64,000 nucleotides of DNA from positions 62,001-126,000 of the forward strand of contig JAJYTD010000004.1 of assembly GCA_021793235.1 (NCBI GenBank). The letters run 5' to 3'. Each line of letters starts with the position of its first letter. Within the stretch, counting starts at the first letter, position 1. Under the pieces are notes generated by a model. The model had not been told where the DNA came from. It saw nothing but the letters and a program-made list of their open reading frames with translations, and ran no database searches. Source of the DNA: Actinomycetes bacterium. Lineage in GTDB: Bacteria; Actinomycetota; Actinomycetes; Streptosporangiales; Streptosporangiaceae. Below are positions 1 to 64,000 of the stretch, piece after piece. The position numbers and the translations under genes are program-made.

Positions 1-255
1 GAGCTCCTGGAACTCGGCCGTCAAGGTCTCCGAGACGGGATCCAAGCAGCGGGAGCACTCGCCCTCGACGCGTGTGCGGGCCGTGCCGGTCACCAGCACG
101 CCCTCCATGACCGCCTCAAGCCGGAAGTCGAGGTCGATCTCGGCGCCTTCGGGCACGCCGGCCATCCCGGTCGCGAGCGAACCGGGAGCGGACACGGCAC
201 GGTGGACGGTCCGCATCGATCCTGGTTGGCGCCCCAGCGGCCGGGTGTCGACCAT
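1..255 (-). CDS. DUF177/YceD family protein, N-terminal part (cut by window start)
   Basis: Reading leftward, the frame encodes a protein with the YceD signature: an N-terminal VDTRPLGRQPGSMRTVHR stretch, then a beta-rich segment ending in VEGECSRCLDPVSE. The paired cysteines in CSRC are typical of DUF177. The family lies next to rpmF (ribosomal protein bL32) in many bacteria and is linked to 23S rRNA or ribosome accumulation, but its reaction is unknown. The C-terminus lies outside the window. I placed the start at the ATG ending at 255; codons upstream (LSRPDARAPF) also look coding, so a CTG start at 285 is possible. It follows coaD on the same strand, the usual coaD-yceD-rpmF-rnc order. 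Confidence 0.75.
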   Translation of the reverse strand, partial: MVDTRPLGRQPGSMRTVHRAVSAPGSLATGMAGVPEGAEIDLDFRLEAVMEGVLVTGTARTRVEGECSRCLDPVSETLTAEFQEL

Positions 256-540
256 GAACGGGGCACGGGCATCTGGACGAGACAGGATAATCGCGCTTTC
301 GGTGCAATCCGCCGACGTTTCCCACCGTCGACGGCACGGATGGTTCGACCGCCGTTTCGCCGCGGCGGCGGCCGTGCGCGGGCGCCGTGGACACTCCGGC
401 ATGGCCAACCCCAGATTCTACCCATCAGGCCAGGCCGTGCCCAAATCCCAGGGCATACCGCATCGCCGGAGGGGGTGGGGACAAGGGGCACGGCGTTCTC
501 CCGCCTGCCGCACCCCCCGCAAGGCGGGCCGGCTCCGGTA

Positions 541-1020
541 TCAAGCCGTCTTGTACTTCTCGCGCAGCCGCTGCTCCACGTTGGGCGTCACCAGGCTGCT
601 GACGTCGCCGCCGTACTGGGCGACCTCCTTGACCAGGCTGGAGCTGAGGAAGGAGTACTGCGGGTTGGCCGTCATGAACATCGTCTCAATGCCGGACAGG
701 CGGTAGTTCATCTGGGCGATCTGCAGTTCGTAGTCGAAGTCGCTGACCGAGCGCAGGCTGCGGACGATCATGTCGATGCCGTTCTCCCGGCAGTAGTCCA
801 CCAGCAGGCCGTTGAACTCGGCCACCCGCACGTTGCTGAATTCTGCGGTGCACTCCCGCAGCATCTCCAGTTTCTCCTCGACACTGAACAGCCCGCGCTT
901 GTTGATGTTGTTCAAGACGGCCGCGACGACCTCGTCGTACTGTTGTGCCGCGCGCCCGATGATGTCGATGTGACCGTTGGTGACCGGATCGAAGGATCCG
1001 GAGCAGACGACACGGCGCAC
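541..1020 (-). CDS. coaD: Phosphopantetheine adenylyltransferase
   Basis: CoaD transfers AMP from ATP to 4'-phosphopantetheine to give dephospho-CoA, the penultimate step of CoA synthesis, in the cytoplasm. The 159-residue product has the family length. The nucleotidyltransferase signature GSFDPVTNGH is at residues 8-17 (the TxGH motif at 14-17 binds ATP phosphates), and the C-terminal SSSLVKE motif is at 126-132. The gene lies downstream of rsmD on the same strand with a 66-bp gap, the common rsmD-coaD pairing. The start is the only ATG that leaves the first beta strand (RRVVCSGSFDP) intact. The 285 bp between coaD and the DUF177 gene hold no gene I can support. Confidence 0.97.
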   Translation of the reverse strand: MRRVVCSGSFDPVTNGHIDIIGRAAQQYDEVVAAVLNNINKRGLFSVEEKLEMLRECTAEFSNVRVAEFNGLLVDYCRENGIDMIVRSLRSVSDFDYELQIAQMNYRLSGIETMFMTANPQYSFLSSSLVKEVAQYGGDVSSLVTPNVEQRLREKYKTA

Positions 1021-1086
1021 GGTGCCCCACTCCCCTCTGCGGACCTGAATAGACTTCCGGCGAGCGCTCCACCGATGATTCTGCCC

Positions 1087-1674
1087 CTACGACCGGGAAA
1101 GCCCGGAAAGGCTCGCTGCGCGACCGTACCAAAGCGCCGCTTCGCCGTATCGACGCACCCTGGCTTCAGTGAACCCCTCGGGCCACTCCAGGTGGGGGCC
1201 CCGGCTCGCACGCTCGACCACGATCAGCGCCCCGGGCGCCGGCCATCCGCCGTCGCGCAGCGCCGCCAGTACCGCACCGACCTCTTCGGCGGTCACCGCG
1301 TACGGCGGGTCGGCGACCACGAGGTCGTAGGGCCCGTCCCGGGATCCGCTCTCCAGTACGCGCCGCACGCGGTCCGCCGCCACCTGTGCGCCCGGCAGGC
1401 CGAGGGAGGCGACGTTCTTGCGCAGCGTCGCGACCGCCCGCCGGTCGGACTCGACCAGCAGTGCGTGTACGGCCCCCCGCGACAGCGCCTCCAGCCCGAT
1501 CGCGCCGGAGCCCGCGTAGAGGTCGAGCACACGTGCACCGTCGAGACCGCCCAGATCCGACAGCGCGGAGGCGAACAGCGCCTCCCGGACCCGGTCGCTG
1601 GTGGGACGGGTCGTACGGCCGCCGGGAACGGCGATCCTGCGCCCGCCCGCGGTACCGGCGATGATGCGAGTCAT
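1087..1674 (-). CDS. rsmD: 16S rRNA (guanine966-N2)-methyltransferase
   Basis: RsmD methylates G966 of 16S rRNA from S-adenosylmethionine during 30S assembly. From the chosen ATG (MTRIIAGTAGG) the 195-residue protein has the SAM-binding motif DLYAGSGAIG at residues 51-60 and the N-methyltransferase catalytic motif ADPPY at 121-125. An in-frame start six codons upstream is possible, but homologues begin with M-T-R-I-I-x-G. It sits between recG and coaD on the same strand, a long-conserved order, and is probably cotranscribed with coaD. The C-terminal tail WYGRAASLSGLSRS is a little longer than usual. Confidence 0.95.
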   Translation of the reverse strand: MTRIIAGTAGGRRIAVPGGRTTRPTSDRVREALFASALSDLGGLDGARVLDLYAGSGAIGLEALSRGAVHALLVESDRRAVATLRKNVASLGLPGAQVAADRVRRVLESGSRDGPYDLVVADPPYAVTAEEVGAVLAALRDGGWPAPGALIVVERASRGPHLEWPEGFTEARVRRYGEAALWYGRAASLSGLSRS

Positions 1675-1777
1675 CAGCTTTTCGGGCCCCATCCCGCCTC
1701 AGGGCGGACCCCTTCCTCCTTCTCTCGCGGTTCTTGCCTGCGTTGGCGGCCAGAGGCACAGTAGCCCCGAAGCGCCG

Positions 1778-3973
1778 TCAGGTCTTCTCCAAGTATTCTG
1801 CGCGCTCCTCGGTCAGCAGCGCCTCCAGCGCCTCGGCCAGCGGCGGATGCGCGGTGAGGTCGGGATCGGACTCGATGTAGGCGACGGCCTCCTCCCGGGC
1901 CTCGCCGATGAGCTCCTCATCACGCAGCAGGGTGAGCATCCGCAATGAGGAGCGCCGACCCGACTGGGCGCCGCCCAGCACATCGCCCTCGCGGCGCTGC
2001 TCCAGGTCGACCCGTGACAGCTCGAACCCGTCCGTCGTGGCGGCCACCGCGGCCAGCCGCTCCCGGGCGGGCGCGCCCTCTTCGGCCTCGGTGACCAGCA
2101 GGCACAGCCCGGGCAGGTCGCCCCGGCCCACACGGCCGCGGAGCTGGTGCAGTTGGGAGACGCCGAACCGGTCCGCGTCCATGATCGCCATCACCGTGGC
2201 GTTGGGCACATCGACACCGACCTCGATGACGGTGGTCGCAACCAGCACGTCGATCTCCCCCGCCGCGAAGCGGCGCATGACCGCGTCTTTGTCGTCAGGG
2301 GCGAGGCGGCCGTGCAGCGCCTCGACGCGCAACCCGGACAGGGGACCCTCAGCGAGTCCGGCGGCGACCTCGATCACGGCCAGCGGGGGGCGCCGCCCGT
2401 CCTCCTCCGCCTGCGGGGCCTCCTCAGCGTCCGCCGCCGCATCGCCGCCGATCCGGGGGCAGACGACGTAGGCCTGGCGCCCCTGCCCGACCTCTTCTCG
2501 GATGCGCTCCCAGGCCCGCTCCAGAAAGTGCGGCTTGTCCCGTGCGGGGACGACGTGCGTTGCGACCGGCGCGCGCCCGGAGGGCAGCTGGGTGAGCGAA
2601 ACGACGTCGAGATCGCCGTACACGGTCATGGCCACCGTGCGCGGGATCGGCGTCGCCGTCATGACGAGCACGTGCGGGCGGCCGTCCGCGGCCTTCTCCC
2701 GCAGGGCGTCGCGCTGCTCGACGCCGAAGCGGTGCTGCTCGTCCACGACCACCAGGCCGAGGTCGGCGAAGGACACGTGCTCCTGCAGCAGGGCGTGGGT
2801 GCCGACCACGATCCCGGCCGCGCCGGAAGCCGCGTCGAGCAGCGCTGCACGCCGCGCCGCAGCCCCCTGGGAACCGGTGAGCAGGACGACCCGTGTGGCG
2901 TTCTCGGCGCCGTCGATCTGGCCTCCCCTGCCCAGAGGGCCCAGCATGGCGGCGATGGAGCGGTGGTGCTGCTGGGCGAGGACCTCGGTGGGGGCGAGCA
3001 GGACCGCCTGCCCGCCGGCGTCGACGACCTGCAGCATCGCCCGCAGGGCCACGAGTGTCTTGCCGGCGCCCACATCACCCTGAAGCAGCCGGTGCATGGG
3101 GTGGACCGAGTCGAGTCCGGCGGAGATCACCTCTCCCACTTCGACCTGGCCATCGGTGAGGGTGAACGGCAGTTGGGCGTCGAAGGAGTCGAGCAGGGCA
3201 CCGTGGGCACGGGGCCGAGGGCGCGCGGGCAGCGCCGCGGATTCGCGGCGGCGCCGAGCCAGGGCGAGCTGCAGCACGAACGCCTCGTCCCATTTGAGCC
3301 GCTTGCGCGCCAGGCGGATGTCGGCCGTGTCGGTGGGGCGGTGCACGCACTCCAGCGCCTGGGCCAGGCCGCGTAGGCGGTGCCGCTCGCACAGATCGGG
3401 CGGGAGCGGGTCGGGCAGGTCACGGACCTGGTCCAGCAGCACGCCGACGCATCTGGCGATGTCCATGGAGGACAGGTCCTTGGTCGCCGGGTAGATCGGC
3501 AGGGGGCGCTCGGCGAACTCGCGGGCCCGCTCCTCCCCGGAGCCGTCGTCGGGGAGCATCTCGTACTGCGGGTGGGCGAGCTGCTTCTTCCCCCGATAAG
3601 TGGAGATCTTCCCAGCGAACATGCCGCGGCGCCCCGGGCGCAGCTCCTTCTGGTGGAAGCCCACTTTGGCGAAGAAGGCGAGGGTGAGCTTTCCCGTGCC
3701 GTCGGTGATGACGACCTCCAGCAGGCTGCGGGGCCTGCCGCCCGGCCTGCCCCCTCTCAGGTCCCGCTTGTAGGCCGTGTGCACGTCGGCCAGCACGGTG
3801 ACCTGCTCGCCCTCGGCCAGGGAACCGAGGTCGGTGAGTTCGCCGCGGGAAGCGTAGCGCCGGGGGTAGTAGCGCAGCAGGTCGCCGGCTGTGCGCAGGT
3901 CGAGCTCTGCGGCGAGCTTCTTGGCCGCGGCCGCCCCCAGCGTCGTACGCAGCGGTTCGTCCCAACTGATCAC
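1778..3973 (-). CDS. recG: ATP-dependent DNA helicase RecG
   Basis: RecG remodels stalled replication forks and branch-migrates Holliday junctions. The 731-residue protein has an N-terminal wedge/OB region and an SF2 helicase core with Walker A (QGDVGAGKT, around residue 295) and a DEQH box (VVDEQHRFG, around 409). Later motifs include MTATPIPRT, TTVIEVGVDVPNA and QLRGRVGRG. A low-complexity acidic insert (around 525-540, AAADAEEAPQAEEDG) interrupts domain 2, common in actinobacterial RecG. The start is a GTG that overlaps the TGA of an 18-codon ORF (GTGA), so translation is probably coupled. In relatives a DAK-domain gene often precedes recG; none is present here. Confidence 0.95.
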   Translation of the reverse strand: MISWDEPLRTTLGAAAAKKLAAELDLRTAGDLLRYYPRRYASRGELTDLGSLAEGEQVTVLADVHTAYKRDLRGGRPGGRPRSLLEVVITDGTGKLTLAFFAKVGFHQKELRPGRRGMFAGKISTYRGKKQLAHPQYEMLPDDGSGEERAREFAERPLPIYPATKDLSSMDIARCVGVLLDQVRDLPDPLPPDLCERHRLRGLAQALECVHRPTDTADIRLARKRLKWDEAFVLQLALARRRRESAALPARPRPRAHGALLDSFDAQLPFTLTDGQVEVGEVISAGLDSVHPMHRLLQGDVGAGKTLVALRAMLQVVDAGGQAVLLAPTEVLAQQHHRSIAAMLGPLGRGGQIDGAENATRVVLLTGSQGAAARRAALLDAASGAAGIVVGTHALLQEHVSFADLGLVVVDEQHRFGVEQRDALREKAADGRPHVLVMTATPIPRTVAMTVYGDLDVVSLTQLPSGRAPVATHVVPARDKPHFLERAWERIREEVGQGRQAYVVCPRIGGDAAADAEEAPQAEEDGRRPPLAVIEVAAGLAEGPLSGLRVEALHGRLAPDDKDAVMRRFAAGEIDVLVATTVIEVGVDVPNATVMAIMDADRFGVSQLHQLRGRVGRGDLPGLCLLVTEAEEGAPARERLAAVAATTDGFELSRVDLEQRREGDVLGGAQSGRRSSLRMLTLLRDEELIGEAREEAVAYIESDPDLTAHPPLAEALEALLTEERAEYLEKT

Positions 3974-4026
3974 TGGCCTCTCCTCGTGCGCGCGGCGGGT
4001 GCCCGGAGGAGGTCTTGTGCGGCCAT
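3970..4026 (-). CDS. Putative 18-codon leader ORF coupled to recG
   Basis: A short frame starts with ATG behind a good ribosome-binding site (GAGGGAGGT, six bases before the ATG) and encodes MAAQDLLRAPAARTRRGQ. Its TGA overlaps the GTG start of recG by one base step (GTGA), the layout of a translationally coupled leader. The peptide is arginine- and alanine-rich and matches nothing I know. It may be a real leader or small protein, or the remnant of a larger gene lost between rpmB and recG. The good Shine-Dalgarno and the exact stop/start overlap are visible; function is unknown. Confidence 0.4.
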   Translation of the reverse strand: MAAQDLLRAPAARTRRGQ

Positions 4027-4422
4027 GGCGACCTCCCTCGTATGCGTGGTGCGGGTGCTGCCCGCCACGTTAGAACGTCTGTACCCCGAACGGTGCGTGT
4101 CGAGGGCGCGTTCCCGAAGAGCGCCGGCTTCGCGGTGCCGACCGATACTCGCGCATGCCAGAGGGGAGGTATACTCGGTACGGCTTTTCCACCTGGGACA
4201 CGGCCGGCGGTCGAAGTCCCCGGGGGCAGGGGCCGGATATCGGTCCCGCGTTGCCGCGTGTGCGGCGTGTGTCCCGAGTCCCCTTCCGTTTGGGAGTCGG
4301 CCCGGGTTGTCGTGTACGCTTCCACGGTTGGCGCGCCGCGCCAGCCTGCTCATCAGACCTCTCTCGGGTCGACACATCACGTGTGCTCCGCACGCGGGCC
4401 CGAGCGCTTGAATGGAGTTACC
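4027..4422. other. 396-bp intergenic region between recG leader and rpmB
   Basis: This divergent region must carry the promoters for recG (leftward) and rpmB (rightward). A perfect-looking -10 hexamer TATACT lies at 4170-4175 on the + strand, but I see no convincing -35 at 17 bases. TACGCT at 4315-4320 is a second possible -10 nearer rpmB. No ORF with actinobacterial codon bias spans the region, and no DAK-domain coding sequence is present. Confidence 0.5.
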
Positions 4423-4608
4423 GTGGCTTCCGTCTGCGACGTCTGCGGCAAGGGACCAGGGTTCGGTAACAGTGTTTCCCACTCGCACCGCCGCACCCGC
4501 CGCCGCTGGAACCCCAACATCCAGACCGTGCGCACACGCGTGGGCGGAACGCCCAAGCGCCTGAACGTGTGCACCTCCTGCATCAAGGCCGGCAAGGTCG
4601 ACCGCTGA
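4423..4608 (+). CDS. rpmB: 50S ribosomal protein bL28, zinc-binding form
   Basis: The 61-residue product is a complete bL28, a basic protein of the large subunit near the E-site side. Cysteines at 5, 8, 50 and 53 form two CxxC pairs, the zinc-binding C+ form. Actinobacteria often carry a cysteine-free paralogue elsewhere that replaces this form under zinc limitation through Zur, so this is probably the zinc-replete housekeeping copy. The GTG start lies nine bases after a GGAG ribosome-binding site. A hairpin terminator follows the stop. Confidence 0.97.
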   Translation: MASVCDVCGKGPGFGNSVSHSHRRTRRRWNPNIQTVRTRVGGTPKRLNVCTSCIKAGKVDR

Positions 4609-4630
4609 CCCTGGCCGTTCCACCGGCAGC

Positions 4631-4665
4631 AAAGAGCGCCATGACGCCGTGTCGTGGTGCTCTTT
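4631..4665 (+). terminator. Rho-independent-type terminator after rpmB
   Basis: The arms 4631-4645 (AAAGAGCGCCATGAC) and 4651-4665 (GTCGTGGTGCTCTTT) pair over 15 positions with two G:U-type wobbles and a five-base loop. The right arm ends in TTT. It starts 22 bases after the rpmB stop and also abuts the end of the convergent CBM2-like gene, so it may serve both. Confidence 0.75.
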
Positions 4666-4671
4666 CGCGTT

Positions 4672-5355
4672 TCACAGGTCACAGGAGCGGCCGTTCAGCA
4701 GGCAACTGGTCGGACTCTGGGCGGTGCCTTCGGCCGTGAAGCCGACGGTCACCGTCTCACCGGGGGCCAGACCGGCCGCCCCGGCGGGCTGGCGGGCGAT
4801 AATGCCGTCCTGCGTGGGCTCCCAGTCGACGTTCCAGGCCGAGGTCACCTCGGCGTCGGCGAACCCCAGGGCCAGCTCCCACCCGTCCAGTACGCTGTCG
4901 CTGGTGTTGGTGACGGTGACCTCGCCGGTGAAGGCCGTTCCGGAGGATTCGACCGTCTGGTAGGAGACCGTGCTGATGATGGGGGCGTCGGTTCCCGACC
5001 CGTCTTTGGTGTCGTCGCCGGGCCCAGCGGAAGCGCCGGGTCCCGGGGCTGATGTGCCGGTGCCGGCGCTTTCCGTGGGGTCGATCCGGTCGCTTGTTCC
5101 GGATCCGGGAGCCGAGCCCTGATCCATCGGCGGTTCGCTGAACCGCAGATAGATCTGCGTAGTGCTGTATCCGAACAGGGTGAGGGCCAGCGTCACACCG
5201 GATACCAGGAGCACGGTCAGCAGGCGGGGCGGCTGGACGCGTTTGGGCACGGTGCTTTCCAGCATGTACCCGACGCTCTTCAGCGGCCCGGAATCCGCCG
5301 GTTCAGCGCGGTGCGCACCACGCCGCCCCATTCCGGCACCCTGATGCCGCCCCAT
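4672..5355 (-). CDS. Membrane-anchored protein with a C-terminal CBM2-like domain
   Basis: From the ATG ending at 5355 (good ribosome-binding site GGAAGG, six bases upstream) the 227-residue protein has a short charged N-terminus, one membrane segment (about residues 44-63) and a Ser/Gly/Pro/Thr-rich linker (about 72-123). The extracellular C-terminal domain (126-227) resembles carbohydrate-binding module family 2. CBM2-like features are TNTSDSVLDGWELAL, SAWNVDW and the terminal SCLLNGRSC. Tryptophans are at 159, 174 and 178. The usual first-strand cysteine and third surface aromatic are not evident; the only cysteines are 218 and 225, close together at the end. There is no catalytic domain. 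It may bind a cell-wall or extracellular polysaccharide, or be a CBM2-fold protein with another ligand. Confidence 0.7.
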   Translation of the reverse strand: MGRHQGAGMGRRGAHRAEPADSGPLKSVGYMLESTVPKRVQPPRLLTVLLVSGVTLALTLFGYSTTQIYLRFSEPPMDQGSAPGSGTSDRIDPTESAGTGTSAPGPGASAGPGDDTKDGSGTDAPIISTVSYQTVESSGTAFTGEVTVTNTSDSVLDGWELALGFADAEVTSAWNVDWEPTQDGIIARQPAGAAGLAPGETVTVGFTAEGTAQSPTSCLLNGRSCDL

Positions 5356-5578
5356 AGATCGCCTTCCGACTCGCGCCTGATATTCCAGGTCCGTCACCGC
5401 TGAATCGCCATGCCGCCGCCTGCGCGGACGCGCCACCGCAGCGATGCGGCTCCGCGGATCACGGTTCGCTTGTACCACAAGCGCTATGGGGCAGCAGCCT
5501 AGCGTGACTTACCGGTTAAAACCGACCCCCATATGGTGCCGAACACCTCTGCCCCGGGGCTTCCCGGTAGGCCACGGC

Positions 5579-6538
5579 TCATTCGAAATGGTCCCAGCCG
5601 TGCGGCGGTACTGTCCGCCCGTCCACGAAAACTCCTGCTCCCGATGCCACCACACCGATCCGGGTCCACGCATCGGGAAGGCGCGTATCGGGCGGGAACG
5701 TGGCCGCAAGCGCGTGGTCCTCGCCCCCGGTCAGCAGAAACCCAAGGGCGTCTCGGCGGTCTTCTCCGGCCGCCGCCAGCAGCGACACCGCCTCGTCGAT
5801 CGCGGGAGCGGGCACCAGAGCCGAGCTGTCGAGGCGGATCGCCACTCTGCTGGATCGGGCGATGTGCCCCAGGTCCTGGACCAGACCGTCGCTGACATCG
5901 AGCATCGCGGTGGCGCCGAGCCGCGCCGCCTTGAGGCCCTGGGCGTAGGGAGGGCGCGGGCGGCGGTGCTCGCGCAGGCACTCCTGCGGCCCGTCGAGGC
6001 CGGCCCGCAGCAGGCAGAGCCCTGCCGCCGACAGCCCGAGCGACCCTGCTACGGCCACCACGTCTCCCGGGCGCGCACCATCGCGCCGGATCGCGCGGTG
6101 TCCCCCGAGGTCGCCCAGAGCAGTGATGGAGACCGTAAGGGTGTCGGAGCGCACGATGTCGCCGCCGACCACGGCACCGCCGGCGATGGCGCATTCGGCG
6201 CCGACCCCCTCGGTGAACGCGTCGGCCCATGCCACCGGCAGGTCGGGCGGAGCGGCCAGACCGATGAGCAGTGCGGTCGGGCGGGCGCCCATGGCCGCCA
6301 CATCGGCGAAGTTCTGCGCCACCGCCTTGTGTCCGACGTCTCGCGCGGACGACCAGTCGCGGCGGAAGTGCCGCCCTTCGACGAGGAGGTCCGTGGTCGC
6401 GACCACGCGGCGGTCGCGGGCACGGACGAGTGCGGCGTCGTCGCCCGGGCCAAGGATGACGTCCTCTGTGGTGGAGAACTTGGCGGTCACGCGCGCGATA
6501 AGGCCGAATTCGCCCAAATCTCCAATGGTGCTCGACAC
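5579..6538 (-). CDS. thiL: Thiamine-monophosphate kinase
   Basis: ThiL phosphorylates thiamine monophosphate to thiamine pyrophosphate, the last step of cofactor synthesis. The protein has the AIR synthase/PurM fold: the N-terminal GDLGEFGLIARV helix, GPGDDAALV (Mg-ATP-binding aspartates), TTDLLVEGRHF, HKAVAQNFADVAAMGA, and the C-terminal LDVSDGLVQDLGHIA and LTGGEDHALAATF. I chose the GTG at 6538 (319 residues) because homologues begin just before GELGEFGL; an in-frame GTG at 6571 would add 11 unlike residues. It is divergent from the Lrp-like gene, with 109 bp between the starts. Confidence 0.95.
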   Translation of the reverse strand: MSSTIGDLGEFGLIARVTAKFSTTEDVILGPGDDAALVRARDRRVVATTDLLVEGRHFRRDWSSARDVGHKAVAQNFADVAAMGARPTALLIGLAAPPDLPVAWADAFTEGVGAECAIAGGAVVGGDIVRSDTLTVSITALGDLGGHRAIRRDGARPGDVVAVAGSLGLSAAGLCLLRAGLDGPQECLREHRRPRPPYAQGLKAARLGATAMLDVSDGLVQDLGHIARSSRVAIRLDSSALVPAPAIDEAVSLLAAAGEDRRDALGFLLTGGEDHALAATFPPDTRLPDAWTRIGVVASGAGVFVDGRTVPPHGWDHFE

Positions 6539-6647
6539 AGCTTTCAGGGTACGTTGACGCCTTTGGCCCACGTGGTCGGGAACCCGCGTTCATCGGCCGC
6601 AGACGGGGTCGTGGATGGTCGCGCACGCCACGGTCAGGAGGGATTTC

Positions 6648-6881
6648 ATGGTGCAGGCATACGTCTTGGTCCAGACGGAGGCGGGTCGCGCCGCGGACGT
6701 CGCTCGCGACATCGCGGGAATCGAGGGAGTGACCCAGGCCGAGGATGTCACAGGGCCCTACGATGTGATCGTGCGTGCAGAGGCCGAGGACATCGACGCG
6801 CTGGGGCGCCTTGTGGTCGCCAGGATTCAGCGGTTGGCAGGCATCGCGCGCACACTTACGTGTCCGATCGTGCACATCTGA
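6648..6881 (+). CDS. Stand-alone Lrp/AsnC ligand-binding (RAM) domain protein
   Basis: The 77-residue product is only the regulatory amino-acid-binding fold of Lrp/AsnC proteins: VQAYVLVQTEAGRAADVA, a central GPYDVIVRAEAEDI strand and terminal TLTCPIVHI. The DNA-binding helix-turn-helix is absent. Such single-domain proteins form dimers or decamers and bind small ligands, often amino acids. The ATG at 6648 follows AGGAGG by six bases, so I prefer it over the in-frame start 11 codons upstream. It runs into the DUF3515 lipoprotein gene 19 bp downstream and is probably cotranscribed with it. Confidence 0.85.
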   Translation: MVQAYVLVQTEAGRAADVARDIAGIEGVTQAEDVTGPYDVIVRAEAEDIDALGRLVVARIQRLAGIARTLTCPIVHI

Positions 6882-6900
6882 CCACAGGGACGGTAATTCC

Positions 6901-7359
6901 ATGCGACGCGCGGCCGTGGCGGCACTGGCCGGGGTGGCTGTGCTGGCCGGCTGCACCAGTGGCAGCGCCCAGGTACCTGCGCCCGCACCAGAAGGCCAGG
7001 CGGCCGACCTGTGCCGCACGCTGGTGGCAAAGGCTCCGGACACCATGTTCGGGCAGGATCGGATCTCGGTGGAGCCCGCATCCGACTATGTGGCGGCGTG
7101 GGGCGACCCGCCGATCGCGCTGCGTTGCGGGGTGGAGCGCCCGGAGGGGTTGCAGCCCGATTCGGAACTGCTGGTCGTCAACGACATCGCCTGGTTCGCC
7201 CAGCCTCCGGACAACCCGAACCTCTACACCGCTGTCGGCCGGGAAGCCTATGTCGAGTTGTCCATCTCGCCCTCCTACGGGGCTCCGGCCGAGGGTCTGG
7301 TGGCGATCAGCGATCTGATCACCGAGGAGATCCCCGCTCTGCCGAGCGGGGAGTTGTAG
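6901..7359 (+). CDS. DUF3515 family lipoprotein
   Basis: The 152-residue protein begins with a lipoprotein signal peptide: MRRAAVAALAGVAV, then lipobox LAGC with Cys18 as the lipidation site. The mature part (DLCRTLVAKAPDTMFGQ, WGDPPIALRCGVERPEGL, NDIAWFAQP) matches the actinobacterial DUF3515 family, which often lies near thiL and D-Ala-D-Ala ligase. Two cysteines (in DLCRTL and LRCGVE) may form a disulfide outside the membrane. Function is unknown. The start is the ATG just before the basic n-region. It converges on the DUF3105 gene with an 18-bp gap. Confidence 0.85.
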   Translation: MRRAAVAALAGVAVLAGCTSGSAQVPAPAPEGQAADLCRTLVAKAPDTMFGQDRISVEPASDYVAAWGDPPIALRCGVERPEGLQPDSELLVVNDIAWFAQPPDNPNLYTAVGREAYVELSISPSYGAPAEGLVAISDLITEEIPALPSGEL

Positions 7360-7377
7360 ACCGCACGGTCAGCGGCG

Positions 7378-8058
7378 TCACATACCTTCGCGCAATGCCT
7401 CGATGCCGCCGATCTCATCGAGTTCGGCTTTGGTGAGGGCGAGCCCGTCGGAGCAGGCCGCGCCCGGTTCGGGGACTTTCCCACTCCTTTCGAACGTCCG
7501 GAGGAACGAGGTCAGCCGCTCGTCGTCGGGCGATTCCAGCTCAAGCTGGTTGCCCCAGGCGCTCGCGACAATGGGGGAGGGCATTTCGGCCTCGTCATAG
7601 GGGCTGACCAGGATGTAGCTGCCCTGGCTGTAGAGGGATTCCAGTTTCTGCACCTGTTCCTGCTGCAGGTCGGGGTCGTAGGTGATCCAGACCGCACCGT
7701 GCTCCAGGGAGTGGACGGCGTTCATCGTCGACAGGGGCTCGTCGTAGACCCCGCAGTTCTGCCAGAGGGCGTGGTGGTCGCCACCGGCGGGCGGAGTGGT
7801 CTCGTAGTCCACCGGCTTGGTCACGTGGTTGTTGGTCAAGTTCTCGAAGGTCCGCAGTCCCTCGATCTCGCCCGGCTCGGTCCCGCCGTCGCTCCTGTTG
7901 ATCTCGATATATACACCGAATCCCACGAGGCCGATGACAACGGCGGCGGTTCCCGCAACAGCGGTGATCTTGAGGATTCTGCTCCTGCGTTCCTCGCGGA
8001 TTCGTTGGGCGCGTCGCTCCGCGGCCTTTTTTCGGCGTTCAGCTGAGCTCTTACCCAC
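7378..8058 (-). CDS. DUF3105 family single-pass membrane protein
   Basis: The 226-residue protein has a highly basic cytoplasmic N-terminus (SSAERRKKAAERRAQRIREE), one membrane segment (about residues 28-50) and an extracytoplasmic DUF3105 domain. That domain shows the conserved YETTPPAGGDHHALWQNCGVYDEP and VHSLEHGAVWITYDP motifs, rich in histidines that could hold a metal; this last point is inference. Function is unknown. It is divergent from a DUF305 gene, and this pairing recurs in actinobacteria. The shared 108-bp promoter region contains a seven-base inverted repeat. Confidence 0.85.
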   Translation of the reverse strand: MGKSSAERRKKAAERRAQRIREERRSRILKITAVAGTAAVVIGLVGFGVYIEINRSDGGTEPGEIEGLRTFENLTNNHVTKPVDYETTPPAGGDHHALWQNCGVYDEPLSTMNAVHSLEHGAVWITYDPDLQQEQVQKLESLYSQGSYILVSPYDEAEMPSPIVASAWGNQLELESPDDERLTSFLRTFERSGKVPEPGAACSDGLALTKAELDEIGGIEALREGM

Positions 8059-8112
8059 TGTGTTTCTCCCGGGATGGATGGAGTCGAAGACGGCGCCGCT
8101 AATCTCATATCA

Positions 8113-8133
8113 GGGCGTTCTTCCCCAACGCCC
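8113..8133. promoter_or_regulatory. Inverted repeat in the DUF3105/DUF305 divergent promoter
   Basis: GGGCGTT (8113-8119) and AACGCCC (8127-8133) form a perfect seven-base inverted repeat with seven bases between. It lies between the two divergent starts (8058 and 8167) and could be an operator shared by both genes. No regulator can be named. Confidence 0.35.
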
Positions 8134-8166
8134 CATTAGCACCAATGGTTCCTGGAATGTGAGCAT

Positions 8167-8886
8167 ATGGCGGACGCTACAGACGAAGAGCCCGGACATA
8201 CGCCAGAGGACGCGAACGGCACAGCCGACCTGGAAGACGCGGGCGATACCGCTGCACGCCCCCGGCAGCGGCGGACGGTTCCGCTGTTCACCGCTGTGGT
8301 CCTGGTCGCCATCGCGCTCATCTGCGGCTACCTCCTGGGCCGCCCCGGCCACCCGATCGACACCTCGGCCGATGCCGGCTTCCTGCGCGACATGAGCGTC
8401 CACCACGCCCAGGCCGTGGACCTGTCAATGATCATCCTGGAGGAATCAGAGGACCCGATCCTGCGGGCGGTGGCCCGGGACATCGCCCGCACCCAGCAGG
8501 AGCAGATCGGCCGCATGCAGGGCTGGCTGATGCAGTGGGAGCTGCCCGCACGCGGAACACAGCCGGCCATGGCGTGGATGTCCGGACACGGTGGCCACGG
8601 TCCGGGCGACGCGGACGGCGCCGGTACCGCACCGATGCCCGGGCTCGTCTCCGAAGAGGAGATGGAGCGGCTGCGGGGGGCGAAGGGCCAGGATGCGGAG
8701 ATCCTGTTCCTGCGGTTGATGATCGACCACCACCGCGGCGGCATTGAGATGGCCGAGGCCGAGGTGGTCCTGGGCGATGAGCCCATGGTGGTGGAGTTCG
8801 CCAGTGGGATGGCCGAAGCGCAGCAGGTCGAGATCGACATGATGCGCGACATGCTCGAAGAGCGCGGCGCCGACCCCGACGATTAG
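8167..8886 (+). CDS. DUF305 family protein, membrane-anchored
   Basis: The 239-residue protein has an acidic N-terminus, one membrane segment (about residues 38-58) and two four-helix-type DUF305 halves. Signatures are GFLRDMSVHHAQAVDLSMII in the first half and LFLRLMIDHHRGGIEMAE in the second, each with the paired histidines typical of the family. DUF305 proteins have a ferritin-like helical fold; some are linked to copper handling, but no function is established for this one. It is divergent from the DUF3105 gene. An 11-bp-stem hairpin 30 bases after the stop probably ends the transcript. Confidence 0.85.
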   Translation: MADATDEEPGHTPEDANGTADLEDAGDTAARPRQRRTVPLFTAVVLVAIALICGYLLGRPGHPIDTSADAGFLRDMSVHHAQAVDLSMIILEESEDPILRAVARDIARTQQEQIGRMQGWLMQWELPARGTQPAMAWMSGHGGHGPGDADGAGTAPMPGLVSEEEMERLRGAKGQDAEILFLRLMIDHHRGGIEMAEAEVVLGDEPMVVEFASGMAEAQQVEIDMMRDMLEERGADPDD

Positions 8887-8915
8887 CATTCCGGGTTCGC
8901 TGCTTTGATCGGTTC

Positions 8916-8953
8916 GGCGGAACCGGCCCGCGCTGGAGCCGTCCGGTTCCGCC
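8916..8953 (+). terminator. Hairpin terminator after the DUF305 gene
   Basis: GGCGGAACCGG (8916-8926) and CCGGTTCCGCC (8943-8953) are perfect reverse complements with a 16-base loop. The hairpin begins 30 bases after the stop codon. There is no T-tract, as is usual in high-GC actinomycetes. Confidence 0.65.
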
Positions 8954-8965
8954 CCGCCCCGTACA

Positions 8966-9104
8966 GGTGGCGGCAATGGGCACCCACCACGAACCCGCTG
9001 AGTCCCGCTCCGAAGCCACGGGGCCGCCGCTTTTCCGGTTGCCGTCTGTTCACCGGCGAGTCCGCTTGCGCGTTTCCCCCTCGGCGCCCCATTGCCGTAC
9101 CCCA
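8966..9104. repeat. Intergenic inverted-repeat element, copy 1 (same family as 24900-25091)
   Basis: The segment starts with GGTGGCGGCAATGGGC and ends with CGCCCCATTGCCGTACCCC, inverted copies sharing the core CGGCAATGGG. The last 58 bases before 9104 align without gaps to 25037-25094, with about 44 of 58 identical by hand count. The interior is otherwise non-coding. It lies between the DUF305 terminator and the cydA promoter. The origin is unknown; a degenerate miniature mobile element or a repetitive extragenic palindrome is possible. Confidence 0.55.
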
Positions 9105-9154
9105 CGGCTCCCGCCGCCGCAGGCGTGATGTGTCTCTCGCCTCCCCGGAATGAT

Positions 9155-9191
9155 CTACTACACCCGGGAGTACTACACTTCGTAGTACTAC
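9155..9191. promoter_or_regulatory. Operator-like palindrome upstream of cydA
   Basis: AGTACTAC (9169-9176) and GTAGTACT (9182-9189) form a perfect eight-base inverted repeat with a five-base centre. Extra TACTAC half-sites occur at 9156-9161 and 9186-9191. TACTAC-N5-GTAGTA resembles operators of BlaI/MecI-type winged-helix repressors, which is inference. The array ends 34 bases before the cydA start, so a bound protein would probably block transcription. Confidence 0.5.
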
Positions 9192-9225
9192 GGGTCGTCG
9201 GCCATGGGTTCTTGGAGAGGCGAGC

Positions 9226-10665
9226 ATGGACGCTCTGGATCTCGCACGGTGGCAATTCGGCATCACCACCGTCTACCACTTCCTGTTCGTGCCGTTGACG
9301 ATCGGTCTCTCGGTCATCGTCGCCGGACTGCAGACCGCCTGGTACCGCACCGGTCGGCACGAGTACCTGCGGGCCACCAAGTTCTTCGGGAAGCTCTTCC
9401 TGATCAACTTCGCGATGGGCGTGGTGACCGGCATCGTCCAGGAGTTCCAGTTCGGAATGAACTGGAGCGAGTACTCGCGGTTCGTCGGCGACGTGTTCGG
9501 CGCCCCATTGGCCATGGAGGCGCTGCTCGCCTTCTTCCTGGAGTCCACGTTCATCGGGCTGTGGATCTTCGGCTGGGACAAACTGCCCCGCAAGGTCCAC
9601 CTGGCCTGTATCTGGGCCGCCGCCATCGGCACCAACCTCTCGGCGTACTTCATCCTCGCCGCCAACGCCTGGATGCGGCACCCGGTCGGATTCACCCAGA
9701 ACCCCGAGACCGGGCGCGCCCAACTCACCAGCATCTGGGCCGTACTCGGCAACCCCCAGGCCTGGTCCACCTACCTGCACGTCATCGCTGCCGCGTTCAT
9801 CACAGCGGGCATGTTCGTGGCCGCGGTGAGCGCCTTCAAGCTCTGGCGCGACCGGCCCCGCGGTGACGACGCACCGGCCGGAGGAGAACGCGAACTGTTC
9901 CGCAAGACCCTGCGCGTCGGCATGCTCGTCACCCTGCTCTCCGGCCTCCTGGTGGTCTACTCCGGCGACCACCAGGCCAAGCTCGCCGCCGCCTACGAGC
10001 CCATGAAACTCGCCGCGGCCGAGGCGCTGTGGGAGACCGAGGACGGCGCGGCGTTCTCCACCTTCGCCGTGGGCGACACAGAAGAGCGCCTCAACCACGT
10101 CGACATCACCGTCCCGCACGTACTGAGCTTCCTGGCGACCGGTGAGGCCAGCGGCACCGTCGAGGGCATGAACGATCTCCAGGCCAAGTACGAGGAGGCG
10201 TACGGACCCGGGAACTACATCCCCAACGTCTTCGTCCTCTACTGGTCCTTCCGGCTGATGATCGGACTCGGCCTGTTCGGCGTCGCGGTGTCGGCGCTCG
10301 GGTTGTGGCTGACACGCAACCGGCGGCTGCCCGGTAACCGCTGGTTCTACTACGCGGCCATCGCGGGGCTTCCCGCGACACTGGCCGCCAACCTCCTGGG
10401 CTGGATCATGACCGAAATGGGCCGCCAGCCCTGGACCGTGCACGGCGAGCTGCTGACAGCGGCCAGCGTCTCCCCCGGCGTCAGCCTCGGCGAGGTGGCG
10501 CTCTCTCTTTCCCTGTTCACAGCGATCTACGGGGTGCTCGCCGTCGTTGAAGCCGGACTGCTGTGGCGCTACGTCAAGGCCGGCCCCGCACACCTCGTCC
10601 CCGACCGGGGCGACGGCGCCGACGCAGAGGACGCGGACACCCCCGTCCCGGCCTTCGTCTACTAG
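9226..10665 (+). CDS. cydA: Cytochrome bd ubiquinol/menaquinol oxidase subunit I
   Basis: CydA carries hemes b558, b595 and d, oxidises quinol and reduces O2 to water at high affinity in the plasma membrane. The 479-residue protein has the family pattern: LARWQFGITTVYHFLFVPLT with His18 as a heme ligand, the long transmembrane core, TYLHVIAAAF with another candidate heme histidine, YWSFRLMIG, and TEMGRQPWTVHGEL. The quinol-binding Q-loop region is short compared with E. coli (522 residues), as in Gram-positive enzymes. The ATG follows GGAGAGG by six bases. It is the first gene of cydA-cydB-cydD-cydC; cydB starts 11 bases after the stop. Confidence 0.97.
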   Translation: MDALDLARWQFGITTVYHFLFVPLTIGLSVIVAGLQTAWYRTGRHEYLRATKFFGKLFLINFAMGVVTGIVQEFQFGMNWSEYSRFVGDVFGAPLAMEALLAFFLESTFIGLWIFGWDKLPRKVHLACIWAAAIGTNLSAYFILAANAWMRHPVGFTQNPETGRAQLTSIWAVLGNPQAWSTYLHVIAAAFITAGMFVAAVSAFKLWRDRPRGDDAPAGGERELFRKTLRVGMLVTLLSGLLVVYSGDHQAKLAAAYEPMKLAAAEALWETEDGAAFSTFAVGDTEERLNHVDITVPHVLSFLATGEASGTVEGMNDLQAKYEEAYGPGNYIPNVFVLYWSFRLMIGLGLFGVAVSALGLWLTRNRRLPGNRWFYYAAIAGLPATLAANLLGWIMTEMGRQPWTVHGELLTAASVSPGVSLGEVALSLSLFTAIYGVLAVVEAGLLWRYVKAGPAHLVPDRGDGADAEDADTPVPAFVY

Positions 10666-10676
10666 GAGCATGGGAC

Positions 10677-11750
10677 ATGGAACTCCCTGTCATCTGGTTC
10701 ATCGCGATCGCGGTCCTGTGGATCGGCTACTTCGTCCTCGAAGGCTTCGACTTCGGCGTCGGGACACTGCTGCCGGTCATCGGAAAGGACAACACCGACC
10801 GCCGGGTCATGATCAACGCGATCGGCCCGGTCTGGGACGGCAACGAGGTGTGGCTGATCACAGCGGGCGGCGCCATGTTCGCCGCGTTCCCCGCCTGGTA
10901 CGCCTCACTGTTCAGCGGCTTCTACCTGCCCTTGCTGCTCATCCTGCTCGCGCTGATCGTGCGCGGCGTGGCCTTCGAGTACCGGGGCAAAATCGACACC
11001 GACCGGTGGCGCGCCTGGTGGGACCGCGCGATCGTCTTCGGCAGCGCGCTGCCGGCGTTCCTGTGGGGCGTGGCCTTCGCCAACATCGTGCGCGGCGTGG
11101 CCATGGACGCCGACCACATCGTCACCGCGGGACTGCTCGACCTGCTCTCCCCCTACGCCCTGCTCGGTGGGCTGACGACGCTGTCGCTGTTCACCCTGCA
11201 CGGCGCGGTATTCCTCACCCTCAAGACCGGCGGCGCCGTGCGCGCCCGCGCCCGCACCGCGGTGACCGCCACGGCGTTCGCGGCGGTGCCCGCCGGAGCG
11301 GCCTTTTTGATCTGGACCCAGCTCGCCTACGGCGCACCGTGGACCCTGCCGTTCGCCGCGGTGGCCGCCATCGCTCCTGTTCTCGGTGCGCTGCTGGCCG
11401 TCCAGGGCAAGGAGGGCTGGTCGTTCACCACAACGGCGCTGGCCATCGGCGCGGCCGCGATCACGCTGTTCGGTTCGCTGTACCCCGACGTGCTGCCGTC
11501 GACCACCGACCCCGCCTACAGCCTGACCGTGGCCAACGCGTCCTCAGCGCCCTACACCCTCACGGTGATGACGTGGGTCGCGGTGGTCTTCCTGCCCATC
11601 GTCATCGCCTACCAGGCCTGGAGCTACTGGGTGTTCCGCAAGCGCATCACGCGGGAACACATCGAGCCGACGCCTGCTTATGGTGACGGGGGCAGCGACG
11701 CCGGTACGGCGGCGACCGGCCCGGTCCCCCTGCCGCGCGGAACCGGCTGA
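10677..11750 (+). CDS. cydB: Cytochrome bd oxidase subunit II
   Basis: CydB is the heme-free partner of CydA and is needed for assembly of the oxidase. The 357-residue protein has about eight or nine membrane segments. It carries the family start LPVIWFIAIAVLWIGYFVLEGFDFGVGTLL and the INAIGPVWDGNEVWLITAGGAMFAAFP signature, shown here in part: GFDFGVG, PVWDGNEVWL. The ATG at 10677 follows AGGAGC and lies 11 bases after cydA; an in-frame upstream start would overlap cydA heavily and is rejected. The C-terminal tail (from about 330) is a hydrophilic, low-complexity extension. Confidence 0.96.
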   Translation: MELPVIWFIAIAVLWIGYFVLEGFDFGVGTLLPVIGKDNTDRRVMINAIGPVWDGNEVWLITAGGAMFAAFPAWYASLFSGFYLPLLLILLALIVRGVAFEYRGKIDTDRWRAWWDRAIVFGSALPAFLWGVAFANIVRGVAMDADHIVTAGLLDLLSPYALLGGLTTLSLFTLHGAVFLTLKTGGAVRARARTAVTATAFAAVPAGAAFLIWTQLAYGAPWTLPFAAVAAIAPVLGALLAVQGKEGWSFTTTALAIGAAAITLFGSLYPDVLPSTTDPAYSLTVANASSAPYTLTVMTWVAVVFLPIVIAYQAWSYWVFRKRITREHIEPTPAYGDGGSDAGTAATGPVPLPRGTG

Positions 11751-11769
11751 GGAAGGACGGACCCCATCC

Positions 11770-13569
11770 ATGAAACCCCTGGACCCCCGGCTGGTGCGCA
11801 CCGCGCGTGCGGTGCGGGTGCACTTGGCGGTAACGGTGGCCGGCAGCGTGGCGGTCACCGGCCTGGTGCTCGCCCAAGCCTGGCTGCTCGCCCGCGCCAT
11901 CGCCGGGGCCACCGAGGGGATGGGACCGGATGACCTGTCGTGGGTGATCGCGGCCGTCGCGGCGGTCGCCCTCGCCCGCGCGGCACTGTCCTACGGTGCC
12001 GAGACGGCGGCGCTGCGCTCTGCGGCACGCGCGAAGTCCGAGCTTCGCCGCCGCCTCGTCGCCCATGTGACGGGAACCCGCGCGAACGACGTCCCGGGGG
12101 ATACGCGGCCCCCGGGCCCGGGGGCGGTCTGGCTGTCAGGGCAGGCCGACCCCGATCAGGGAACGGGCGCGCCACGTGCCGGTGAAATGGTCACTCTCGC
12201 CACTCGTGGCCTTGATGCGCTGGATGATTACTTCGCCCGGTATCTCCCGCAGCTAGCGCTGGCTGCGCTCGTTCCCCTCTCCGTCCTCGTGGTCGTCGCG
12301 AAGGCGGACTGGCTTTCGGCCGTCATCATCGCGGTGACACTGCCGCTGATCCCGATCTTCATGGCGCTGGTCGGCTGGCACACCCAGGCGCGGACGCAGA
12401 CCCAGTGGCGGCTGCTGAACCGCCTCGGCGGGCACTTCCTGGACGTGGTGGAAGGCCTGTCCACACTCGCGATCTTCCGCCGGGCCAAGGCCCAGGCCGA
12501 CATCATCCGCCGGATCACCGACGAGCACCGGCGCACCACCATGTCGACGCTGCGCGTGGCGTTCTTGTCGGCGTTCGTACTGGAACTGCTGTCCACGCTC
12601 GCGGTGGCGCTGGTCGCGGTGGAGATCGGGATCCGGCTGATGTACGGGATGCTGGACTTCGAGACCGCCCTGCTGGTGCTGATCCTGGCGCCCGAGGCGT
12701 ATCTGCCGCTGCGCGAGGTGGGGGCCCGGTTCCACGCGAGCATGGAAGGCGTCGCAGCCGCCGAGCAGGTGTTCCAGGTCATCGAGGAGCCCCTTGGCAA
12801 AACCGCGGAGGACGCAGCAGAAGCGGACGGCAGCGCGGCAACGGCGCCCCTGGCCTTTGCCGCCGCACCGGCCGGCGCCGCCCGGATCCGCCTGGACTCG
12901 GTGGGCCTGACCTACCCGGGCCGGAAGGTCCCCGCTCTGCGCGGTGTCGACCTGCGCATAGAACCGGGGCGGTGCCTGCTGCTGACCGGCCCCAGTGGGT
13001 CCGGCAAGAGCTCGCTGCTGTCCCTGCTGCTGCGCTTCACCGAACCGACATCAGGGCAGATCCTGGTCCAGGACCCCCGCGGCGACGCCGACTGGATCCC
13101 GCTCCGCGCCGTTCCCGTCGACGCATGGCGCGAGCACATCGCCTGGGTGCCCCAGCACCCCTATCTCTTCGACGACACCGTCGCGGGCAACATCCGGCTG
13201 GGCGCGCCCGACGCGAGCCTCGACGAGGTGCGGCGCGCCGCCGAGCTGGCAGAGGCCGACGCGTTCATCCGCGTCCTGCCCGACGGCTACAGCACCCGCC
13301 TGGGCGAGCGCGGCGCCCGGCTCTCGGCCGGCCAGCGCCAGCGGATCGCCCTGGCCCGGGCGTTTCTGCGGGATGCCCCGATCGTGCTACTGGACGAACC
13401 GACCGCACACCTGGACCCGGACAACGCGGCGGCCGTCCGCACCGCGGTCACCCGGCTGCTGGAGGGGCGCACCGGCATCATCGTCGCCCACGACACGGGC
13501 TGGGCCGATACCGTCGACACGGTCGCACACGTCCACGAAGGCCGGATCGGCACGGAGGTGCTGTTGTGA
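11770..13569 (+). CDS. cydD: ABC exporter half CydD for cytochrome bd assembly
   Basis: With CydC this forms a heterodimeric ABC transporter needed for cytochrome bd maturation; reported substrates are heme and reduced thiols. The 599-residue protein has an N-terminal six-helix membrane domain (about residues 20-340) and a C-terminal ATPase. The ATPase shows Walker A GPSGSGKSS, Q-loop VPQHPYLFDDT, signature LSAGQRQR and Walker B IVLLDEPTAHLD. A Gly/Pro-rich insert in the first cytoplasmic loop (about 103-136) is unusual but keeps frame. The ATG is 19 bases after cydB. Its TGA overlaps the GTG of cydC. Confidence 0.93.
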   Translation: MKPLDPRLVRTARAVRVHLAVTVAGSVAVTGLVLAQAWLLARAIAGATEGMGPDDLSWVIAAVAAVALARAALSYGAETAALRSAARAKSELRRRLVAHVTGTRANDVPGDTRPPGPGAVWLSGQADPDQGTGAPRAGEMVTLATRGLDALDDYFARYLPQLALAALVPLSVLVVVAKADWLSAVIIAVTLPLIPIFMALVGWHTQARTQTQWRLLNRLGGHFLDVVEGLSTLAIFRRAKAQADIIRRITDEHRRTTMSTLRVAFLSAFVLELLSTLAVALVAVEIGIRLMYGMLDFETALLVLILAPEAYLPLREVGARFHASMEGVAAAEQVFQVIEEPLGKTAEDAAEADGSAATAPLAFAAAPAGAARIRLDSVGLTYPGRKVPALRGVDLRIEPGRCLLLTGPSGSGKSSLLSLLLRFTEPTSGQILVQDPRGDADWIPLRAVPVDAWREHIAWVPQHPYLFDDTVAGNIRLGAPDASLDEVRRAAELAEADAFIRVLPDGYSTRLGERGARLSAGQRQRIALARAFLRDAPIVLLDEPTAHLDPDNAAAVRTAVTRLLEGRTGIIVAHDTGWADTVDTVAHVHEGRIGTEVLL

Positions 13570-15323
13570 CCGATACCGCTCCTTCTTCCACGGCTCCGGC
13601 ACCCGGACGCGATCCCCTGTGGCGGATGATCGCGCTGGCCTGGCCGCGCGGTACCCGCTTCGCTTTGGGGGTGCTGCTGGGCGCCCTCGCCACCGGATCG
13701 GGGATCGCCCTGCTCAGCGTGGCGGCCTGGCTGATCGCCAAGGCCGCCGAGCACCCGCCCATCACCGCGCTCAGTGTCGCGGTCGTGGCCACACGCGCCC
13801 TCGGTGTCTCGCGGGGCGTCACCCGATACCTGGAGCGCCTGGTCACCCACGACGCCGCCTTCCGGACGCTGGCCGATGTCCGGGTGCGGGTCTATGAGCG
13901 GCTGGCGCGCACCGAGCCCGTCAACCGGTTCCGTTTCGGCGACCTGGTCTCCCGGCTGGTCAGCGATACCGATGCCACCCAAGACCTGCTGGTGCGCGGG
14001 TTGACGCCGCCGCTGATCGCCGTCGTCACCGGCGGTGCGACGGTCGCATTCTGCACCGTGCTGCTGGCCCCCGGCGGGCTGCTGCTCGGCGCGGGGCTGC
14101 TGCTCGCGGGGGCGGCCGTCCCGCTCGCCGCCGCCGCGCTCGGCAGGGGGCCGGGGCGGCGCCAGGCCGCGGCCCGCGGGGAACTCTCCACCGCGCTCGT
14201 GGACACCCTCTACGGCGCCCCCGACCTGATCGCCTACGGCGCCATGGACTCCGCCGTGCGCCGTGTGGCCGCGGCCGACGACGAGCTCACCCGCGTCGCG
14301 CGCCGCGACGCGGTCCTGCTCGGGTTCGGTGCCGGCGCGACCGCCCTCATCACCGGGTTGACCGTATGGGCAACCCTGCTGCTGGGTGTCGCCGCTGTCG
14401 ACGGCGGGACACTCAGCGCGATCTCGCTGGCCGTGGTCGTGCTGACCGCGCTCGCCGCGTTCGAGATCGTGGCCCCGCTGCCGGCGGTGGCGGCACGGCT
14501 GGGCGCGGTGCGGGCCAGCGGGGAGCGGCTGTTCGACGTGCTGGACACCCCGCCGATGGTCGCGTCCCCGCGGTGCGACCGCGAACCGCCCGAGGTTTCC
14601 CCGGAGTCAGGTGTCGACCTGCGGATACGCTCACTGCGCGTCCGCTACGGGCCGGACGAACCCTGGGCGTTGGACGGGGTGGACATCGATGTGCCCCCGG
14701 GCCGCACGGTGGCGGTGCTCGGCCCCAGCGGTGCGGGAAAGAGTACGCTGGCCGCTGTCCTGCTGCGTTTCCGCGACCCCGATTCGGGGACCGTCGCGCT
14801 CGGCGGTACCGACATCACCGATTATCCGCTGGACCAGGTGCGGCGGGTCATCACCGGCGTTCCGCAGGATCCGCACATCTTCGCCAGCACGCTGCGGGAG
14901 AACCTGCGGCTGGCCCGTCCCGGCGCCGGCGATGAGGAGCTGTGGGAGGCCCTGCGGCGCGCCCGGCTGGACCATGAGATCGAGGCCATGCCGGACGGGC
15001 TCGACACGGAGGTCGGGGCGCACGGGATGCGGTTGAGCGGCGGGATGCGGCAGCGCCTGGCCCTGGCCCGTGCGCTGCTCGCCTCCCCGCGCATCCTGGT
15101 GCTGGACGAGCCCACGGCGCACCTGGACCCCGATACCCGGGACGCCGTCGTCGCCGATCTGCTCGCTGCGGCCGAAGGGTATTCGACGCTGCTGATCACA
15201 CACGACCTCGCCGGGCTGGACCGGGTGGACGACATCTACGTGGTCGCCGACGGGCGGATCCTGCAACACGGTTCCCATGAGGAGCTGGCCGCAGAGGAGG
15301 GCTGGTACCGGGACGCCCTGTGA
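13566..15323 (+). CDS. cydC: ABC exporter half CydC for cytochrome bd assembly
   Basis: The 585-residue protein is the second half of the CydDC exporter. It has a membrane domain with LSVAAWLIAKAAEHPPI and the coupling-helix region RALGVSRGVTRYLERLVTHD, typical of CydC, and an ATPase domain. The ATPase has Walker A GPSGAGKST, Q-loop VPQDPHIFAST, signature LSGGMRQR, Walker B ILVLDEPTAHLD and H-loop LLITHDLAGL. The GTG start overlaps the cydD stop by four bases (GTGA), so the two halves are translationally coupled. A 12-bp perfect hairpin begins directly after the stop and closes the operon. Confidence 0.93.
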   Translation: MTDTAPSSTAPAPGRDPLWRMIALAWPRGTRFALGVLLGALATGSGIALLSVAAWLIAKAAEHPPITALSVAVVATRALGVSRGVTRYLERLVTHDAAFRTLADVRVRVYERLARTEPVNRFRFGDLVSRLVSDTDATQDLLVRGLTPPLIAVVTGGATVAFCTVLLAPGGLLLGAGLLLAGAAVPLAAAALGRGPGRRQAAARGELSTALVDTLYGAPDLIAYGAMDSAVRRVAAADDELTRVARRDAVLLGFGAGATALITGLTVWATLLLGVAAVDGGTLSAISLAVVVLTALAAFEIVAPLPAVAARLGAVRASGERLFDVLDTPPMVASPRCDREPPEVSPESGVDLRIRSLRVRYGPDEPWALDGVDIDVPPGRTVAVLGPSGAGKSTLAAVLLRFRDPDSGTVALGGTDITDYPLDQVRRVITGVPQDPHIFASTLRENLRLARPGAGDEELWEALRRARLDHEIEAMPDGLDTEVGAHGMRLSGGMRQRLALARALLASPRILVLDEPTAHLDPDTRDAVVADLLAAAEGYSTLLITHDLAGLDRVDDIYVVADGRILQHGSHEELAAEEGWYRDAL

Positions 15324-15365
15324 CACCGGCCGCGCGGGGAAAGGCACCCGCCGGCGCGGCCGGTG
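15324..15365 (+). terminator. Terminator of the cydABDC operon
   Basis: CACCGGCCGCGC (15324-15335) and GCGCGGCCGGTG (15354-15365) are perfect 12-base reverse complements with an 18-base loop, starting at the first base after the cydC stop. There is no T-tract. The following 336 bases, up to the convergent DUF3817 gene at 15702, hold no recognisable gene. Confidence 0.8.
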
Positions 15366-15701
15366 CCGCCGTCGCCGCGGTGACGGCGCTTTCTCGATCC
15401 CGCCGCGAGCACGCCTTTGTGTCCGCGTTCACGCCGTATACATCGGAAAATCCTACAAAGCGAGAATAACGACCGTGGGTGAGCAGAGCGGTACTCCGGG
15501 AAAAGCGCGCTCTTTTCCTCCGTTCATGCGATGATTGTTGGCTCATTGGCCACATGCGTTCCGCGCGGAGAAAAGAAATCCACGGCCGAAGTGGAATTGA
15601 CCGCAGCGGGGCGGGGGCAAAGATGGTGCGCGGGCGGCTGAGGCCCCTGCCGGGGTGGGACGGGCTCCGGTAGGGACCTGAGCCGACCGCGGTGATGGGC
15701 G

Positions 15702-16061
15702 TCAGCCGTGCGCTGCTTCCCGATCTGCGCGGGCGTTGCCGGCCTTTTCTCCCGTGGATGTCCGGTCGATCCGCCCCGTGCCGGAGGCCCAGCGCTCGAA
15801 GACGACCGTACCCAGCGGAGGAACGCTCGCCACCAGGGCGAACAGCCCGGTCCACACACTCCATCGGAGCCGGACCCAGGAGATCAGCGCGGCGATCCCG
15901 TAGAGGACGAAAGCACCCCCGTGCAGAGGACCGAAAATCTGCACACCGATCTCATCGTGCACAGCCACATACTTGAAGAACATTCCGACCAGCAACCCGA
16001 CCCAGGTTGCCGCCTCGACCGCGGCGATGATCCGGAACGCGGTCAGTACCAGCTTGGACAC
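15702..16061 (-). CDS. DUF3817 family integral membrane protein
   Basis: The 119-residue protein has three predicted membrane segments (about residues 8-30, 43-64 and 68-88). It carries the DUF3817 pattern FRIIAAVEAATWVGLLVGMFFKY and FGPLHGGAFVLYGIAAL, with a glutamate and a histidine buried in the first two segments. Single-domain DUF3817 proteins are common in actinobacteria; function is unknown. The last 25 residues form a charged tail. The ATG begins the first helix with a typical MSKLVLTAFR start. It stands alone between the cyd operon and the helicase gene. Confidence 0.85.
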   Translation of the reverse strand: MSKLVLTAFRIIAAVEAATWVGLLVGMFFKYVAVHDEIGVQIFGPLHGGAFVLYGIAALISWVRLRWSVWTGLFALVASVPPLGTVVFERWASGTGRIDRTSTGEKAGNARADREAAHG

Positions 16062-16470
16062 GTGGACTCCTGTTCGGACGGGAAAGCGCGCTCACGGCGC
16101 GGCTGACGCCCTACCAGTCTGCTGGAGGAGCCCACCGCACCTGCCCAGCAGGCCGGTGAGGCCCATCACCCCTGTTTGCGGACGCACTCTATCTATGGTT
16201 TCGGATCGTGGGCCGAGCCGGGGATGCGCAGGTCGGCCACCCCTCCCACGAAAACCCCCGAAGGACTTCGAAAGCATGCTCGAAAATAGCTCTCTGACCT
16301 GGCACTACTTCATCCCGAACCGGATCCTGGAACGGGTGTGGAAACAGCCTCCGCGGACGGTTTGCCGGAATTCCGCAGCGAGCATGTCCATATCAAGACG
16401 CGGCGGTCGGCTCCGACCGACTTCTCACGCGGCGCCCAGCGTCAGGATTGCGACCGGAGGAATATAGGAC
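16062..16470. other. 409-bp intergenic region before the RelE-helicase gene
   Basis: The region holds the divergent promoters of the DUF3817 and helicase genes. A 63-codon frame (16276-16467) ends three bases before the helicase start and begins MLENSSLTWHYFIPNRILER. Its first third looks protein-like, but the rest has poor codon bias (AGA, ATA, TCA) and there is no good ribosome-binding site. I regard it as a weak small-ORF or decayed-gene candidate, not a called gene. Confidence 0.3.
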
Positions 16471-18282
16471 GTGCCCAAGCTCGCGATTTCCCCGACTTTC
16501 CTCTCCGAATTCTCCCGCCTCGACACCGAGATCCAGACAGCGGCACTGACGGCCATGCGGGACCACATGTCCGGCGACGGCGACCGACTGGAGCACATCA
16601 CCGGCGCCGCGGATCGGCGCATCCGGCTGCTGCCCATCGCACCGGAGTGGTCCGGTGTGGTCACGCCCGGGGCCGGCGACACCGACTGCCTGATCGCGGT
16701 CAGGCCGCACGACGAAGCGGTCGCGTTCGCGCAGGGGCTTCACCCCACCGGTGATCCCGCCATCGAGCTCGTCGAGGCCGTCCCCTCCCCCGCTCCGATG
16801 GCCGTCCCGCCGAGGGTCACCGGCCCCGACGAGCTCGACCTCGACACGTCGTTCACCGAATGGCAGCTCACCCTGCACCCCAACCAGCACCGCATCGTCG
16901 ACACCGGCTTCGCCGGGGCCGCGCAGATCACCGGAGGCCCGGGGACCGGAAAGACCGTGCTCGCCCTGCACCGGGCCGCGCACCTGGCGATCCGTGACGC
17001 CGCGCGCTTCCCCGACGACGACCGGCGCGCCATCCTCCTCACCACGTTCAACAGGCTGCTCGCCCAGACGCTCTCCGGCCAGCTCGACCGGCTGCTCCCC
17101 GATCCCGACCTGCGCTCGCGGATCGAGGTCACCACCATCGACAGCCTGGCCCGCGGGATCGTCTACCAGCACACCGGCCTGGCCCCCAACGCCCTCGGCA
17201 GGGACGAACTCGGTGAGCGGTGGCGCGAAGCCGCCTGGTCCGACGGCATCCCCTACTCCGGACGCTTCCTCGTCGACGAGTGGGAGCACGTCATCCTGGC
17301 ACAGAACCTCACCCGGCTGCCCGACTACATCCGGTGCGAGCGCAGCGGGCGCGTGCTGCACCTGACTCCCGAACACCGCACCCACGTCTGGGAGGCCATC
17401 CAGCGCTACGCGGCCGCGATGCGGGTCTCGGGCGAGTGGTCCTATCCGCAGATCGCGTTGGAGGCGGCGCGGATCCTGCGCCGATCCGGCGCGCGCTACC
17501 GGCACGTAATCGTCGACGAGGCCCAGGACCTGCACCCGGCCCAGTGGCGGCTGCTGCGCGCCGTCGTCGACGAGGGACCGGACGACCTCTTCATCGTCGG
17601 CGACCCGCACCAGCGCATCTACGACAACCGGGTGTCGCTCGCGTCGCTCGGCATCAACGTGCGCGGACGCAGCCACCGGCTGCGGGTCAGCTACCGCGTC
17701 ACCCAGGAGATCCTGAACTGGGCGCTGCCGATCCTCGGCCGCCGCACCGCCATCGGCATGGACGACAACGCCGACACCCTTGTGGGCTACCGTTCGCTGC
17801 TGCACGGTCCCGAACCGACGCTGCGCGGGTGCGCGAGCCGGGACGAGGAGCGGGCGGCCCTGGGCGACCAGGTACGCGCCTGGCTGGAGGCCGGCGTGAG
17901 CGCGCCGTCGATCGCCGTCGTCGGCCGCAACCACTGGGTCGCCCGCCACATCACCAAGGAACTCCAGGCCCGCGGGATCAGGACCGTCCCGCTGGACTCC
18001 ATGGAGGCGCGGCCGGGCGTCCGCGTGGGCACGATGCACAAGTTGAAGGGCCAGGAGTTCCGCTGTGTGGCGATCACGGGCATGAGCGAGCCGCTGCTGC
18101 CGCCCAAGGCCGCGATCGACTCCGCTGAGGGCGACCCCGTCGCCCTGGAAGAGGTCTACCAGCAGGAGCGCAACCTGCTCTTCGTCGCGTGCACGCGTGC
18201 CCGTGACGCTCTGTACGTCTCCTACACGGGATCTCCCAGCCGCCTGCTCTCCCACGTCGAGCAGCCTGTTCCGATCGGCTGA
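16471..18282 (+). CDS. SF1 (UvrD/Rep-like) helicase with N-terminal RelE/ParE-like domain
   Basis: The 603-residue protein joins two parts. Residues 1-90 (LAISPTFLSEFSRLDTEIQ, HITGAADRRIRLL, WSGVVTPGAGDTDCLIAV, PHDEAVAFAQ) have the size and strand pattern of a RelE/ParE-type toxin fold. Residues about 120-603 are a superfamily 1 helicase: Walker A GGPGTGKT (about 155), motif II VDEAQD (about 349), motif III GDPHQRIY, motif IV SYRVTQEI, motif V GTMHKLKGQEF and motif VI ERNLLFVACTRARD. No nuclease domain is visible. Such fusions occur in actinobacteria and may act in RNA or DNA repair or in defence; that role is inference. GTG start, with GGAGG 10 bases upstream. A 16-bp perfect terminator follows. 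Confidence 0.85.
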   Translation: MPKLAISPTFLSEFSRLDTEIQTAALTAMRDHMSGDGDRLEHITGAADRRIRLLPIAPEWSGVVTPGAGDTDCLIAVRPHDEAVAFAQGLHPTGDPAIELVEAVPSPAPMAVPPRVTGPDELDLDTSFTEWQLTLHPNQHRIVDTGFAGAAQITGGPGTGKTVLALHRAAHLAIRDAARFPDDDRRAILLTTFNRLLAQTLSGQLDRLLPDPDLRSRIEVTTIDSLARGIVYQHTGLAPNALGRDELGERWREAAWSDGIPYSGRFLVDEWEHVILAQNLTRLPDYIRCERSGRVLHLTPEHRTHVWEAIQRYAAAMRVSGEWSYPQIALEAARILRRSGARYRHVIVDEAQDLHPAQWRLLRAVVDEGPDDLFIVGDPHQRIYDNRVSLASLGINVRGRSHRLRVSYRVTQEILNWALPILGRRTAIGMDDNADTLVGYRSLLHGPEPTLRGCASRDEERAALGDQVRAWLEAGVSAPSIAVVGRNHWVARHITKELQARGIRTVPLDSMEARPGVRVGTMHKLKGQEFRCVAITGMSEPLLPPKAAIDSAEGDPVALEEVYQQERNLLFVACTRARDALYVSYTGSPSRLLSHVEQPVPIG

Positions 18283-18303
18283 GGCGCGGCCCGGCACTGG
18301 TCC

Positions 18304-18344
18304 CGGGCACCTCAGGGCCAGGCATTGCGGCCCTGAGGTGCCCG
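18304..18344 (+). terminator. Strong hairpin terminator after the helicase gene
   Basis: CGGGCACCTCAGGGCC (18304-18319) and GGCCCTGAGGTGCCCG (18329-18344) form a perfect 16-bp stem with a nine-base loop, 21 bases after the helicase stop. The next 280 bases (18345-18623) hold no gene I can support on either strand. Confidence 0.85.
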
Positions 18345-18623
18345 AGGTCTATCGGTGCTCATAGGTGTTCCGGGACTGTTCGGCGGAAGCGGCTTTGCAG
18401 GGGAAGAGGACGGGGCCGCCACCGTGCCCCGGGCGCCTTCCTGGGTGCGGCGATGGGGGCCCTGCGAGCGCGGCGAGCAGGGACCGGCGTGCCGCCGAGC
18501 GGACCTGCGCCCCCTTGCCGGAGGCGGCCTCCGAGACCGCGGTGGCGGTCTGGTTGCTCGTTGCGGCCGGTGAGCCGACCTTTGCCCCACCGAGCCTGAA
18601 CCGGCCGTGTGCGTCCAGGGGGC

Positions 18624-18653
18624 TTGCGCACGCTGGAGCAAGGTGTGTTATAT
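18624..18653 (+). promoter_or_regulatory. Candidate sigma-70-type promoter for the GMC oxidoreductase gene
   Basis: TTGCGC (18624-18629) and TTATAT (18648-18653) are separated by 18 bases, with transcription expected near 18660. The start codon is about 120 bases downstream. An AT-rich stretch unusual for this genome (around 18646-18700) surrounds it. The assignment rests on hexamer match only. Confidence 0.4.
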
Positions 18654-18776
18654 GGAGCACATTACCCAACGGTAGCCTATGCGTATTACAACTAGTCAAT
18701 GCCATTCCACGTGGCAGATCAGGTGCCGCCGGATCCCCCGCGTTCGGCGCGGCAGAGACCCCAGGAAGGTGTGTCC

Positions 18777-20603
18777 GTGGCCATCGAAAGCCCGGAGCCG
18801 CACGGCCCCGCCCAGCATCCGCCGCGCCCCGGCCGCGACGCCGACGGGTTCGACTACGACGTGCTCGTCATCGGCTCCGGGTTCGGTGGTTCGGTGAGCG
18901 CCCTGCGCCTCACCGAGAAGGGCTACCGTGTCGGCATTTTGGAAGCCGGCCGGCGCCATACCCCGGACAGCCTGCCGGCGACCTCCTGGGATGTGAAGAA
19001 CTTCATCTGGGCTCCCGGCCTGGGAATGTTCGGCATCCAGCGAATCCACCTCCTGCGCGATGTCATGATCCTGGCCGGCGCCGGCGTGGGCGGCGGATCG
19101 CTGAACTACGCGAACACCCTCTACACACCGCTGGACGACTTCTTCGACGACCCGCAGTGGCGCGACATCACCGACTGGCGCGGTGAACTGGACCCCTACT
19201 ACGACCAGGCCCGCAGAATGCTGGGGGTGCGCGCCAACCCGACCATGACACCCTCGGACGTGCACCTCGAAAAAGTCGCCGAGGACATGGGTGTGGGCGA
19301 CACCTTCCGCCTCGCACCTGTCGGCGTGTACTTCGGTGACGGCGAGGACGGCAACGGCGATGTGCGGGCCGCTCCCGGCGAGCGCGCCGGCGACCCCTAC
19401 TTCGGCGGCGCCGGACCCGAACGGCGGGCCTGCGTCGAATGCGGGTCGTGCATGACCGGCTGCCGCCACGGGGCCAAGAACATGCTCACCGAGAACTACC
19501 TCTACTTCGCCGAGCGCGACGGGGCCGTCATCCACCCGATGACCACGGTCGAGCGGCTGCGCGAACGCCCCGGCGCCGACGGCTACGCCGTGGACACCCT
19601 GGCCACCGGTGCTCCGCGCAAGCGCGGCTACGCCCGCACGTTCACCGCCCGCCACGTCGTGCTGGCGGCCGGGACCTACGGCACGCAGACCCTCCTGCAC
19701 CGCATGCGCGACCGCGGCCTGCTGCCCCGCATCTCCGCGAGGCTGGGGACCCTCACGCGCACCAACTCCGAGTCACTGGCCGGCGCGATGACCCGGCACG
19801 TCGACCCGCCGGAGGACTTCTCCCGGGGCGTGGCCATCACCTCCTCCATGCATCCCGACCCCCACACCCACGTCGAACCGGTGCGCTACGGCAAGGGGTC
19901 CAACGCGATGGGCCTGCTGGCGACCATGCAGGTCCCCGGGGGCGGCCGCATCCCCCGATGGCTGCGCTTCCTCGGTCTGGCCGCCCGGCACCCCTACATC
20001 TTCGCCCGCAGCCTGTCGGTACGCCGCTTCTCCGAGCGCACCATCATCGGACTGGTCATGCAATCCCTGGACAACTCGCTGACGACCTACACCCGGCGCG
20101 GACTGCTCGGCGGGCGCACCCTGACCTCCCGGCAGGGGCACGGCACGCCCAACCCGGCCTGGATTCCCCAAGGCCAAGAGGTGATGTCCCGCCTCGCCGA
20201 CGAGATCGACGGCTTCCCCGGCGGCACCTTCGGCGACATCTTCAACATCCCGCTGACCGCGCACTTCCTCGGCGGCTGCCCGATCGGTTCCTCGCCCGAG
20301 AACGGTGTCGTGGACCCCTACCACCGGTTGTACGGGCATCCCGGCGTGCACGTCGTGGACGGGTCGGCGGTCACGGCCAACCTCGGCGTCAACCCGTCAC
20401 TGACCATCACCGCCCAGGCGGAGCGGGCCATGTCGTTCTGGCCGAACAAGGGCGAGCCCGACCCCCGGCCGGCCCCCGGCTCCGCTTACCGGCGTATCCC
20501 CCCGGTCTTCCCGAAGGCCCCCGCGGTCCCCGCGGGCGCCTTCGCCGAGTTGCGCTTCACCACCAGCCTGCCGCTGGAGGTGCTGGACAGGCCGACCGCC
20601 TGA
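18777..20603 (+). CDS. FAD-dependent GMC oxidoreductase, cholesterol-oxidase (ChoD)-like
   Basis: From the GTG at 18777 (AGGAAGG seven bases upstream) the protein has 608 residues. It has the N-terminal FAD dinucleotide fold DVLVIGSGFGGSVSALRL (about 24-41), the flavin-contact segment GAGVGGGSLNYANT, and a four-cysteine cluster CVECGSCMTGC (about 219-229) shared with mycobacterial ChoD. The C-terminal GMC signature includes HFLGGCPIGSSPENGVVDP and VDGSAVTANLGVNPSLTITA. ChoD-like enzymes are annotated as sterol oxidases, but substrate proof is scarce and other alcohol or steroid substrates are possible. There is no signal peptide, so it is probably cytoplasmic. It is a single gene convergent with add. 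Confidence 0.85.
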   Translation: MAIESPEPHGPAQHPPRPGRDADGFDYDVLVIGSGFGGSVSALRLTEKGYRVGILEAGRRHTPDSLPATSWDVKNFIWAPGLGMFGIQRIHLLRDVMILAGAGVGGGSLNYANTLYTPLDDFFDDPQWRDITDWRGELDPYYDQARRMLGVRANPTMTPSDVHLEKVAEDMGVGDTFRLAPVGVYFGDGEDGNGDVRAAPGERAGDPYFGGAGPERRACVECGSCMTGCRHGAKNMLTENYLYFAERDGAVIHPMTTVERLRERPGADGYAVDTLATGAPRKRGYARTFTARHVVLAAGTYGTQTLLHRMRDRGLLPRISARLGTLTRTNSESLAGAMTRHVDPPEDFSRGVAITSSMHPDPHTHVEPVRYGKGSNAMGLLATMQVPGGGRIPRWLRFLGLAARHPYIFARSLSVRRFSERTIIGLVMQSLDNSLTTYTRRGLLGGRTLTSRQGHGTPNPAWIPQGQEVMSRLADEIDGFPGGTFGDIFNIPLTAHFLGGCPIGSSPENGVVDPYHRLYGHPGVHVVDGSAVTANLGVNPSLTITAQAERAMSFWPNKGEPDPRPAPGSAYRRIPPVFPKAPAVPAGAFAELRFTTSLPLEVLDRPTA

Positions 20604-20722
20604 CTTCTCCCGCACCCCTCCGCGCCGGGCGGCCGCTCAGGCCGGCTGCTCCTGCTCGCCTACCCGGCCTACCCGGCCTACCGTGCGGTCCGCCCACCTG
20701 CTCCAGCCCCGGAGGAGCCGCT

Positions 20723-21847
20723 TCACCAGGGATCCTCCCGGCGGAAGAACGCGGCTCCGGCGTGATCGGTGCGTGCGGCCGCGTAGCCGGGCTTGATCGT
20801 GTGGTCGATCAGAGCGAGCCGTTCGTCATGGGCGATGAACGCCGACTTCATCGCGTTGACGGTGAACCAGCTCAGGGTGTCCAGCCCGTACCCGAACTCG
20901 TCGACCAGGCGGGCGAACTCCCCGCTCATCGAGGTGCGGTTGAGCAGCCGGTTGTCGGTGTTGACGGTGACGCGGAACCGGAGTCGGCGCAGCACCTCCA
21001 CCGGGTGGGCGGCGAAGTCGCCCACAACACCGGTGTTGACGTTGGAGGTCGGGCACAGTTCCAAAGGAATCCGCTTGTCCCGGATATAGGCGGCGAGCTG
21101 GCCGAGTTTGGCCGAACCGTCGTCGGCCACCGCGATGTCGTCGATGATCCGCACCCCTTGGCCGAGCCGGTCGGCGCCGCACCATTGGATGGCCTCCCAG
21201 ATGGAGGACAGGCCGAACCCTTCTCCGGCGTGCAGGGTGAGGTTGAAGTTCTCCCGCTTGATGTACTCGCAGGCCGAGATGTGCCGTGTAGGCGGGTACC
21301 CCGCTTCGGGGCCTGCGATGTCGAACCCCGCGACCCCGCGGTGGCGGTAGCGGACAGCGAGGTCGGCGATCTCCAGGGAGTCGGCCGCCTGGCGCATGGC
21401 GGTGAGCAGCAGCCGGACATCGATCACCCGACCGAACAGCCGTGCCCGCGCCGTCCCCACGCGCAACCCCTCCAGCACCGCGTCGACGACCTGCTCGCGG
21501 GTGAGCCCGTCGCGGGTGTGCTGCTCCGGGGCCACCTTCACCTCGGCGTAGACGACACCGTCGGCGGCCAGGTCCTGGGCGCACTCGGCGGCCACGCGGG
21601 TCAGTGCGGAGGCGCTCTGCAACAGGTCCAGGATCGGTCCCAGGCGGGTCAGGTGCTCGTCGATGGTGCGTGTCCCCGCGGCCGCGAACCAGTCCTGCAG
21701 CCGATCGGGGTCATCGGCGGGAAGGCCGGTGTAGCCCGACTCCGCCGCGAGGCCGAGCAGTGTGGCCGGTCGGATCCCGCCGTCCACGTGGTCGTGCAGC
21801 AGCACCTTGGGCAGGCGCCTGATCGTGTCGTACCCGAGCCCGGTCAT
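20723..21847 (-). CDS. add: Adenosine deaminase
   Basis: Adenosine deaminase converts adenosine or deoxyadenosine to inosine in purine salvage, using a zinc ion in a TIM barrel. The 374-residue protein shows the zinc-binding VLLHDHVDGG near residues 15-24, the catalytic HAGEGFG region, the purine-contact CPTSNVNTG, and VNTDNR at the second metal-binding strand. The NTDN form rather than NTDD is common in actinobacterial Add. The ATG (MTGLGYDTIRRLPKV) follows GGGGGAGA and is preferred over an upstream in-frame start. It is transcribed alone, convergent with the GMC oxidoreductase gene. Confidence 0.94.
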   Translation of the reverse strand: MTGLGYDTIRRLPKVLLHDHVDGGIRPATLLGLAAESGYTGLPADDPDRLQDWFAAAGTRTIDEHLTRLGPILDLLQSASALTRVAAECAQDLAADGVVYAEVKVAPEQHTRDGLTREQVVDAVLEGLRVGTARARLFGRVIDVRLLLTAMRQAADSLEIADLAVRYRHRGVAGFDIAGPEAGYPPTRHISACEYIKRENFNLTLHAGEGFGLSSIWEAIQWCGADRLGQGVRIIDDIAVADDGSAKLGQLAAYIRDKRIPLELCPTSNVNTGVVGDFAAHPVEVLRRLRFRVTVNTDNRLLNRTSMSGEFARLVDEFGYGLDTLSWFTVNAMKSAFIAHDERLALIDHTIKPGYAAARTDHAGAAFFRREDPW

Positions 21848-21965
21848 TCTCCCCCTCGTGCGACTCGGTCGAATTTTCCGGAGTCTAAACGATCCTGCCC
21901 AGTTCAGACCGCCTTTGATCATGGCGGGCCGCTGCTCTTCCCGTTCTCCTCGCCCGTGCGGGGTG

Positions 21966-23330
21966 TCACAGGTGCGTGCGGGGGGCGCGAGGCAGGACGT
22001 GCTCGGAGACTTCGGAATACACCTGCTGCAGGCGGGCCTGTGCGGCGCGGCGGAGCCGACCGAGGCAGTCCGCGGCCGTCATCTCGTCGCCCACCAGGCC
22101 GCCTTTGGCGACGACGGGGATTCCGTCGAGCGGACCTCCACTGAGCGTTCCGTGCACGGCCAGCGGGATGATCTCCCCGCCGACCTCGAAAGCGTGCACT
22201 CCGATCTCGTCCAGCAGGCTGGAGGTGAAGTCGCCGCCGGTGAGGTAGAGGCCGCTGGGCAGCGCGTGCGATCCGGACTGGGCCTCGACGGCGCGCACGG
22301 CCTTTGCCACCAGTTCGGCCAGCCGCCGCGGAAGGGCGCGCGCGGCCTCCGCCGGCAGCCCGCCACCGGAGGCGGCGCCCGCTGGGGCGGCGATGCGCAG
22401 GACGACCACTTCAGGAAAGACCGCCGATGTCAGCTGCCCGACGAGCTCGCGGGCGACATCGTCGGCGTGGTCGCCGCCGTCGACGAACCGCACGGCGTCG
22501 ACGGCGACGAACCTGGCCGGTCCGGTGCGGGCGACGGTGTCCAACTGGCGCATGGTCAAAGCGGTGGTGCTTCCCGCGGCGGCCAGCAGCGGACCGGGCG
22601 CGCCGGTCTGACCCCGCAGCCGCAGCGCATAGGCCAGCAGCGCCCCGGTCGGCCCCGGGTCCACCGACACCCACACGGTGCCGTCGTCCCGGTGGACCTC
22701 GGCCGCGGCCGCCGCCAAGTCCTCGATGTGGCGCTCGTCGAGCGCGTCACAGAGCACGACCGGTTCGTCCCCGGCCGCCAGGTCAGCCGCGATCATGGTC
22801 TGGGTGACCTGCCGGACCGGCACATGGCGGACAGCGAGATCGCTCTGCCGGGTCAGGATCTCCGCCACCCGGCCGGTGCCCATCGGGCAGAACGGGTCCG
22901 CGGCCAGTTCGGTCTCCCCCAGCGGCACACCGCCGAGAAGCTGGACCCCGTCCACTGTGGTGCGCCCCGAAGCAGGGAATGCCGGGACCATCAGCGCACG
23001 CACCCGGATCGGGTTCGGGACCCGCTCGCGGACCGCGCGCCAGGCCGCCTCCAGCTCCGCACCGATATTGCCACGCAGTGTGCTGTCGATGCGTTTGACG
23101 ACCAGACCCACCGGCCAGACGGCCTCGATGACGTCGGTGACGAGGTCGGCGGCCTGCTGGTCGGGGACATGCCTGCTGTCGAGATTGGCGACCACGACGT
23201 CGTACTCCCCCGCTGCCGCGGCGACGCGCTCCGGGGTGACGGTGGTCACCCGCATCCCCGCGCGCGCGAAGCGGGCGCCGGTGGCGGTGGCGCCGGTGAG
23301 GTCATCGGCGACGACGAGAACCTGGGTCAC
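21966..23330 (-). CDS. Four-carbon acid sugar kinase family protein (DUF1537)
   Basis: The 454-residue protein has the two-domain layout of the OtnK/DtnK-type kinases, which phosphorylate four-carbon acid sugars such as threonate or erythronate. The N-terminal domain starts VLVVADDLTGATATGARFA and contains KRIDSTLRGNIGAELEA. The C-terminal nucleotide-binding domain contains LYLTGGDFTSSLLDEIG and GTLSGGPLDGIPVVAKGGLVGD, shown here in part as TGGDFTSSLL and KGGLVGD. The usual partners (4-phosphate dehydrogenase PdxA2, aldolase OtnC, isomerase OtnI) are not adjacent, so the substrate cannot be read from context. The GTG at 23330 follows an AGGAG site. Gfo/Idh/MocA lies upstream on the same strand. 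Confidence 0.85.
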   Translation of the reverse strand: MTQVLVVADDLTGATATGARFARAGMRVTTVTPERVAAAAGEYDVVVANLDSRHVPDQQAADLVTDVIEAVWPVGLVVKRIDSTLRGNIGAELEAAWRAVRERVPNPIRVRALMVPAFPASGRTTVDGVQLLGGVPLGETELAADPFCPMGTGRVAEILTRQSDLAVRHVPVRQVTQTMIAADLAAGDEPVVLCDALDERHIEDLAAAAAEVHRDDGTVWVSVDPGPTGALLAYALRLRGQTGAPGPLLAAAGSTTALTMRQLDTVARTGPARFVAVDAVRFVDGGDHADDVARELVGQLTSAVFPEVVVLRIAAPAGAASGGGLPAEAARALPRRLAELVAKAVRAVEAQSGSHALPSGLYLTGGDFTSSLLDEIGVHAFEVGGEIIPLAVHGTLSGGPLDGIPVVAKGGLVGDEMTAADCLGRLRRAAQARLQQVYSEVSEHVLPRAPRTHL

Positions 23331-23674
23331 GGCATCACTCCTCTGCTCCTTTGCGCGGATCCGGCCTTGTCCCCTCGCTGAACGCGACGGCGCCCTCGGC
23401 ATGAGGGGGCGCATCGTTGGCGTACGACTCTCCCATCAATCGGGCGCTGGTCGGGTCGCGGATGGGAGCGCACCCGCGCGGCCCTCTGCCCGCAGCCCGA
23501 GTACGGCCGGCACCGCAGCGGCGCCGGTACCCCCGGCTCCGGCACGGTGCCAGGTCGTGGACCGGTGTGCGCCCCGATGGGCGACCATCCACGCATCCGA
23601 CGTTACCGAGCGCTTTGGTGCTCCCGCAGGCGAGGCCATGCTACTCCCTGCGCCGCCGGTGGTGTCGAGTGCGC
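23331..23674. other. 344-bp intergenic region, no gene recognised
   Basis: The region separates the Gfo/Idh/MocA gene from the DUF1537 kinase on the same strand. An 85-codon minus-strand frame (23335-23592) is arginine-rich with no conserved look and no good ribosome-binding site, so I treat it as noise. The kinase promoter presumably lies here, but no clear hexamers stand out. Confidence 0.5.
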
Positions 23675-24745
23675 TCAGAGAGCGACGGTGCCGCCTGTTG
23701 CCGCGCTGCGCCGGGCGGCCTCGATGACCTCCAGGCCGTGCACGACCTCGTGGAGTTCGACGGGGACGGGTTCGGCTTCACCGACCGCGTCGCGAAGCGC
23801 AGCGTAGAACGCCGGATAGTCGCCGCGCTCACTGGGCACCCGGCGCGCGTCGCCGTCCGTGCCCAGCCTGCCCCAGGCGGATTCCGGTTCCACCCCCCAG
23901 TCGGGGGCATCGGGGCGTTCTCCCCGGCCGAGCCGCGCCTCCTGGCCGTCGAGCCCGTCGATGGTGAAGGCGGCGCGGTCGCCGAGCACACGGAAACGCG
24001 GGCCGTGTTGTGCGGCCAGCGCGCTCATCCACAGGTGCGAACGGACCCCGGAGGCGTGGGTGAGGGCCAGGAACGCGTCGTCGTCGGCGGCCACCCCCTG
24101 GCGCAGCGCGTCGAGTTCGGCGTAGACGGCGGCGACCGGGCCGAAGAGGTTGACCGCCTGGTCGATGAGGTGGGGACCGAGGTCGTAGAGGATCCCCGCG
24201 CCCTCGTCGGCTCTGCCCCGTTCGCGCCAGGTGTCCTTGGCCGAGGGGCGCCACCGTTCGAAGCGCGACTCGAAGCGGTGCACGCGCCCCAATGTGCCCT
24301 CGTCGATCAGCTTCCACAATGTGAGGAAGTCGGAGTCCCAGCGCCGGTTCTGGTAGACGGTGAGGATCTGACCGAGCCGGTCGGCCTCTTCGGCGAGGTC
24401 GCGGGCGTCGGCGGAGGTGAGCGCGAACGGTTTGTCCACCACTACGGCGAGCCCGGCGCGCAGCGCCGCGCGGGCCAGGGGCACGTGGGTGTCGTTGGGC
24501 GTGGTGATGACCGCGATCTCGACATCGCCGGCGCGCTTCCACAGCTCCTCGACCGACCCGAGCACCGCGGTGTCGGGGTAGCGCCTGCGTACGGCGGTCT
24601 GCCGGTCCGGGTTCCCGGTGACGACGGCGGCCAGCCGCAGCCCCGGAGTCGCCTCGATCACGGGGGCGTGGAACACCTCGCCGCCCTTGCCGTACCCGAG
24701 GACGGCCACGTGCAGTTCCGGTCCACCACCGTTCGCAGAAGTCAT
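23675..24745 (-). CDS. Gfo/Idh/MocA family NAD(P)-dependent oxidoreductase
   Basis: The 356-residue protein has an N-terminal Rossmann domain (VAVLGYGKGGEVFHAPVIEA, VITTPNDTHVPLARAAL) and the family catalytic motif DKPFALT. The C-terminal alpha/beta domain shows GILYDLGPHLIDQAVNLFG. The GYGKGGEVFHAP form resembles YvaA/ScyllO-inositol-type members that oxidise cyclic polyols or sugars; the substrate is unknown. The ATG begins MTSANGGGPELHVAVLG. It points the same way as the DUF1537 kinase 344 bp downstream, so a shared sugar-acid route is conceivable but not shown. Confidence 0.88.
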   Translation of the reverse strand: MTSANGGGPELHVAVLGYGKGGEVFHAPVIEATPGLRLAAVVTGNPDRQTAVRRRYPDTAVLGSVEELWKRAGDVEIAVITTPNDTHVPLARAALRAGLAVVVDKPFALTSADARDLAEEADRLGQILTVYQNRRWDSDFLTLWKLIDEGTLGRVHRFESRFERWRPSAKDTWRERGRADEGAGILYDLGPHLIDQAVNLFGPVAAVYAELDALRQGVAADDDAFLALTHASGVRSHLWMSALAAQHGPRFRVLGDRAAFTIDGLDGQEARLGRGERPDAPDWGVEPESAWGRLGTDGDARRVPSERGDYPAFYAALRDAVGEAEPVPVELHEVVHGLEVIEAARRSAATGGTVAL

Positions 24746-25335
24746 CCCGCCACGCTATCTAGCCGTCCGCCCTGAGCTCGCCCACCGGAGTCCCTCGAAG
24801 GCTCCGCGCTGATCTATTTCCAAAATATGCCTGTGGTGGCTCGGTGGTCTCAGCCCCGGGCTGCCGGATCGGGACACGATCAGCCGCCTGCCCACAGCAG
24901 GTTGCGGCAATGGGGCTCCCCGAGCGCAGCGAGGGGTGCCGGCTTGCCGCCGCACATATCGGAACCGGACAACCAAACGGTTGCAGCGGCTTTCGCCCGA
25001 AACCGTGCTGGCTGACCCGCTCTACCCGTGACCGGTGTTCAGCGGCAAGCCGGCTTGCTCGCTGCGCGAGCTGCGCCCCATTGCCGCAACCCACCGGGAC
25101 CCTAGCCGCCCCGATCAGCTTCACGTTATGCGCTTCGCGCGCGCCATTGTGAGGTGCACAGCGTCACGATCAACGCGGGATCGTTGAGCCCAAGGCCCCC
25201 GATCGGCAGCGCGGGGCGGCTCGGGCCGGGGCTCCCCAGCCCGGGTTCTGCCGAGAATCGACAAAACCCGGACACGCTGCGCACTGGTTGGCTAACCTAC
25301 TGTCTTCCACTTTGGAGCGACTGAAGGCAACGCAG
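24746..25335. other. 590-bp intergenic region containing a hairpin repeat
   Basis: The region separates the divergent Gfo/Idh/MocA and AbrB-type genes. Its centre (24900-25091) is a long imperfect palindrome, entered separately. The flanks (24746-24899 and 25092-25335) hold no supported gene, only the two promoters. Short repeats of a GGGGCT and CCCCGG type near 25205-25250 may be another small hairpin. Confidence 0.5.
24900..25091. repeat. 192-bp palindromic repeat element, copy 2
   Basis: The ends are a perfect 17-bp inverted repeat: GGTTGCGGCAATGGGGC (24900-24916) and GCCCCATTGCCGCAACC (25075-25091). The symmetry continues inward: GCGCAGCGAG and GCCGGCTTGCCG (24924-24950) mirror GGCAAGCCGGC and CTCGCTGCGC (25043-25067), giving about 50-bp arms around a 90-base centre. 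The right half is related to 9047-9104. No ORF lies inside. It may be a MITE-like element or a repetitive extragenic palindrome. Confidence 0.7.
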
Positions 25336-25701
25336 ATGTCAGTACTTCTAGAGCCGCACCGCGGCGACTACCGTGAAGGCATGGACAAGCACCTGGGCTT
25401 CGGCAGTGTTTCCTCAACCGATGGCACATTGATCGTCCCTCCCGAGGTGCGGCACGAACTCGGCTTGGACAAGCCCGACACCGTAGTGCAGTTCGTCGTG
25501 CGCGAAGGGGAAGTCGTCCTCCTGCCGCGCGTCGCCGTCCACCCGAACGACGTGTGGTTCTGGGAGGAAGGACAGCAGCAGGCCGAGCGGGAAGCGGATG
25601 CGGAACTGGCGGCTGGTGAGTACAGCCCCCCGATGACGGGCGAAGAGTTCCTCGCTCACCTGGAAAAGGTGACCGGTGAGACGGCGGACGAGGACACGTG
25701 A
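25336..25701 (+). CDS. AbrB/SpoVT-type antitoxin of a type II toxin-antitoxin pair
   Basis: The protein (121 residues from the ATG at 25336) contains a swapped-hairpin AbrB DNA-binding domain, GSVSSTDGTLIVPPEVRHELGL, seen in part as GTLIVPPEVRHELGL. An acidic C-terminal tail (EADAELAAGEYSPPMTGEEFLAHLEK) probably wraps the toxin. I chose this start because GAAGG lies eight bases upstream; an internal ATG at 25381 is closer to the domain but has poor spacing. Its TGA overlaps the GTG of the toxin gene, so the two are coupled. Antitoxin first, toxin second is the usual order, with autorepression likely. Confidence 0.75.
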   Translation: MSVLLEPHRGDYREGMDKHLGFGSVSSTDGTLIVPPEVRHELGLDKPDTVVQFVVREGEVVLLPRVAVHPNDVWFWEEGQQQAEREADAELAAGEYSPPMTGEEFLAHLEKVTGETADEDT

Positions 25702-26009
25702 AGTTCACCAGCCTCACAACCTTCGATCGCGAGCTGCGGCAGCTTCCCCGCGAGCATCGCCAATCGTTTTTACTCACCGTCCATCGCCACTTCCTCCCCG
25801 CCGTCGCAGCCGGGGCGTTCTCAGGGGATCCACCGTGGCCCACCCGCCTTCGGATCCACAAGCTTGGCGGACATGACGTCTACTCGTTGACGTGGAGCTT
25901 CGCATCGCCCGATGGGCGCGCCACATTCCATATCCAAAAGGACGAAGCCGGAGATCCCCTTCTCGTCTGGCGGCAAATCGGCGATCATTCGATCTACAAG
26001 GACCCCTGA
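25698..26009 (+). CDS. RelE/ParE-like toxin partner of the AbrB-type antitoxin
   Basis: The 103-residue basic protein reads MKFTSLTTFDRELRQLPREH at the N-terminus, an early helical pair, then strands RLRIHKLGGHDVYSLTWSF, TFHIQKDE and VWRQIGDHSIYKDP. The order fits the RelE/ParE fold (helix-helix then a four-strand sheet with a final HxIY strand). Target is unknown; RelE-type proteins cut mRNA on the ribosome. The GTG start overlaps the antitoxin stop by four bases. A bidirectional terminator with lon follows within 12 bases. Confidence 0.72.
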   Translation: MKFTSLTTFDRELRQLPREHRQSFLLTVHRHFLPAVAAGAFSGDPPWPTRLRIHKLGGHDVYSLTWSFASPDGRATFHIQKDEAGDPLLVWRQIGDHSIYKDP

Positions 26010-26020
26010 TACACGCCAGC

Positions 26021-26062
26021 GGGGCCGCCGACCGGGCTTAGGTTCTAGTGGTCGGCGGCCCC
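26021..26062. terminator. Bidirectional terminator between the TA pair and lon
   Basis: GGGGCCGCCGACC (26021-26033) and GGTCGGCGGCCCC (26050-26062) form a perfect 13-bp stem with a 16-base loop, located between two convergent stops (26009 and 26084). Confidence 0.8.
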
Positions 26063-26083
26063 GTGATCGTTGATTCTCGTGCC

Positions 26084-28492
<2,409 letters not shown>

Positions 28493-28505
28493 CGGACCCT
28501 CCTTG

Positions 28506-28524
28506 TTGAGTCACTAACACTCAA
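28506..28524 (-). promoter_or_regulatory. HAIR operator (HspR binding site) at lon
   Basis: TTGAGT (28506-28511) and ACTCAA (28519-28524) are separated by seven bases, matching the HspR-associated inverted repeat CTTGAGT-N7-ACTCAAG in all six core bases of each arm. It lies immediately upstream of lon, so binding would block initiation. Confidence 0.88.
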
Positions 28525-28619
28525 TAAAGAAGAGTCTATGTTTGTTCCCCTGCGGGCGTTCGCCGTGAGCGATCAACGTTCGGGCCGCCATAGACCAGCA
28601 CATGACCTGCGGTTTACCG

Positions 28620-28652
28620 TTCCGGGATCGGGATGCGGAAAAAATCCCGGAA
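28620..28652. promoter_or_regulatory. Inverted repeat between lon and the YciI-family gene
   Basis: TTCCGGGAT (28620-28628) and ATCCCGGAA (28644-28652) are perfect nine-base reverse complements with a 15-base loop. It lies between divergent genes, so it is more likely a regulatory site or RNA hairpin in the 5' leader of the YciI-family gene than a terminator. Confidence 0.35.
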
Positions 28653-28783
28653 GAATCCGCGGGGATATCGATTCGGGCGTTCTTCGTTCGACGCGTCAAT
28701 GAAGGCAGGCGGAACGGGGCACCCCCGGCCCGCCTCCTCGAACCGCAGAAAGCACACAGAAGCACGCAGAAGGAGACACGGCG

Positions 28784-29209
28784 ATGCGCTTCATGATCCT
28801 GGTCAAGCACGACGCCGCCGACGAGGCCGCAGAGAACGCCGGACCGCCCAGCGATGAGCTCCTCGCCGCCATGGGCAAGTTCAACGAGGACATGGTCAAG
28901 GCCGGGGTGCTGCTCGCGGGCGACGGGCTGCTCCCGAGCTCGAAGGGCGCCCGCGTCCGGTTCCACGGCGACGGCAGGACCACCGTCACTGATGGCCCCT
29001 TCACCGAGTCCAAGGAGTTGGTCGGCGGCTACTGGGTACTTCAGGTGAAGTCGAAGGACGAGGCCGTCGAATGGGCCTCCCGCATCCCCTTCGAGGGCGG
29101 CGAGGTCGAGGTCCGCCAGATGTCCGAGCTGGAGGACTTCCCGCCCGAGGTCGCCGAGAAGGAGAGGGCGCTGCTCGAAGAGATGCAGCGGCAGCAGGCC
29201 GAGCGGTAG
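28784..29209 (+). CDS. YciI/DGPF-domain protein
   Basis: The 141-residue protein is one YciI-like (YCII/DGPF) domain, a ferredoxin-like fold: MRFMILVKHDAADE, GVLLAGDGLLPSSKGARV, the name-giving VTDGPFTESKELVGGYWVLQ region (here TDGPFTES) and the strand GEVEVRQM. Relatives often sit next to ECF sigma factors as predicted small enzymes; no sigma factor is adjacent here. The histidine and aspartates usual for the active site are partly kept (KHD at 9-11). The ATG follows AGGAGA. Biochemical function is unknown. Confidence 0.85.
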   Translation: MRFMILVKHDAADEAAENAGPPSDELLAAMGKFNEDMVKAGVLLAGDGLLPSSKGARVRFHGDGRTTVTDGPFTESKELVGGYWVLQVKSKDEAVEWASRIPFEGGEVEVRQMSELEDFPPEVAEKERALLEEMQRQQAER

Positions 29210-29299
29210 CCGCGAGCGGCGCGAACGCACGCTGCTCCGGCAACGCGCCGCCGCGTGCACCCAGGGGGCGGCGCCGTGAACGCCCGCCGAACGCCCCGC

Positions 29300-29956
29300 C
29301 TACCGCACCAGTCTGGCCCGGTAAGCGATGACGACGAGCTGTGCGCGGTCGCGGGCGTGGAGTTTGACCATCGCGCGACTGACATGGGTGCGGGCGGTCG
29401 CCGGGCTCACGACGAGGCGCTCAGCGATCTCCGCGTTCGACAGCCCCTCCCCCACCAGGGCCAGCACCTCGCGCTCGCGCTCGGTCAGCTCCTTCAGCTC
29501 GGGCCGGGGGCCGCCGTCGGCCGGGGAGCTGGAGACGAAGGTGGAGATGACCCTGCGGGTCACCGAGGGGGACAGCAGCGATTCCCCCGCGGCGGCCAGT
29601 CGGATCGCGCGCAGCATCTCCGCCGGATCACTGTCCTTGATCAGAAACCCTGACGCGCCCGCACGCAGCGAGTCGAAAACGTACTCGTCCAGTTCGAAGG
29701 TCGTCAGCACGACGACGCGGGTCCCGGACAGCCGGTCGTCGGCCACGATCTCCCGCAGCGCGGCGATACCGTCCAGAACCGGCATCCGGACGTCCATCAG
29801 GATCACGTCAGGGCGCTCCCGGAGGGCCGACTCCACGGCCTCCCGCCCGTCGGCGGCCTCGCCCGCCAGCTCAAGATCGTCCTCGGCCTCGATCAGCACA
29901 CGCAGCCCCATCCGCACCAGGGCCTGGTCGTCGGCGATCGCCACCCGAATCGTCAT
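29300..29956 (-). CDS. NarL/FixJ-family response regulator
   Basis: The 218-residue protein has an N-terminal receiver with acidic pocket ADD (8-10), phosphoacceptor Asp55 (ILMDVRMPV), a conserved threonine (VVLTTFE) and lysine (LIKDSDP). A C-terminal LuxR-type helix-turn-helix (about residues 152-205: LTEREREVLALVGEGLSNAEIAERL) binds DNA. The start ATG overlaps the kinase stop by four bases (29953-29956), so the pair is coupled and this is the cognate regulator of the kinase just upstream. Targets are unknown; the SHOCT-domain and membrane genes beyond the kinase point the other way. Confidence 0.94.
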   Translation of the reverse strand: MTIRVAIADDQALVRMGLRVLIEAEDDLELAGEAADGREAVESALRERPDVILMDVRMPVLDGIAALREIVADDRLSGTRVVVLTTFELDEYVFDSLRAGASGFLIKDSDPAEMLRAIRLAAAGESLLSPSVTRRVISTFVSSSPADGGPRPELKELTEREREVLALVGEGLSNAEIAERLVVSPATARTHVSRAMVKLHARDRAQLVVIAYRARLVR

Positions 29957-31170
29957 CGCTCCCCCAGTGGCAGCTCGGCACGGACGGCGAACCCGCCCTC
30001 GGGGCGCGGCCCCGCCGTGAGCCGCCCGCCGACGGCACGGGCGCGCTCACGCATCCCCGCGATCCCGTTCCCCTCCTCGGACGCGCCTCCCAGGCGGGCG
30101 GGGCCGTTGTCTGCTATCTCCACTGCGATCTCCGCCGCCCGGTAGGCGATGAGCACGGCCGCTCCTGCCCCCTCAGCGTGCCGTACCACGTTGGTCAGCG
30201 CTTCCTGAACGATGCGGTACGCCGCGTGGTCCACCGCCGCCGGCGGTGCGGCGGGCTCCCCCTCCGTACGCACCGTCACCGTACGGCCCGTTGCACCGAC
30301 CCCCGCGACGAGTTCGTCGATCCGGTCGAGCCCGGGAAGCGGCTCGCGCGGATCCTGCCGCACCTCATCGGGGGCGCGGAACACCGCGAGCGTACCGCGG
30401 AGCTCTTCTAGGGCGTCCTTGCTCGTCTGCCGGATGGCCCGCAACGACGGCTCCACCTGCTCGGGACGCTTGCCCAGCACGTGCAGGGCCACCCCCGCCT
30501 GCATGCTGATCACCGACAGGCTGTGCCCGATGACATCGTGCACTTCCCGGGCGATGCGCAGTCGCTCCTCGTAAGCGGAGCGGCGCAGCTCCTCGTCGCG
30601 TTCGCGGCGCGCGTTCTCCCTTCGCAGCCGCACCATGGTCCCCAATGCCGTGGGGACCCCCAGCAGGGCCGCCAGCGGTACCAGCAGTGCGTACAGGTCG
30701 GCGCCGAGAAGGCCGAAGTAGGGCAGGTCCAGCCGCCCGACGACGGCAATCGGCACCACCAGCACCAGCCACGGCGCCCAGCGTCGCGGGGGCAGGCCCG
30801 AGGCCAGCGTGTAGAGCAGAACGGCCGGGCCGAGGACGATCGGCCCGTAACCGCCGCCGGCCGCGATGTGGACGGTCACGGCGACCGCCGCCACCGCGAA
30901 GGCCCAACGAGGCCAGATCCTGCGCAACATCACGCCCACCGCGACGGCGGCGACGCAAACGTAGGAGATCGGTGCGAGTTCGGCGATACCGCCGTCGGCC
31001 CATGCGGGGCCTCTCGGGCCAGGAGGGCCCGGCCCGTTCCAGGGGCCGCCGTCCGCGGGGGAGGGCGCCGCCTGCCAATGGGCGACGACCAGGGCGAGGA
31101 GTCCGATGACCAGCCCCAGCGGCACATCCAGGGCGAGCGCACGGACACGGGAGCGTTCCAGCGGGCGCAC
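29953..31170 (-). CDS. Two-component sensor histidine kinase (HisKA_3 family)
   Basis: The 405-residue protein has about five membrane segments in residues 12-175 with a Gly/Pro-rich extracytoplasmic loop (about 35-58) and no distinct sensor domain. The dimerisation/phosphoacceptor domain shows REVHDVIGHSLSV with His211. The HATPase_c domain includes the N-box EALTNVVRHAEG and the G-box GNGIAGMRERARAVGG. This is the usual partner of a NarL-type regulator, encoded directly downstream with a four-base overlap. The signal is unknown; membrane-embedded sensors of this type often answer cell-envelope stress. Confidence 0.93.
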   Translation of the reverse strand: MRPLERSRVRALALDVPLGLVIGLLALVVAHWQAAPSPADGGPWNGPGPPGPRGPAWADGGIAELAPISYVCVAAVAVGVMLRRIWPRWAFAVAAVAVTVHIAAGGGYGPIVLGPAVLLYTLASGLPPRRWAPWLVLVVPIAVVGRLDLPYFGLLGADLYALLVPLAALLGVPTALGTMVRLRRENARRERDEELRRSAYEERLRIAREVHDVIGHSLSVISMQAGVALHVLGKRPEQVEPSLRAIRQTSKDALEELRGTLAVFRAPDEVRQDPREPLPGLDRIDELVAGVGATGRTVTVRTEGEPAAPPAAVDHAAYRIVQEALTNVVRHAEGAGAAVLIAYRAAEIAVEIADNGPARLGGASEEGNGIAGMRERARAVGGRLTAGPRPEGGFAVRAELPLGER

Positions 31171-31303
31171 GCCTCGACCCTAGTCCGGCCGCGTCCCCCC
31201 GGCGTCGGCCGCGGCGCGTATCCGTTCTAGTGTCGCGGGCGTAGCAGGCAAGCCGATCAACGGCCGATGACGCGCGTACGCGTCGCGGACCAGGATCGGG
31301 TCC

Positions 31304-31618
31304 ATGAACACACTCGTCCATGCGGGCGGCCCTCCCTGGGGGGATGGTCCGCCGCCGGTTGTCCACGCCCTCCCATTGATCGGAGCCGCCATGCTGTGCC
31401 TGCTCATCCTGTTCGCCGCTATCGGTTACCTGCTCGCGACACGCTTCGGCAAGCGGCGCCCGCCGTGGGCCCGCAGCACACCCGAGACGCCGGAAAGCGC
31501 GGCCAAACGCGTGCTCGCCGAGCGATTCGCCCACGGTGACATCGGCGTCGACGAGTTCATGGAGCGCGCCAGCGTACTGAACTGGACGCCGGGTACGGAG
31601 CCGAGGGATCGACGATGA
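31304..31618 (+). CDS. Small membrane protein with C-terminal SHOCT-like domain
   Basis: The 104-residue protein has a Gly/Pro/His-rich N-terminus, one membrane segment (about residues 24-46: LPLIGAAMLCLLILFAAIGY) and a cytoplasmic tail. The tail ends in a short SHOCT-like helix pair, AKRVLAERFAHGDIGVDEFMERASVL, shown in part by LAERFAHGDIGVDEF. SHOCT domains are small oligomerisation modules of unknown role. It overlaps the next gene by four bases (ATGA) and is divergent from the two-component pair, so it is a plausible target or partner of it. Confidence 0.75.
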   Translation: MNTLVHAGGPPWGDGPPPVVHALPLIGAAMLCLLILFAAIGYLLATRFGKRRPPWARSTPETPESAAKRVLAERFAHGDIGVDEFMERASVLNWTPGTEPRDRR

Positions 31619-32112
31619 GGCGTCTTCCGCCCGGATGGCGCAAGGCCGTTCTCAGTGTGCACGTCATCGCCTCGGTGGGGTGGCTGGGGGTGCACGCGTG
31701 CCTGGTCGCCCTGCTCGCCATCGGTCTGGCCGCCGACGGCCCCGCCCGTGCGGGAGCCGCCTACACGGCGGCGGGGATGCTGGTCCAGACGCTGGTCGCT
31801 CCGGTGTCGCTGACCTCTCTGGGCACCGGTTTGGTGCTGTCCTCGGCCACCCCGTGGGGCTTGTTCCGGCACTATTGGGTGGCGGCCAAGCTCGTGCTCA
31901 CCATACTTCTGGTGTTCGGAAGCAACCTCAGCCTTGGCCCGGCGGTCGTGGAGATGGCAGCGGCGGCGCAGGGCGGCACCGCGGTGCCGCCCGATAGCGA
32001 CCGGCTTCGCTACGTCGTCGCGCTGTCGGTGGCGCTGTGCGCCCTACTGGCGGCGACGCTGCTGTCGACCGTCAAGCCGTTCGGCCGGATACGCCCGCCG
32101 CAGCGGGGCTGA
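31615..32112 (+). CDS. Integral membrane protein, possible DUF2269-like
   Basis: The 165-residue protein has four predicted membrane segments (about 10-33, 48-72, 84-104 and 137-155). Its WRKAVLSVHVIASVGWLGVH motif in the first segment resembles DUF2269 and related heme-copper-like membrane proteins, with a histidine in each of the motifs SVHVIAS and WLGVHA. Function is unknown. The start ATG overlaps the SHOCT-domain gene by four bases, so the two are coupled. It converges on a lipoprotein-like gene 14 bp away. Confidence 0.6.
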   Translation: MRRLPPGWRKAVLSVHVIASVGWLGVHACLVALLAIGLAADGPARAGAAYTAAGMLVQTLVAPVSLTSLGTGLVLSSATPWGLFRHYWVAAKLVLTILLVFGSNLSLGPAVVEMAAAAQGGTAVPPDSDRLRYVVALSVALCALLAATLLSTVKPFGRIRPPQRG

Positions 32113-32126
32113 GGGGCGCTCGCGCC

Positions 32127-32984
32127 CTACTCGATCTCGTAGTCCTCGTCGCGGAGGCTGTTCACGATCGTGTCCATCTCCTCCTCGGAGATCGCGTCGG
32201 AGACGCCCGTGTCGATCATGACCGTGAAGGCGCGGACCGCGTTGTCCTCGTCCGGGTTGGGAACGACCACCGTGGTCACCACGGCCGTCGGCGGCTCGCA
32301 GGTGCCGTCCGGCCGGCTCAGTGTCACATCCACGGTGGCGCGGTGGCCCTCGAGGCCGTTGGCGGAGTACTCCTCGACCGAGCGCACCTCTACGGTCGGC
32401 GCCCCTCCGGCCTCTGTTTCAAACCCCAGTTCCCCCCACTTGGCGGCGACGCCCTCGGCCATTTCCGCGGTGTCCTCGGTCTCGGTGATGCCCTGCGCCC
32501 CGGCGGCGGCCCTGCTGCCCCAATCACCGCAGGGGCTCTCCTCGTAGATCGAGGTGCCGCTCATCGCAACCTCGGGCTGGCCGTTCTCGTCCTCGCCGGC
32601 GCCGAATATGGTGCCGTCGCCCTTGACCCGCCACCCTTCTTCGGAGGTGGGCACCTCATAGACGAAACCCCATTTTTCGGAGACCGCCGGCCGCCAGTCG
32701 GTGTTGATCAGTTTCACCGGTTCCGTGGGGGATGCGGACGGCTCGGCCGAGGGTTCCTCACTCGGTTCCGGTTCGGGTTCGCTGCTCTCCTCGGGCGGAG
32801 GCGCGGCCTGCTGGGCGTCGGAACGGAAGGCGTTCCAGACCACCACGATCGCGATGATCACTGCCACGACCATCACCATGGCCAGTGTCGCGATCATGAC
32901 CGGACTCAGGCCACCGGAGGGGCGCGGCGGGGGCGCCTGCGGCGGTCGGCCCCAGTTGTCGCCGTGCGGATTCTGCCAAGTCAC
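32127..32984 (-). CDS. Single-pass membrane protein, actinobacterial hypothetical
   Basis: The 285-residue protein has a Gly/Pro-rich cytoplasmic N-terminus, one membrane segment (about 32-51: VMIATLAMVMVVAVIIAIVV) and a Glu/Pro/Ser-rich spacer (about 64-88). The extracytoplasmic domain shows WGFVYEVPTSEEGWRV, CGDWGSRAA and VDVTLSRPDGTCEPPTAVV, two cysteines that may pair. I recognise no named domain; similar proteins are annotated as hypothetical in actinomycetes. The GTG start is preceded by TACAGT seven bases upstream and no ribosome-binding site, which suggests a leaderless transcript. An in-frame frame upstream is out of the normal codon bias and is rejected. Confidence 0.7.
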   Translation of the reverse strand: MTWQNPHGDNWGRPPQAPPPRPSGGLSPVMIATLAMVMVVAVIIAIVVVWNAFRSDAQQAAPPPEESSEPEPEPSEEPSAEPSASPTEPVKLINTDWRPAVSEKWGFVYEVPTSEEGWRVKGDGTIFGAGEDENGQPEVAMSGTSIYEESPCGDWGSRAAAGAQGITETEDTAEMAEGVAAKWGELGFETEAGGAPTVEVRSVEEYSANGLEGHRATVDVTLSRPDGTCEPPTAVVTTVVVPNPDEDNAVRAFTVMIDTGVSDAISEEEMDTIVNSLRDEDYEIE

Positions 32985-33087
32985 GCCCCGACTGTAGAGG
33001 ATTCCGGCTGTTTCCGCCTTCCCAGACGCAAAAAGGAGGCTTGCCGGACCTGGCCACCGATTCGCCGCGCCGCCGGTCCGGCCGGGC

Positions 33088-34023
33088 TCATCCGGGGCCG
33101 CGCAGGGCTGCGCGCGCCGCGTCGACGGTGGTCGTGCGGTAGGCGGCACCGAACAGGCAGACGTGGACGAGGAGGGGGTGGAGCTGGTGCAGGGCGACCC
33201 TGCCGCGCCAGCCCGCGGCCAGCGGGGCCGACTCGTTGTAGGCGTCGCGGACCCGGTCCAGATGCGGCAGGCCGAACAGCGCGAGCATGGCGAGATCGGC
33301 CTCGCGGTGGCCGCCGTGCGCCGCCGGGTCCACGATGATCGCACCGTCGTCCTGCCAGATGACGTTCCCGTTCCACAGGTCGCCGTGGATGCGCGCCGGG
33401 GGCTCGGGATCGCCCGCCAGATCCTCGATCGCGTCCATGACTTTCTCGATGATGCGTACGTCGGCCGGGGTCAGCGCGCCGCGGTCGGCCGCGCGGCGGA
33501 GGTAGGGGGCGATGCGCTGCTGGGCGTAGAACTCGGGCCAGGCCGCGGCCGGCGTGTTGTCCAGCGGCAGTGGCCCGATGAAGCCGTCCCGGCCCGCTCC
33601 GAAGGAATCGGCGCCGGTGAGGTGCATGGCGGCGAGCTGGTGCCCGAAACGCTCGGCGGCCTCGGGTGTGGGCGGCCGCTCCTCCACCCAGGACAGGGCG
33701 AGCATCCGGTCGTCCCAGCCGTGCACCTCGGGCACCGGGGCTCCGAAGGAGCGCCCCAGCCAGGCGAGCCCGAGCGCCTCGGCCGGGAACATACCGGCGA
33801 ACTCCGCCTCTGGTACGTGCTGCGGAAACGCCTTGACGAATAGGGACGCGCCGCCCGCGAGTTCGGCGCGATACAGCTCCCATTCGTGGCTGGTCCCCAG
33901 GAGCACCGCGCTCTCGACGTCTTTTCCGGTCAGTTCGGCCACACGCGCCGCAACAGGGCTCTCCCTGCTCGGGCGGGAGGCACCGGGGCGGGTCGACCGC
34001 CCGTCAGGGCCGTGTCCGCGCAT
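33088..34023 (-). CDS. Fructosamine/ketosamine-3-kinase family protein
   Basis: The 311-residue protein belongs to the fructosamine kinase (FN3K) family, an aminoglycoside-phosphotransferase-like fold that phosphorylates the sugar of glycated amines so that the adduct falls off. Visible motifs are SLFVKAFPQ (ATP-binding lysine), FGHQLAAMH, the catalytic loop IHGDLWNGNVIWQ and the metal-binding IIVDPAAHGGHREADLAML (in part VDPAAHGG). It starts eight bases after the LMW-PTP gene. Bacterial FN3K homologues are often ribulosamine or erythrulosamine kinases paired with such a phosphatase, so a two-step deglycation route is likely (inference). ATG with GGGAG upstream. Confidence 0.9.
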   Translation of the reverse strand: MRGHGPDGRSTRPGASRPSRESPVAARVAELTGKDVESAVLLGTSHEWELYRAELAGGASLFVKAFPQHVPEAEFAGMFPAEALGLAWLGRSFGAPVPEVHGWDDRMLALSWVEERPPTPEAAERFGHQLAAMHLTGADSFGAGRDGFIGPLPLDNTPAAAWPEFYAQQRIAPYLRRAADRGALTPADVRIIEKVMDAIEDLAGDPEPPARIHGDLWNGNVIWQDDGAIIVDPAAHGGHREADLAMLALFGLPHLDRVRDAYNESAPLAAGWRGRVALHQLHPLLVHVCLFGAAYRTTTVDAARAALRGPG

Positions 34024-34031
34024 CCCGCTCC

Positions 34032-34559
34032 CTACCGTTCTCCGTGTGCGCCGAATCTGGTCACCAGTTCCCCGGTGAGTCCTTTCGCTGCGGCCTCCAC
34101 CATGCTCAGCACCGCGACGAATCCGTCGTCTCCGCCGTAGTAGGGGTCGGGCACCTCCGGATTGGGCCCGCTGTCGGGGACAAAGGACCGGAACAGCCGG
34201 ATCCGATCGTTGGCCTCGCTCTCTTCTGGGGCGATCCTGCGCAGTTCGCCGAGGTTGTCCAGATCCATGGCGAGGATGAGGTCGCGCCCGGCGAACCACT
34301 CGGGGGCGAAGCGCCGCGCCACATGGTGGGTCGGGTAGCCGTGCACCCGCAGCGTCGCGGCCGCGCGCCGGTCCATCTCCGACCCGATGTGCCAGTCTCC
34401 CGTTCCGGAGCTGTCCACTTTCACGGCATCGGCCAGTCCGGCGCGCTCGATTTCGGCTGTCAGTACCTTCTCTGCCATGGGGGACCGGCAGATGTTGCCG
34501 AGGCATACCAGGCTGATGCGGTAGGGCCCGGCGGGATCACGGGGTTCCGGCAAGCTCAT
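34032..34559 (-). CDS. Low-molecular-weight protein-tyrosine-phosphatase family protein
   Basis: The 175-residue protein shows the LMW-PTP signature at the N-terminus, VCLGNICRSP, with nucleophile Cys19 and Arg25 (C-x5-R). The general-acid loop DPYYGG lies in the C-terminal third. Tyrosine phosphatases of this family dephosphorylate proteins, but homologues also hydrolyse ribulosamine 5-phosphate on glycated amines. The gene is directly upstream of the fructosamine-kinase gene (eight-base gap), which favours the deglycation role here. The start at 34559 (MSLPEPRD) is chosen over a longer frame whose extra residues (Arg- and Trp-rich) look non-coding. Confidence 0.9.
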   Translation of the reverse strand: MSLPEPRDPAGPYRISLVCLGNICRSPMAEKVLTAEIERAGLADAVKVDSSGTGDWHIGSEMDRRAAATLRVHGYPTHHVARRFAPEWFAGRDLILAMDLDNLGELRRIAPEESEANDRIRLFRSFVPDSGPNPEVPDPYYGGDDGFVAVLSMVEAAAKGLTGELVTRFGAHGER

Positions 34560-34618
34560 GGTCCATACCGTAACGGAGAAACGCCGCCATGATCGGGACT
34601 GGTGCGGTGGCGGCGGCC

Positions 34619-35061
<443 letters not shown>

Positions 35062-35065
<4 letters not shown>

Positions 35066-36714
35066 TGTCTTCCGGCCTCTTCAGGTTCGTCTCGCTGCCC
35101 GAGGAGAGTACCGGCGCCGGCCGATCCGGGACCCGGTCCGGCGGACGCCGCGCCGTCGCCGACCGTCTCCTCTGCGTTCTCATCCTGAGTCGTGACATCG
35201 GCGGGCAGGGACCAGCATATGCGGGTTCCCTGTTGGTCCGTATCGGTGTCCAGCCAGATGCGTCCCCCGTGGAATTCGATGATCTTCTTACACATCGCCA
35301 GTCCGATGCCGGTGCCCCCGTACTTGTCGCGGGTGTGCAGCCGCTGGAAGATCACGAAGACGCGTTCCGCGTACTGCGGCTCTATACCGATCCCGTTGTC
35401 CGCGCAGCAGAAGATCCACTCGCCCCCCTGCCGTTCGGCGCTGACGTGCACTCTCACCGGCTGCTCACCGCGGAATTTCACGGCGTTGCCGACGAGGTTG
35501 AAGAAGACCTGGGTGAGCAGGGTCTGGTCGCCCTCGACCGTCGGCATCTCGTCACCGGTGACGACGGCACCGGCCTCGTCCAGCCGGGTCTCCAGGGAAC
35601 TCAGCGCGTCCTCCAGGGCGACGTTGAGGTCCACCGGGGCGAAGTTCTTGGTGCGGCCGACGCGGGAGAACGCCAGGAGGTCGTTGATCAGCGTCTGCAT
35701 GCGCTTGGCGCCCTCGACAGCGAAGTCGATATAGGAGTCGGCCCGCTCGTCCAGTCGGCCCGCGTAGCGGCGCTGCAGCAATTGGCAGAAGCTGGCCACC
35801 TTGCGCAGCGGCTCCTGCAAGTCGTGGGAGGCGACGTAGGCGAACTGCTCCAATTCCAGGTTGGACCGGCGCAGCTCATCGGTCTGGCGTTCCAGCAGCT
35901 CCGATTGCTCCTGCAGCTTGCGCCGCGCGCTGCCGACCTCGTGCAGATCGGCGACGATCCGCTCGCGCATGGCGTCGACGTCGCGGCCGACCCGTTCGAA
36001 CTCCGGCGGCCCGTGTAACGCGATCCGGTGGGCGTAGTACCCCTCGGCCACTTGCATCAGGTGCTTGCCCAGTTCGTCGAGGGGCCGCAGCACCCAGTTC
36101 TGCAGCATCACCCACAGGAACACGCAGAGCACCACTACGACGACTCCGACCAGCATGAGCAGTGCCACAACCTGCTGGGTCGCAACGGTCAGATTTTCGC
36201 GGGCCTGCTGCAGCTCCTGGTCGATACGGTCCTCGGCGGCGGAGGCGGCCAGCCGGATGTCGTCGAAGCGCAGCCGGCCGAGCTGGAAGTCCTCGGCATC
36301 GACCTCCTCACCGTTGCGCACCTTTTCCAAGGTGGGTTCGGCGAAGTCCTCGGTCCAGGCCTCTCCGGCTCTCAGCAGACGGTTGATGTCGGCGTCGACG
36401 TCGACGTTGTCCCCGGCGATCGTGCGCAGCTCCGACAGGCTCTCATCCAGTGATCGGCGGCCCTGCTCGTAGGGGGTGAGGAAGTCGAGGTCGGAGGTGA
36501 GCGCATAGCCCCGGATCCCGTTGTCCTGGTTGAGATAGGCGCTCATCGTCTGGTCGACGGCGTTCGCGGCCGGCGTCAGTTCGTCCACCTGGCGCGCCAG
36601 TGAATCGCGGGCGTTGTAGGCGGCGAAGGTGATAGTGGACACCGACGCGACCAGCACCACCGCGACCGCGGACAGCAGAACGGTCACGCGTCGGCGCAGC
36701 GACCAGCGTCTCAC
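35062..36714 (-). CDS. CHASE3-HAMP sensor histidine kinase
   Basis: The 550-residue protein has TM1 (about 10-32), an extracytoplasmic CHASE3 domain (about 36-178, with NQDNGIRGYALTSDLDFL), TM2 (181-203) and HAMP (204-258). A coiled linker leads to HisKA with His297 (YVASHDLQEPLRKV), then HATPase_c with NLVGNAVKF, DNGIGI and GGTGIGLAMCKKI. A Gly/Ala/Pro-rich tail follows. CHASE3 senses unknown extracellular signals. It overlaps the receiver-PP2C gene upstream and the CheY-like gene downstream by four bases each, so kinase, receiver and phosphatase are made together. The HisKA-region style is that of phytochrome-type kinases. Confidence 0.93.
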
Positions 36715-37976
36715 CGCTGCCCTCCGTGGCTCAGCAGCAGCATGGCGACATCGTCCTGGAGCGGTCCGCCGTTATAGCGTTCGGCATCGTCCACCAGGTG
36801 CTCGGGCAGGTCGGCGATCGACGTTCCGCGCCCGAGGATATCGATCAGCAGGCGCTGCAGGCCCTGCACTCCCAACCGTCCCGGCGGGGTGCCGTCGTAG
36901 GCGTCGACCAGGCCGTCGGTGTAGAGCAGGAGGGTGGAGCCGCGGGGGAACGCGAACTCCTCCACGTCGATCGCTCCTTCGGGGAAGACGCCCAGCGGCG
37001 GATGCGGGGTCGCAACGACCTCTTCGACTTTGCCGTCGCGGAGGACCAGCGGCGGCGGGTGGCCGAACAGCCGGATCCGCGCCCGCTCGCTGCCGGTGTC
37101 CAGGCTGGTCTGGCACAGCGTGGCATACATCTCTTCTTGCGCGCGTTCGCTGATGAGGATCTGCTCCAGAGCCGGGAGGACGGCGTCCTCGGCCACCCCG
37201 CCCATGACCAGTGCGCGCCAGGCGATGCGCAGGCTCACGCCGAGAGCGGCCTCGTCAGGGCCGTGTCCGCTGACATCGCCCACGATGACGTGGGTGGTGC
37301 CGTCCTTCTGAACGGCGTCGAAGAAGTCTCCGCCGACGAGCGCGCGCTTGCGTCCCGGGCGGTAGAAGGACCGGTGGCTGAGCGGGGAGTCGTCGAGCAG
37401 TACCTGCGGCAGCAGCCCGCGCTCCAGTCGCATGTTCTCCCGGGCGTAGAGCTCGGCCTCACGCAGTTGGCGGGCGTTCTCGTCCGCCCGTTGGCGCTCG
37501 ATGGAGTAGCGCAGGCTGCGCGCCAGCAGAGAGCCGTCGACCTGGCCTTTGACGAGGTAGTCCTGCGCACCGGCCGCGACTGCGGCGATACCCTCGTGCT
37601 CGTCGTTGAGCCCGGTGAGCACGACAACGGCGGCCGACTCGGCCGTGGTCAGCACCTCGCGCAGCAGTCCCATCCCGTCCGCGTCGGGCAGGTTGAGGTC
37701 GAGGAGCACGCAGCCGCGGAAGCGGGGAAGGTGCTCGCGCGCCTCAGTGAGGGTGGTGACCCAGGTGATGCGGGCGCTCAGCGCGGTATCGGCGAGCAGC
37801 TCCTCTACCAGGAAGGCGTCTTGGGTGTCGTCCTCGATGAGGAGGATGTCAACCGACCCGACAGCGGTGGAGGGGCTCTGGCCCATGGCAGCACTACCGT
37901 CGACGCCGGCGTTCTTTGGCTCCGGGTCGGGGTCTGCCATGGTCACGGGATCAAGTCCTGGTTTCCTAGTATCCAC
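36711..37976 (-). CDS. Receiver-PP2C (SpoIIE/RsbU-type) phosphatase
   Basis: The 421-residue protein has an N-terminal receiver (acidic EDD at 48-50, Asp93 in LLDLNLPDAD, VVVLTGLNDEHEG) and a linker helix. The C-terminal PP2C phosphatase shows metal-binding VGGDFFDAVQ (about 213) and VGDVSGHGPDEA (about 231), and TDGLVDAY near the end. Such proteins typically dephosphorylate anti-anti-sigma factors in partner-switching control of sigma factors; the target is not in this window. The start is uncertain: a GTG at 37946 follows AGGA, while the ATG at 37976 keeps an extra ten residues. First gene of the three-gene cassette. Confidence 0.9.
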   Translation of the reverse strand: MDTRKPGLDPVTMADPDPEPKNAGVDGSAAMGQSPSTAVGSVDILLIEDDTQDAFLVEELLADTALSARITWVTTLTEAREHLPRFRGCVLLDLNLPDADGMGLLREVLTTAESAAVVVLTGLNDEHEGIAAVAAGAQDYLVKGQVDGSLLARSLRYSIERQRADENARQLREAELYARENMRLERGLLPQVLLDDSPLSHRSFYRPGRKRALVGGDFFDAVQKDGTTHVIVGDVSGHGPDEAALGVSLRIAWRALVMGGVAEDAVLPALEQILISERAQEEMYATLCQTSLDTGSERARIRLFGHPPPLVLRDGKVEEVVATPHPPLGVFPEGAIDVEEFAFPRGSTLLLYTDGLVDAYDGTPPGRLGVQGLQRLLIDILGRGTSIADLPEHLVDDAERYNGGPLQDDVAMLLLSHGGQR

Positions 37977-38301
37977 ACAACGCCTCTACGTCGACCAGTT
38001 CCCCGGCGTGCTCGGAGACGAAGACCGCACGCTCCGCGCGTCCTCAGGGCCCTTGCGGCAGTCAAACGATAATGGCACGGCTACGCCTGTCGCTAGCGGG
38101 ATTGCACAAGAGACAACCACTGCCCTGCTCACCGATCCGCCGACGGGGGAGGCGATACGCCCGGTCCATCTTCCAGCGTACCGGTATCGGAACAGCCCAT
38201 CGCGGCAATCATAGTGACACTGCGTCGTATCCCTCTTGACACCACCCCTTGACGTGCTGACATCATGTCAGCATCCGGTCCGCTGATAAGGGGAGCACGG
38301 G
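37977..38301. promoter_or_regulatory. Divergent promoter region with TetR-type palindrome at heme oxygenase
   Basis: TTGACA (38236-38241) is a good -35 for the rightward heme oxygenase gene; 17-18 bases on, the -10 position falls in the palindrome TGCTGACAT-C-ATGTCAGCA (38255-38273), nine perfect bases per arm around one centre base. A repressor bound there would cover the promoter. The TetR gene two genes along is the natural candidate. The rest of the region (37977-38235) serves the leftward signalling cassette and has no gene. Confidence 0.65.
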
Positions 38302-38985
38302 ATGGACACCGGTCGGCAGTGCACCGCCCAGAAGGCCTCGGACAGCTTCGCGGAGCAGGTGAAAGCGGCCACCTGGAACGCACATGGGGACGCGGAGCAG
38401 CACGGCTTCATCCGGGCACTGCTCGCGGGCCGGCTCCCCCGCGAGGGCTATGCCGCGATGGTCGCTCAGCACTACTTCGCCTATGTCGCCCTCGAAGAGG
38501 TCGGCCGCGGCCTCGCCGACGACCCCGTCGCCGGGGCGGTGATCCACCCCGGCCTGCTCCGGGTCCCCGCGCTCGAACGCGACCTGACCGTGCTGTACGG
38601 ACCGGACTGGCCCGATCGGATCGTCCCATCGCCGCCCACCCGCACCTATGTCGCCCGCATCCGCCAGATGGCCGACGATCCCGGCGGCTATGTCGCCCAC
38701 CACTACACGCGCTACCTCGGCGACCTCTCCGGCGGCCAGTTCATCCGCACGATCGCCGCCCGCGCCTACGGCCTCGACGGCTCCGGCGGAGTCGACTTCT
38801 ACGTCTTCGACCAACTGAAGAGCCTGCCGAAGTTCAAAGAGGAGTACCGCTCCCGACTGGACCGCCTGCCCCTGAACGAATCGGCCCGGCGCCGGATCAT
38901 CCGCGAGGCGCACCTCGCCTACCAGCTCAATGTCGAGGTACTCGACGACCTCGGGCGAACCCACCGAGCTGGACTCGCAGCCTGA
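38302..38985 (+). CDS. Heme oxygenase (biliverdin-producing)
   Basis: The enzyme opens heme to biliverdin, CO and free iron with electrons from ferredoxin or another reductase. The 227-residue helical protein shows the proximal heme histidine region WNAHGDAEQHGFI (His28 is the likely axial ligand) and the distal glycine-rich helix YLGDLSGGQFI (G140-Q146), the hallmark of HmuO/HO-1-type enzymes. The ATG follows GGGGAG. A perfect palindrome overlaps its promoter and a TetR gene starts 23 bases after its stop. Iron scavenging from heme and the nearby ferredoxin pair fit its chemistry, but no heme-uptake gene is adjacent. Confidence 0.93.
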   Translation: MDTGRQCTAQKASDSFAEQVKAATWNAHGDAEQHGFIRALLAGRLPREGYAAMVAQHYFAYVALEEVGRGLADDPVAGAVIHPGLLRVPALERDLTVLYGPDWPDRIVPSPPTRTYVARIRQMADDPGGYVAHHYTRYLGDLSGGQFIRTIAARAYGLDGSGGVDFYVFDQLKSLPKFKEEYRSRLDRLPLNESARRRIIREAHLAYQLNVEVLDDLGRTHRAGLAA

Positions 38986-39008
38986 ACAGGGCGTGCCACC
39001 ATGGGGCC

Positions 39009-39617
39009 ATGCCCAAGATCTCGGCTCCGACCATCGCCGCGCACCGCGCACAGACCCGCGAACGCATCCTGGCAGCTGTGGCATCCCTCACCCGTACACA
39101 GGGGATCGGCGAGATCTCCATGACGGACGTGGCGGCCGAGGCGGGAATCACGCGCACCGCCCTCTACAACTACTTCCCGGACAAGCCCGCGCTGCTGCTC
39201 GCCTTCACCGAACAGGTCACGAACAGTTTCGTCGAGCGCTACGAACAGGAACTGCCGGCGGACGCCTCGGCGGCCGAGCGGCTGTCGGCGTTCATCCGCT
39301 TCCAGCTCGATGCCATGGCCGAGCACCCCCACCCTGATGCGGCCGAACTCGGCGCCAGCCTGGGTCCTGACACCTACCAGGCCCTGGCCGACCACGTCGC
39401 TCCCATGCAGCGGCTGCTCGTGGAGATTCTGCGGGAGGGAATGCGCACCGGCGAATTCGGTACGGCACCGGCCGAGGCCACGGCCGGCCTGGTACTAGCG
39501 CTGATCGGCGCACAACGCGTACCGCTGCTGCGGGAGGAGACCTCGCCCGAGGAGGCCCGCGATCTGGTGACCGCATTCGCCCTCAACGCCCTCACCACAC
39601 CACCGAGCGCCCCCTGA
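39009..39617 (+). CDS. TetR-family transcriptional regulator
   Basis: The 202-residue protein has a typical TetR helix-turn-helix (about residues 15-62: RERILAAVASLTRTQ, ISMTDVAAEAGITRTALYNYFPDKPALLLAF in part) and an all-helical C-terminal ligand domain with no known signature. It starts 23 bases after heme oxygenase on the same strand and is probably cotranscribed. The palindrome TGCTGACAT-C-ATGTCAGCA at the shared promoter suggests autoregulation and repression of heme oxygenase; the ligand could be heme or a breakdown product, which is speculation. The ATG at 39009 is in frame; the ATG at 39001 is not. Confidence 0.9.
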   Translation: MPKISAPTIAAHRAQTRERILAAVASLTRTQGIGEISMTDVAAEAGITRTALYNYFPDKPALLLAFTEQVTNSFVERYEQELPADASAAERLSAFIRFQLDAMAEHPHPDAAELGASLGPDTYQALADHVAPMQRLLVEILREGMRTGEFGTAPAEATAGLVLALIGAQRVPLLREETSPEEARDLVTAFALNALTTPPSAP

Positions 39618-39712
39618 CCGCTGGAACCGCGCCGAAGCGGTCATGATAAGCGCGTGCCGCCACCGGCCCCCGGAAGACCGCTGCGCCGTGTCCTTTGTAC
39701 TGATCCCCACCG

Positions 39713-39874
39713 GTGGTCACCATCGCCCTGTTCAACCGAGTCCCCCGGTTCCGGCCCGGTGCGGGACCCGGATTCACCCCCGCCCGCCTCACCGAGTCCG
39801 GGCGCGCGGCGCTCGCCACCGTGGGCGGCAGCACGCTCATCGTGGCGCTCTTCTTCGCCCTCCCCGGCGCCTGA
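39713..39874 (+). CDS. Putative 53-residue single-pass membrane protein
   Basis: A GTG-started frame encodes MVTIALFNRVPRFRPGAG, then FTPARLTESGRAALATVG and a hydrophobic end STLIVALFFALPGA (about residues 38-53). Codon third positions are strongly G/C, like real genes here, and an in-frame stop lies four codons upstream of the start. The ribosome-binding site is weak. It lies 95 bases after the TetR gene and ends 13 bases before the convergent exonuclease gene. It is not recognised. It may be real, or a by-chance open frame antisense to nothing. Confidence 0.4.
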   Translation: MVTIALFNRVPRFRPGAGPGFTPARLTESGRAALATVGGSTLIVALFFALPGA

Positions 39875-39887
39875 ACACGGCGGATGC

Positions 39888-40829
39888 TCACCGCAGTCGG
39901 CGCAGCATTGTCCGCACCGCAGAGGTGGCGGCCAGCCCCCCCGCGAGGGCCGCCGTGGCGGCCAGCGCATCCCTGCACAGGCTCCGCTGCTCGGCAGCAT
40001 GCAGCGCGGCCTCGCGCTCCTCGGCGCCGAACCCGCCCCCGCACAGCCCGGGGTCCAGCTCAAGCGGCCGCCACGAGTGCGGCCACCGCGCAAGAGACCG
40101 GGCCGGTGCGTCCCGGACCGGGAAGAAACGCGGCGCACCGCCGCTCGACGCCCGGGGCTTCAGCCGCACTGCGGTCGGCCGCCGCCGCATCGGTACCGGG
40201 GCGGGGCCGGTGTAGCGCAGCTCCCCCGGAGCGTTGTCGAGCAGTTCGGCCAGCAGTTGGGCGCAGGCCCGCGCGTCGCCGAGCGCCGTGTGCTGACCCG
40301 TGGGCCAGTGCCCGCTGAGGGCGTGGCTGGCTCTGGGCAGCGAGTAGCGCTCCAGATCGACCTGCGAGCGCAGCGCCCGAAGTGTGCACAGCCCCGGCAG
40401 GCCGCCAGGCAGCCCTTCCGGCAGGAACTCGGCCGCGAGGAAGCGTTCCTCGAAGTCCAGCTTGTGCCCCGCCAGCACCGCCCCGGAGAACAGCTCGACG
40501 AGATCATCCACGATCTCCCCCGCTTTCGGCGCGCCGACGACATCGCTCGCGCCGATGCCGTGGAACTCCTGCCCGGCCATCGGCGCATCGGGATTGATGA
40601 GCGTACTGAATTCGCGCAGCACTGTTCCGTCGCCGCGCATCCGCACCACCGCGATCTCGCACACCCGCGCGCCCTCGTCCGGATGCAGCCCCGTGGTCTC
40701 CATGTCGACCACGGCGAAGTCGAGCCCTCGGGCGGCCGGAGCGGTACGGGCACCGCCCCGGCTCCGGGTCAGCGTTCCCATCCGGAGCGCGCGCCGGTCG
40801 GCCGGGCGGGAGTCCAGCACGTCGTCCAT
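39888..40829 (-). CDS. DEDDh 3'-5' exonuclease family protein
   Basis: The 313-residue protein contains an RNase T/DnaQ-type exonuclease domain (about residues 36-195). The metal-binding acids are visible: DMETTG (Asp42, Glu44), AGHKLDFEERF and HTALGDA with the catalytic His and final Asp. The C-terminal third is basic and carries three or four cysteines (PGLCGG, RSLCRD) with no known domain. Family roles are DNA or RNA 3'-end trimming; epsilon-subunit-like proofreading is possible but unproven. An internal ATG at 40781 (MGTLTRSRGG) is an alternative start. It is convergent with the small ORF. Confidence 0.88.
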   Translation of the reverse strand: MDDVLDSRPADRRALRMGTLTRSRGGARTAPAARGLDFAVVDMETTGLHPDEGARVCEIAVVRMRGDGTVLREFSTLINPDAPMAGQEFHGIGASDVVGAPKAGEIVDDLVELFSGAVLAGHKLDFEERFLAAEFLPEGLPGGLPGLCTLRALRSQVDLERYSLPRASHALSGHWPTGQHTALGDARACAQLLAELLDNAPGELRYTGPAPVPMRRRPTAVRLKPRASSGGAPRFFPVRDAPARSLARWPHSWRPLELDPGLCGGGFGAEEREAALHAAEQRSLCRDALAATAALAGGLAATSAVRTMLRRLR

Positions 40830-40993
40830 CCCCTATCTGGTCGGTGTCGTGGTAGTCCGTGGGGCCAGGGACCGACCCTACGACACCCGCGGGAAGAGGA
40901 ACGCCGCGCGTGGTGTTTATCCTCTGGTCGGCCCCACAAGGCGCATCACCCCATGGCCCTATGACCGGCTAAACGACGGCGATTGGAGCACTC

Positions 40994-41962
40994 ATGTCCG
41001 CACCGCCCCCCTACGTCCCTCTGGTCGAGATCGTGCGCTCCGGTTTGCGCGAGGGCGTGCACTACGGCGCCGCCGTCGGATTGACGGCCTCGGGCGAGGT
41101 CGGCTACCTGCGCGGTTCCGCGGACGCCCCGATGTTCCCCCGCTCCTCGGCCAAGCCTTTCCAGGCGCTGGCGGCGCTGCGTGCCGGCGCCCCGCTCAGC
41201 GGTGCGCAGATCGCGATCGCCGCGGGCAGCCACAACGGCGATGCCGTCCACGTCGCCGCCGTGGAGGGGATACTCGCCGGTGCCGGGCTCGGCACCAAGG
41301 CGCTGGGCTGTCCCGCCGATCGCCCGATGGGTGCCGCGGCCCGTGCGGCGCTGCTGCGGTCGGGCGGCGCACCCGCCCCGGCCCTGATGAACTGTTCGGG
41401 CAAGCACGCCGCGATGCTCTCGGCCTGTGTGCGGCAGGGCTGGGGTACCAGCGACTACCTGGACCCTCGGCACCCGATGCAGGTGCTGGTCCGCGAGACC
41501 ATCGAGGAACTGTGCGACGAGCCGGTCGCCCACACCGCCGTAGACGGCTGCGGCGCCCCGCAGATGGCGGTCTCCCTGCTCGGACTGGCCCGCGGGCTAC
41601 AGGCGATGACGCACGCTCCCGACGGCTCTCCCGAAGCCGAGGTGCTGCGCGCGATGCGGGAGTTTCCCGAGTACGTGGCCGGTGCGGACCGCGACGACAC
41701 CGCCCTGATGCGCGCTGTGCCGGGCCTGGTGTCCAAGATCGGCGCTGAAGGCGTCATCGTCATGGCCGCTCCCACCGGTGAGACGGTCGCGGTGAAGATG
41801 AGCGACGGCGACCCGCTGACCCGTGCCCGCACAATGGCCGCGCTGACCGCGCTGGCGGCCCTCGGGGTGGACATCACCCCGGTCCAGGACATGCTCTCGG
41901 CGGACGTCCTCGGCGGCGGGCGCCCCGTGGGAGCGGTACGGCCGATACCCGCCCGCCCGTAG
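40994..41962 (+). CDS. L-asparaginase II family protein (Rhizobium AsnA type)
   Basis: The 322-residue protein belongs to the asparaginase family first described for Rhizobium etli, unrelated to E. coli AnsA/AnsB. Motifs visible are MFPRSSAKPFQALAAL (Ser-Lys pair), AAGSHNGDAVH, LGCPADRPMG, LMNCSGKHAAML and VDGCGAPQMAVSL. It hydrolyses asparagine to aspartate and ammonia. The ATG (MSAPPPYVPLVEIVRSG) follows GGAG. It is followed 46 bp downstream by the ferredoxin reductase gene with its own AGGAAGG ribosome-binding site, so linkage is loose. Confidence 0.92.
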   Translation: MSAPPPYVPLVEIVRSGLREGVHYGAAVGLTASGEVGYLRGSADAPMFPRSSAKPFQALAALRAGAPLSGAQIAIAAGSHNGDAVHVAAVEGILAGAGLGTKALGCPADRPMGAAARAALLRSGGAPAPALMNCSGKHAAMLSACVRQGWGTSDYLDPRHPMQVLVRETIEELCDEPVAHTAVDGCGAPQMAVSLLGLARGLQAMTHAPDGSPEAEVLRAMREFPEYVAGADRDDTALMRAVPGLVSKIGAEGVIVMAAPTGETVAVKMSDGDPLTRARTMAALTALAALGVDITPVQDMLSADVLGGGRPVGAVRPIPARP

Positions 41963-42008
41963 GCGGCACCATAAAGTCGACCCCCGAGTCGGGGAGGAAG
42001 GTCAAAGA

Positions 42009-43223
42009 ATGCGCGACATCGTCATCGTCGGCGCCGGTATGGCAGGCCTGCACACGGCGGAATCACTGCGCGCCGAGGGGTTCGGCGGCACGATCACGCT
42101 GATCGGAGACGAGACCCGCCGCCCCTACTCCCGGCCGCCGCTGTCCAAGGAGCTGCTCACCGGAACAGGCTCGGACAAGAGCATCGTGCTGCGCGATGAC
42201 GACGAGTTCGACGCTCTCGCTCTCGACCTGCGGCTGGGACGCCGGGCCGTGCGGCTGCGCCCGGCGGATCGGACGGTGGAGCTGGACGACGGGACCGCCG
42301 TCCGCTACGACGGCCTGGTCATCGCGACCGGAGCACGCGCTCGGCGCCCGGCCACCGATCCGGCGGGCGTGCACGTGCTGCGTACCCTCGACGACGCGCG
42401 AGCGGTCCGTGCCGCCTTCGACACAGCGGAGCGGGTCGCCGTGGTCGGCGCGGGCTTCATCGGCGCGGAGGTGGCGGCCAGCGCCCGCGCTGTGGGACTG
42501 GACGTGACGCTCATCGAGGCGGCGCCCACTCCCCTCACCCGCGTGGTCGATCCGCGCGTCGGCACGGTGCTCACCGACCTGCACCGCGACAACGGAGTCG
42601 AACTGCGGCTGGGAACGAGTGTCGAGGCGTTCGAAGGCGCCGATCGCGTCGAGCGGGTCCGGCTGAGCGACGGCAGCACCGTCGAGGCGTCCCTGGTGGT
42701 GGCCGGGCTGGGGGCCGAACTGAACACCGAATGGCTGGCGGGATCGGGGATTCGGTCGGCCGACGGGGTCGGCGGAGTCCTCTGCGACGCCTACTGCGAG
42801 ACGTCGGTACCGGGGGTGTATGCGGTGGGCGATCTCGCCAACTGGCCGCACCCGCGCTACGGCGGCCGGATTCGCCTGGAGCACTGGACCAACGCCGGTG
42901 AGCAGGCCGCTGTGGTCGCGCACAACCTGCTGGCCGGCGAAGGGCAGCGGCAAGCGTACACACCGGTGCCCTACTTCTGGTCCGACCAGTACGGGATGAA
43001 GGTCCAGCTGCTCGGCCAAGCCGCGCCCGCGGACACGGTGGAGTTCGTGCACGGGTCCGCCGAGGACCGCAAGTTCGTCGCGTTCCTCGGCCGGGCCGGT
43101 CTGCTGACCGGGGTCCTCGGGTTGCGCTCCACCCCCAAGGTGATGCGCTACCGGCCCCTCCTCGCAGAAACCACGACGTGGGAGGAGGCCCTGGCCGCGG
43201 CCGGGGTCACCCCTCGACCTTGA
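42009..43223 (+). CDS. FAD-dependent ferredoxin reductase (rubredoxin/ferredoxin NADH-reductase type)
   Basis: The 404-residue protein has two dinucleotide folds. The FAD site is IVIVGAGMAGLHTAESL (about 4-20) with PYSRPPLSKELL. The NAD(P)H site is VAVVGAGFIGAEVAASARAVG. The second FAD motif is VPGVYAVGDLANWP, and a C-terminal dimer/acceptor domain follows. There is no redox-active disulfide, so it is of the BphA4/camphor ferredoxin-reductase class that passes electrons to small ferredoxins for P450s or oxygenases. Its last 17 bases overlap the convergent 3Fe-4S ferredoxin gene, its probable partner. No P450 lies in the window. Confidence 0.92.
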   Translation: MRDIVIVGAGMAGLHTAESLRAEGFGGTITLIGDETRRPYSRPPLSKELLTGTGSDKSIVLRDDDEFDALALDLRLGRRAVRLRPADRTVELDDGTAVRYDGLVIATGARARRPATDPAGVHVLRTLDDARAVRAAFDTAERVAVVGAGFIGAEVAASARAVGLDVTLIEAAPTPLTRVVDPRVGTVLTDLHRDNGVELRLGTSVEAFEGADRVERVRLSDGSTVEASLVVAGLGAELNTEWLAGSGIRSADGVGGVLCDAYCETSVPGVYAVGDLANWPHPRYGGRIRLEHWTNAGEQAAVVAHNLLAGEGQRQAYTPVPYFWSDQYGMKVQLLGQAAPADTVEFVHGSAEDRKFVAFLGRAGLLTGVLGLRSTPKVMRYRPLLAETTTWEEALAAAGVTPRP

Positions 43224-43398
43224 TGGCCTGCTTGGGGCACATCCGCGCGGCCTCCTCGACCCGGTCCCGCAGTGCCTCCGGCGGCTCCTCCTGCAGCACG
43301 TACAGGAAATCGTCATCGCGGACCTCGAACACCTCAGGGGCGATGCCCATGCAGACCGCGTTGCTCTCGCACAGGTCGAAGTCGACGTTCACCCGCAT
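43207..43398 (-). CDS. Small [3Fe-4S] ferredoxin
   Basis: The 63-residue protein shows MRVNVDFDLCESNAVCMGIAP at the start and ARMCPKQAIKVEG at the end. Cysteines 10, 16 and 54 are the three cluster ligands; the usual second CxxC cysteine is replaced, giving the 3Fe-4S type used by actinobacterial P450 systems. The acidic surface fits docking to a reductase. The ATG is preceded by GGAGAGGAG. It overlaps the convergent reductase gene by 17 bases, so it is not cotranscribed with it, and it lies just downstream of the iminopeptidase gene on the same strand (68-base gap), which is unrelated. Confidence 0.93.
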   Translation of the reverse strand: MRVNVDFDLCESNAVCMGIAPEVFEVRDDDFLYVLQEEPPEALRDRVEEAARMCPKQAIKVEG

Positions 43399-43466
43399 GC
43401 GGCGCTCCTCTCCTCGCGTGGTGCCCCGAGCCCAACGCCGCGCACCGAACACGCGGCCACCGGTGT

Positions 43467-46328
<2,862 letters not shown>

Positions 46329-46464
46329 GCAGGGGCCGATACGGGCACCGCTGTCCTGCTTCCTCCCGATGACCCGCGCCACACGTCCGCGGTCGCCGGA
46401 AGTTCACCGCCCGCACTCGCGTTAGTGTTCTGGTGGGTCCATCGGGAGAAGGAATAGGGAACAC

Positions 46465-47520
46465 ATGACAGGCACCAACGACACACGCGTCGTCAGTTAC
46501 CAGCCGCTGGTCGCACCGCAGGACATCCTCGCGGAGCTGCCGATGGGACCCGAGCGGACCGCCCTGGTCGAGGACGCCCGCGCCGATGTGAAGCGGGTGC
46601 TCGACGGCACCGACGACCGGCTGCTGGTGATCGTGGGGCCGTGCTCGGTGCACGACCCCGGGGCGGCGCTGGACTACGCGCACCGGCTCAAGGAGTTCAT
46701 CCCCTCCGTCGAGGGCGAATTGTACGTGGTCATGCGGGTCTACTTCGAGAAGCCGCGCACCACACTCGGCTGGAAGGGCCTGATCAACGACCCGGGCCTG
46801 GATGAGAGCTACGACGTGCACCGCGGTCTGCGCACCGCCCGCAAACTACTGCTCGACATCGGCTCCATGGGCGTCCCCTCCGGTACCGAGTTCCTCGACC
46901 CGATCACTCCCCAGTACATCGCCGACGCCGTCACATGGGGCGCCATCGGCGCCCGGACCACCGAGAGCCAGGTGCACCGCCAGCTCGGCAGCGGCCTGAG
47001 CATGCCGGTGGGCTTCAAGAACGGCACCGACGGCGACGTCCAGGTCGCCGTAGACGCCTGTGGTGCCTCCTCCGCCTCCCACACCTTCTTCGGTGTCGAC
47101 CCGGCGGGTACCGGCTCGGTCGTGGTCACCTCGGGCAACCCCGACTGCCACGTCATCCTCCGCGGCGGCCGCAGCGGCCCCAACTTCGACGCGGCCGGGG
47201 TCGGCGCGGCGCTCGACGTCATCGAGGCGGCCGGGCTGCCCCGCCGGCTGATGATCGACGCCAGCCACGCCAACAGCGGCAAGGACCACAAGCGCCAGCC
47301 GGGCGTCGCCCAGGCCATCGCCGCCCAGGTCGCCGAAGGGCAGAAGGGCATCATCGGAGTCATGCTGGAGAGCTTCATCGCCGAAGGCGCACAGCAGCTG
47401 GACGACCCCGCGGCCCTGACCTACGGCCAGTCCATCACCGACAAGTGCATGGGCTGGGAGACCACCGAGGGCGTCCTGGAAGGCCTCGCCGAGGCGGTAC
47501 GCCGGCGCCGCAAGGCCTGA
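46465..47520 (+). CDS. Class I (type I) 3-deoxy-7-phosphoheptulonate synthase
   Basis: DAHP synthase joins phosphoenolpyruvate and erythrose 4-phosphate, the first step of aromatic synthesis. The 351-residue protein is of the AroF/AroG/AroH class: LLVIVGPCSVHDP, MRVYFEKPRTTLGWKGLINDP (in part), GARTTESQVHRQLGSGLSMPVGFKNGTDG (in part), DASHANSGKD and GVMLESFI. Actinobacteria normally use a different, type II enzyme for primary metabolism, so this may be a second or specialised copy. The N-terminus is close in length to AroG. ATG with GAAGG nine bases upstream. No other shikimate gene is adjacent. Confidence 0.93.
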   Translation: MTGTNDTRVVSYQPLVAPQDILAELPMGPERTALVEDARADVKRVLDGTDDRLLVIVGPCSVHDPGAALDYAHRLKEFIPSVEGELYVVMRVYFEKPRTTLGWKGLINDPGLDESYDVHRGLRTARKLLLDIGSMGVPSGTEFLDPITPQYIADAVTWGAIGARTTESQVHRQLGSGLSMPVGFKNGTDGDVQVAVDACGASSASHTFFGVDPAGTGSVVVTSGNPDCHVILRGGRSGPNFDAAGVGAALDVIEAAGLPRRLMIDASHANSGKDHKRQPGVAQAIAAQVAEGQKGIIGVMLESFIAEGAQQLDDPAALTYGQSITDKCMGWETTEGVLEGLAEAVRRRRKA

Positions 47521-47739
47521 GCCGCGGCCCCGCGCCAGACCGGGTGCACGGCGACGCCGGCGGTCTGCCGCTCCCGCGTGACCGCGATGAGCGTTTCCGC
47601 CCGGAAATACGACCACGGTCGATGCGGGCCGTGCCCCGCCCGGACTCCACGTGGACAGGACGTGACCTGCGCGCTCGTGGAGTCGGCCGGGGTCGGGCCT
47701 GGGCCGGGCGCGGCCGCGCTGCTAGGCTGACAGGCGGTC
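47521..47739. other. 219-bp stretch between the DAHP synthase gene and the riboswitch
   Basis: Nothing coding is supported. A candidate -10, TAGGCT (47723-47728), lies 10-15 bases before the riboswitch starts; I see no convincing -35. The region probably holds the terminator of the DAHP synthase gene and the gcvT promoter. Confidence 0.4.
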
Positions 47740-47945
47740 GCTGAATCCGCACGGGAGAGTGTCCGCGCAGCCGGCGCGGGCCGCCGAAGGAGCAATTCCT
47801 CCCCAGAGAACCTCTCAGGCGCGCCGGACCGTACGGGCGAGACCACTCTGGAAAGCAGGGGCACAGGCGCCCCTCGCCGAAGGTGCAAGCCGCGCCGCCC
47901 GCGCGGTGAAGCTCTCAGGCCCCATGACAGAGGGGGAGGATGGCA
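47740..47945 (+). promoter_or_regulatory. Tandem glycine riboswitch controlling gcvT
   Basis: Two glycine aptamers lie in series in the gcvT leader. Aptamer 1 (about 47749-47823) has GGGAGAG, GCCGAAGGAGCAA and ACCTCTCAGGC. Aptamer 2 (about 47831-47939) has GACCACTCTGGAAAGC, GCCGAAGGTGCAAG and AGCTCTCAGGCCCCATGACA. The repeated GCCGAAG-N-GCAA and CTCTCAGG are the family's glycine-binding core. GAGGATGG (47936-47943) can pair with CCATCCTC (47966-47973) just before the gcvT ribosome-binding site, a possible expression platform. Glycine riboswitches usually turn gcv genes on. Confidence 0.93.
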
Positions 47946-47985
47946 ACGCCTTGTTCGAACGACGTCCATCCTCTCGGGAGTGCCG

Positions 47986-49110
47986 ATGACAGCGCGTGGC
48001 AACGAGTCCGCCGATGCCCGCACGACCCCGCTCCACGAAGTCCACACAGCGCTCGGCGCGACCCTCGTCGACTTCGCCGGCTGGCTGATGCCGCTGCGCT
48101 ACTCCAGCGAACGCGCCGAGCACACGGCCGTGCGGGAGAAAGCCGGCCTGTTCGATCTCTCCCACATGGGCGAGATCCGCGTTTGTGGCCCACAAGCCGC
48201 CGACTTCCTCGACTACGCACTGGTGGGCTACCTGTCCAAGGTCGCGGTCGGCCGCGCCCGCTACACCCTGATCACCGCCGAGGACGGCGGGATACTCGAC
48301 GACCTGATCGTCTACCGGCTGGCCGAGGACGACTACCTTGCCGTGCCCAACGCGGCCAACGCCGACACCGTCCTGGCCGCCCTCACCGACCGCGCCGCCG
48401 GCTTTGCCGCCCGCGTCGAGGACCAGTCGGCCGATTACGCGCTCATCGCCCTCCAAGGCCCCGAATCCGCGGAGATCCTGGCGCCGCTCACCGACGCCGA
48501 CCTCTCCCAGATCACGTACTACACCGGCCACGTCCACACCGTCGCCGGCCACCGTGTGCTGCTGGCCCGTACCGGATACACCGGCGAGGACGGATTCGAG
48601 CTGTTCATCGAGCCCGGCTCTGCCGCCCCCGCCGTCTGGGAGGCGCTGACCAGAGCAGGCGAACCGCACGGACTGCTGCCCGCCGGGCTCTCCGCCCGCG
48701 ACACGCTGCGCCTGGAGGCCGGCATGCCGCTGTACGGCAACGAGCTCAGCGCCGACATCACCCCCTTCGACGCAGGCATGGGACGCATCGTCAAGTTCGA
48801 CAAGCCCGGCGACTTCGTCGGCCGCGCCGCTCTCAGCGAGGCGGCGAAGACCGGGCGCGGGCGCCGCCTCGTAGGCTTCATCGGCCGCGGCCGCCGCCCT
48901 CTGCGCAAGGGCAACGAGGTGCTGCACAACGACCGCAATGTGGGGACCGTCACCAGCGGCGCGCCCTCCCCGACCATCGGCGCGCCCATCGCGATGGCCT
49001 ACCTCGACGAGGGCCTCGACATCAACGAAGGCACGTTCACCATTGACGTCCGAGGACGCGCCGAACCGGTCGACCCCGTCGAGCTCCCCTTCTACAAGCG
49101 GGACCGCTGA
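47986..49110 (+). CDS. gcvT: Glycine cleavage system aminomethyltransferase (T-protein)
   Basis: GcvT moves the methylene group from aminomethyl-lipoyl GcvH to tetrahydrofolate and frees ammonia. From the ATG at 47986 (GGGAG six bases upstream; a GTG two codons earlier is weaker) the protein is 374 residues. It shows the folate-binding N-domain LHEVHTALGATLVDFAGW, GLFDLSHMGEI, the ring motif ARTGYTGEDGFEL, and AGLSARDTLRLEAGMPLYGNEL near the C-domain. The gene is first in gcvT-gcvH-glyA-sdaA and follows the glycine riboswitch. gcvP and lpd are not in this window. Confidence 0.96.
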   Translation: MTARGNESADARTTPLHEVHTALGATLVDFAGWLMPLRYSSERAEHTAVREKAGLFDLSHMGEIRVCGPQAADFLDYALVGYLSKVAVGRARYTLITAEDGGILDDLIVYRLAEDDYLAVPNAANADTVLAALTDRAAGFAARVEDQSADYALIALQGPESAEILAPLTDADLSQITYYTGHVHTVAGHRVLLARTGYTGEDGFELFIEPGSAAPAVWEALTRAGEPHGLLPAGLSARDTLRLEAGMPLYGNELSADITPFDAGMGRIVKFDKPGDFVGRAALSEAAKTGRGRRLVGFIGRGRRPLRKGNEVLHNDRNVGTVTSGAPSPTIGAPIAMAYLDEGLDINEGTFTIDVRGRAEPVDPVELPFYKRDR

Positions 49111-49111
49111 G

Positions 49112-49144
49112 ACCTTCGGCCCGCACCCAGCGCGAGCCGAAGGT
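49112..49144 (+). terminator. Hairpin between gcvT and gcvH
   Basis: ACCTTCGGC (49112-49120) and GCCGAAGGT (49136-49144) form a perfect nine-bp stem with a 15-base loop, immediately after the gcvT stop. It may be a weak terminator or attenuator that sets lower expression of the distal genes. The 168-bp gap before gcvH otherwise shows nothing. Confidence 0.45.
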
Positions 49145-49278
49145 GCGGGCACCGCCCCTTACCCGGCAGAATTCCATCCGGGTGGAACCCGTAGCGGTCC
49201 ACACGCAAGCCGCAGGTCAGGCCCGCGCGCGGCACTGTCGCCCCTGCCGGACAATGGAAAACCTCCTGGAGAGTTGAA

Positions 49279-49659
49279 TTGAGCGTTCCCGCGGAGCTGA
49301 ATTACACGAGCGAGCACGAGTGGGTGGCCATCGCCGATGGCGTCGCCACCATCGGTATCACGGCCTACGCCGCCGAAGCACTGGGCGACATCGTCTACGT
49401 CGAGCTACCGGAGTCCGGCGCGACTGTCGCGGCCGGCGAAACCTGCGGCGAAGTCGAGTCGACCAAGTCCGTCAGCGACCTCTACGCCCCGGTGAGCGGG
49501 GAGGTCGTCGACATCAACCAGGCGGCGGTGGACGAACCCGAACTCATCGGTACCGACTCCTACGGCCAAGGGTGGCTCTTCAAGGTGGAACTCACCGAGG
49601 ACCCGTCCGATCTGCTCACCCCGGAACAGTACACGCAACTGACCGAAGGCGAAGGTTGA
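49279..49659 (+). CDS. gcvH: Glycine cleavage system H-protein
   Basis: GcvH is the lipoyl carrier that shuttles the methylamine from GcvP to GcvT. The 126-residue protein has the family layout: [28 protein letters not shown], and the lipoyl loop [19 protein letters not shown] with Lys63 as the lipoylated residue, ending in WLFKVEL. The start is a TTG, preceded by GGAGAG about eight bases upstream; no ATG or GTG is available before the conserved N-terminus. It ends four bases before the glyA start and is translationally close to it. Confidence 0.96.
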
Positions 49660-49663
49660 TCAG

Positions 49664-50938
49664 ATGCCCTCCGAGAACGTCCTCGACCAGACACTCGCAC
49701 AGGCCGATCCCGAAGTCGCGGCAGCCGTCGGCGACGAACTGGGCCGCCAGCGCGACACCCTGGAAATGATCGCCTCCGAGAACTTCGCCCCCCGGGCGGT
49801 ATTGGAGGCCCAAGGCACCGTCCTCACCAACAAGTACGCCGAAGGCTACCCGGGACGCCGCTACTACGGCGGCTGCGAACACGTCGACGTCGTCGAGCAG
49901 CTGGCGATCGATCGGGCGAAGTCGCTGTTCGGCGCCGACCACGCCAACGTGCAGCCGCACTCCGGCGCACAGGCCAACACCGCCGTGTACTTCGCGCTGC
50001 TCAAGCCGGGCGATACCATCCTGGGCCTGGACCTGGCCCACGGCGGGCACCTCACCCACGGCATGCGGATCAACTACTCCGGCAAGATCCTCAACGCCGT
50101 GGCCTACCACGTGCGCGACGAGGACGGCACCGTCGACTACGACGAGGTGCAGTCCCTCGCCAAGGAGCACCAGCCGAAGATGATCGTCGCCGGCTGGTCG
50201 GCCTACCCGCGGCAACTGGACTTCGCCCGGTTCCGTGCGATCGCCGACGAGGTGGACGCCCTTCTCCTGGTGGACATGGCGCACTTCGCCGGCCTGGTCG
50301 CGGCCGGATTGCACCCCAACCCGGTGCCCTACGCCGACATCGTCACCACCACCACGCACAAGACGCTGGGCGGTCCCCGCGGCGGGCTCATCCTCGCCAA
50401 GGAGGAGCTGGGCAAGAAGATCAATTCCGCGGTGTTCCCCGGTATGCAGGGCGGCCCCCTGGAACACGTCATCGCGGCGAAGGCCGTCGCGCTGAAGATC
50501 GCGGCGGGCGAGGAGTTCGCCGACCGCCAACGGCGCACCGTCGCCGGCGCGAAGATCCTCGCCGAGCGCCTCACCCGCCCCGACGCCACCGAGGTCGGCG
50601 TGAACGTGCTCAGCGGCGGCACCGATGTGCACCTGGTCCTTGTCGACCTGGTGAACTCCCAGCTCAACGGCCAGCAGGCCGAGGACCGGCTGCACGAGAT
50701 CGGCATCACCGTGAACCGCAACGCGGTGCCCAACGACCCGCGTCCGCCCATGGTCACCTCCGGCCTGCGCATCGGCACGCCGGCGCTGGCCACACGCGGC
50801 TTCGGGGAAGAGGACTTCGCGGAGGTGGCCGACATCATCGCCCAGGCGCTCAAACCCGAGTACGACGCGGCGGCCCTGCGCGGCCGTGTCGACGCGCTCG
50901 TGCGCAAGCACCCGCTTTACCCGGGGCTTGCGGGGTAG
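49664..50938 (+). CDS. glyA: Serine hydroxymethyltransferase
   Basis: GlyA interconverts serine and glycine with tetrahydrofolate, using pyridoxal phosphate. The 424-residue protein shows [35 protein letters not shown] and the PLP lysine Lys233 in [14 protein letters not shown]. Its place after gcvT-gcvH couples glycine cleavage to serine synthesis through methylene-THF: glycine plus the one-carbon unit gives serine, which SdaA downstream turns to pyruvate. It starts four bases after gcvH. A 13-bp-arm stem-loop lies between this gene and sdaA. Confidence 0.97.
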
Positions 50939-50972
50939 TAGGGCGATCGGGGCTGTAGCGGCCCCGCGGCAC

Positions 50973-51031
50973 ATGTAGCCGGGCCGCGCGCGAGTCCTTT
51001 TTCGGATCGCGGGCGCGTGGCCCGGCTACAT
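50973..51031. terminator. Large stem-loop between glyA and sdaA
   Basis: ATGTAGCCGGGCC (50973-50985) and GGCCCGGCTACAT (51019-51031) are perfect 13-base reverse complements, and CG-rich inner bases (GCGCGCG and CGGGCGCG) extend the pairing. The loop contains CCTTTTTCGG. It may end the glyA transcript, leaving sdaA on a separate promoter, or partly attenuate it. Confidence 0.7.
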
Positions 51032-51080
51032 CCGTATTCGCGTTCTTTCCCACCTGTGCTCAACGAGGAGGGCAGGATCC

Positions 51081-52490
<1,410 letters not shown>

Positions 52491-52498
52491 GGGGCGGA

Positions 52499-52843
52499 TC
52501 AGGCCGCGGGGTCGCGCTTGAGCTCCCGTTCGATCCGTTCCAGCCGGTCCCGGATGTCGACGAGTTCCACATCCATGCCCTTGACATGGCGTTCCAGCAA
52601 GGTCCGGATCAGTGCGGTATAGCGCACCCCTTCACGCGAGGCCTCTTCCTTGAGCCGTTCGATCACCTCCACCGGCAACCGGAGAGAGGTGGTGGCCATC
52701 GGCCGCGGCTCGACCCACTCGCCTTCTTCCATCTCGGCCGCTATATCGTGCGTATCGTAGTGATCGGCGAGCTTCTCCAGCTCATCGAGTGGCATGGGGA
52801 GCTCTTCACCGGTCTTCGGGTGGCGATGGGTCATCGGCCTCAC
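52499..52843 (-). CDS. Ribbon-helix-helix-type antitoxin (BrnA/CopG-like)
   Basis: The 114-residue protein has an acidic N-terminal part (DELEKLADHYDTHDIAAEMEEGEW) and a C-terminal ribbon-helix-helix-like segment (ATTSLRLPVEVIERLKEEASREGVRY, seen in part as TTSLRLPVEVIERL). It is predicted to bind operator DNA and neutralise the toxin. It is the second gene of the pair; its GTG start overlaps the toxin stop by four bases (an ATG at 52831 is the alternative). Toxin-first order is unusual among type II systems but is typical for BrnT/BrnA. A perfect palindrome at the promoter may be its operator. Confidence 0.72.
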   Translation of the reverse strand: MRPMTHRHPKTGEELPMPLDELEKLADHYDTHDIAAEMEEGEWVEPRPMATTSLRLPVEVIERLKEEASREGVRYTALIRTLLERHVKGMDVELVDIRDRLERIERELKRDPAA

Positions 52844-53106
52844 CTGGCTTTCCTCTTGAAAACGCGCTTCTCCTGATCGCTCATGTCGCGTGCCGTGATG
52901 ACGAAAGCGCGCCCATCGTGATCAGCAGCGACAACCGCCAGATACCGTCCCGAGCAGGTTCGGCCCAGCACCATCACCGCGTTGTTCCGGGTCCGCCTCG
53001 CGTAGTACGGCCGCTCCAGCAGCACCTCGGCGACCTCGTTCATCGTCACGCCGTGCCGAGCTATGTGGTCTTCTGACCATCTACTCTTCTTAATGCCCTT
53101 GAACAC
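52840..53106 (-). CDS. BrnT-like toxin of a type II TA module
   Basis: The 88-residue basic protein (MFKGIKKSRWSEDHIARHGVTMNEVAEVLL, PYYARRTRNNAVMVLGRTCSGRYLAVVAADHDG) has the BrnT pattern: an early W-x-x-D-H-I-x-R-H-G-V segment, a strand with R-T-x-x-G-R, and an I-T-A-R-x-M-x-x-x-E-K end (here FVITARDMSDQEKRVF in part). BrnT is a RelE-like ribonuclease. It is transcribed before the antitoxin gene with a four-base overlap. Its promoter carries TACTGCGATCGCAGTA. The whole module lies between two identical 104-bp repeats, suggesting recent insertion. Confidence 0.75.
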   Translation of the reverse strand: MFKGIKKSRWSEDHIARHGVTMNEVAEVLLERPYYARRTRNNAVMVLGRTCSGRYLAVVAADHDGRAFVITARDMSDQEKRVFKRKAR

Positions 53107-53117
53107 GAAAAGTAACG

Positions 53118-53133
53118 TACTGCGATCGCAGTA
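53118..53133 (-). promoter_or_regulatory. 16-bp perfect palindrome on the BrnT-like promoter
   Basis: TACTGCGATCGCAGTA (53118-53133) is a perfect palindrome starting 12 bases upstream of the toxin start. The minus-strand hexamer TATACT (53130-53135) overlaps its edge and could be the -10. A ribbon-helix-helix antitoxin bound here would repress its own operon. Confidence 0.6.
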
Positions 53134-53180
53134 TACCTCGCGGGAGAACGGGAAAATAGGAGGACCGCCCAGTCAGCCAC

Positions 53181-53284
53181 GGCCATCAAAACCATGCGCG
53201 ACACCGGCCGCGACATGATGGACAAGTACAAGGAGACCAGCAGGGGCGGCCTTGCGGTGAACGTCATCGAGTGCTGAGGGGCGG
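53181..53284 (+). repeat. 104-bp direct repeat, copy B (duplicated sdaA 3' end)
   Basis: This is a perfect copy of 52394-52497, carrying the last 32 sdaA codons with no sdaA frame leading into it. It lies upstream of the BrnT-like gene and just downstream of the RelE-type toxin gene. It is a fragment, not a gene. Confidence 0.95.
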
Positions 53285-53297
53285 GCCCGCCCGAAGG

Positions 53298-53558
53298 TCA
53301 GTCATAGATCGCCGAGCGATGACCCACGTGCACGACGATGATGACAAGCCTCCCCTGGTCAATGGTGTAGATCACCCGGTAATCCCCGACACGGAGCCGC
53401 CGATACCCGGGAAATCCCGCCAGGGGCTTGGTCCCGAACGCAAACGGATCCGATTCGAGTTCGGCGAGCTTACGCAGAATGGACATGGCCTGCTCACGAG
53501 GGATCTTTCGGAGCTCGGCCTGGGCTTCGACCTTGAAGACCGTCGAGTATTCACTCAT
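53298..53558 (-). CDS. RelE/ParE-family toxin
   Basis: The 86-residue protein is a clear RelE/YoeB-like mRNA interferase or ParE relative: EYSTVFKVEAQAELRKIP, KPLAGFPGYRRLRVGDYRVIYTID (in part FPGYRRLRVGDYRVIY) and IVVHVGHRSAIYD. The conserved arginines (GYRRLRVGDYR) and final HRSxIY strand are those used in RelE catalysis or binding. It starts inside the Phd-type antitoxin gene (eight-base overlap) and is the distal gene of that pair. It ends 13 bases from the 104-bp repeat copy B. Confidence 0.9.
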   Translation of the reverse strand: MSEYSTVFKVEAQAELRKIPREQAMSILRKLAELESDPFAFGTKPLAGFPGYRRLRVGDYRVIYTIDQGRLVIIVVHVGHRSAIYD

Positions 53559-53808
53559 CGCGCTCTAGAGTCTCAGCCATCACTTCGGCCATGGGCACCG
53601 TCGAAGAGTCCCGCCGCTCATCGATGAGCCGCCGCAGCTCTTCCTCATCGCGCTGCCTGGCCTGCTCCAAGACCTCCATGGGTACGAACGCGCCGACCGC
53701 CTTGCCGTTGCGGGTGACCACGGTCGCGTCACCGGCCTTCGCCCGGTCAATGGCTTCGGACAGGTGGGCCCGGAACTCACGGGAGGTAAGGGTCTCAGTC
53801 ATAGACAT
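53551..53808 (-). CDS. Phd/YefM-family antitoxin
   Basis: From the ATG at 53808 the 85-residue protein reads MSMTETLTSREFRAHLSEAIDRAKAG (in part SREFRAHLSEAIDRAK), then DATVVTRNGKAVGAFVPMEVLEQ, the Phd/YefM DNA-binding and dimer fold. Its C-terminal helix RDEEELRRLIDERRD should cover the RelE-type toxin. It is first in the operon, with autorepression expected. In-frame ATGs lie upstream (to 53904) but the added residues look non-coding, and AGG at -9 supports 53808. Confidence 0.88.
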   Translation of the reverse strand: MSMTETLTSREFRAHLSEAIDRAKAGDATVVTRNGKAVGAFVPMEVLEQARQRDEEELRRLIDERRDSSTVPMAEVMAETLERDE

Positions 53809-53910
53809 AGCGTAACCTGTGTTCATTGTGTACACAATGGACATCGATGCGTGCCTCGGAAGCACAGCACCGGACCCTCTCTTTGACGTGGCGTTCCAGC
53901 ACATCCTGGA

Positions 53911-54762
53911 TCAGTGCGTCGGAACCGCTTCGTAGTAGTCGCGCAGGACGCGTTCGCGCTCAGTGTCCGTCGATAGAGGGCAGGTCGAGCACTTGGCCGG
54001 ACCGTAGCGGTAGTAGAAGCAGCAGCCGCCGCGGACCATGAACACGCGCTCCGGGCGGTCGTCCGGGCGACCGGCCAGGGTCAGGGGGAAGGGGCGCTGC
54101 CGGGGGGCGACCCGTGGGCGGTCGTGGTTGATGCACTCCACCATCCGGCGAGCCCGATCCCAGGCCGCGGTCTGATCGCTCCCGGCCTCCTCGGCCGCGG
54201 CAAGCAGGGCCGCATGCAGGGCATCGGCCACCATGCTCCATTGGGGGCGGGCGCCGAACCGGGTGTGCGCGCGCACGGCATCGATCACCGGTGCCAGCGT
54301 GTCCACGGCTCGGCGGACCAACCACAGGTCGAGTTCTGCTTCGTCCTCGACCCGGACGGCTCCGGGACGGTGCGCCGCCGGGTCTTCGGCCAGGACGGCG
54401 GTGGTGCCCTGCCGCAGCGCCAGCCCCTCCATCCGCCCGCTCGCACCGTGGCGGACCCACAGCAGGTGCGCCGAAAGGTCCGGTGCCGTGCCGGTCAGAT
54501 AGGCGGCGCTGGCCGCGAAGGCGAGCACCTGGCGGCCGACGTCGCCGGCGAGGAACGCGGCGGCGGAAATCCGGTGCCCCTGGCAGGAATGCTCCATGAG
54601 GGTGGCGATGAGTTCCGGCACCCGCTCCGGGAGGCGGTCGAGCCGGGTCCACTCCGGACCGGAGGGTTCGGCGTCGCGCACGCCTACAAGGTCCACCGCA
54701 AGATAGAGGTCGCGTTCATTGACCCAACGCGCGACCCCCGCAAGCGGATGACGGCTTGGCAT
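53911..54762 (-). CDS. FhuF-like ferric iron reductase with C-terminal 2Fe-2S motif
   Basis: The 283-residue protein ends with the FhuF signature: Cys247, Cys248, Cys258 and Cys261 in GGCCFYYRYGPAKCSTCP, which holds a [2Fe-2S] cluster. FhuF proteins reduce ferric iron in siderophores in the cytoplasm. The body (AAAFLAGDVGRQVLAFAASA, LLWVRHGASGRMEGLALRQG) matches the family's helical domain, here without a clear named motif. The ATG follows GGGAG. A DtxR/IdeR-type iron box lies 38 bases upstream, so it should be induced when iron is low. No siderophore biosynthesis or transporter genes are adjacent. Confidence 0.82.
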   Translation of the reverse strand: MPSRHPLAGVARWVNERDLYLAVDLVGVRDAEPSGPEWTRLDRLPERVPELIATLMEHSCQGHRISAAAFLAGDVGRQVLAFAASAAYLTGTAPDLSAHLLWVRHGASGRMEGLALRQGTTAVLAEDPAAHRPGAVRVEDEAELDLWLVRRAVDTLAPVIDAVRAHTRFGARPQWSMVADALHAALLAAAEEAGSDQTAAWDRARRMVECINHDRPRVAPRQRPFPLTLAGRPDDRPERVFMVRGGCCFYYRYGPAKCSTCPLSTDTERERVLRDYYEAVPTH

Positions 54763-54799
54763 GAGGCTCCCTTCGGCGGCTCGACAGACCACCATGTCC

Positions 54800-54818
54800 A
54801 TAGGTAAGCCTAGCCTCA
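54800..54818 (-). promoter_or_regulatory. DtxR/IdeR-type iron box upstream of the FhuF-like gene
   Basis: ATAGGTAAGCCTAGCCTCA matches the 19-bp iron-box consensus TTAGGTTAGGCTAACCTAA at 14 of 19 positions (15 if position 10 may be C). It lies 38 bases upstream of the start codon, as expected for a repressor of this gene in iron-replete cells. Confidence 0.7.
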
Positions 54819-54989
54819 TCACTATGGTCCAGGCACGCGCGGGGCGCCTCACTGCCGAGCCGCCAAGCACCGAACCGCCAAGCACCGAGTCGCCGAGGAC
54901 GCCTCCTCCGCGAATTTCCGATCACCCGGGTGAGGAAAGGCACCGCGTCGGCTACCGTGGCACCACGGCTTTTCAACGAAGGGGTTGGC

Positions 54990-55682
54990 GTGGGCAAGCG
55001 GCTGGTGCTGTGGGATATCGACAAGACCCTGCTGGACGTCGACGGTGTCGGATTCGAGCTCTTCTCCGCCGCGTTCGCGCAATACAGCGGGTTGACCGAG
55101 CACATCGATACGCGAGGCCCCGGCCGCACCGAATGGCAGTGGTTCCACGACAACCTGCGCGCCAACGGGATGACCCCCACCGACGACTGCTTCCCCGACT
55201 TCCTCACCGTGCAGGACGCGCTGTTCGAAGCGCGTGCAGCGGAGTTCGTCGAGCGCGGCAGGGTCCTCCCCGGCGCGCGGGAGATCCTGGAACGCTGCGC
55301 CGAGGACCCCGATATCGTTTCGTCGCTGCTGACCGGGAACACTCGCCGCAACGCCGAACGCAAACTCTCCGCGTTCGACCTCGACCACCTGGTGGACTTC
55401 TCCCTCGGCAGCTACGGCGACGACCACATGGACCGGTCCGAACTGGTCGGGGTGGCTCGCCGCCGCGTATACCAGGGCACCGGCATCGAGTTCACCCCGG
55501 ATACCACCGTCCTCGTCGGTGACAGCCCCAACGACGTCCTGGCCGCCCTGCACGGCGGTGCCCGCATCGTTGCCGTGGCCACTGGCATCACCGACGCCGG
55601 CGGCCTCCGATCCACGGGCGCCGAAACGGTGCTCGACAGCCTCTCCGACACCGAGACCGTGCTGAAAGCCCTCCTCGCTTAG
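54990..55682 (+). CDS. HAD-family phosphatase
   Basis: The 230-residue protein (GTG start, AAGGGG upstream) is a haloacid dehalogenase-type phosphatase. Motif I is VLWDIDKTLLD (Asp9 nucleophile, Asp11 acid), motif II SSLLTGNTRRN, motif III lysine near NAERKLSAF, and motif IV VGDSPNDVLAAL. The all-helical cap lies between motifs I and II, the C1 type of phosphoglycolate phosphatase-like enzymes. Substrate is unknown. Its end overlaps the tail of the truncated membrane gene on the opposite strand. Confidence 0.88.
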   Translation: MGKRLVLWDIDKTLLDVDGVGFELFSAAFAQYSGLTEHIDTRGPGRTEWQWFHDNLRANGMTPTDDCFPDFLTVQDALFEARAAEFVERGRVLPGAREILERCAEDPDIVSSLLTGNTRRNAERKLSAFDLDHLVDFSLGSYGDDHMDRSELVGVARRRVYQGTGIEFTPDTTVLVGDSPNDVLAALHGGARIVAVATGITDAGGLRSTGAETVLDSLSDTETVLKALLA

Positions 55683-56049
55683 CAATGCTCGGACCGGTGC
55701 CCCTATCCCCGGATTCAGCGCGCGGGACGGTCCAGAACCTGAGGCTCGGAACGAGCGCCGGCATGGTCAGGACCAGGCCGATTCCGGCGAGCACGGCTGA
55801 GGAGATCCGCACGGAAGGGTCGTTCCAATGCGTGCGGACCGCGTAGTCGGCTGTCGCTGCCAGCGACAGCCGCAGCGGAACGCCCGCGAGCGCCGCGACC
55901 ACCTCGACCGTGGCCACTGCTGCGACGCCCAGAACCAGGGCACCGGCCATCAGCGCCGCCCAGGACCGGTGTGATCCGAGGGTGTACCCGGCTGTTGGGC
56001 GCCGTGCTACCGGATCCCGGCCGCGCATCAGCTCGTCGACGACCGCCAT
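55588..56049 (-). pseudogene. DUF6286-like membrane protein, probably truncated
   Basis: The frame (153 codons from the ATG at 56049) starts MAVVDELMRGRDPVARRP and has two membrane segments (about 28-53 and 80-98) with ADYAVRTHWNDPSVRISSAVLAG between them. This resembles DUF6286/AmaP-type proteins that sit with Asp23/Gls24 genes. The usual C-terminal helical domain is missing: after about residue 122 the sequence becomes Arg-rich and overlaps the convergent HAD gene by 95 bases. No Asp23 genes lie near. It is probably a truncated or decayed gene. Confidence 0.5.
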
Positions 56050-56250
56050 CGCCTGCCCCCTCCCGCTCCGGACCGCGCCGCTCACGCAAGGGATGCCATC
56101 GCAGACGGGACCGGCGCGGGGCGCTGCTCTACGCATGCGCGAACACACTGAAACCACGAATGGTAGTCAGTCACAAGCCCAAGGTAGCGCATGGCGGAGC
56201 ACCGGACGGGTACCGACGCCTTTGCCGACGATCGGAAACGCCGGTAAAGC

Positions 56251-57240
56251 TCAGCGGAACACCACTGTCTTCACCCCGTTGAGCAGTACACGCCTTTGCG
56301 CGTGCCAATTGACGGCGCGCGCCAGCGCCACCGACTCCAGGTCCCGGCCGATCGCGGCCAACTGCTCCGGATCGTGCGTGTGGTCCACCCTGGAGACCTC
56401 TTGTTCGATGATCGGCCCCTCGTCCAGATCCGCGGTGACGTAGTGCGCGGTCGCGCCGATCAGCTTCACGCCGCGGGCATGGGCCTGGTGGTAGGGGCGA
56501 GCACCCTTGAAGCTCGGCAGGAACGAGTGGTGGATGTTGATGATCCGTCCCGACATCTTCGCGCACAGGTCCGCGGAGAGCACCTGCATGTACCGGGCCA
56601 GGACCACCAGGTCGACATCGTAGGAGTCGACCAGTTCCAGCAGCCGCGCCTCCTGCTCCTGCTTGGTCTCTGGACGCACCGGCAGATGGTGGAAGTCCAG
56701 ATCATAGGAGCGGGCCAGAAACTCAAGATCCTGGTGGTTGGAGGCCACCGCGGCGATATCGGCGTCGAGCAGCCCGCTGCGCTGCCGGTACAGCAGATCG
56801 TTCAGGCAGTGCCCGAACTTGGAGACCATCACCAGCATCCGCGGCCGCATATCGCGCCGCCACAGCCGCCAGTCCATCCCCTGAGCGGGGCTCGCGGTCG
56901 CCGCGAAAGAGTGCGCGGTCGCCGTGAAAGAGTCCGCGGTCGCCGCGAAATCAGCGGTCGGCGCCGCGAAAGAGTCCGCGGTCGCCGCGAAATCTGCGGT
57001 CAGGCTCGCGAACGCTCCGCGCAGCGTGTCCTCGCTCACCACGGTGCCGTCCGGCCCTGCTCCGGCGGCGAACTCCATCCGCAGAAAGAAGCGCCCCGTG
57101 TAGTGGTCCCCGTACTGCTGGCTCTCGGTGATGTTGCAGCCGTGGCGGGCCAGCAGGTTGGCCACCGCGGCCACGATCCCCTTGTTGTCGGGGCACGACA
57201 GCGTCAGCACGAATTCGCGATCACGGACAGGGGCGTTCAT
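56251..57240 (-). CDS. purU: Formyltetrahydrofolate deformylase
   Basis: PurU hydrolyses 10-formyl-THF to THF and formate to balance one-carbon pools. The 329-residue protein has an N-terminal ACT domain (residues 9-80, LTLSCPDNKGIVAAVANLL) and a C-terminal formyltransferase-like domain (about 130-329) with SKFGHCLNDLL, IAAVASNHQDLEFLA, NIHHSFLPSFKGARPYHQA and the catalytic Asp in HYVTADLDEGPIIEQ (in part). Between them residues 81-117 are an Ala/Thr/Phe repeat (TADFAATADSF, SFTATAHSF) encoded by tandem DNA repeats; normal PurU is about 285-290 residues. The ATG at 57240 begins the conserved MNAPVRDREFVLTL. The gcv/glyA one-carbon genes are about 6 kb away. Confidence 0.95.
   Translation of the reverse strand: MNAPVRDREFVLTLSCPDNKGIVAAVANLLARHGCNITESQQYGDHYTGRFFLRMEFAAGAGPDGTVVSEDTLRGAFASLTADFAATADSFAAPTADFAATADSFTATAHSFAATASPAQGMDWRLWRRDMRPRMLVMVSKFGHCLNDLLYRQRSGLLDADIAAVASNHQDLEFLARSYDLDFHHLPVRPETKQEQEARLLELVDSYDVDLVVLARYMQVLSADLCAKMSGRIINIHHSFLPSFKGARPYHQAHARGVKLIGATAHYVTADLDEGPIIEQEVSRVDHTHDPEQLAAIGRDLESVALARAVNWHAQRRVLLNGVKTVVFR
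56890..57000 (-). repeat. In-frame tandem repeat within purU
   Basis: About five imperfect units of 21-24 bases (unit near GCGGTCGCCGCGAAAGAGTC on the + strand) encode the ADFAATADSF-type repeat between the ACT and catalytic domains. All units keep the frame. Such repeats can change copy number by slippage without breaking the protein. Confidence 0.8.
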
Positions 57241-57427
57241 CGGTCGGCAAGCTCCAAGGTAAAGGAACGGCTGGTCAGCCGCGATCATCCAGGGTATCCG
57301 GCCTCTCAGCCGGTCGTGCGAACGGCCGACCCGACGCAGCAGTCGGACATGGGCACCCTTCAGGGGGTCGAGGGCGGTACGGCGCTAAAGCCGTTCCCCC
57401 ACCGGGGCGAAGGGCAGGCATGCCGAC

Positions 57428-57466
57428 GGCGTGAAGGGGAGGGACGGCGTCCCTCCCCTTCACGCC
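57428..57466. terminator. 18-bp perfect hairpin after the DUF3618 gene
   Basis: GGCGTGAAGGGGAGGGAC (57428-57445) and GTCCCTCCCCTTCACGCC (57449-57466) pair perfectly around a three-base loop. It lies 25 bases beyond the stop of the minus-strand DUF3618 gene and is one of the strongest hairpins in the window. It separates that unit from purU. Confidence 0.85.
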
Positions 57467-57490
57467 GCCGGCCGACCGCCGGATGGGAAC

Positions 57491-57898
57491 TCAGCGTCTC
57501 CTCGTGGCCCGCCGCCGCACCAGGGCCACCACGCCGACCGTGACCACCAGGGCCACGCCCGCGCCGAGCAGCAGCGCCTCGGGCGGCAGTTGCCCGCGTG
57601 AAGTGTAGGTCGAGACCACGTCGTCATCGCCCTTGAGGCGGACGCTCCCCTCGGGAGGGTCGACCACGTGGCTCTCCACGCGCACCGCACCGCCCCCGAC
57701 CACCAGCGCGCGCGCTTCCTCTGCCAGGTATCCGCCGGTATCGCGTACGCGGTTCCAGCTTCGTCGTGCAGCACTCCTCGGGTTGGCCCGGTCGGCGATC
57801 TCGTCGACCGCCTGCGCCAACCGCCGTTGTGTGCGCTCGATCTCCGCCTGCACACTGGCCGGGTCCCGGCGCGCCCCTGCTGGGTCGCGTCCCTCCAT
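57491..57898 (-). CDS. DUF3618 family protein
   Basis: The 135-residue protein has an N-terminal coiled segment SVQAEIERTQRRLAQAVDEIADR (in part), typical of DUF3618, then RSWNRVRD, a middle beta-like part (AVRVESHVVDPPEGSVRLKGDDDVV) and one membrane segment near the end (about 108-128). DUF3618 proteins are small, often with phage-holin-superfamily or YtxH-like partners; function is unknown. The gene sits 17 bases after the first CDP-alcohol phosphotransferase gene on the same strand and probably shares its transcript. A perfect hairpin follows. Confidence 0.82.
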   Translation of the reverse strand: MEGRDPAGARRDPASVQAEIERTQRRLAQAVDEIADRANPRSAARRSWNRVRDTGGYLAEEARALVVGGGAVRVESHVVDPPEGSVRLKGDDDVVSTYTSRGQLPPEALLLGAGVALVVTVGVVALVRRRATRRR

Positions 57899-57915
57899 AC
57901 AGCCGCTTCCTTCCG

Positions 57916-58989
57916 CTAGCGCAGCGTCTCCTGAGACGGGTCCGCGGCCGATTCCCGCCCGGGGCCCGCCGCGTCGTCAGAGGGGCGCGTAAAACTCAAC
58001 GCACCTTCGATTCCGTCCACGACCCGGAAGAAATCCCGTGTGGACAACCACAGTTTATAGATGATCGCGCTCTCGAACGCGAGCAGCAAAACACCCACAA
58101 CGGCGGTAATCCACACAACCAACGCACTTGAGGCCACCGCGGCCAGGGGCGCCAGGATGAAGACCGCCATCTGGAACTCGATACCGCTCACCACGTGTGT
58201 GCGGACCCGCCGTGCACGCAGGAACTCCCAGGTCCGCTGGTACCACGGGAACCTGCTGCGGAACTCCTGGTGCAGGTCGACCTTTGGCAGTCGCACATCG
58301 GGCTGTTTGCCCGCGTCGCGGTCGTCTCTGGTCTCCTTCTCCGCCTGGGCGCGCAGGATCTGCTCCAGCACCGAGATCCCGTGCCGCAGCACCGCTTGCT
58401 CACCCTGGTCGCTCATCGGCCGGCCATCAGCCCCGCCTTCGTCCGGCTCCAGCATCGACAGCGTCGCGCGGGCGCGTTCCAGTATCCCCGCTATGTGCGA
58501 GCGCATCTCCCGGCGCATCTTGTAGACCTGCAGCGCGTTGAGGTACCGCAGCATGTCGGCGAAGACGACCGCCAGCGCCAGCCAGACGAACACCACCCGG
58601 CCGGTCAGCACGTACTGTCCGCCCATCAGCGCGATCGCGCACACCAGCACCCGGAACCGGTCGAAGATGTAGTCCATCCACGACCCGAACAGCGACTCCC
58701 TGTCCGTCAGCCGCGCCAGTTTGCCGTCCATGCAGTCCAGCAGGAAGCACAGGTAGTACAGCACTGCTCCGGCGATCAGCAACGGCCAGATTCCGACGGC
58801 GAAGCACGCGGCGGCTCCCAGCCCCATGAACATGGACGCCACGGTCAACTGGTTCGGCGTGATCGAGGTGTGATTGGCGATCAGCCGGACCAGCCGGACG
58901 GCCAGGGGGTCGACCATCCCTACCGTCCACCAGGAATCACGTGCCCTGCACGTGCGCTCCCTGACCTCCTCCAGAGTGAAACCAGCCAT
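57916..58989 (-). CDS. CDP-alcohol phosphotransferase family protein, paralogue 1
   Basis: The 357-residue membrane protein contains the complete CDP-alcohol phosphotransferase motif D88-G-x2-A-R-x8-G-x3-D-x3-D (D88, G89, A92, R93, G102, D106, D110), which binds metal and the CDP-activated donor and transfers a phosphoalcohol. Shared marks with the next gene are RDSWWTV (17-23), TPNQLT and SGIEFQM. A long hydrophilic loop (about 165-245) splits the membrane core into two halves; the C-terminus has YKLWLSTRDF. Substrates are unknown (phosphatidyl or other polyprenyl alcohol). It is followed closely by DUF3618 and preceded 268 bp upstream by its paralogue. Confidence 0.87.
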   Translation of the reverse strand: MAGFTLEEVRERTCRARDSWWTVGMVDPLAVRLVRLIANHTSITPNQLTVASMFMGLGAAACFAVGIWPLLIAGAVLYYLCFLLDCMDGKLARLTDRESLFGSWMDYIFDRFRVLVCAIALMGGQYVLTGRVVFVWLALAVVFADMLRYLNALQVYKMRREMRSHIAGILERARATLSMLEPDEGGADGRPMSDQGEQAVLRHGISVLEQILRAQAEKETRDDRDAGKQPDVRLPKVDLHQEFRSRFPWYQRTWEFLRARRVRTHVVSGIEFQMAVFILAPLAAVASSALVVWITAVVGVLLLAFESAIIYKLWLSTRDFFRVVDGIEGALSFTRPSDDAAGPGRESAADPSQETLR

Positions 58990-59206
58990 CGTCGATGAAC
59001 TCCCAAACGCGAAGCGGGGTGTGCTCCGGCCCCGCAGCGCCGGCCTGAGCACCGACGACCGGGGTGTGACGCACGAGTCTACGCACTGGGCACCGCCCTC
59101 TCAGGGGCATGCCGGATACACGGGTTCGGACAACGATAAGGCACTGTCCGCTGGGGCGGCCGTGTGACGGGTCAACCGATCCGCGACCGCGACCGAACCG
59201 GCCCGC

Positions 59207-59238
59207 TCCCCTTCCGGAGGCACAGATCCGGAAGGGGA
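59207..59238 (-). terminator. Terminator after CDP-alcohol phosphotransferase 2
   Basis: TCCCCTTCCGG (59207-59217) and CCGGAAGGGGA (59228-59238) are perfect 11-base reverse complements with a 10-base loop, 20-50 bases beyond the stop of the minus-strand gene. The rest of the 268-bp gap (58990-59206) holds the promoter of paralogue 1 and no gene. Confidence 0.75.
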
Positions 59239-59257
59239 CGGAACAAGACCAACCGGA

Positions 59258-60343
59258 CTAGTTCGCGCGTGGTGCCGCCACCACTTCCGTGTCGGCTCGC
59301 TCGTCCGTTTCCGCGTCCGCGGCCTGGGGGACGCCGTGCCCTCCGTGCGGCGCGGTTTCCTCGATTCCGGCCAGCACCCGGGAGAACTCCTTGGTGGACA
59401 ACCACAGTTTGTAGACGAGAAGCAGCTCGAACGCCATCATCAACATCGCCGAGACCCCGATCACCAGCAGCATTCCCGTTGTGGAGAACGCTCCCACGAC
59501 CGGCGCGACGATGAAGCAGCCCATCTGGAACTCGATGCCGCTGAACAGGTGCGGGCGGACCCGGTGCTCCCGCAACGTGTCCCGGAACCGGGCATACCAG
59601 GGGAACCGGGAGTTGAAGCTTCGCTGCAGCTCCGTAGCCTGCACCTCGCGGGCGCGCAGGCGCGGATCCTGGGCGGTGTCCTCGCCGAACTCGTCGTCAT
59701 CGAGTTCCGCGCGGAGGTAGACGGCCGCGTCCTCTACTCTTCTGCCGCCGAGGTCGGCGTTCAGCCGCTCGTGCGCGCCTGCCGCCGAGCCGACCTCCTC
59801 ACCGTCCCCGTACGCCGCCTCACCGGCCTCTCTGATGGCGCGTGTGAGTCTCTTGCGCATTCCCACGCGCACTTTCGCCATCTGCGGCGAGTTGAGGTAG
59901 CGGAACATGTCGGTGAACACGATTCCCAGGGTGCACCAGGCGAAGACCTGCTCACCGGTGAGCGCGTACTGGCCGCCCATCAGCGCGACCGCACACACCA
60001 GTACGCGCAGCCGGTCGAACACGTAGTCCAGCCAGCTGCCGAAGATCGACCCGTTCCCTTTCAACCGCGCGATCTTGCCGTCCATGCAGTCCAGCACGAA
60101 GCTGAAGTGGAAGAGCAGCGCGCCCGCGAGCAGCCACGGCCATTCCGCCATCGCAAAACAGCCTGCCGCTCCCAGCCCCAGAACCAGTGCCGCGAGGGTG
60201 AGCTGATTGGGGGTCAGCGAAGTTCGGTTCGCCGTCACCTGCACCAGGCGCGAGGCCAGCGGATCGACGAGATACACCGTCCACCACGAGTCCCGCGGCT
60301 TATAGGTCTGCTCCCGAACGTCGCTCAAAGTGAATACGGACAT
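59258..60343 (-). CDS. CDP-alcohol phosphotransferase family protein, paralogue 2
   Basis: The 361-residue protein is a paralogue of the gene downstream. The motif D88-G-K-I-A-R-x8-G102-x3-D106-x3-D110 occupies identical residue positions. RDSWWTVYLVDPLA, TPNQLT, ALMGGQYALTG, FNSRFPWY and YKLWLSTKEF are also shared, and both have the long hydrophilic central loop, so they arose by duplication. Start at MSVFTLSDVREQTY (ATG; an ATG five codons earlier is possible). A near-perfect 26-base palindrome lies about 70 bases upstream. The pair lies near the FhuF-like and purU genes without an obvious metabolic link. Confidence 0.87.
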   Translation of the reverse strand: MSVFTLSDVREQTYKPRDSWWTVYLVDPLASRLVQVTANRTSLTPNQLTLAALVLGLGAAGCFAMAEWPWLLAGALLFHFSFVLDCMDGKIARLKGNGSIFGSWLDYVFDRLRVLVCAVALMGGQYALTGEQVFAWCTLGIVFTDMFRYLNSPQMAKVRVGMRKRLTRAIREAGEAAYGDGEEVGSAAGAHERLNADLGGRRVEDAAVYLRAELDDDEFGEDTAQDPRLRAREVQATELQRSFNSRFPWYARFRDTLREHRVRPHLFSGIEFQMGCFIVAPVVGAFSTTGMLLVIGVSAMLMMAFELLLVYKLWLSTKEFSRVLAGIEETAPHGGHGVPQAADAETDERADTEVVAAPRAN

Positions 60344-60410
60344 GCCAGGTGTCTCCATGGGGATATCGGACCGTAGTTGTACCAGGCAAGGGGTGCGGGT
60401 CCCTTCCTTG

Positions 60411-60436
60411 GTCTGCGTACAGCGCTGCACGCAGAC
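60411..60436 (-). promoter_or_regulatory. Palindrome upstream of CDP-alcohol phosphotransferase 2
   Basis: GTCTGCGT (60411-60418) and ACGCAGAC (60429-60436) flank AGCGCT at the centre, giving a 26-base palindrome with a single mismatched pair. It lies 68 bases upstream of the gene start, in the promoter region divergent from bcp, and looks like a repressor or activator site. Confidence 0.5.
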
Positions 60437-60624
60437 TAAAGACGGCGACAAGAGACCACACCATGAAATCCACATGGATGGGGGGTTGACCGAAGATGTC
60501 ATGTCGCCGTCATAACCGTATGACGCTTCGGGCTAACGTGTGGTTGTCACACGCCGCGAGCCCGTTCATAGGCTGAGGGCGGAAACAGCAACGGGGCCGT
60601 ACGGCCCCGCCAGGAAGGAGACAC

Positions 60625-61110
60625 GTGAGCGAGACCACTGTCCGTCTGCAGCCCGGCGACACCGCACCCGACTTCACCCTTGAGGATGCGGACGGCAGGC
60701 CCGTCACGCTGAGCGAGACGCTGAAGTCCGCCGGAAAGCGCGTGGTGCTCTACTTCTATCCGGCCGCCATGACCCCCGGATGCACCACTCAGGCCTGCGA
60801 CTTCCGCGACAACTTCCGCGACTTCGATGCCGCCGGATTCACGGTTGTGGGTATTTCCCCCGACACATCCGACAAGCTCGCCGAGTTCCGCGACAAGGAG
60901 GGGCTGACCTTTCCGCTCCTCTCCGACCCGGACAAGAGCGTCCTGCGCGCCTACGGCGCCTTCGGTGAGAAGAAGAACTACGGCAGGACCGTCCAGGGCG
61001 TCATCCGCTCCACCGTCATCATCGACGCGGAAGGCACCGTGGAAAAGGCGCTCTACAACGTCAAAGCCACCGGCCATGTCGACCGGGTCAAGCGTGAACT
61101 GGGCATTTGA
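60625..61110 (+). CDS. bcp: Thiol peroxidase, Bcp/PrxQ-type peroxiredoxin
   Basis: The 161-residue protein reduces hydrogen and organic peroxides. The peroxidatic Cys53 and resolving Cys58 lie in MTPGCTTQACDFRD, the five-residue spacing of atypical two-cysteine PrxQ. Other marks are PDFTLEDADGRPVTL, VVGISPDTSDKLAEF and KNYGRTVQGVIRSTVIID (in part). It acts with thioredoxin in the cytoplasm. The GTG follows GGAAGGAG. A class I tRNA gene lies downstream after 142 bases. It is divergent from the CDP-alcohol phosphotransferase gene. Confidence 0.94.
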   Translation: MSETTVRLQPGDTAPDFTLEDADGRPVTLSETLKSAGKRVVLYFYPAAMTPGCTTQACDFRDNFRDFDAAGFTVVGISPDTSDKLAEFRDKEGLTFPLLSDPDKSVLRAYGAFGEKKNYGRTVQGVIRSTVIIDAEGTVEKALYNVKATGHVDRVKRELGI

Positions 61111-61252
61111 GGCTTTTCGGCACCCGACCTCAACGGTCCGTCCATGAACCGTGCAGGGGAGACTTGCGGCGGCTCCGTCCTGCTGTCATTCTCAGACGGA
61201 CGGCTCCGCTGGCAGCCCATAGACTTGAGAAGCGGCGCGGGGAGTCGCCCAC

Positions 61253-61326
61253 AGGGCCGTAGCCCAACAGGTAGAGGCGCAGAGCTTAGGACTCTGACAG
61301 TGCGGGTTCGAATCCCGTCGGCCCTA
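61253..61326 (+). tRNA. tRNA with anticodon UAG (class I fold; predicted Leu-CUA or atypical)
   Basis: A complete cloverleaf can be drawn. The acceptor 61253-61259 (AGGGCCG) pairs with 61319-61325; the D-arm is 61262-61278; the anticodon stem CAGAG (61280-61284) pairs with CTCTG (61292-61296). The loop CTTAGGA puts the anticodon at 61287-61289 (TAG). The five-base variable loop is 61297-61301, the T-arm 61302-61318 has loop TTCGAAT, and the discriminator is A61326. The 3' CCA is not encoded. UAG would read CUA (Leu), but bacterial tRNA-Leu normally has a long variable arm, and this one is class I. The D-arm has a 3-bp stem. Terminator 12 bases on. Confidence 0.88.
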
Positions 61327-61337
61327 CAGCAGATCAC

Positions 61338-61368
61338 CGAAGGCGCGGGACACCGTCCCGCGCCTTCG
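61338..61368. terminator. Terminator between the tRNA and the kinase gene
   Basis: CGAAGGCGCGGGAC (61338-61351) and GTCCCGCGCCTTCG (61355-61368) form a perfect 14-bp stem with a three-base loop, 12 bases after the tRNA and 24 before the convergent kinase stop. It can serve both. Confidence 0.88.
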
Positions 61369-61391
61369 GGTCGTCTCAGGCCGTGTTCTCG

Positions 61392-62681
61392 TCAACGGAA
61401 GAGCAGCGCCCACAGCACCACCGCGAGCAGGACCAGAATGCCTGCGGCCACGGCGGCGACCATGGGGATGGAGCTCTTGACGCGGTGCTTTCCGGAGCTG
61501 GTCAGGCCGAGGGTGTCCGTGGAGTCGCGGATGGAGGTGAGCAGATGGCTCACCGAGTCCGGACGGTGCCGCTGCAATCGCTCCTGCAGGGAGGTCATCG
61601 ACTCCGATACCGACTCGTGTAGGGACGCCATGCCTTCGGATACCGATTCCTGCAGGGAACCGCGCAGCCCGTACGCGCCCTGGCGCGCGCTGTCACCGGA
61701 GGAGTCGTGTACCGCCTTTTTCGGCTGCGAGATGGCCGGGACCGCTCCGATCTGGGCCGCCGTCTCCGGACCGGTCTCCGGCGCCCACGGCGCCAGCGCG
61801 GCGATACGCAGCATCTTGGTCGCGTTCTCCGCGGTCAGCCGGTCTGTCGGCTTGACGTGCAGCAGCCCCGCAAGAACCGGGGCAAGGGGACCCGCGTTCT
61901 CCGCGGTCGGCGGTTCCTCCAGCTCCAGCCCTTTGAGGATCCGGATGTAGCCCTTGCGGTCATAAGGCGGGTGTCCCTCGACCGCCGCGTACAGGGTGGC
62001 GCCGAGCGCCCACAGGTCCGACTCCGGACCGACGGGACCGGCCTTGGCCCGTTCCGGAGGGATGTAAGACGGCGATCCGATGATTCGGCCGGACGTGGTC
62101 AGCGCGGATTCGCCGGTCCAGGCCGCCAGGCCGAAGTCGGTGAGCACGACCCGCCCGCTCTCGCTGATCATCACGTTGCCCGGCTTGACATCGCGGTGCA
62201 CGATGCCTTCGTCATGGGCGGCTTTCAACGCCTCGATCAGCTGCAGGCCGATCTCGGCCACCCGCTGGTATGGCAGCGGACCTGCGACCTGGATGATCTC
62301 GGCGAGGGTGCGTGCGTGCACGAGCTCCATGACGATCCACGGCCGGTCGTCCTCGTCCACGACGTCGAGCACGGTGACCACCCCGGGGTGGGTCAGCCGA
62401 GCCGCGACTCGGGCTTCGCGGGTAGTGCGCTGCAGGAGGGATTCGCGTTCGTCATCGCTCACATCCGTGGGCAGACGCAGTTCCTTGACCGCCACTTCCC
62501 GGTCGAGCAGGAGGTCTGTGGCATGCCACACTGTGCCCACGCCGCCCCGGGCGATCTCTTCTCGGAGCTGGTAGCGCCCTTTGAGCACACGCTCCTGCGG
62601 CCCTGCTTCGAGCGTTGCGGGGCACGTGGATTCGCGCGGCGTCCCGGGCCGCTCTGCTTCGGGATTCTCAGTGGGGGACAC
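61392..62681 (-). CDS. Membrane-anchored eukaryote-type Ser/Thr protein kinase
   Basis: The 429-residue protein has a kinase domain (about 35-290): the glycine-rich loop IARGGVGTV, Lys66 in VAVKEL, catalytic HRDVKPGN (162-169), DFG at 182-184 and GSPSYIPPE. A juxtamembrane region carries three 11-residue repeats (342-374: SLQESVSEGMA, SLHESVSESMT, SLQERLQRHRP) that suggest a coiled coil. One membrane segment lies at about 406-428, with only a residue or two outside, so there is no external sensor domain. It resembles small actinobacterial PknB-like kinases without PASTA. Substrates are unknown. It is cotranscribed possibly after the M16 gene, with a 237-bp gap. Confidence 0.93.
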   Translation of the reverse strand: MSPTENPEAERPGTPRESTCPATLEAGPQERVLKGRYQLREEIARGGVGTVWHATDLLLDREVAVKELRLPTDVSDDERESLLQRTTREARVAARLTHPGVVTVLDVVDEDDRPWIVMELVHARTLAEIIQVAGPLPYQRVAEIGLQLIEALKAAHDEGIVHRDVKPGNVMISESGRVVLTDFGLAAWTGESALTTSGRIIGSPSYIPPERAKAGPVGPESDLWALGATLYAAVEGHPPYDRKGYIRILKGLELEEPPTAENAGPLAPVLAGLLHVKPTDRLTAENATKMLRIAALAPWAPETGPETAAQIGAVPAISQPKKAVHDSSGDSARQGAYGLRGSLQESVSEGMASLHESVSESMTSLQERLQRHRPDSVSHLLTSIRDSTDTLGLTSSGKHRVKSSIPMVAAVAAGILVLLAVVLWALLFR

Positions 62682-62918
62682 GGCTATTCAGCGAATCTGA
62701 TCACGGGCCATGTCGGCCTCCTGCGGGCTCTCATCGTCGCGTTGGTATCGGAATGCACTACGGACCCTCGTTATATCAGCCAACAACGACATCTGAGCTG
62801 GTGGTTGTCAGATCACAGTCGTATGGGTTCGGTTTCGTTATCTCCGCCCCCACAACCTCCATGCAGTGATTTACCTCTCTTTTGCCACATTTTGCCACTA
62901 GGAGAGGTGAGGGAGGCG

Positions 62919-64000
62919 TCAACTCCACAGCGTCTCGGGGTCGCGGACACTGACCGGTCCGAGGTCGAGCTTGCGCAGCGATCCTTCCAGGTGCTCGGCG
63001 TCGCCGGCCACGATGACCACGGACTCGCGCGGCCGCAGGTAGTCGTGTGCGGCCGCATCGAGGTCCGCGGCGGTGAGCCGTTCGAAACCGGCGCGCAGCC
63101 GATCGACGTGGTCCTCGGGCAGGTCGTGTACGACCATCTCCACCAGGGCGCTCGCAAGGCTGCGCGGCGTGGAGTAGGCGACGGGGAGCCCGACCGTGTT
63201 GGACTCGCGGACCGCCGAAAGCTCGGCCTCGGTGACCCCCTCTGCCCGCAGCTTCTCGATCTCGGCGAGGGTCGCCGAGATCGAGTCGGCGGTGGTGGGC
63301 GCTTCCACCTGGGTGCTGATCAGAAACACCCCGCTGTCGCGGCGCAGGTCGAACCGGCACCCCACACCGTAGGTATAGCCGAGGCGCTCACGCAGCTCCA
63401 TGTTGAGCCGTGAGGTGAACATGCCGCCGAGGACGTCGCTCATACCGTCGGCCTTGGGCAGATCGATCTCGGAGCGGGAGGGGGCGCGGTGCGCCAGGAT
63501 GAGGGCCGACTGCACAGACCCCGGACGGTTCAGGACAACGATGCGGGGCAGGTCTCCGGGAGCGGATTCAGGCGGAGTGGTCGGTACGTCGGGCACCCGG
63601 GCCGCATCCCCGAAGACGGTCGCACCGAGTGTTTCCAGGTCGACGTCTGCCAGGTCGCCCACCACCACGAGGGTTCCGGCAACACCGGCGACGGCGTGGG
63701 CGTGGAAGTCGCTGACGAGCTCGGGGGTGACGCTCTGCAGCCGGACCGGGCCACCGCTGAGCGGAGTGGCGTAGCGGCCGGTGAAGAGCTGACCGCCGAT
63801 GGCGCGGGTGGCGAGCGTCGAGGCGACGGAGGCCTCCAGCCAGAAGCGCTCGAGCAATTGGTCGCGGCGCCGCACCACATCGTCGGGGCGCAGCGCCGGA
63901 GTGCGGACCGCCTCGGCGAGCAGCGCGACAGCGTCGCCGATCCGGGCGACGGGGGCGTCGACACCGGTGACGAAACTGTCCCAGGTGACGCGGGAGACCC
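62919..64000 (-). CDS. M16-family peptidase, C-terminal part (cut by window end)
   Basis: The frame runs off the right edge. The visible 360 residues contain the non-catalytic half of an M16 (pitrilysin/insulinase) protease: FTGRYATPLSGGPVRLQSVTPEL (in part), HAHAVAGVAGTLVVVGDLADVD, the conserved MELRERLGYTYGVGCRFD (in part RLGYTYGV) and the C-terminal DYLRPRESVVIVAGDAEHL. The zinc-binding HxxEH lies outside the window if present. M16 proteins often come in pairs, one catalytic and one with only the fold, so this may be either. It is read toward the kinase gene, with a 237-bp gap and its own stop at 62919. Confidence 0.85.
   Translation of the reverse strand, partial: VSRVTWDSFVTGVDAPVARIGDAVALLAEAVRTPALRPDDVVRRRDQLLERFWLEASVASTLATRAIGGQLFTGRYATPLSGGPVRLQSVTPELVSDFHAHAVAGVAGTLVVVGDLADVDLETLGATVFGDAARVPDVPTTPPESAPGDLPRIVVLNRPGSVQSALILAHRAPSRSEIDLPKADGMSDVLGGMFTSRLNMELRERLGYTYGVGCRFDLRRDSGVFLISTQVEAPTTADSISATLAEIEKLRAEGVTEAELSAVRESNTVGLPVAYSTPRSLASALVEMVVHDLPEDHVDRLRAGFERLTAADLDAAAHDYLRPRESVVIVAGDAEHLEGSLRKLDLGPVSVRDPETLWS

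Follow-up and report, generated by a model that had tools for sequence, protein, structure and literature searches.

The locus and its tRNA gene

Within the window (the whole 64-kb stretch of DNA analysed here), ARAGORN finds one tRNA, which it types as tRNA-Leu, spanning 61253-61327 and having the anticodon at position 35, and the Rfam family RF00005 matches at 61253-61326 with 59.8 bits (E 2e-10). The gene and the features around it are as follows.

60625..61110, + strand: peroxiredoxin gene of the AhpC/TSA family (Pfam PF00578, 5.7e-41), by gene order a frequent upstream neighbour of tRNA-Leu(UAG)
61253..61326, + strand: class I tRNA-Leu(UAG), positions 1-73 (ARAGORN; RF00005; 92 bits with our model R1, of which it is itself a member)
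61262..61278, + strand: D arm GCCCAACAGGTAGAGGC, a 3-bp stem and an 11-base loop with A14, A15, G18, G19 and A20a (positional parse; class II tRNA-Leu share this plan)
61287..61289, + strand: anticodon UAG, with U33 before it and G37 after it (ARAGORN anticodon position 35; positional parse)
61297..61301, + strand: variable loop ACAGT, 5 bases, the last being U48 (parse; 5 bases in 138 of 139 distinct non-array class I UAG sequences)
61326..61326, + strand: discriminator A73 (parse; A in 138 of the same 139 sequences)
61337..61369, + strand: GC-rich hairpin of 15 bp directly 3' of the tRNA (61327-61385 folds at -36.3 kcal/mol, z -5.77)

Read by position, the tRNA has a 7-bp acceptor stem (AGGGCCG/CGGCCCT) followed by T8 and A9, a D arm that parses as GCC-CAACAGGTAGA-GGC and is followed by G26, an anticodon arm CAGAG-CTTAGGA-CTCTG and a T arm GCGGG-TTCGAAT-CCCGT; CCA is not encoded at its 3' end. 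The first-pass annotation had described a complete cloverleaf with anticodon UAG, a variable loop of five bases, A73 and a D stem of 3 bp closing an 11-base loop, and ARAGORN, RF00005 and the positional parse bear out this description. With those five bases the tRNA belongs to class I (variable loop of 4-5 bases) and not to class II (variable arm of at least 10 bases), and its anticodon loop, CTTAGGA, carries both a leucine anticodon and the U-turn base U33. Allo-tRNAs are defined by an 8/4 or 9/3 acceptor branch; here the 12 bp of the acceptor/T branch are split 7/5, without the unusual division of that group. Nor does the gene have the surroundings of an array-borne mobile tRNA, there being no second tRNA in the window, or the lost stem pairing and conserved bases of a pseudogene, as 20 of 20 stem pairs stand, one of them as G-U. 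The folding energy of this single sequence beats that of shuffled versions modestly (z -1.64, with 11 of 200 shuffles equally good).

Upstream lies the peroxiredoxin gene, which by name we take to be bcp, and downstream, on the opposite strand, a protein kinase gene (PF00069). The hairpin at 61337..61369 is probably the end of the transcript; no T run follows the tRNA, and a terminator scan that requires one found none. We found no consensus match to a sigma-70-type promoter upstream of the tRNA. A motif, CTGTCATTCTCAGACGGA, lies upstream at 61183-61200, and by eye comparable stretches lie about as far upstream in several of the 15 relatives compared. Elsewhere in the window there is a glycine riboswitch aptamer at 47742-47841 (RF00504, 62 bits), with what looks from its sequence like a GcvH-like protein about 1.4 kb beyond it, and at 57916-60502 on the - strand two adjoining genes encode proteins that appear similar by eye, the second of which (59261-60343) matches CDP-alcohol phosphatidyltransferase (PF01066).

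Covariation and the tRNA set of the genome

To see whether the gene is under selection, 40 diverse class I UAG sequences were picked from 128 distinct ones and aligned (alignment A1). Over the 20 stem pairs, 99.9% of the 800 stem cells are paired, and 16 of the 20 pairs show change on both sides. None of 500 shuffles reaches any of the five measures used, and six slid controls give 51.1% pairing at most. The structure of the window tRNA is thus far beyond chance. A model, R1, built from the 40 sequences with the window tRNA among them, gives the genome's own class I UAA gene 58.3 bits and its class II leucine genes 33.8-45.5; since the genome's tRNA-Arg(ACG) also scores 54.9, above the class II leucine genes, R1 alone assigns no amino acid.

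The genome (4.8 Mb in 119 contigs, a fragmented assembly estimated as 99.97% complete) has 59 matches to RF00005, all of which were typed by ARAGORN; on rechecking, the set was complete and free of surplus entries. There is one leucine tRNA for each of five anticodons, those for CAA, CAG and GAG being of class II (84-86 nt) and those for UAA and UAG of class I. The first-pass annotation would have counted it against its reading if another tRNA-Leu(UAG) of this genome had the normal class II form and the window gene were not transcribed; among the 59 typed tRNAs of this nearly complete, fragmented assembly we find no second tRNA-Leu(UAG) of any kind. One leuS locus scores above the family cut-off, with matches on three further contigs falling below it. 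When core identities are compared within the genome, Pro(UGG) comes nearest to the window tRNA at 0.661, followed by Trp and Leu(CAG) at 0.645.

The gene had also been suspected of being an inactive relic, that is, what is left of a degraded or passing mobile tRNA. Short tRNA-Leu genes are indeed known from tRNA arrays, those of phages included, and the missing promoter match would fit such an origin. However, the compensatory changes among relatives, the solitary position of the gene at a site that recurs across genomes (see below) and the failure to find, among the 59 typed tRNAs, any other reader of CUA, a codon that is in use, all speak against it, and we consider a relic very improbable.

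Leucine identity

For E. coli, a 2023 review (PMC9976931) gives A73, A15-U48, G18G19 and A20a as required for leucine identity, and the long arm as not required. Each of these reported bacterial LeuRS determinants is in the window tRNA, where A15 and U48 would form the tertiary pair. They are also widely kept in the 139 distinct non-array class I UAG sequences: besides the near-invariant A73, 131 of them have U48, and in 131 the D arm opens with GCCCAA or GTCCAA. Across an alignment of 13 class I and class II tRNA-Leu, A14, A15, G18 and A73 are invariant. The D stem that had been called weak is therefore the usual leucine D arm, because class I and class II tRNA-Leu share its plan, and the suspicion that fell on it and on A73 is not upheld by the 139 sequences or the 13-sequence alignment.

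Because bacterial LeuRS reportedly relies on A73 and the folded corner of the tRNA (A15-U48, G18G19, A20a and the contacts between D and T loops) and not on the long arm, the ordinary leucyl-tRNA synthetase probably charges the window tRNA; we infer this charging, and the transcription of the gene, from sequence. Of the other synthetases compatible with A73, most depend on bases of the anticodon that the window tRNA lacks, which counts against recoding.

What CUA means

Recoding nevertheless has a precedent that deserves to be weighed. In some yeast mitochondria, CUN has passed to threonine or alanine, and an unusual tRNA with a UAG anticodon underlies the change (PMC7609411). If the window tRNA were likewise charged with another amino acid, as the first-pass annotation had allowed, CUA would have been reassigned, and Pro(UGG) as its closest relative within the genome would be in keeping with this. 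We aligned one 209-kb contig with stretches of two relatives (G007 and G020), in which the UAG gene is class I and the class II pattern matched nothing, and counted aligned codons other than CTA at clean sites, meaning a CDS-like context with local GC3 of at least 0.80. At the 28 clean sites of the three genomes, CTA is aligned with leucine 23 times and once with each of M, P, A, F and I; the controls give 88/111 for CTT, 139/180 for TTG, 1021/1413 for CTC and 1150/1728 for CTG. Less filtered counts are 69 of 85, or 34 of 51 after sites with CTA only are dropped, and the genome's own codon pairs, also less filtered and with some codons counted twice, have leucine opposite CTA in 21 of 31. Judging from these alignments, CUA is still leucine. 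Together with the intact set of reported leucine determinants, the clean sites make a different amino acid an extremely improbable reading. The codon is also rare, as had been expected: in the sample from the 209-kb contig, CTA makes up 12 of the 2,419 leucine codons at CDS-like aligned positions.

We also considered whether conserved CUA codons could act as a bldA-like switch, and rejected this, as no CTA-only site survives the CDS-like filter. Before that filter, 31 of 82 CTA codons in the alignments were uninformative, with nothing but CTA opposite them. In the window genome, five of 29 aligned CTA codons are CTA in a relative as well, and all five lie in two adjacent reading frames that look to us like a cytochrome bd region. 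Two of the five are upstream of the apparent start, and the other three belong to a frame overlapping with an adjacent gene whose GC3 is higher; from these positions we take the five to be frame artefacts.

Distribution of the short form

Among 296 genomes of the class, the class I UAG pattern matches in 35, the class II UAG pattern in 159, both in none and neither in 102. The 28 genomes of the family among them, our own included, give 20 with class I and none with class II. When 120 family genomes were scanned with a broader class I UAG pattern, it matched in 87, and 31 had neither pattern; a class II pattern (UAG or UAA) matched in two, both UAG, both from one genus and both without a class I match. 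These are counts of pattern matches and not of individually folded tRNAs, and with 102 of 296 and 31 of 120 genomes matching neither pattern the distribution contains many unassigned cases. Some of the class genomes are missed partly because the patterns are strict, as in G057 (genus g56, which we take to be Streptomyces from its weight in the sample), where 20 regions taken from 68 RF00005 matches include a class II UAG gene whose D arm is odd, class II UAA, GAG and CAG, and class I CAA. Six further family genomes were examined using R1 with ARAGORN; four (G095, G190, G200 and G295) yielded class I UAG, which was not among the loci taken from the other two (G003 and G278).

A scan of named records matched at least 119 stretches, 80 of them given by name. 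Among the matches listed, class I UAG is found in Thermobifida fusca, Nocardiopsis, Streptomonospora, Micromonospora and Actinoplanes, and further in Amycolatopsis, Lentzea, Saccharopolyspora and Acidimicrobiales MAGs. Also among the matches listed are tRNA arrays in three cyanobacterial records (L244, L261, L291) and one Pyrinomonadaceae record (L226), solitary class I UAG genes on MAG contigs labelled Blastocatellia and Phycisphaera (L250, L302), and one stretch (L241) in which no tRNA-Leu was found.

Several observations from these scans stand beside the main distribution. Arrays in actinobacterial and cyanobacterial records (L082, L100 and L253, and the three cyanobacterial ones just named) carry tRNA-Leu genes for a number of anticodons, and many of these genes are short. 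Class I tRNA-Leu(CAA) occurs outside arrays at L132 (in G057), L173 (in G219), L373, L375, L376 and L378. In two g56 genomes (L098, L099), the D arm of a class I tRNA with a UAG anticodon is unlike that of the family.

A short-armed reader of UUA

The genome's only tRNA-Leu(UAA), which lies outside the window (L053, G000:C34:180394-180467), is class I as well, and its anticodon loop, CCTAAAA, has C33 in place of U33. U33 is nearly universal in tRNAs, and C33 in the reader of UUA may be stranger than an armless UAG tRNA. A C33 UAA pattern matches in 59 of the 120 family genomes and 38 of 68 genera, with the loop CCTAAAA in the 59 matches listed; a class I UAA pattern with U33 matches in 53 of the 120, and the two occur together in four, all as counts of pattern matches, a minority of which were folded individually.

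In the window genome, then, the readers of CUA and UUA are short-armed only, and the CAA, CAG and GAG tRNAs are long-armed. Has part of the Actinomycetes split its leucine tRNAs into two structural classes, letting cells tune the A-ending codons CUA and UUA apart from the rest? We regard this as unlikely. If it were true, tuning by tRNA modification, charging rate or efficiency on the ribosome would be akin to the bldA/UUA switch of Streptomyces, but wider.

Two forms at one site

The place of the gene bears on where the short form came from. We counted as a peroxiredoxin neighbour any tblastn homologue of the window's gene (E of 1e-15 or less) within 1.5 kb upstream on the same strand. It is present at 51 of 66 class I loci from the genome samples, the remaining 15 having less than 1.7 kb of flank, and at 12 of 27 class II loci, with eight lacking it and seven having a short flank, these being fetched loci and not a random sample. 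In the named collection, among the matches listed, 42 of 103 class I loci have it, 13 have a short flank and 48 lack it despite enough flank, so that the gene order is not universal. Within one genus, the peroxiredoxin site holds a class II gene in one species (L342) and a class I gene in another (L345), and the two class II family genomes (L408, L409) also have their class II UAG gene at this site.

Since both forms sit downstream of the peroxiredoxin gene and class II is the general bacterial form, a replacement of class II by class I in situ is probable: a long-armed tRNA-Leu(UAG) behind the peroxiredoxin gene was most likely swapped for a class I one at the same spot. Both the direction and the route of this replacement are inferred. 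The newcomer need not have been a shortened resident; with the same function, it could have come from a mobile tRNA array and entered the site behind the peroxiredoxin gene by recombination. Against 488 distinct parsed tRNAs, the nearest relatives of the window tRNA with another anticodon are array-borne class I tRNA-Leu (0.806 at best, L078), and its acceptor and D stems are unlike those of class II, both of which are as an import would predict. On the other hand, the mean core identity of non-array class I UAG sequences is 0.633 to class II UAG (25), 0.639 to class I UAA (22) and 0.664 to array UAG (3 usable), values so close that these 75 bases do not decide between loss of the arm and import from an array. 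We give the import somewhat less than an even chance.

All of the above, taken as a whole, makes it highly probable that the gene encodes a functional leucine tRNA, the sole reader of CUA found in its genome, likely charged by LeuRS, with a class I form that most likely replaced class II in place. Of the possibilities raised at first, the true but atypical tRNA-Leu is thus the one supported, through its identity elements, the codon alignments, covariation and gene order.

Comparison with known systems

Our literature search took in titles and the openings of abstracts, with few subscription papers covered, and within that scope gave no report of a class I tRNA-Leu as the sole chromosomal gene in bacteria. 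As far as these sources go, what appears new is that, across much of a bacterial family, a solitary class I gene is the only reader of CUA found, the one precedent found being a cluster tRNA of Mycobacterium. The finding suggests that the long arm is dispensable on a bacterial chromosome. Bacteria whose only identified CUA reader lacks it would allow the discrimination of tRNAs by LeuRS and SerRS to be tested in a natural setting, and the peroxiredoxin gene order provides a natural comparison of before and after, down to two species in one genus. Isotype calling by arm length could misjudge short tRNA-Leu genes.

Compared with the canonical class II tRNA-Leu(UAG) of bacteria, the class I form shares the UAG anticodon loop, A73, A14, A15-U48, G18G19 and the plan of a 3-bp D stem and its loop, and in several genomes also the place downstream of the peroxiredoxin gene. 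It differs in its acceptor stem, in a variable region of 5 bases against 13-16, in A9 against G9, and in a D stem that is usually GCC/GGC against GCG/CGC. The precedent reported from Mycobacterium mucogenicum and a close relative (PMC6582537) is a short-variable-loop tRNA-Leu(TAG) in a tRNA gene cluster, with a normal long-armed gene also present. It has the leucine TAG anticodon and the short variable loop in common with the window tRNA, but is described there as an extra copy in a cluster, whereas the window tRNA is solitary and the only UAG isoacceptor found. Microbacterium phage Pumpernickel has tRNA-Leu genes of 75-76 nt for CAG, CAA and GAG, going by annotated lengths; unlike the solitary window gene these are array-borne, and the phage's own UAG gene is 83 nt. 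According to the same 2023 review (PMC9976931), the long arm is a trait of tRNA-Leu everywhere except in animal mitochondria, and human mt-tRNA-Leu(UUR) is leucylated without it, its identity being essentially A73 and A14. The animal mitochondrial tRNA-Leu is thus armless like the window tRNA, but it is organellar, whereas the tRNA described here belongs to a bacterial genome that keeps class II tRNAs for CAA, CAG and GAG.
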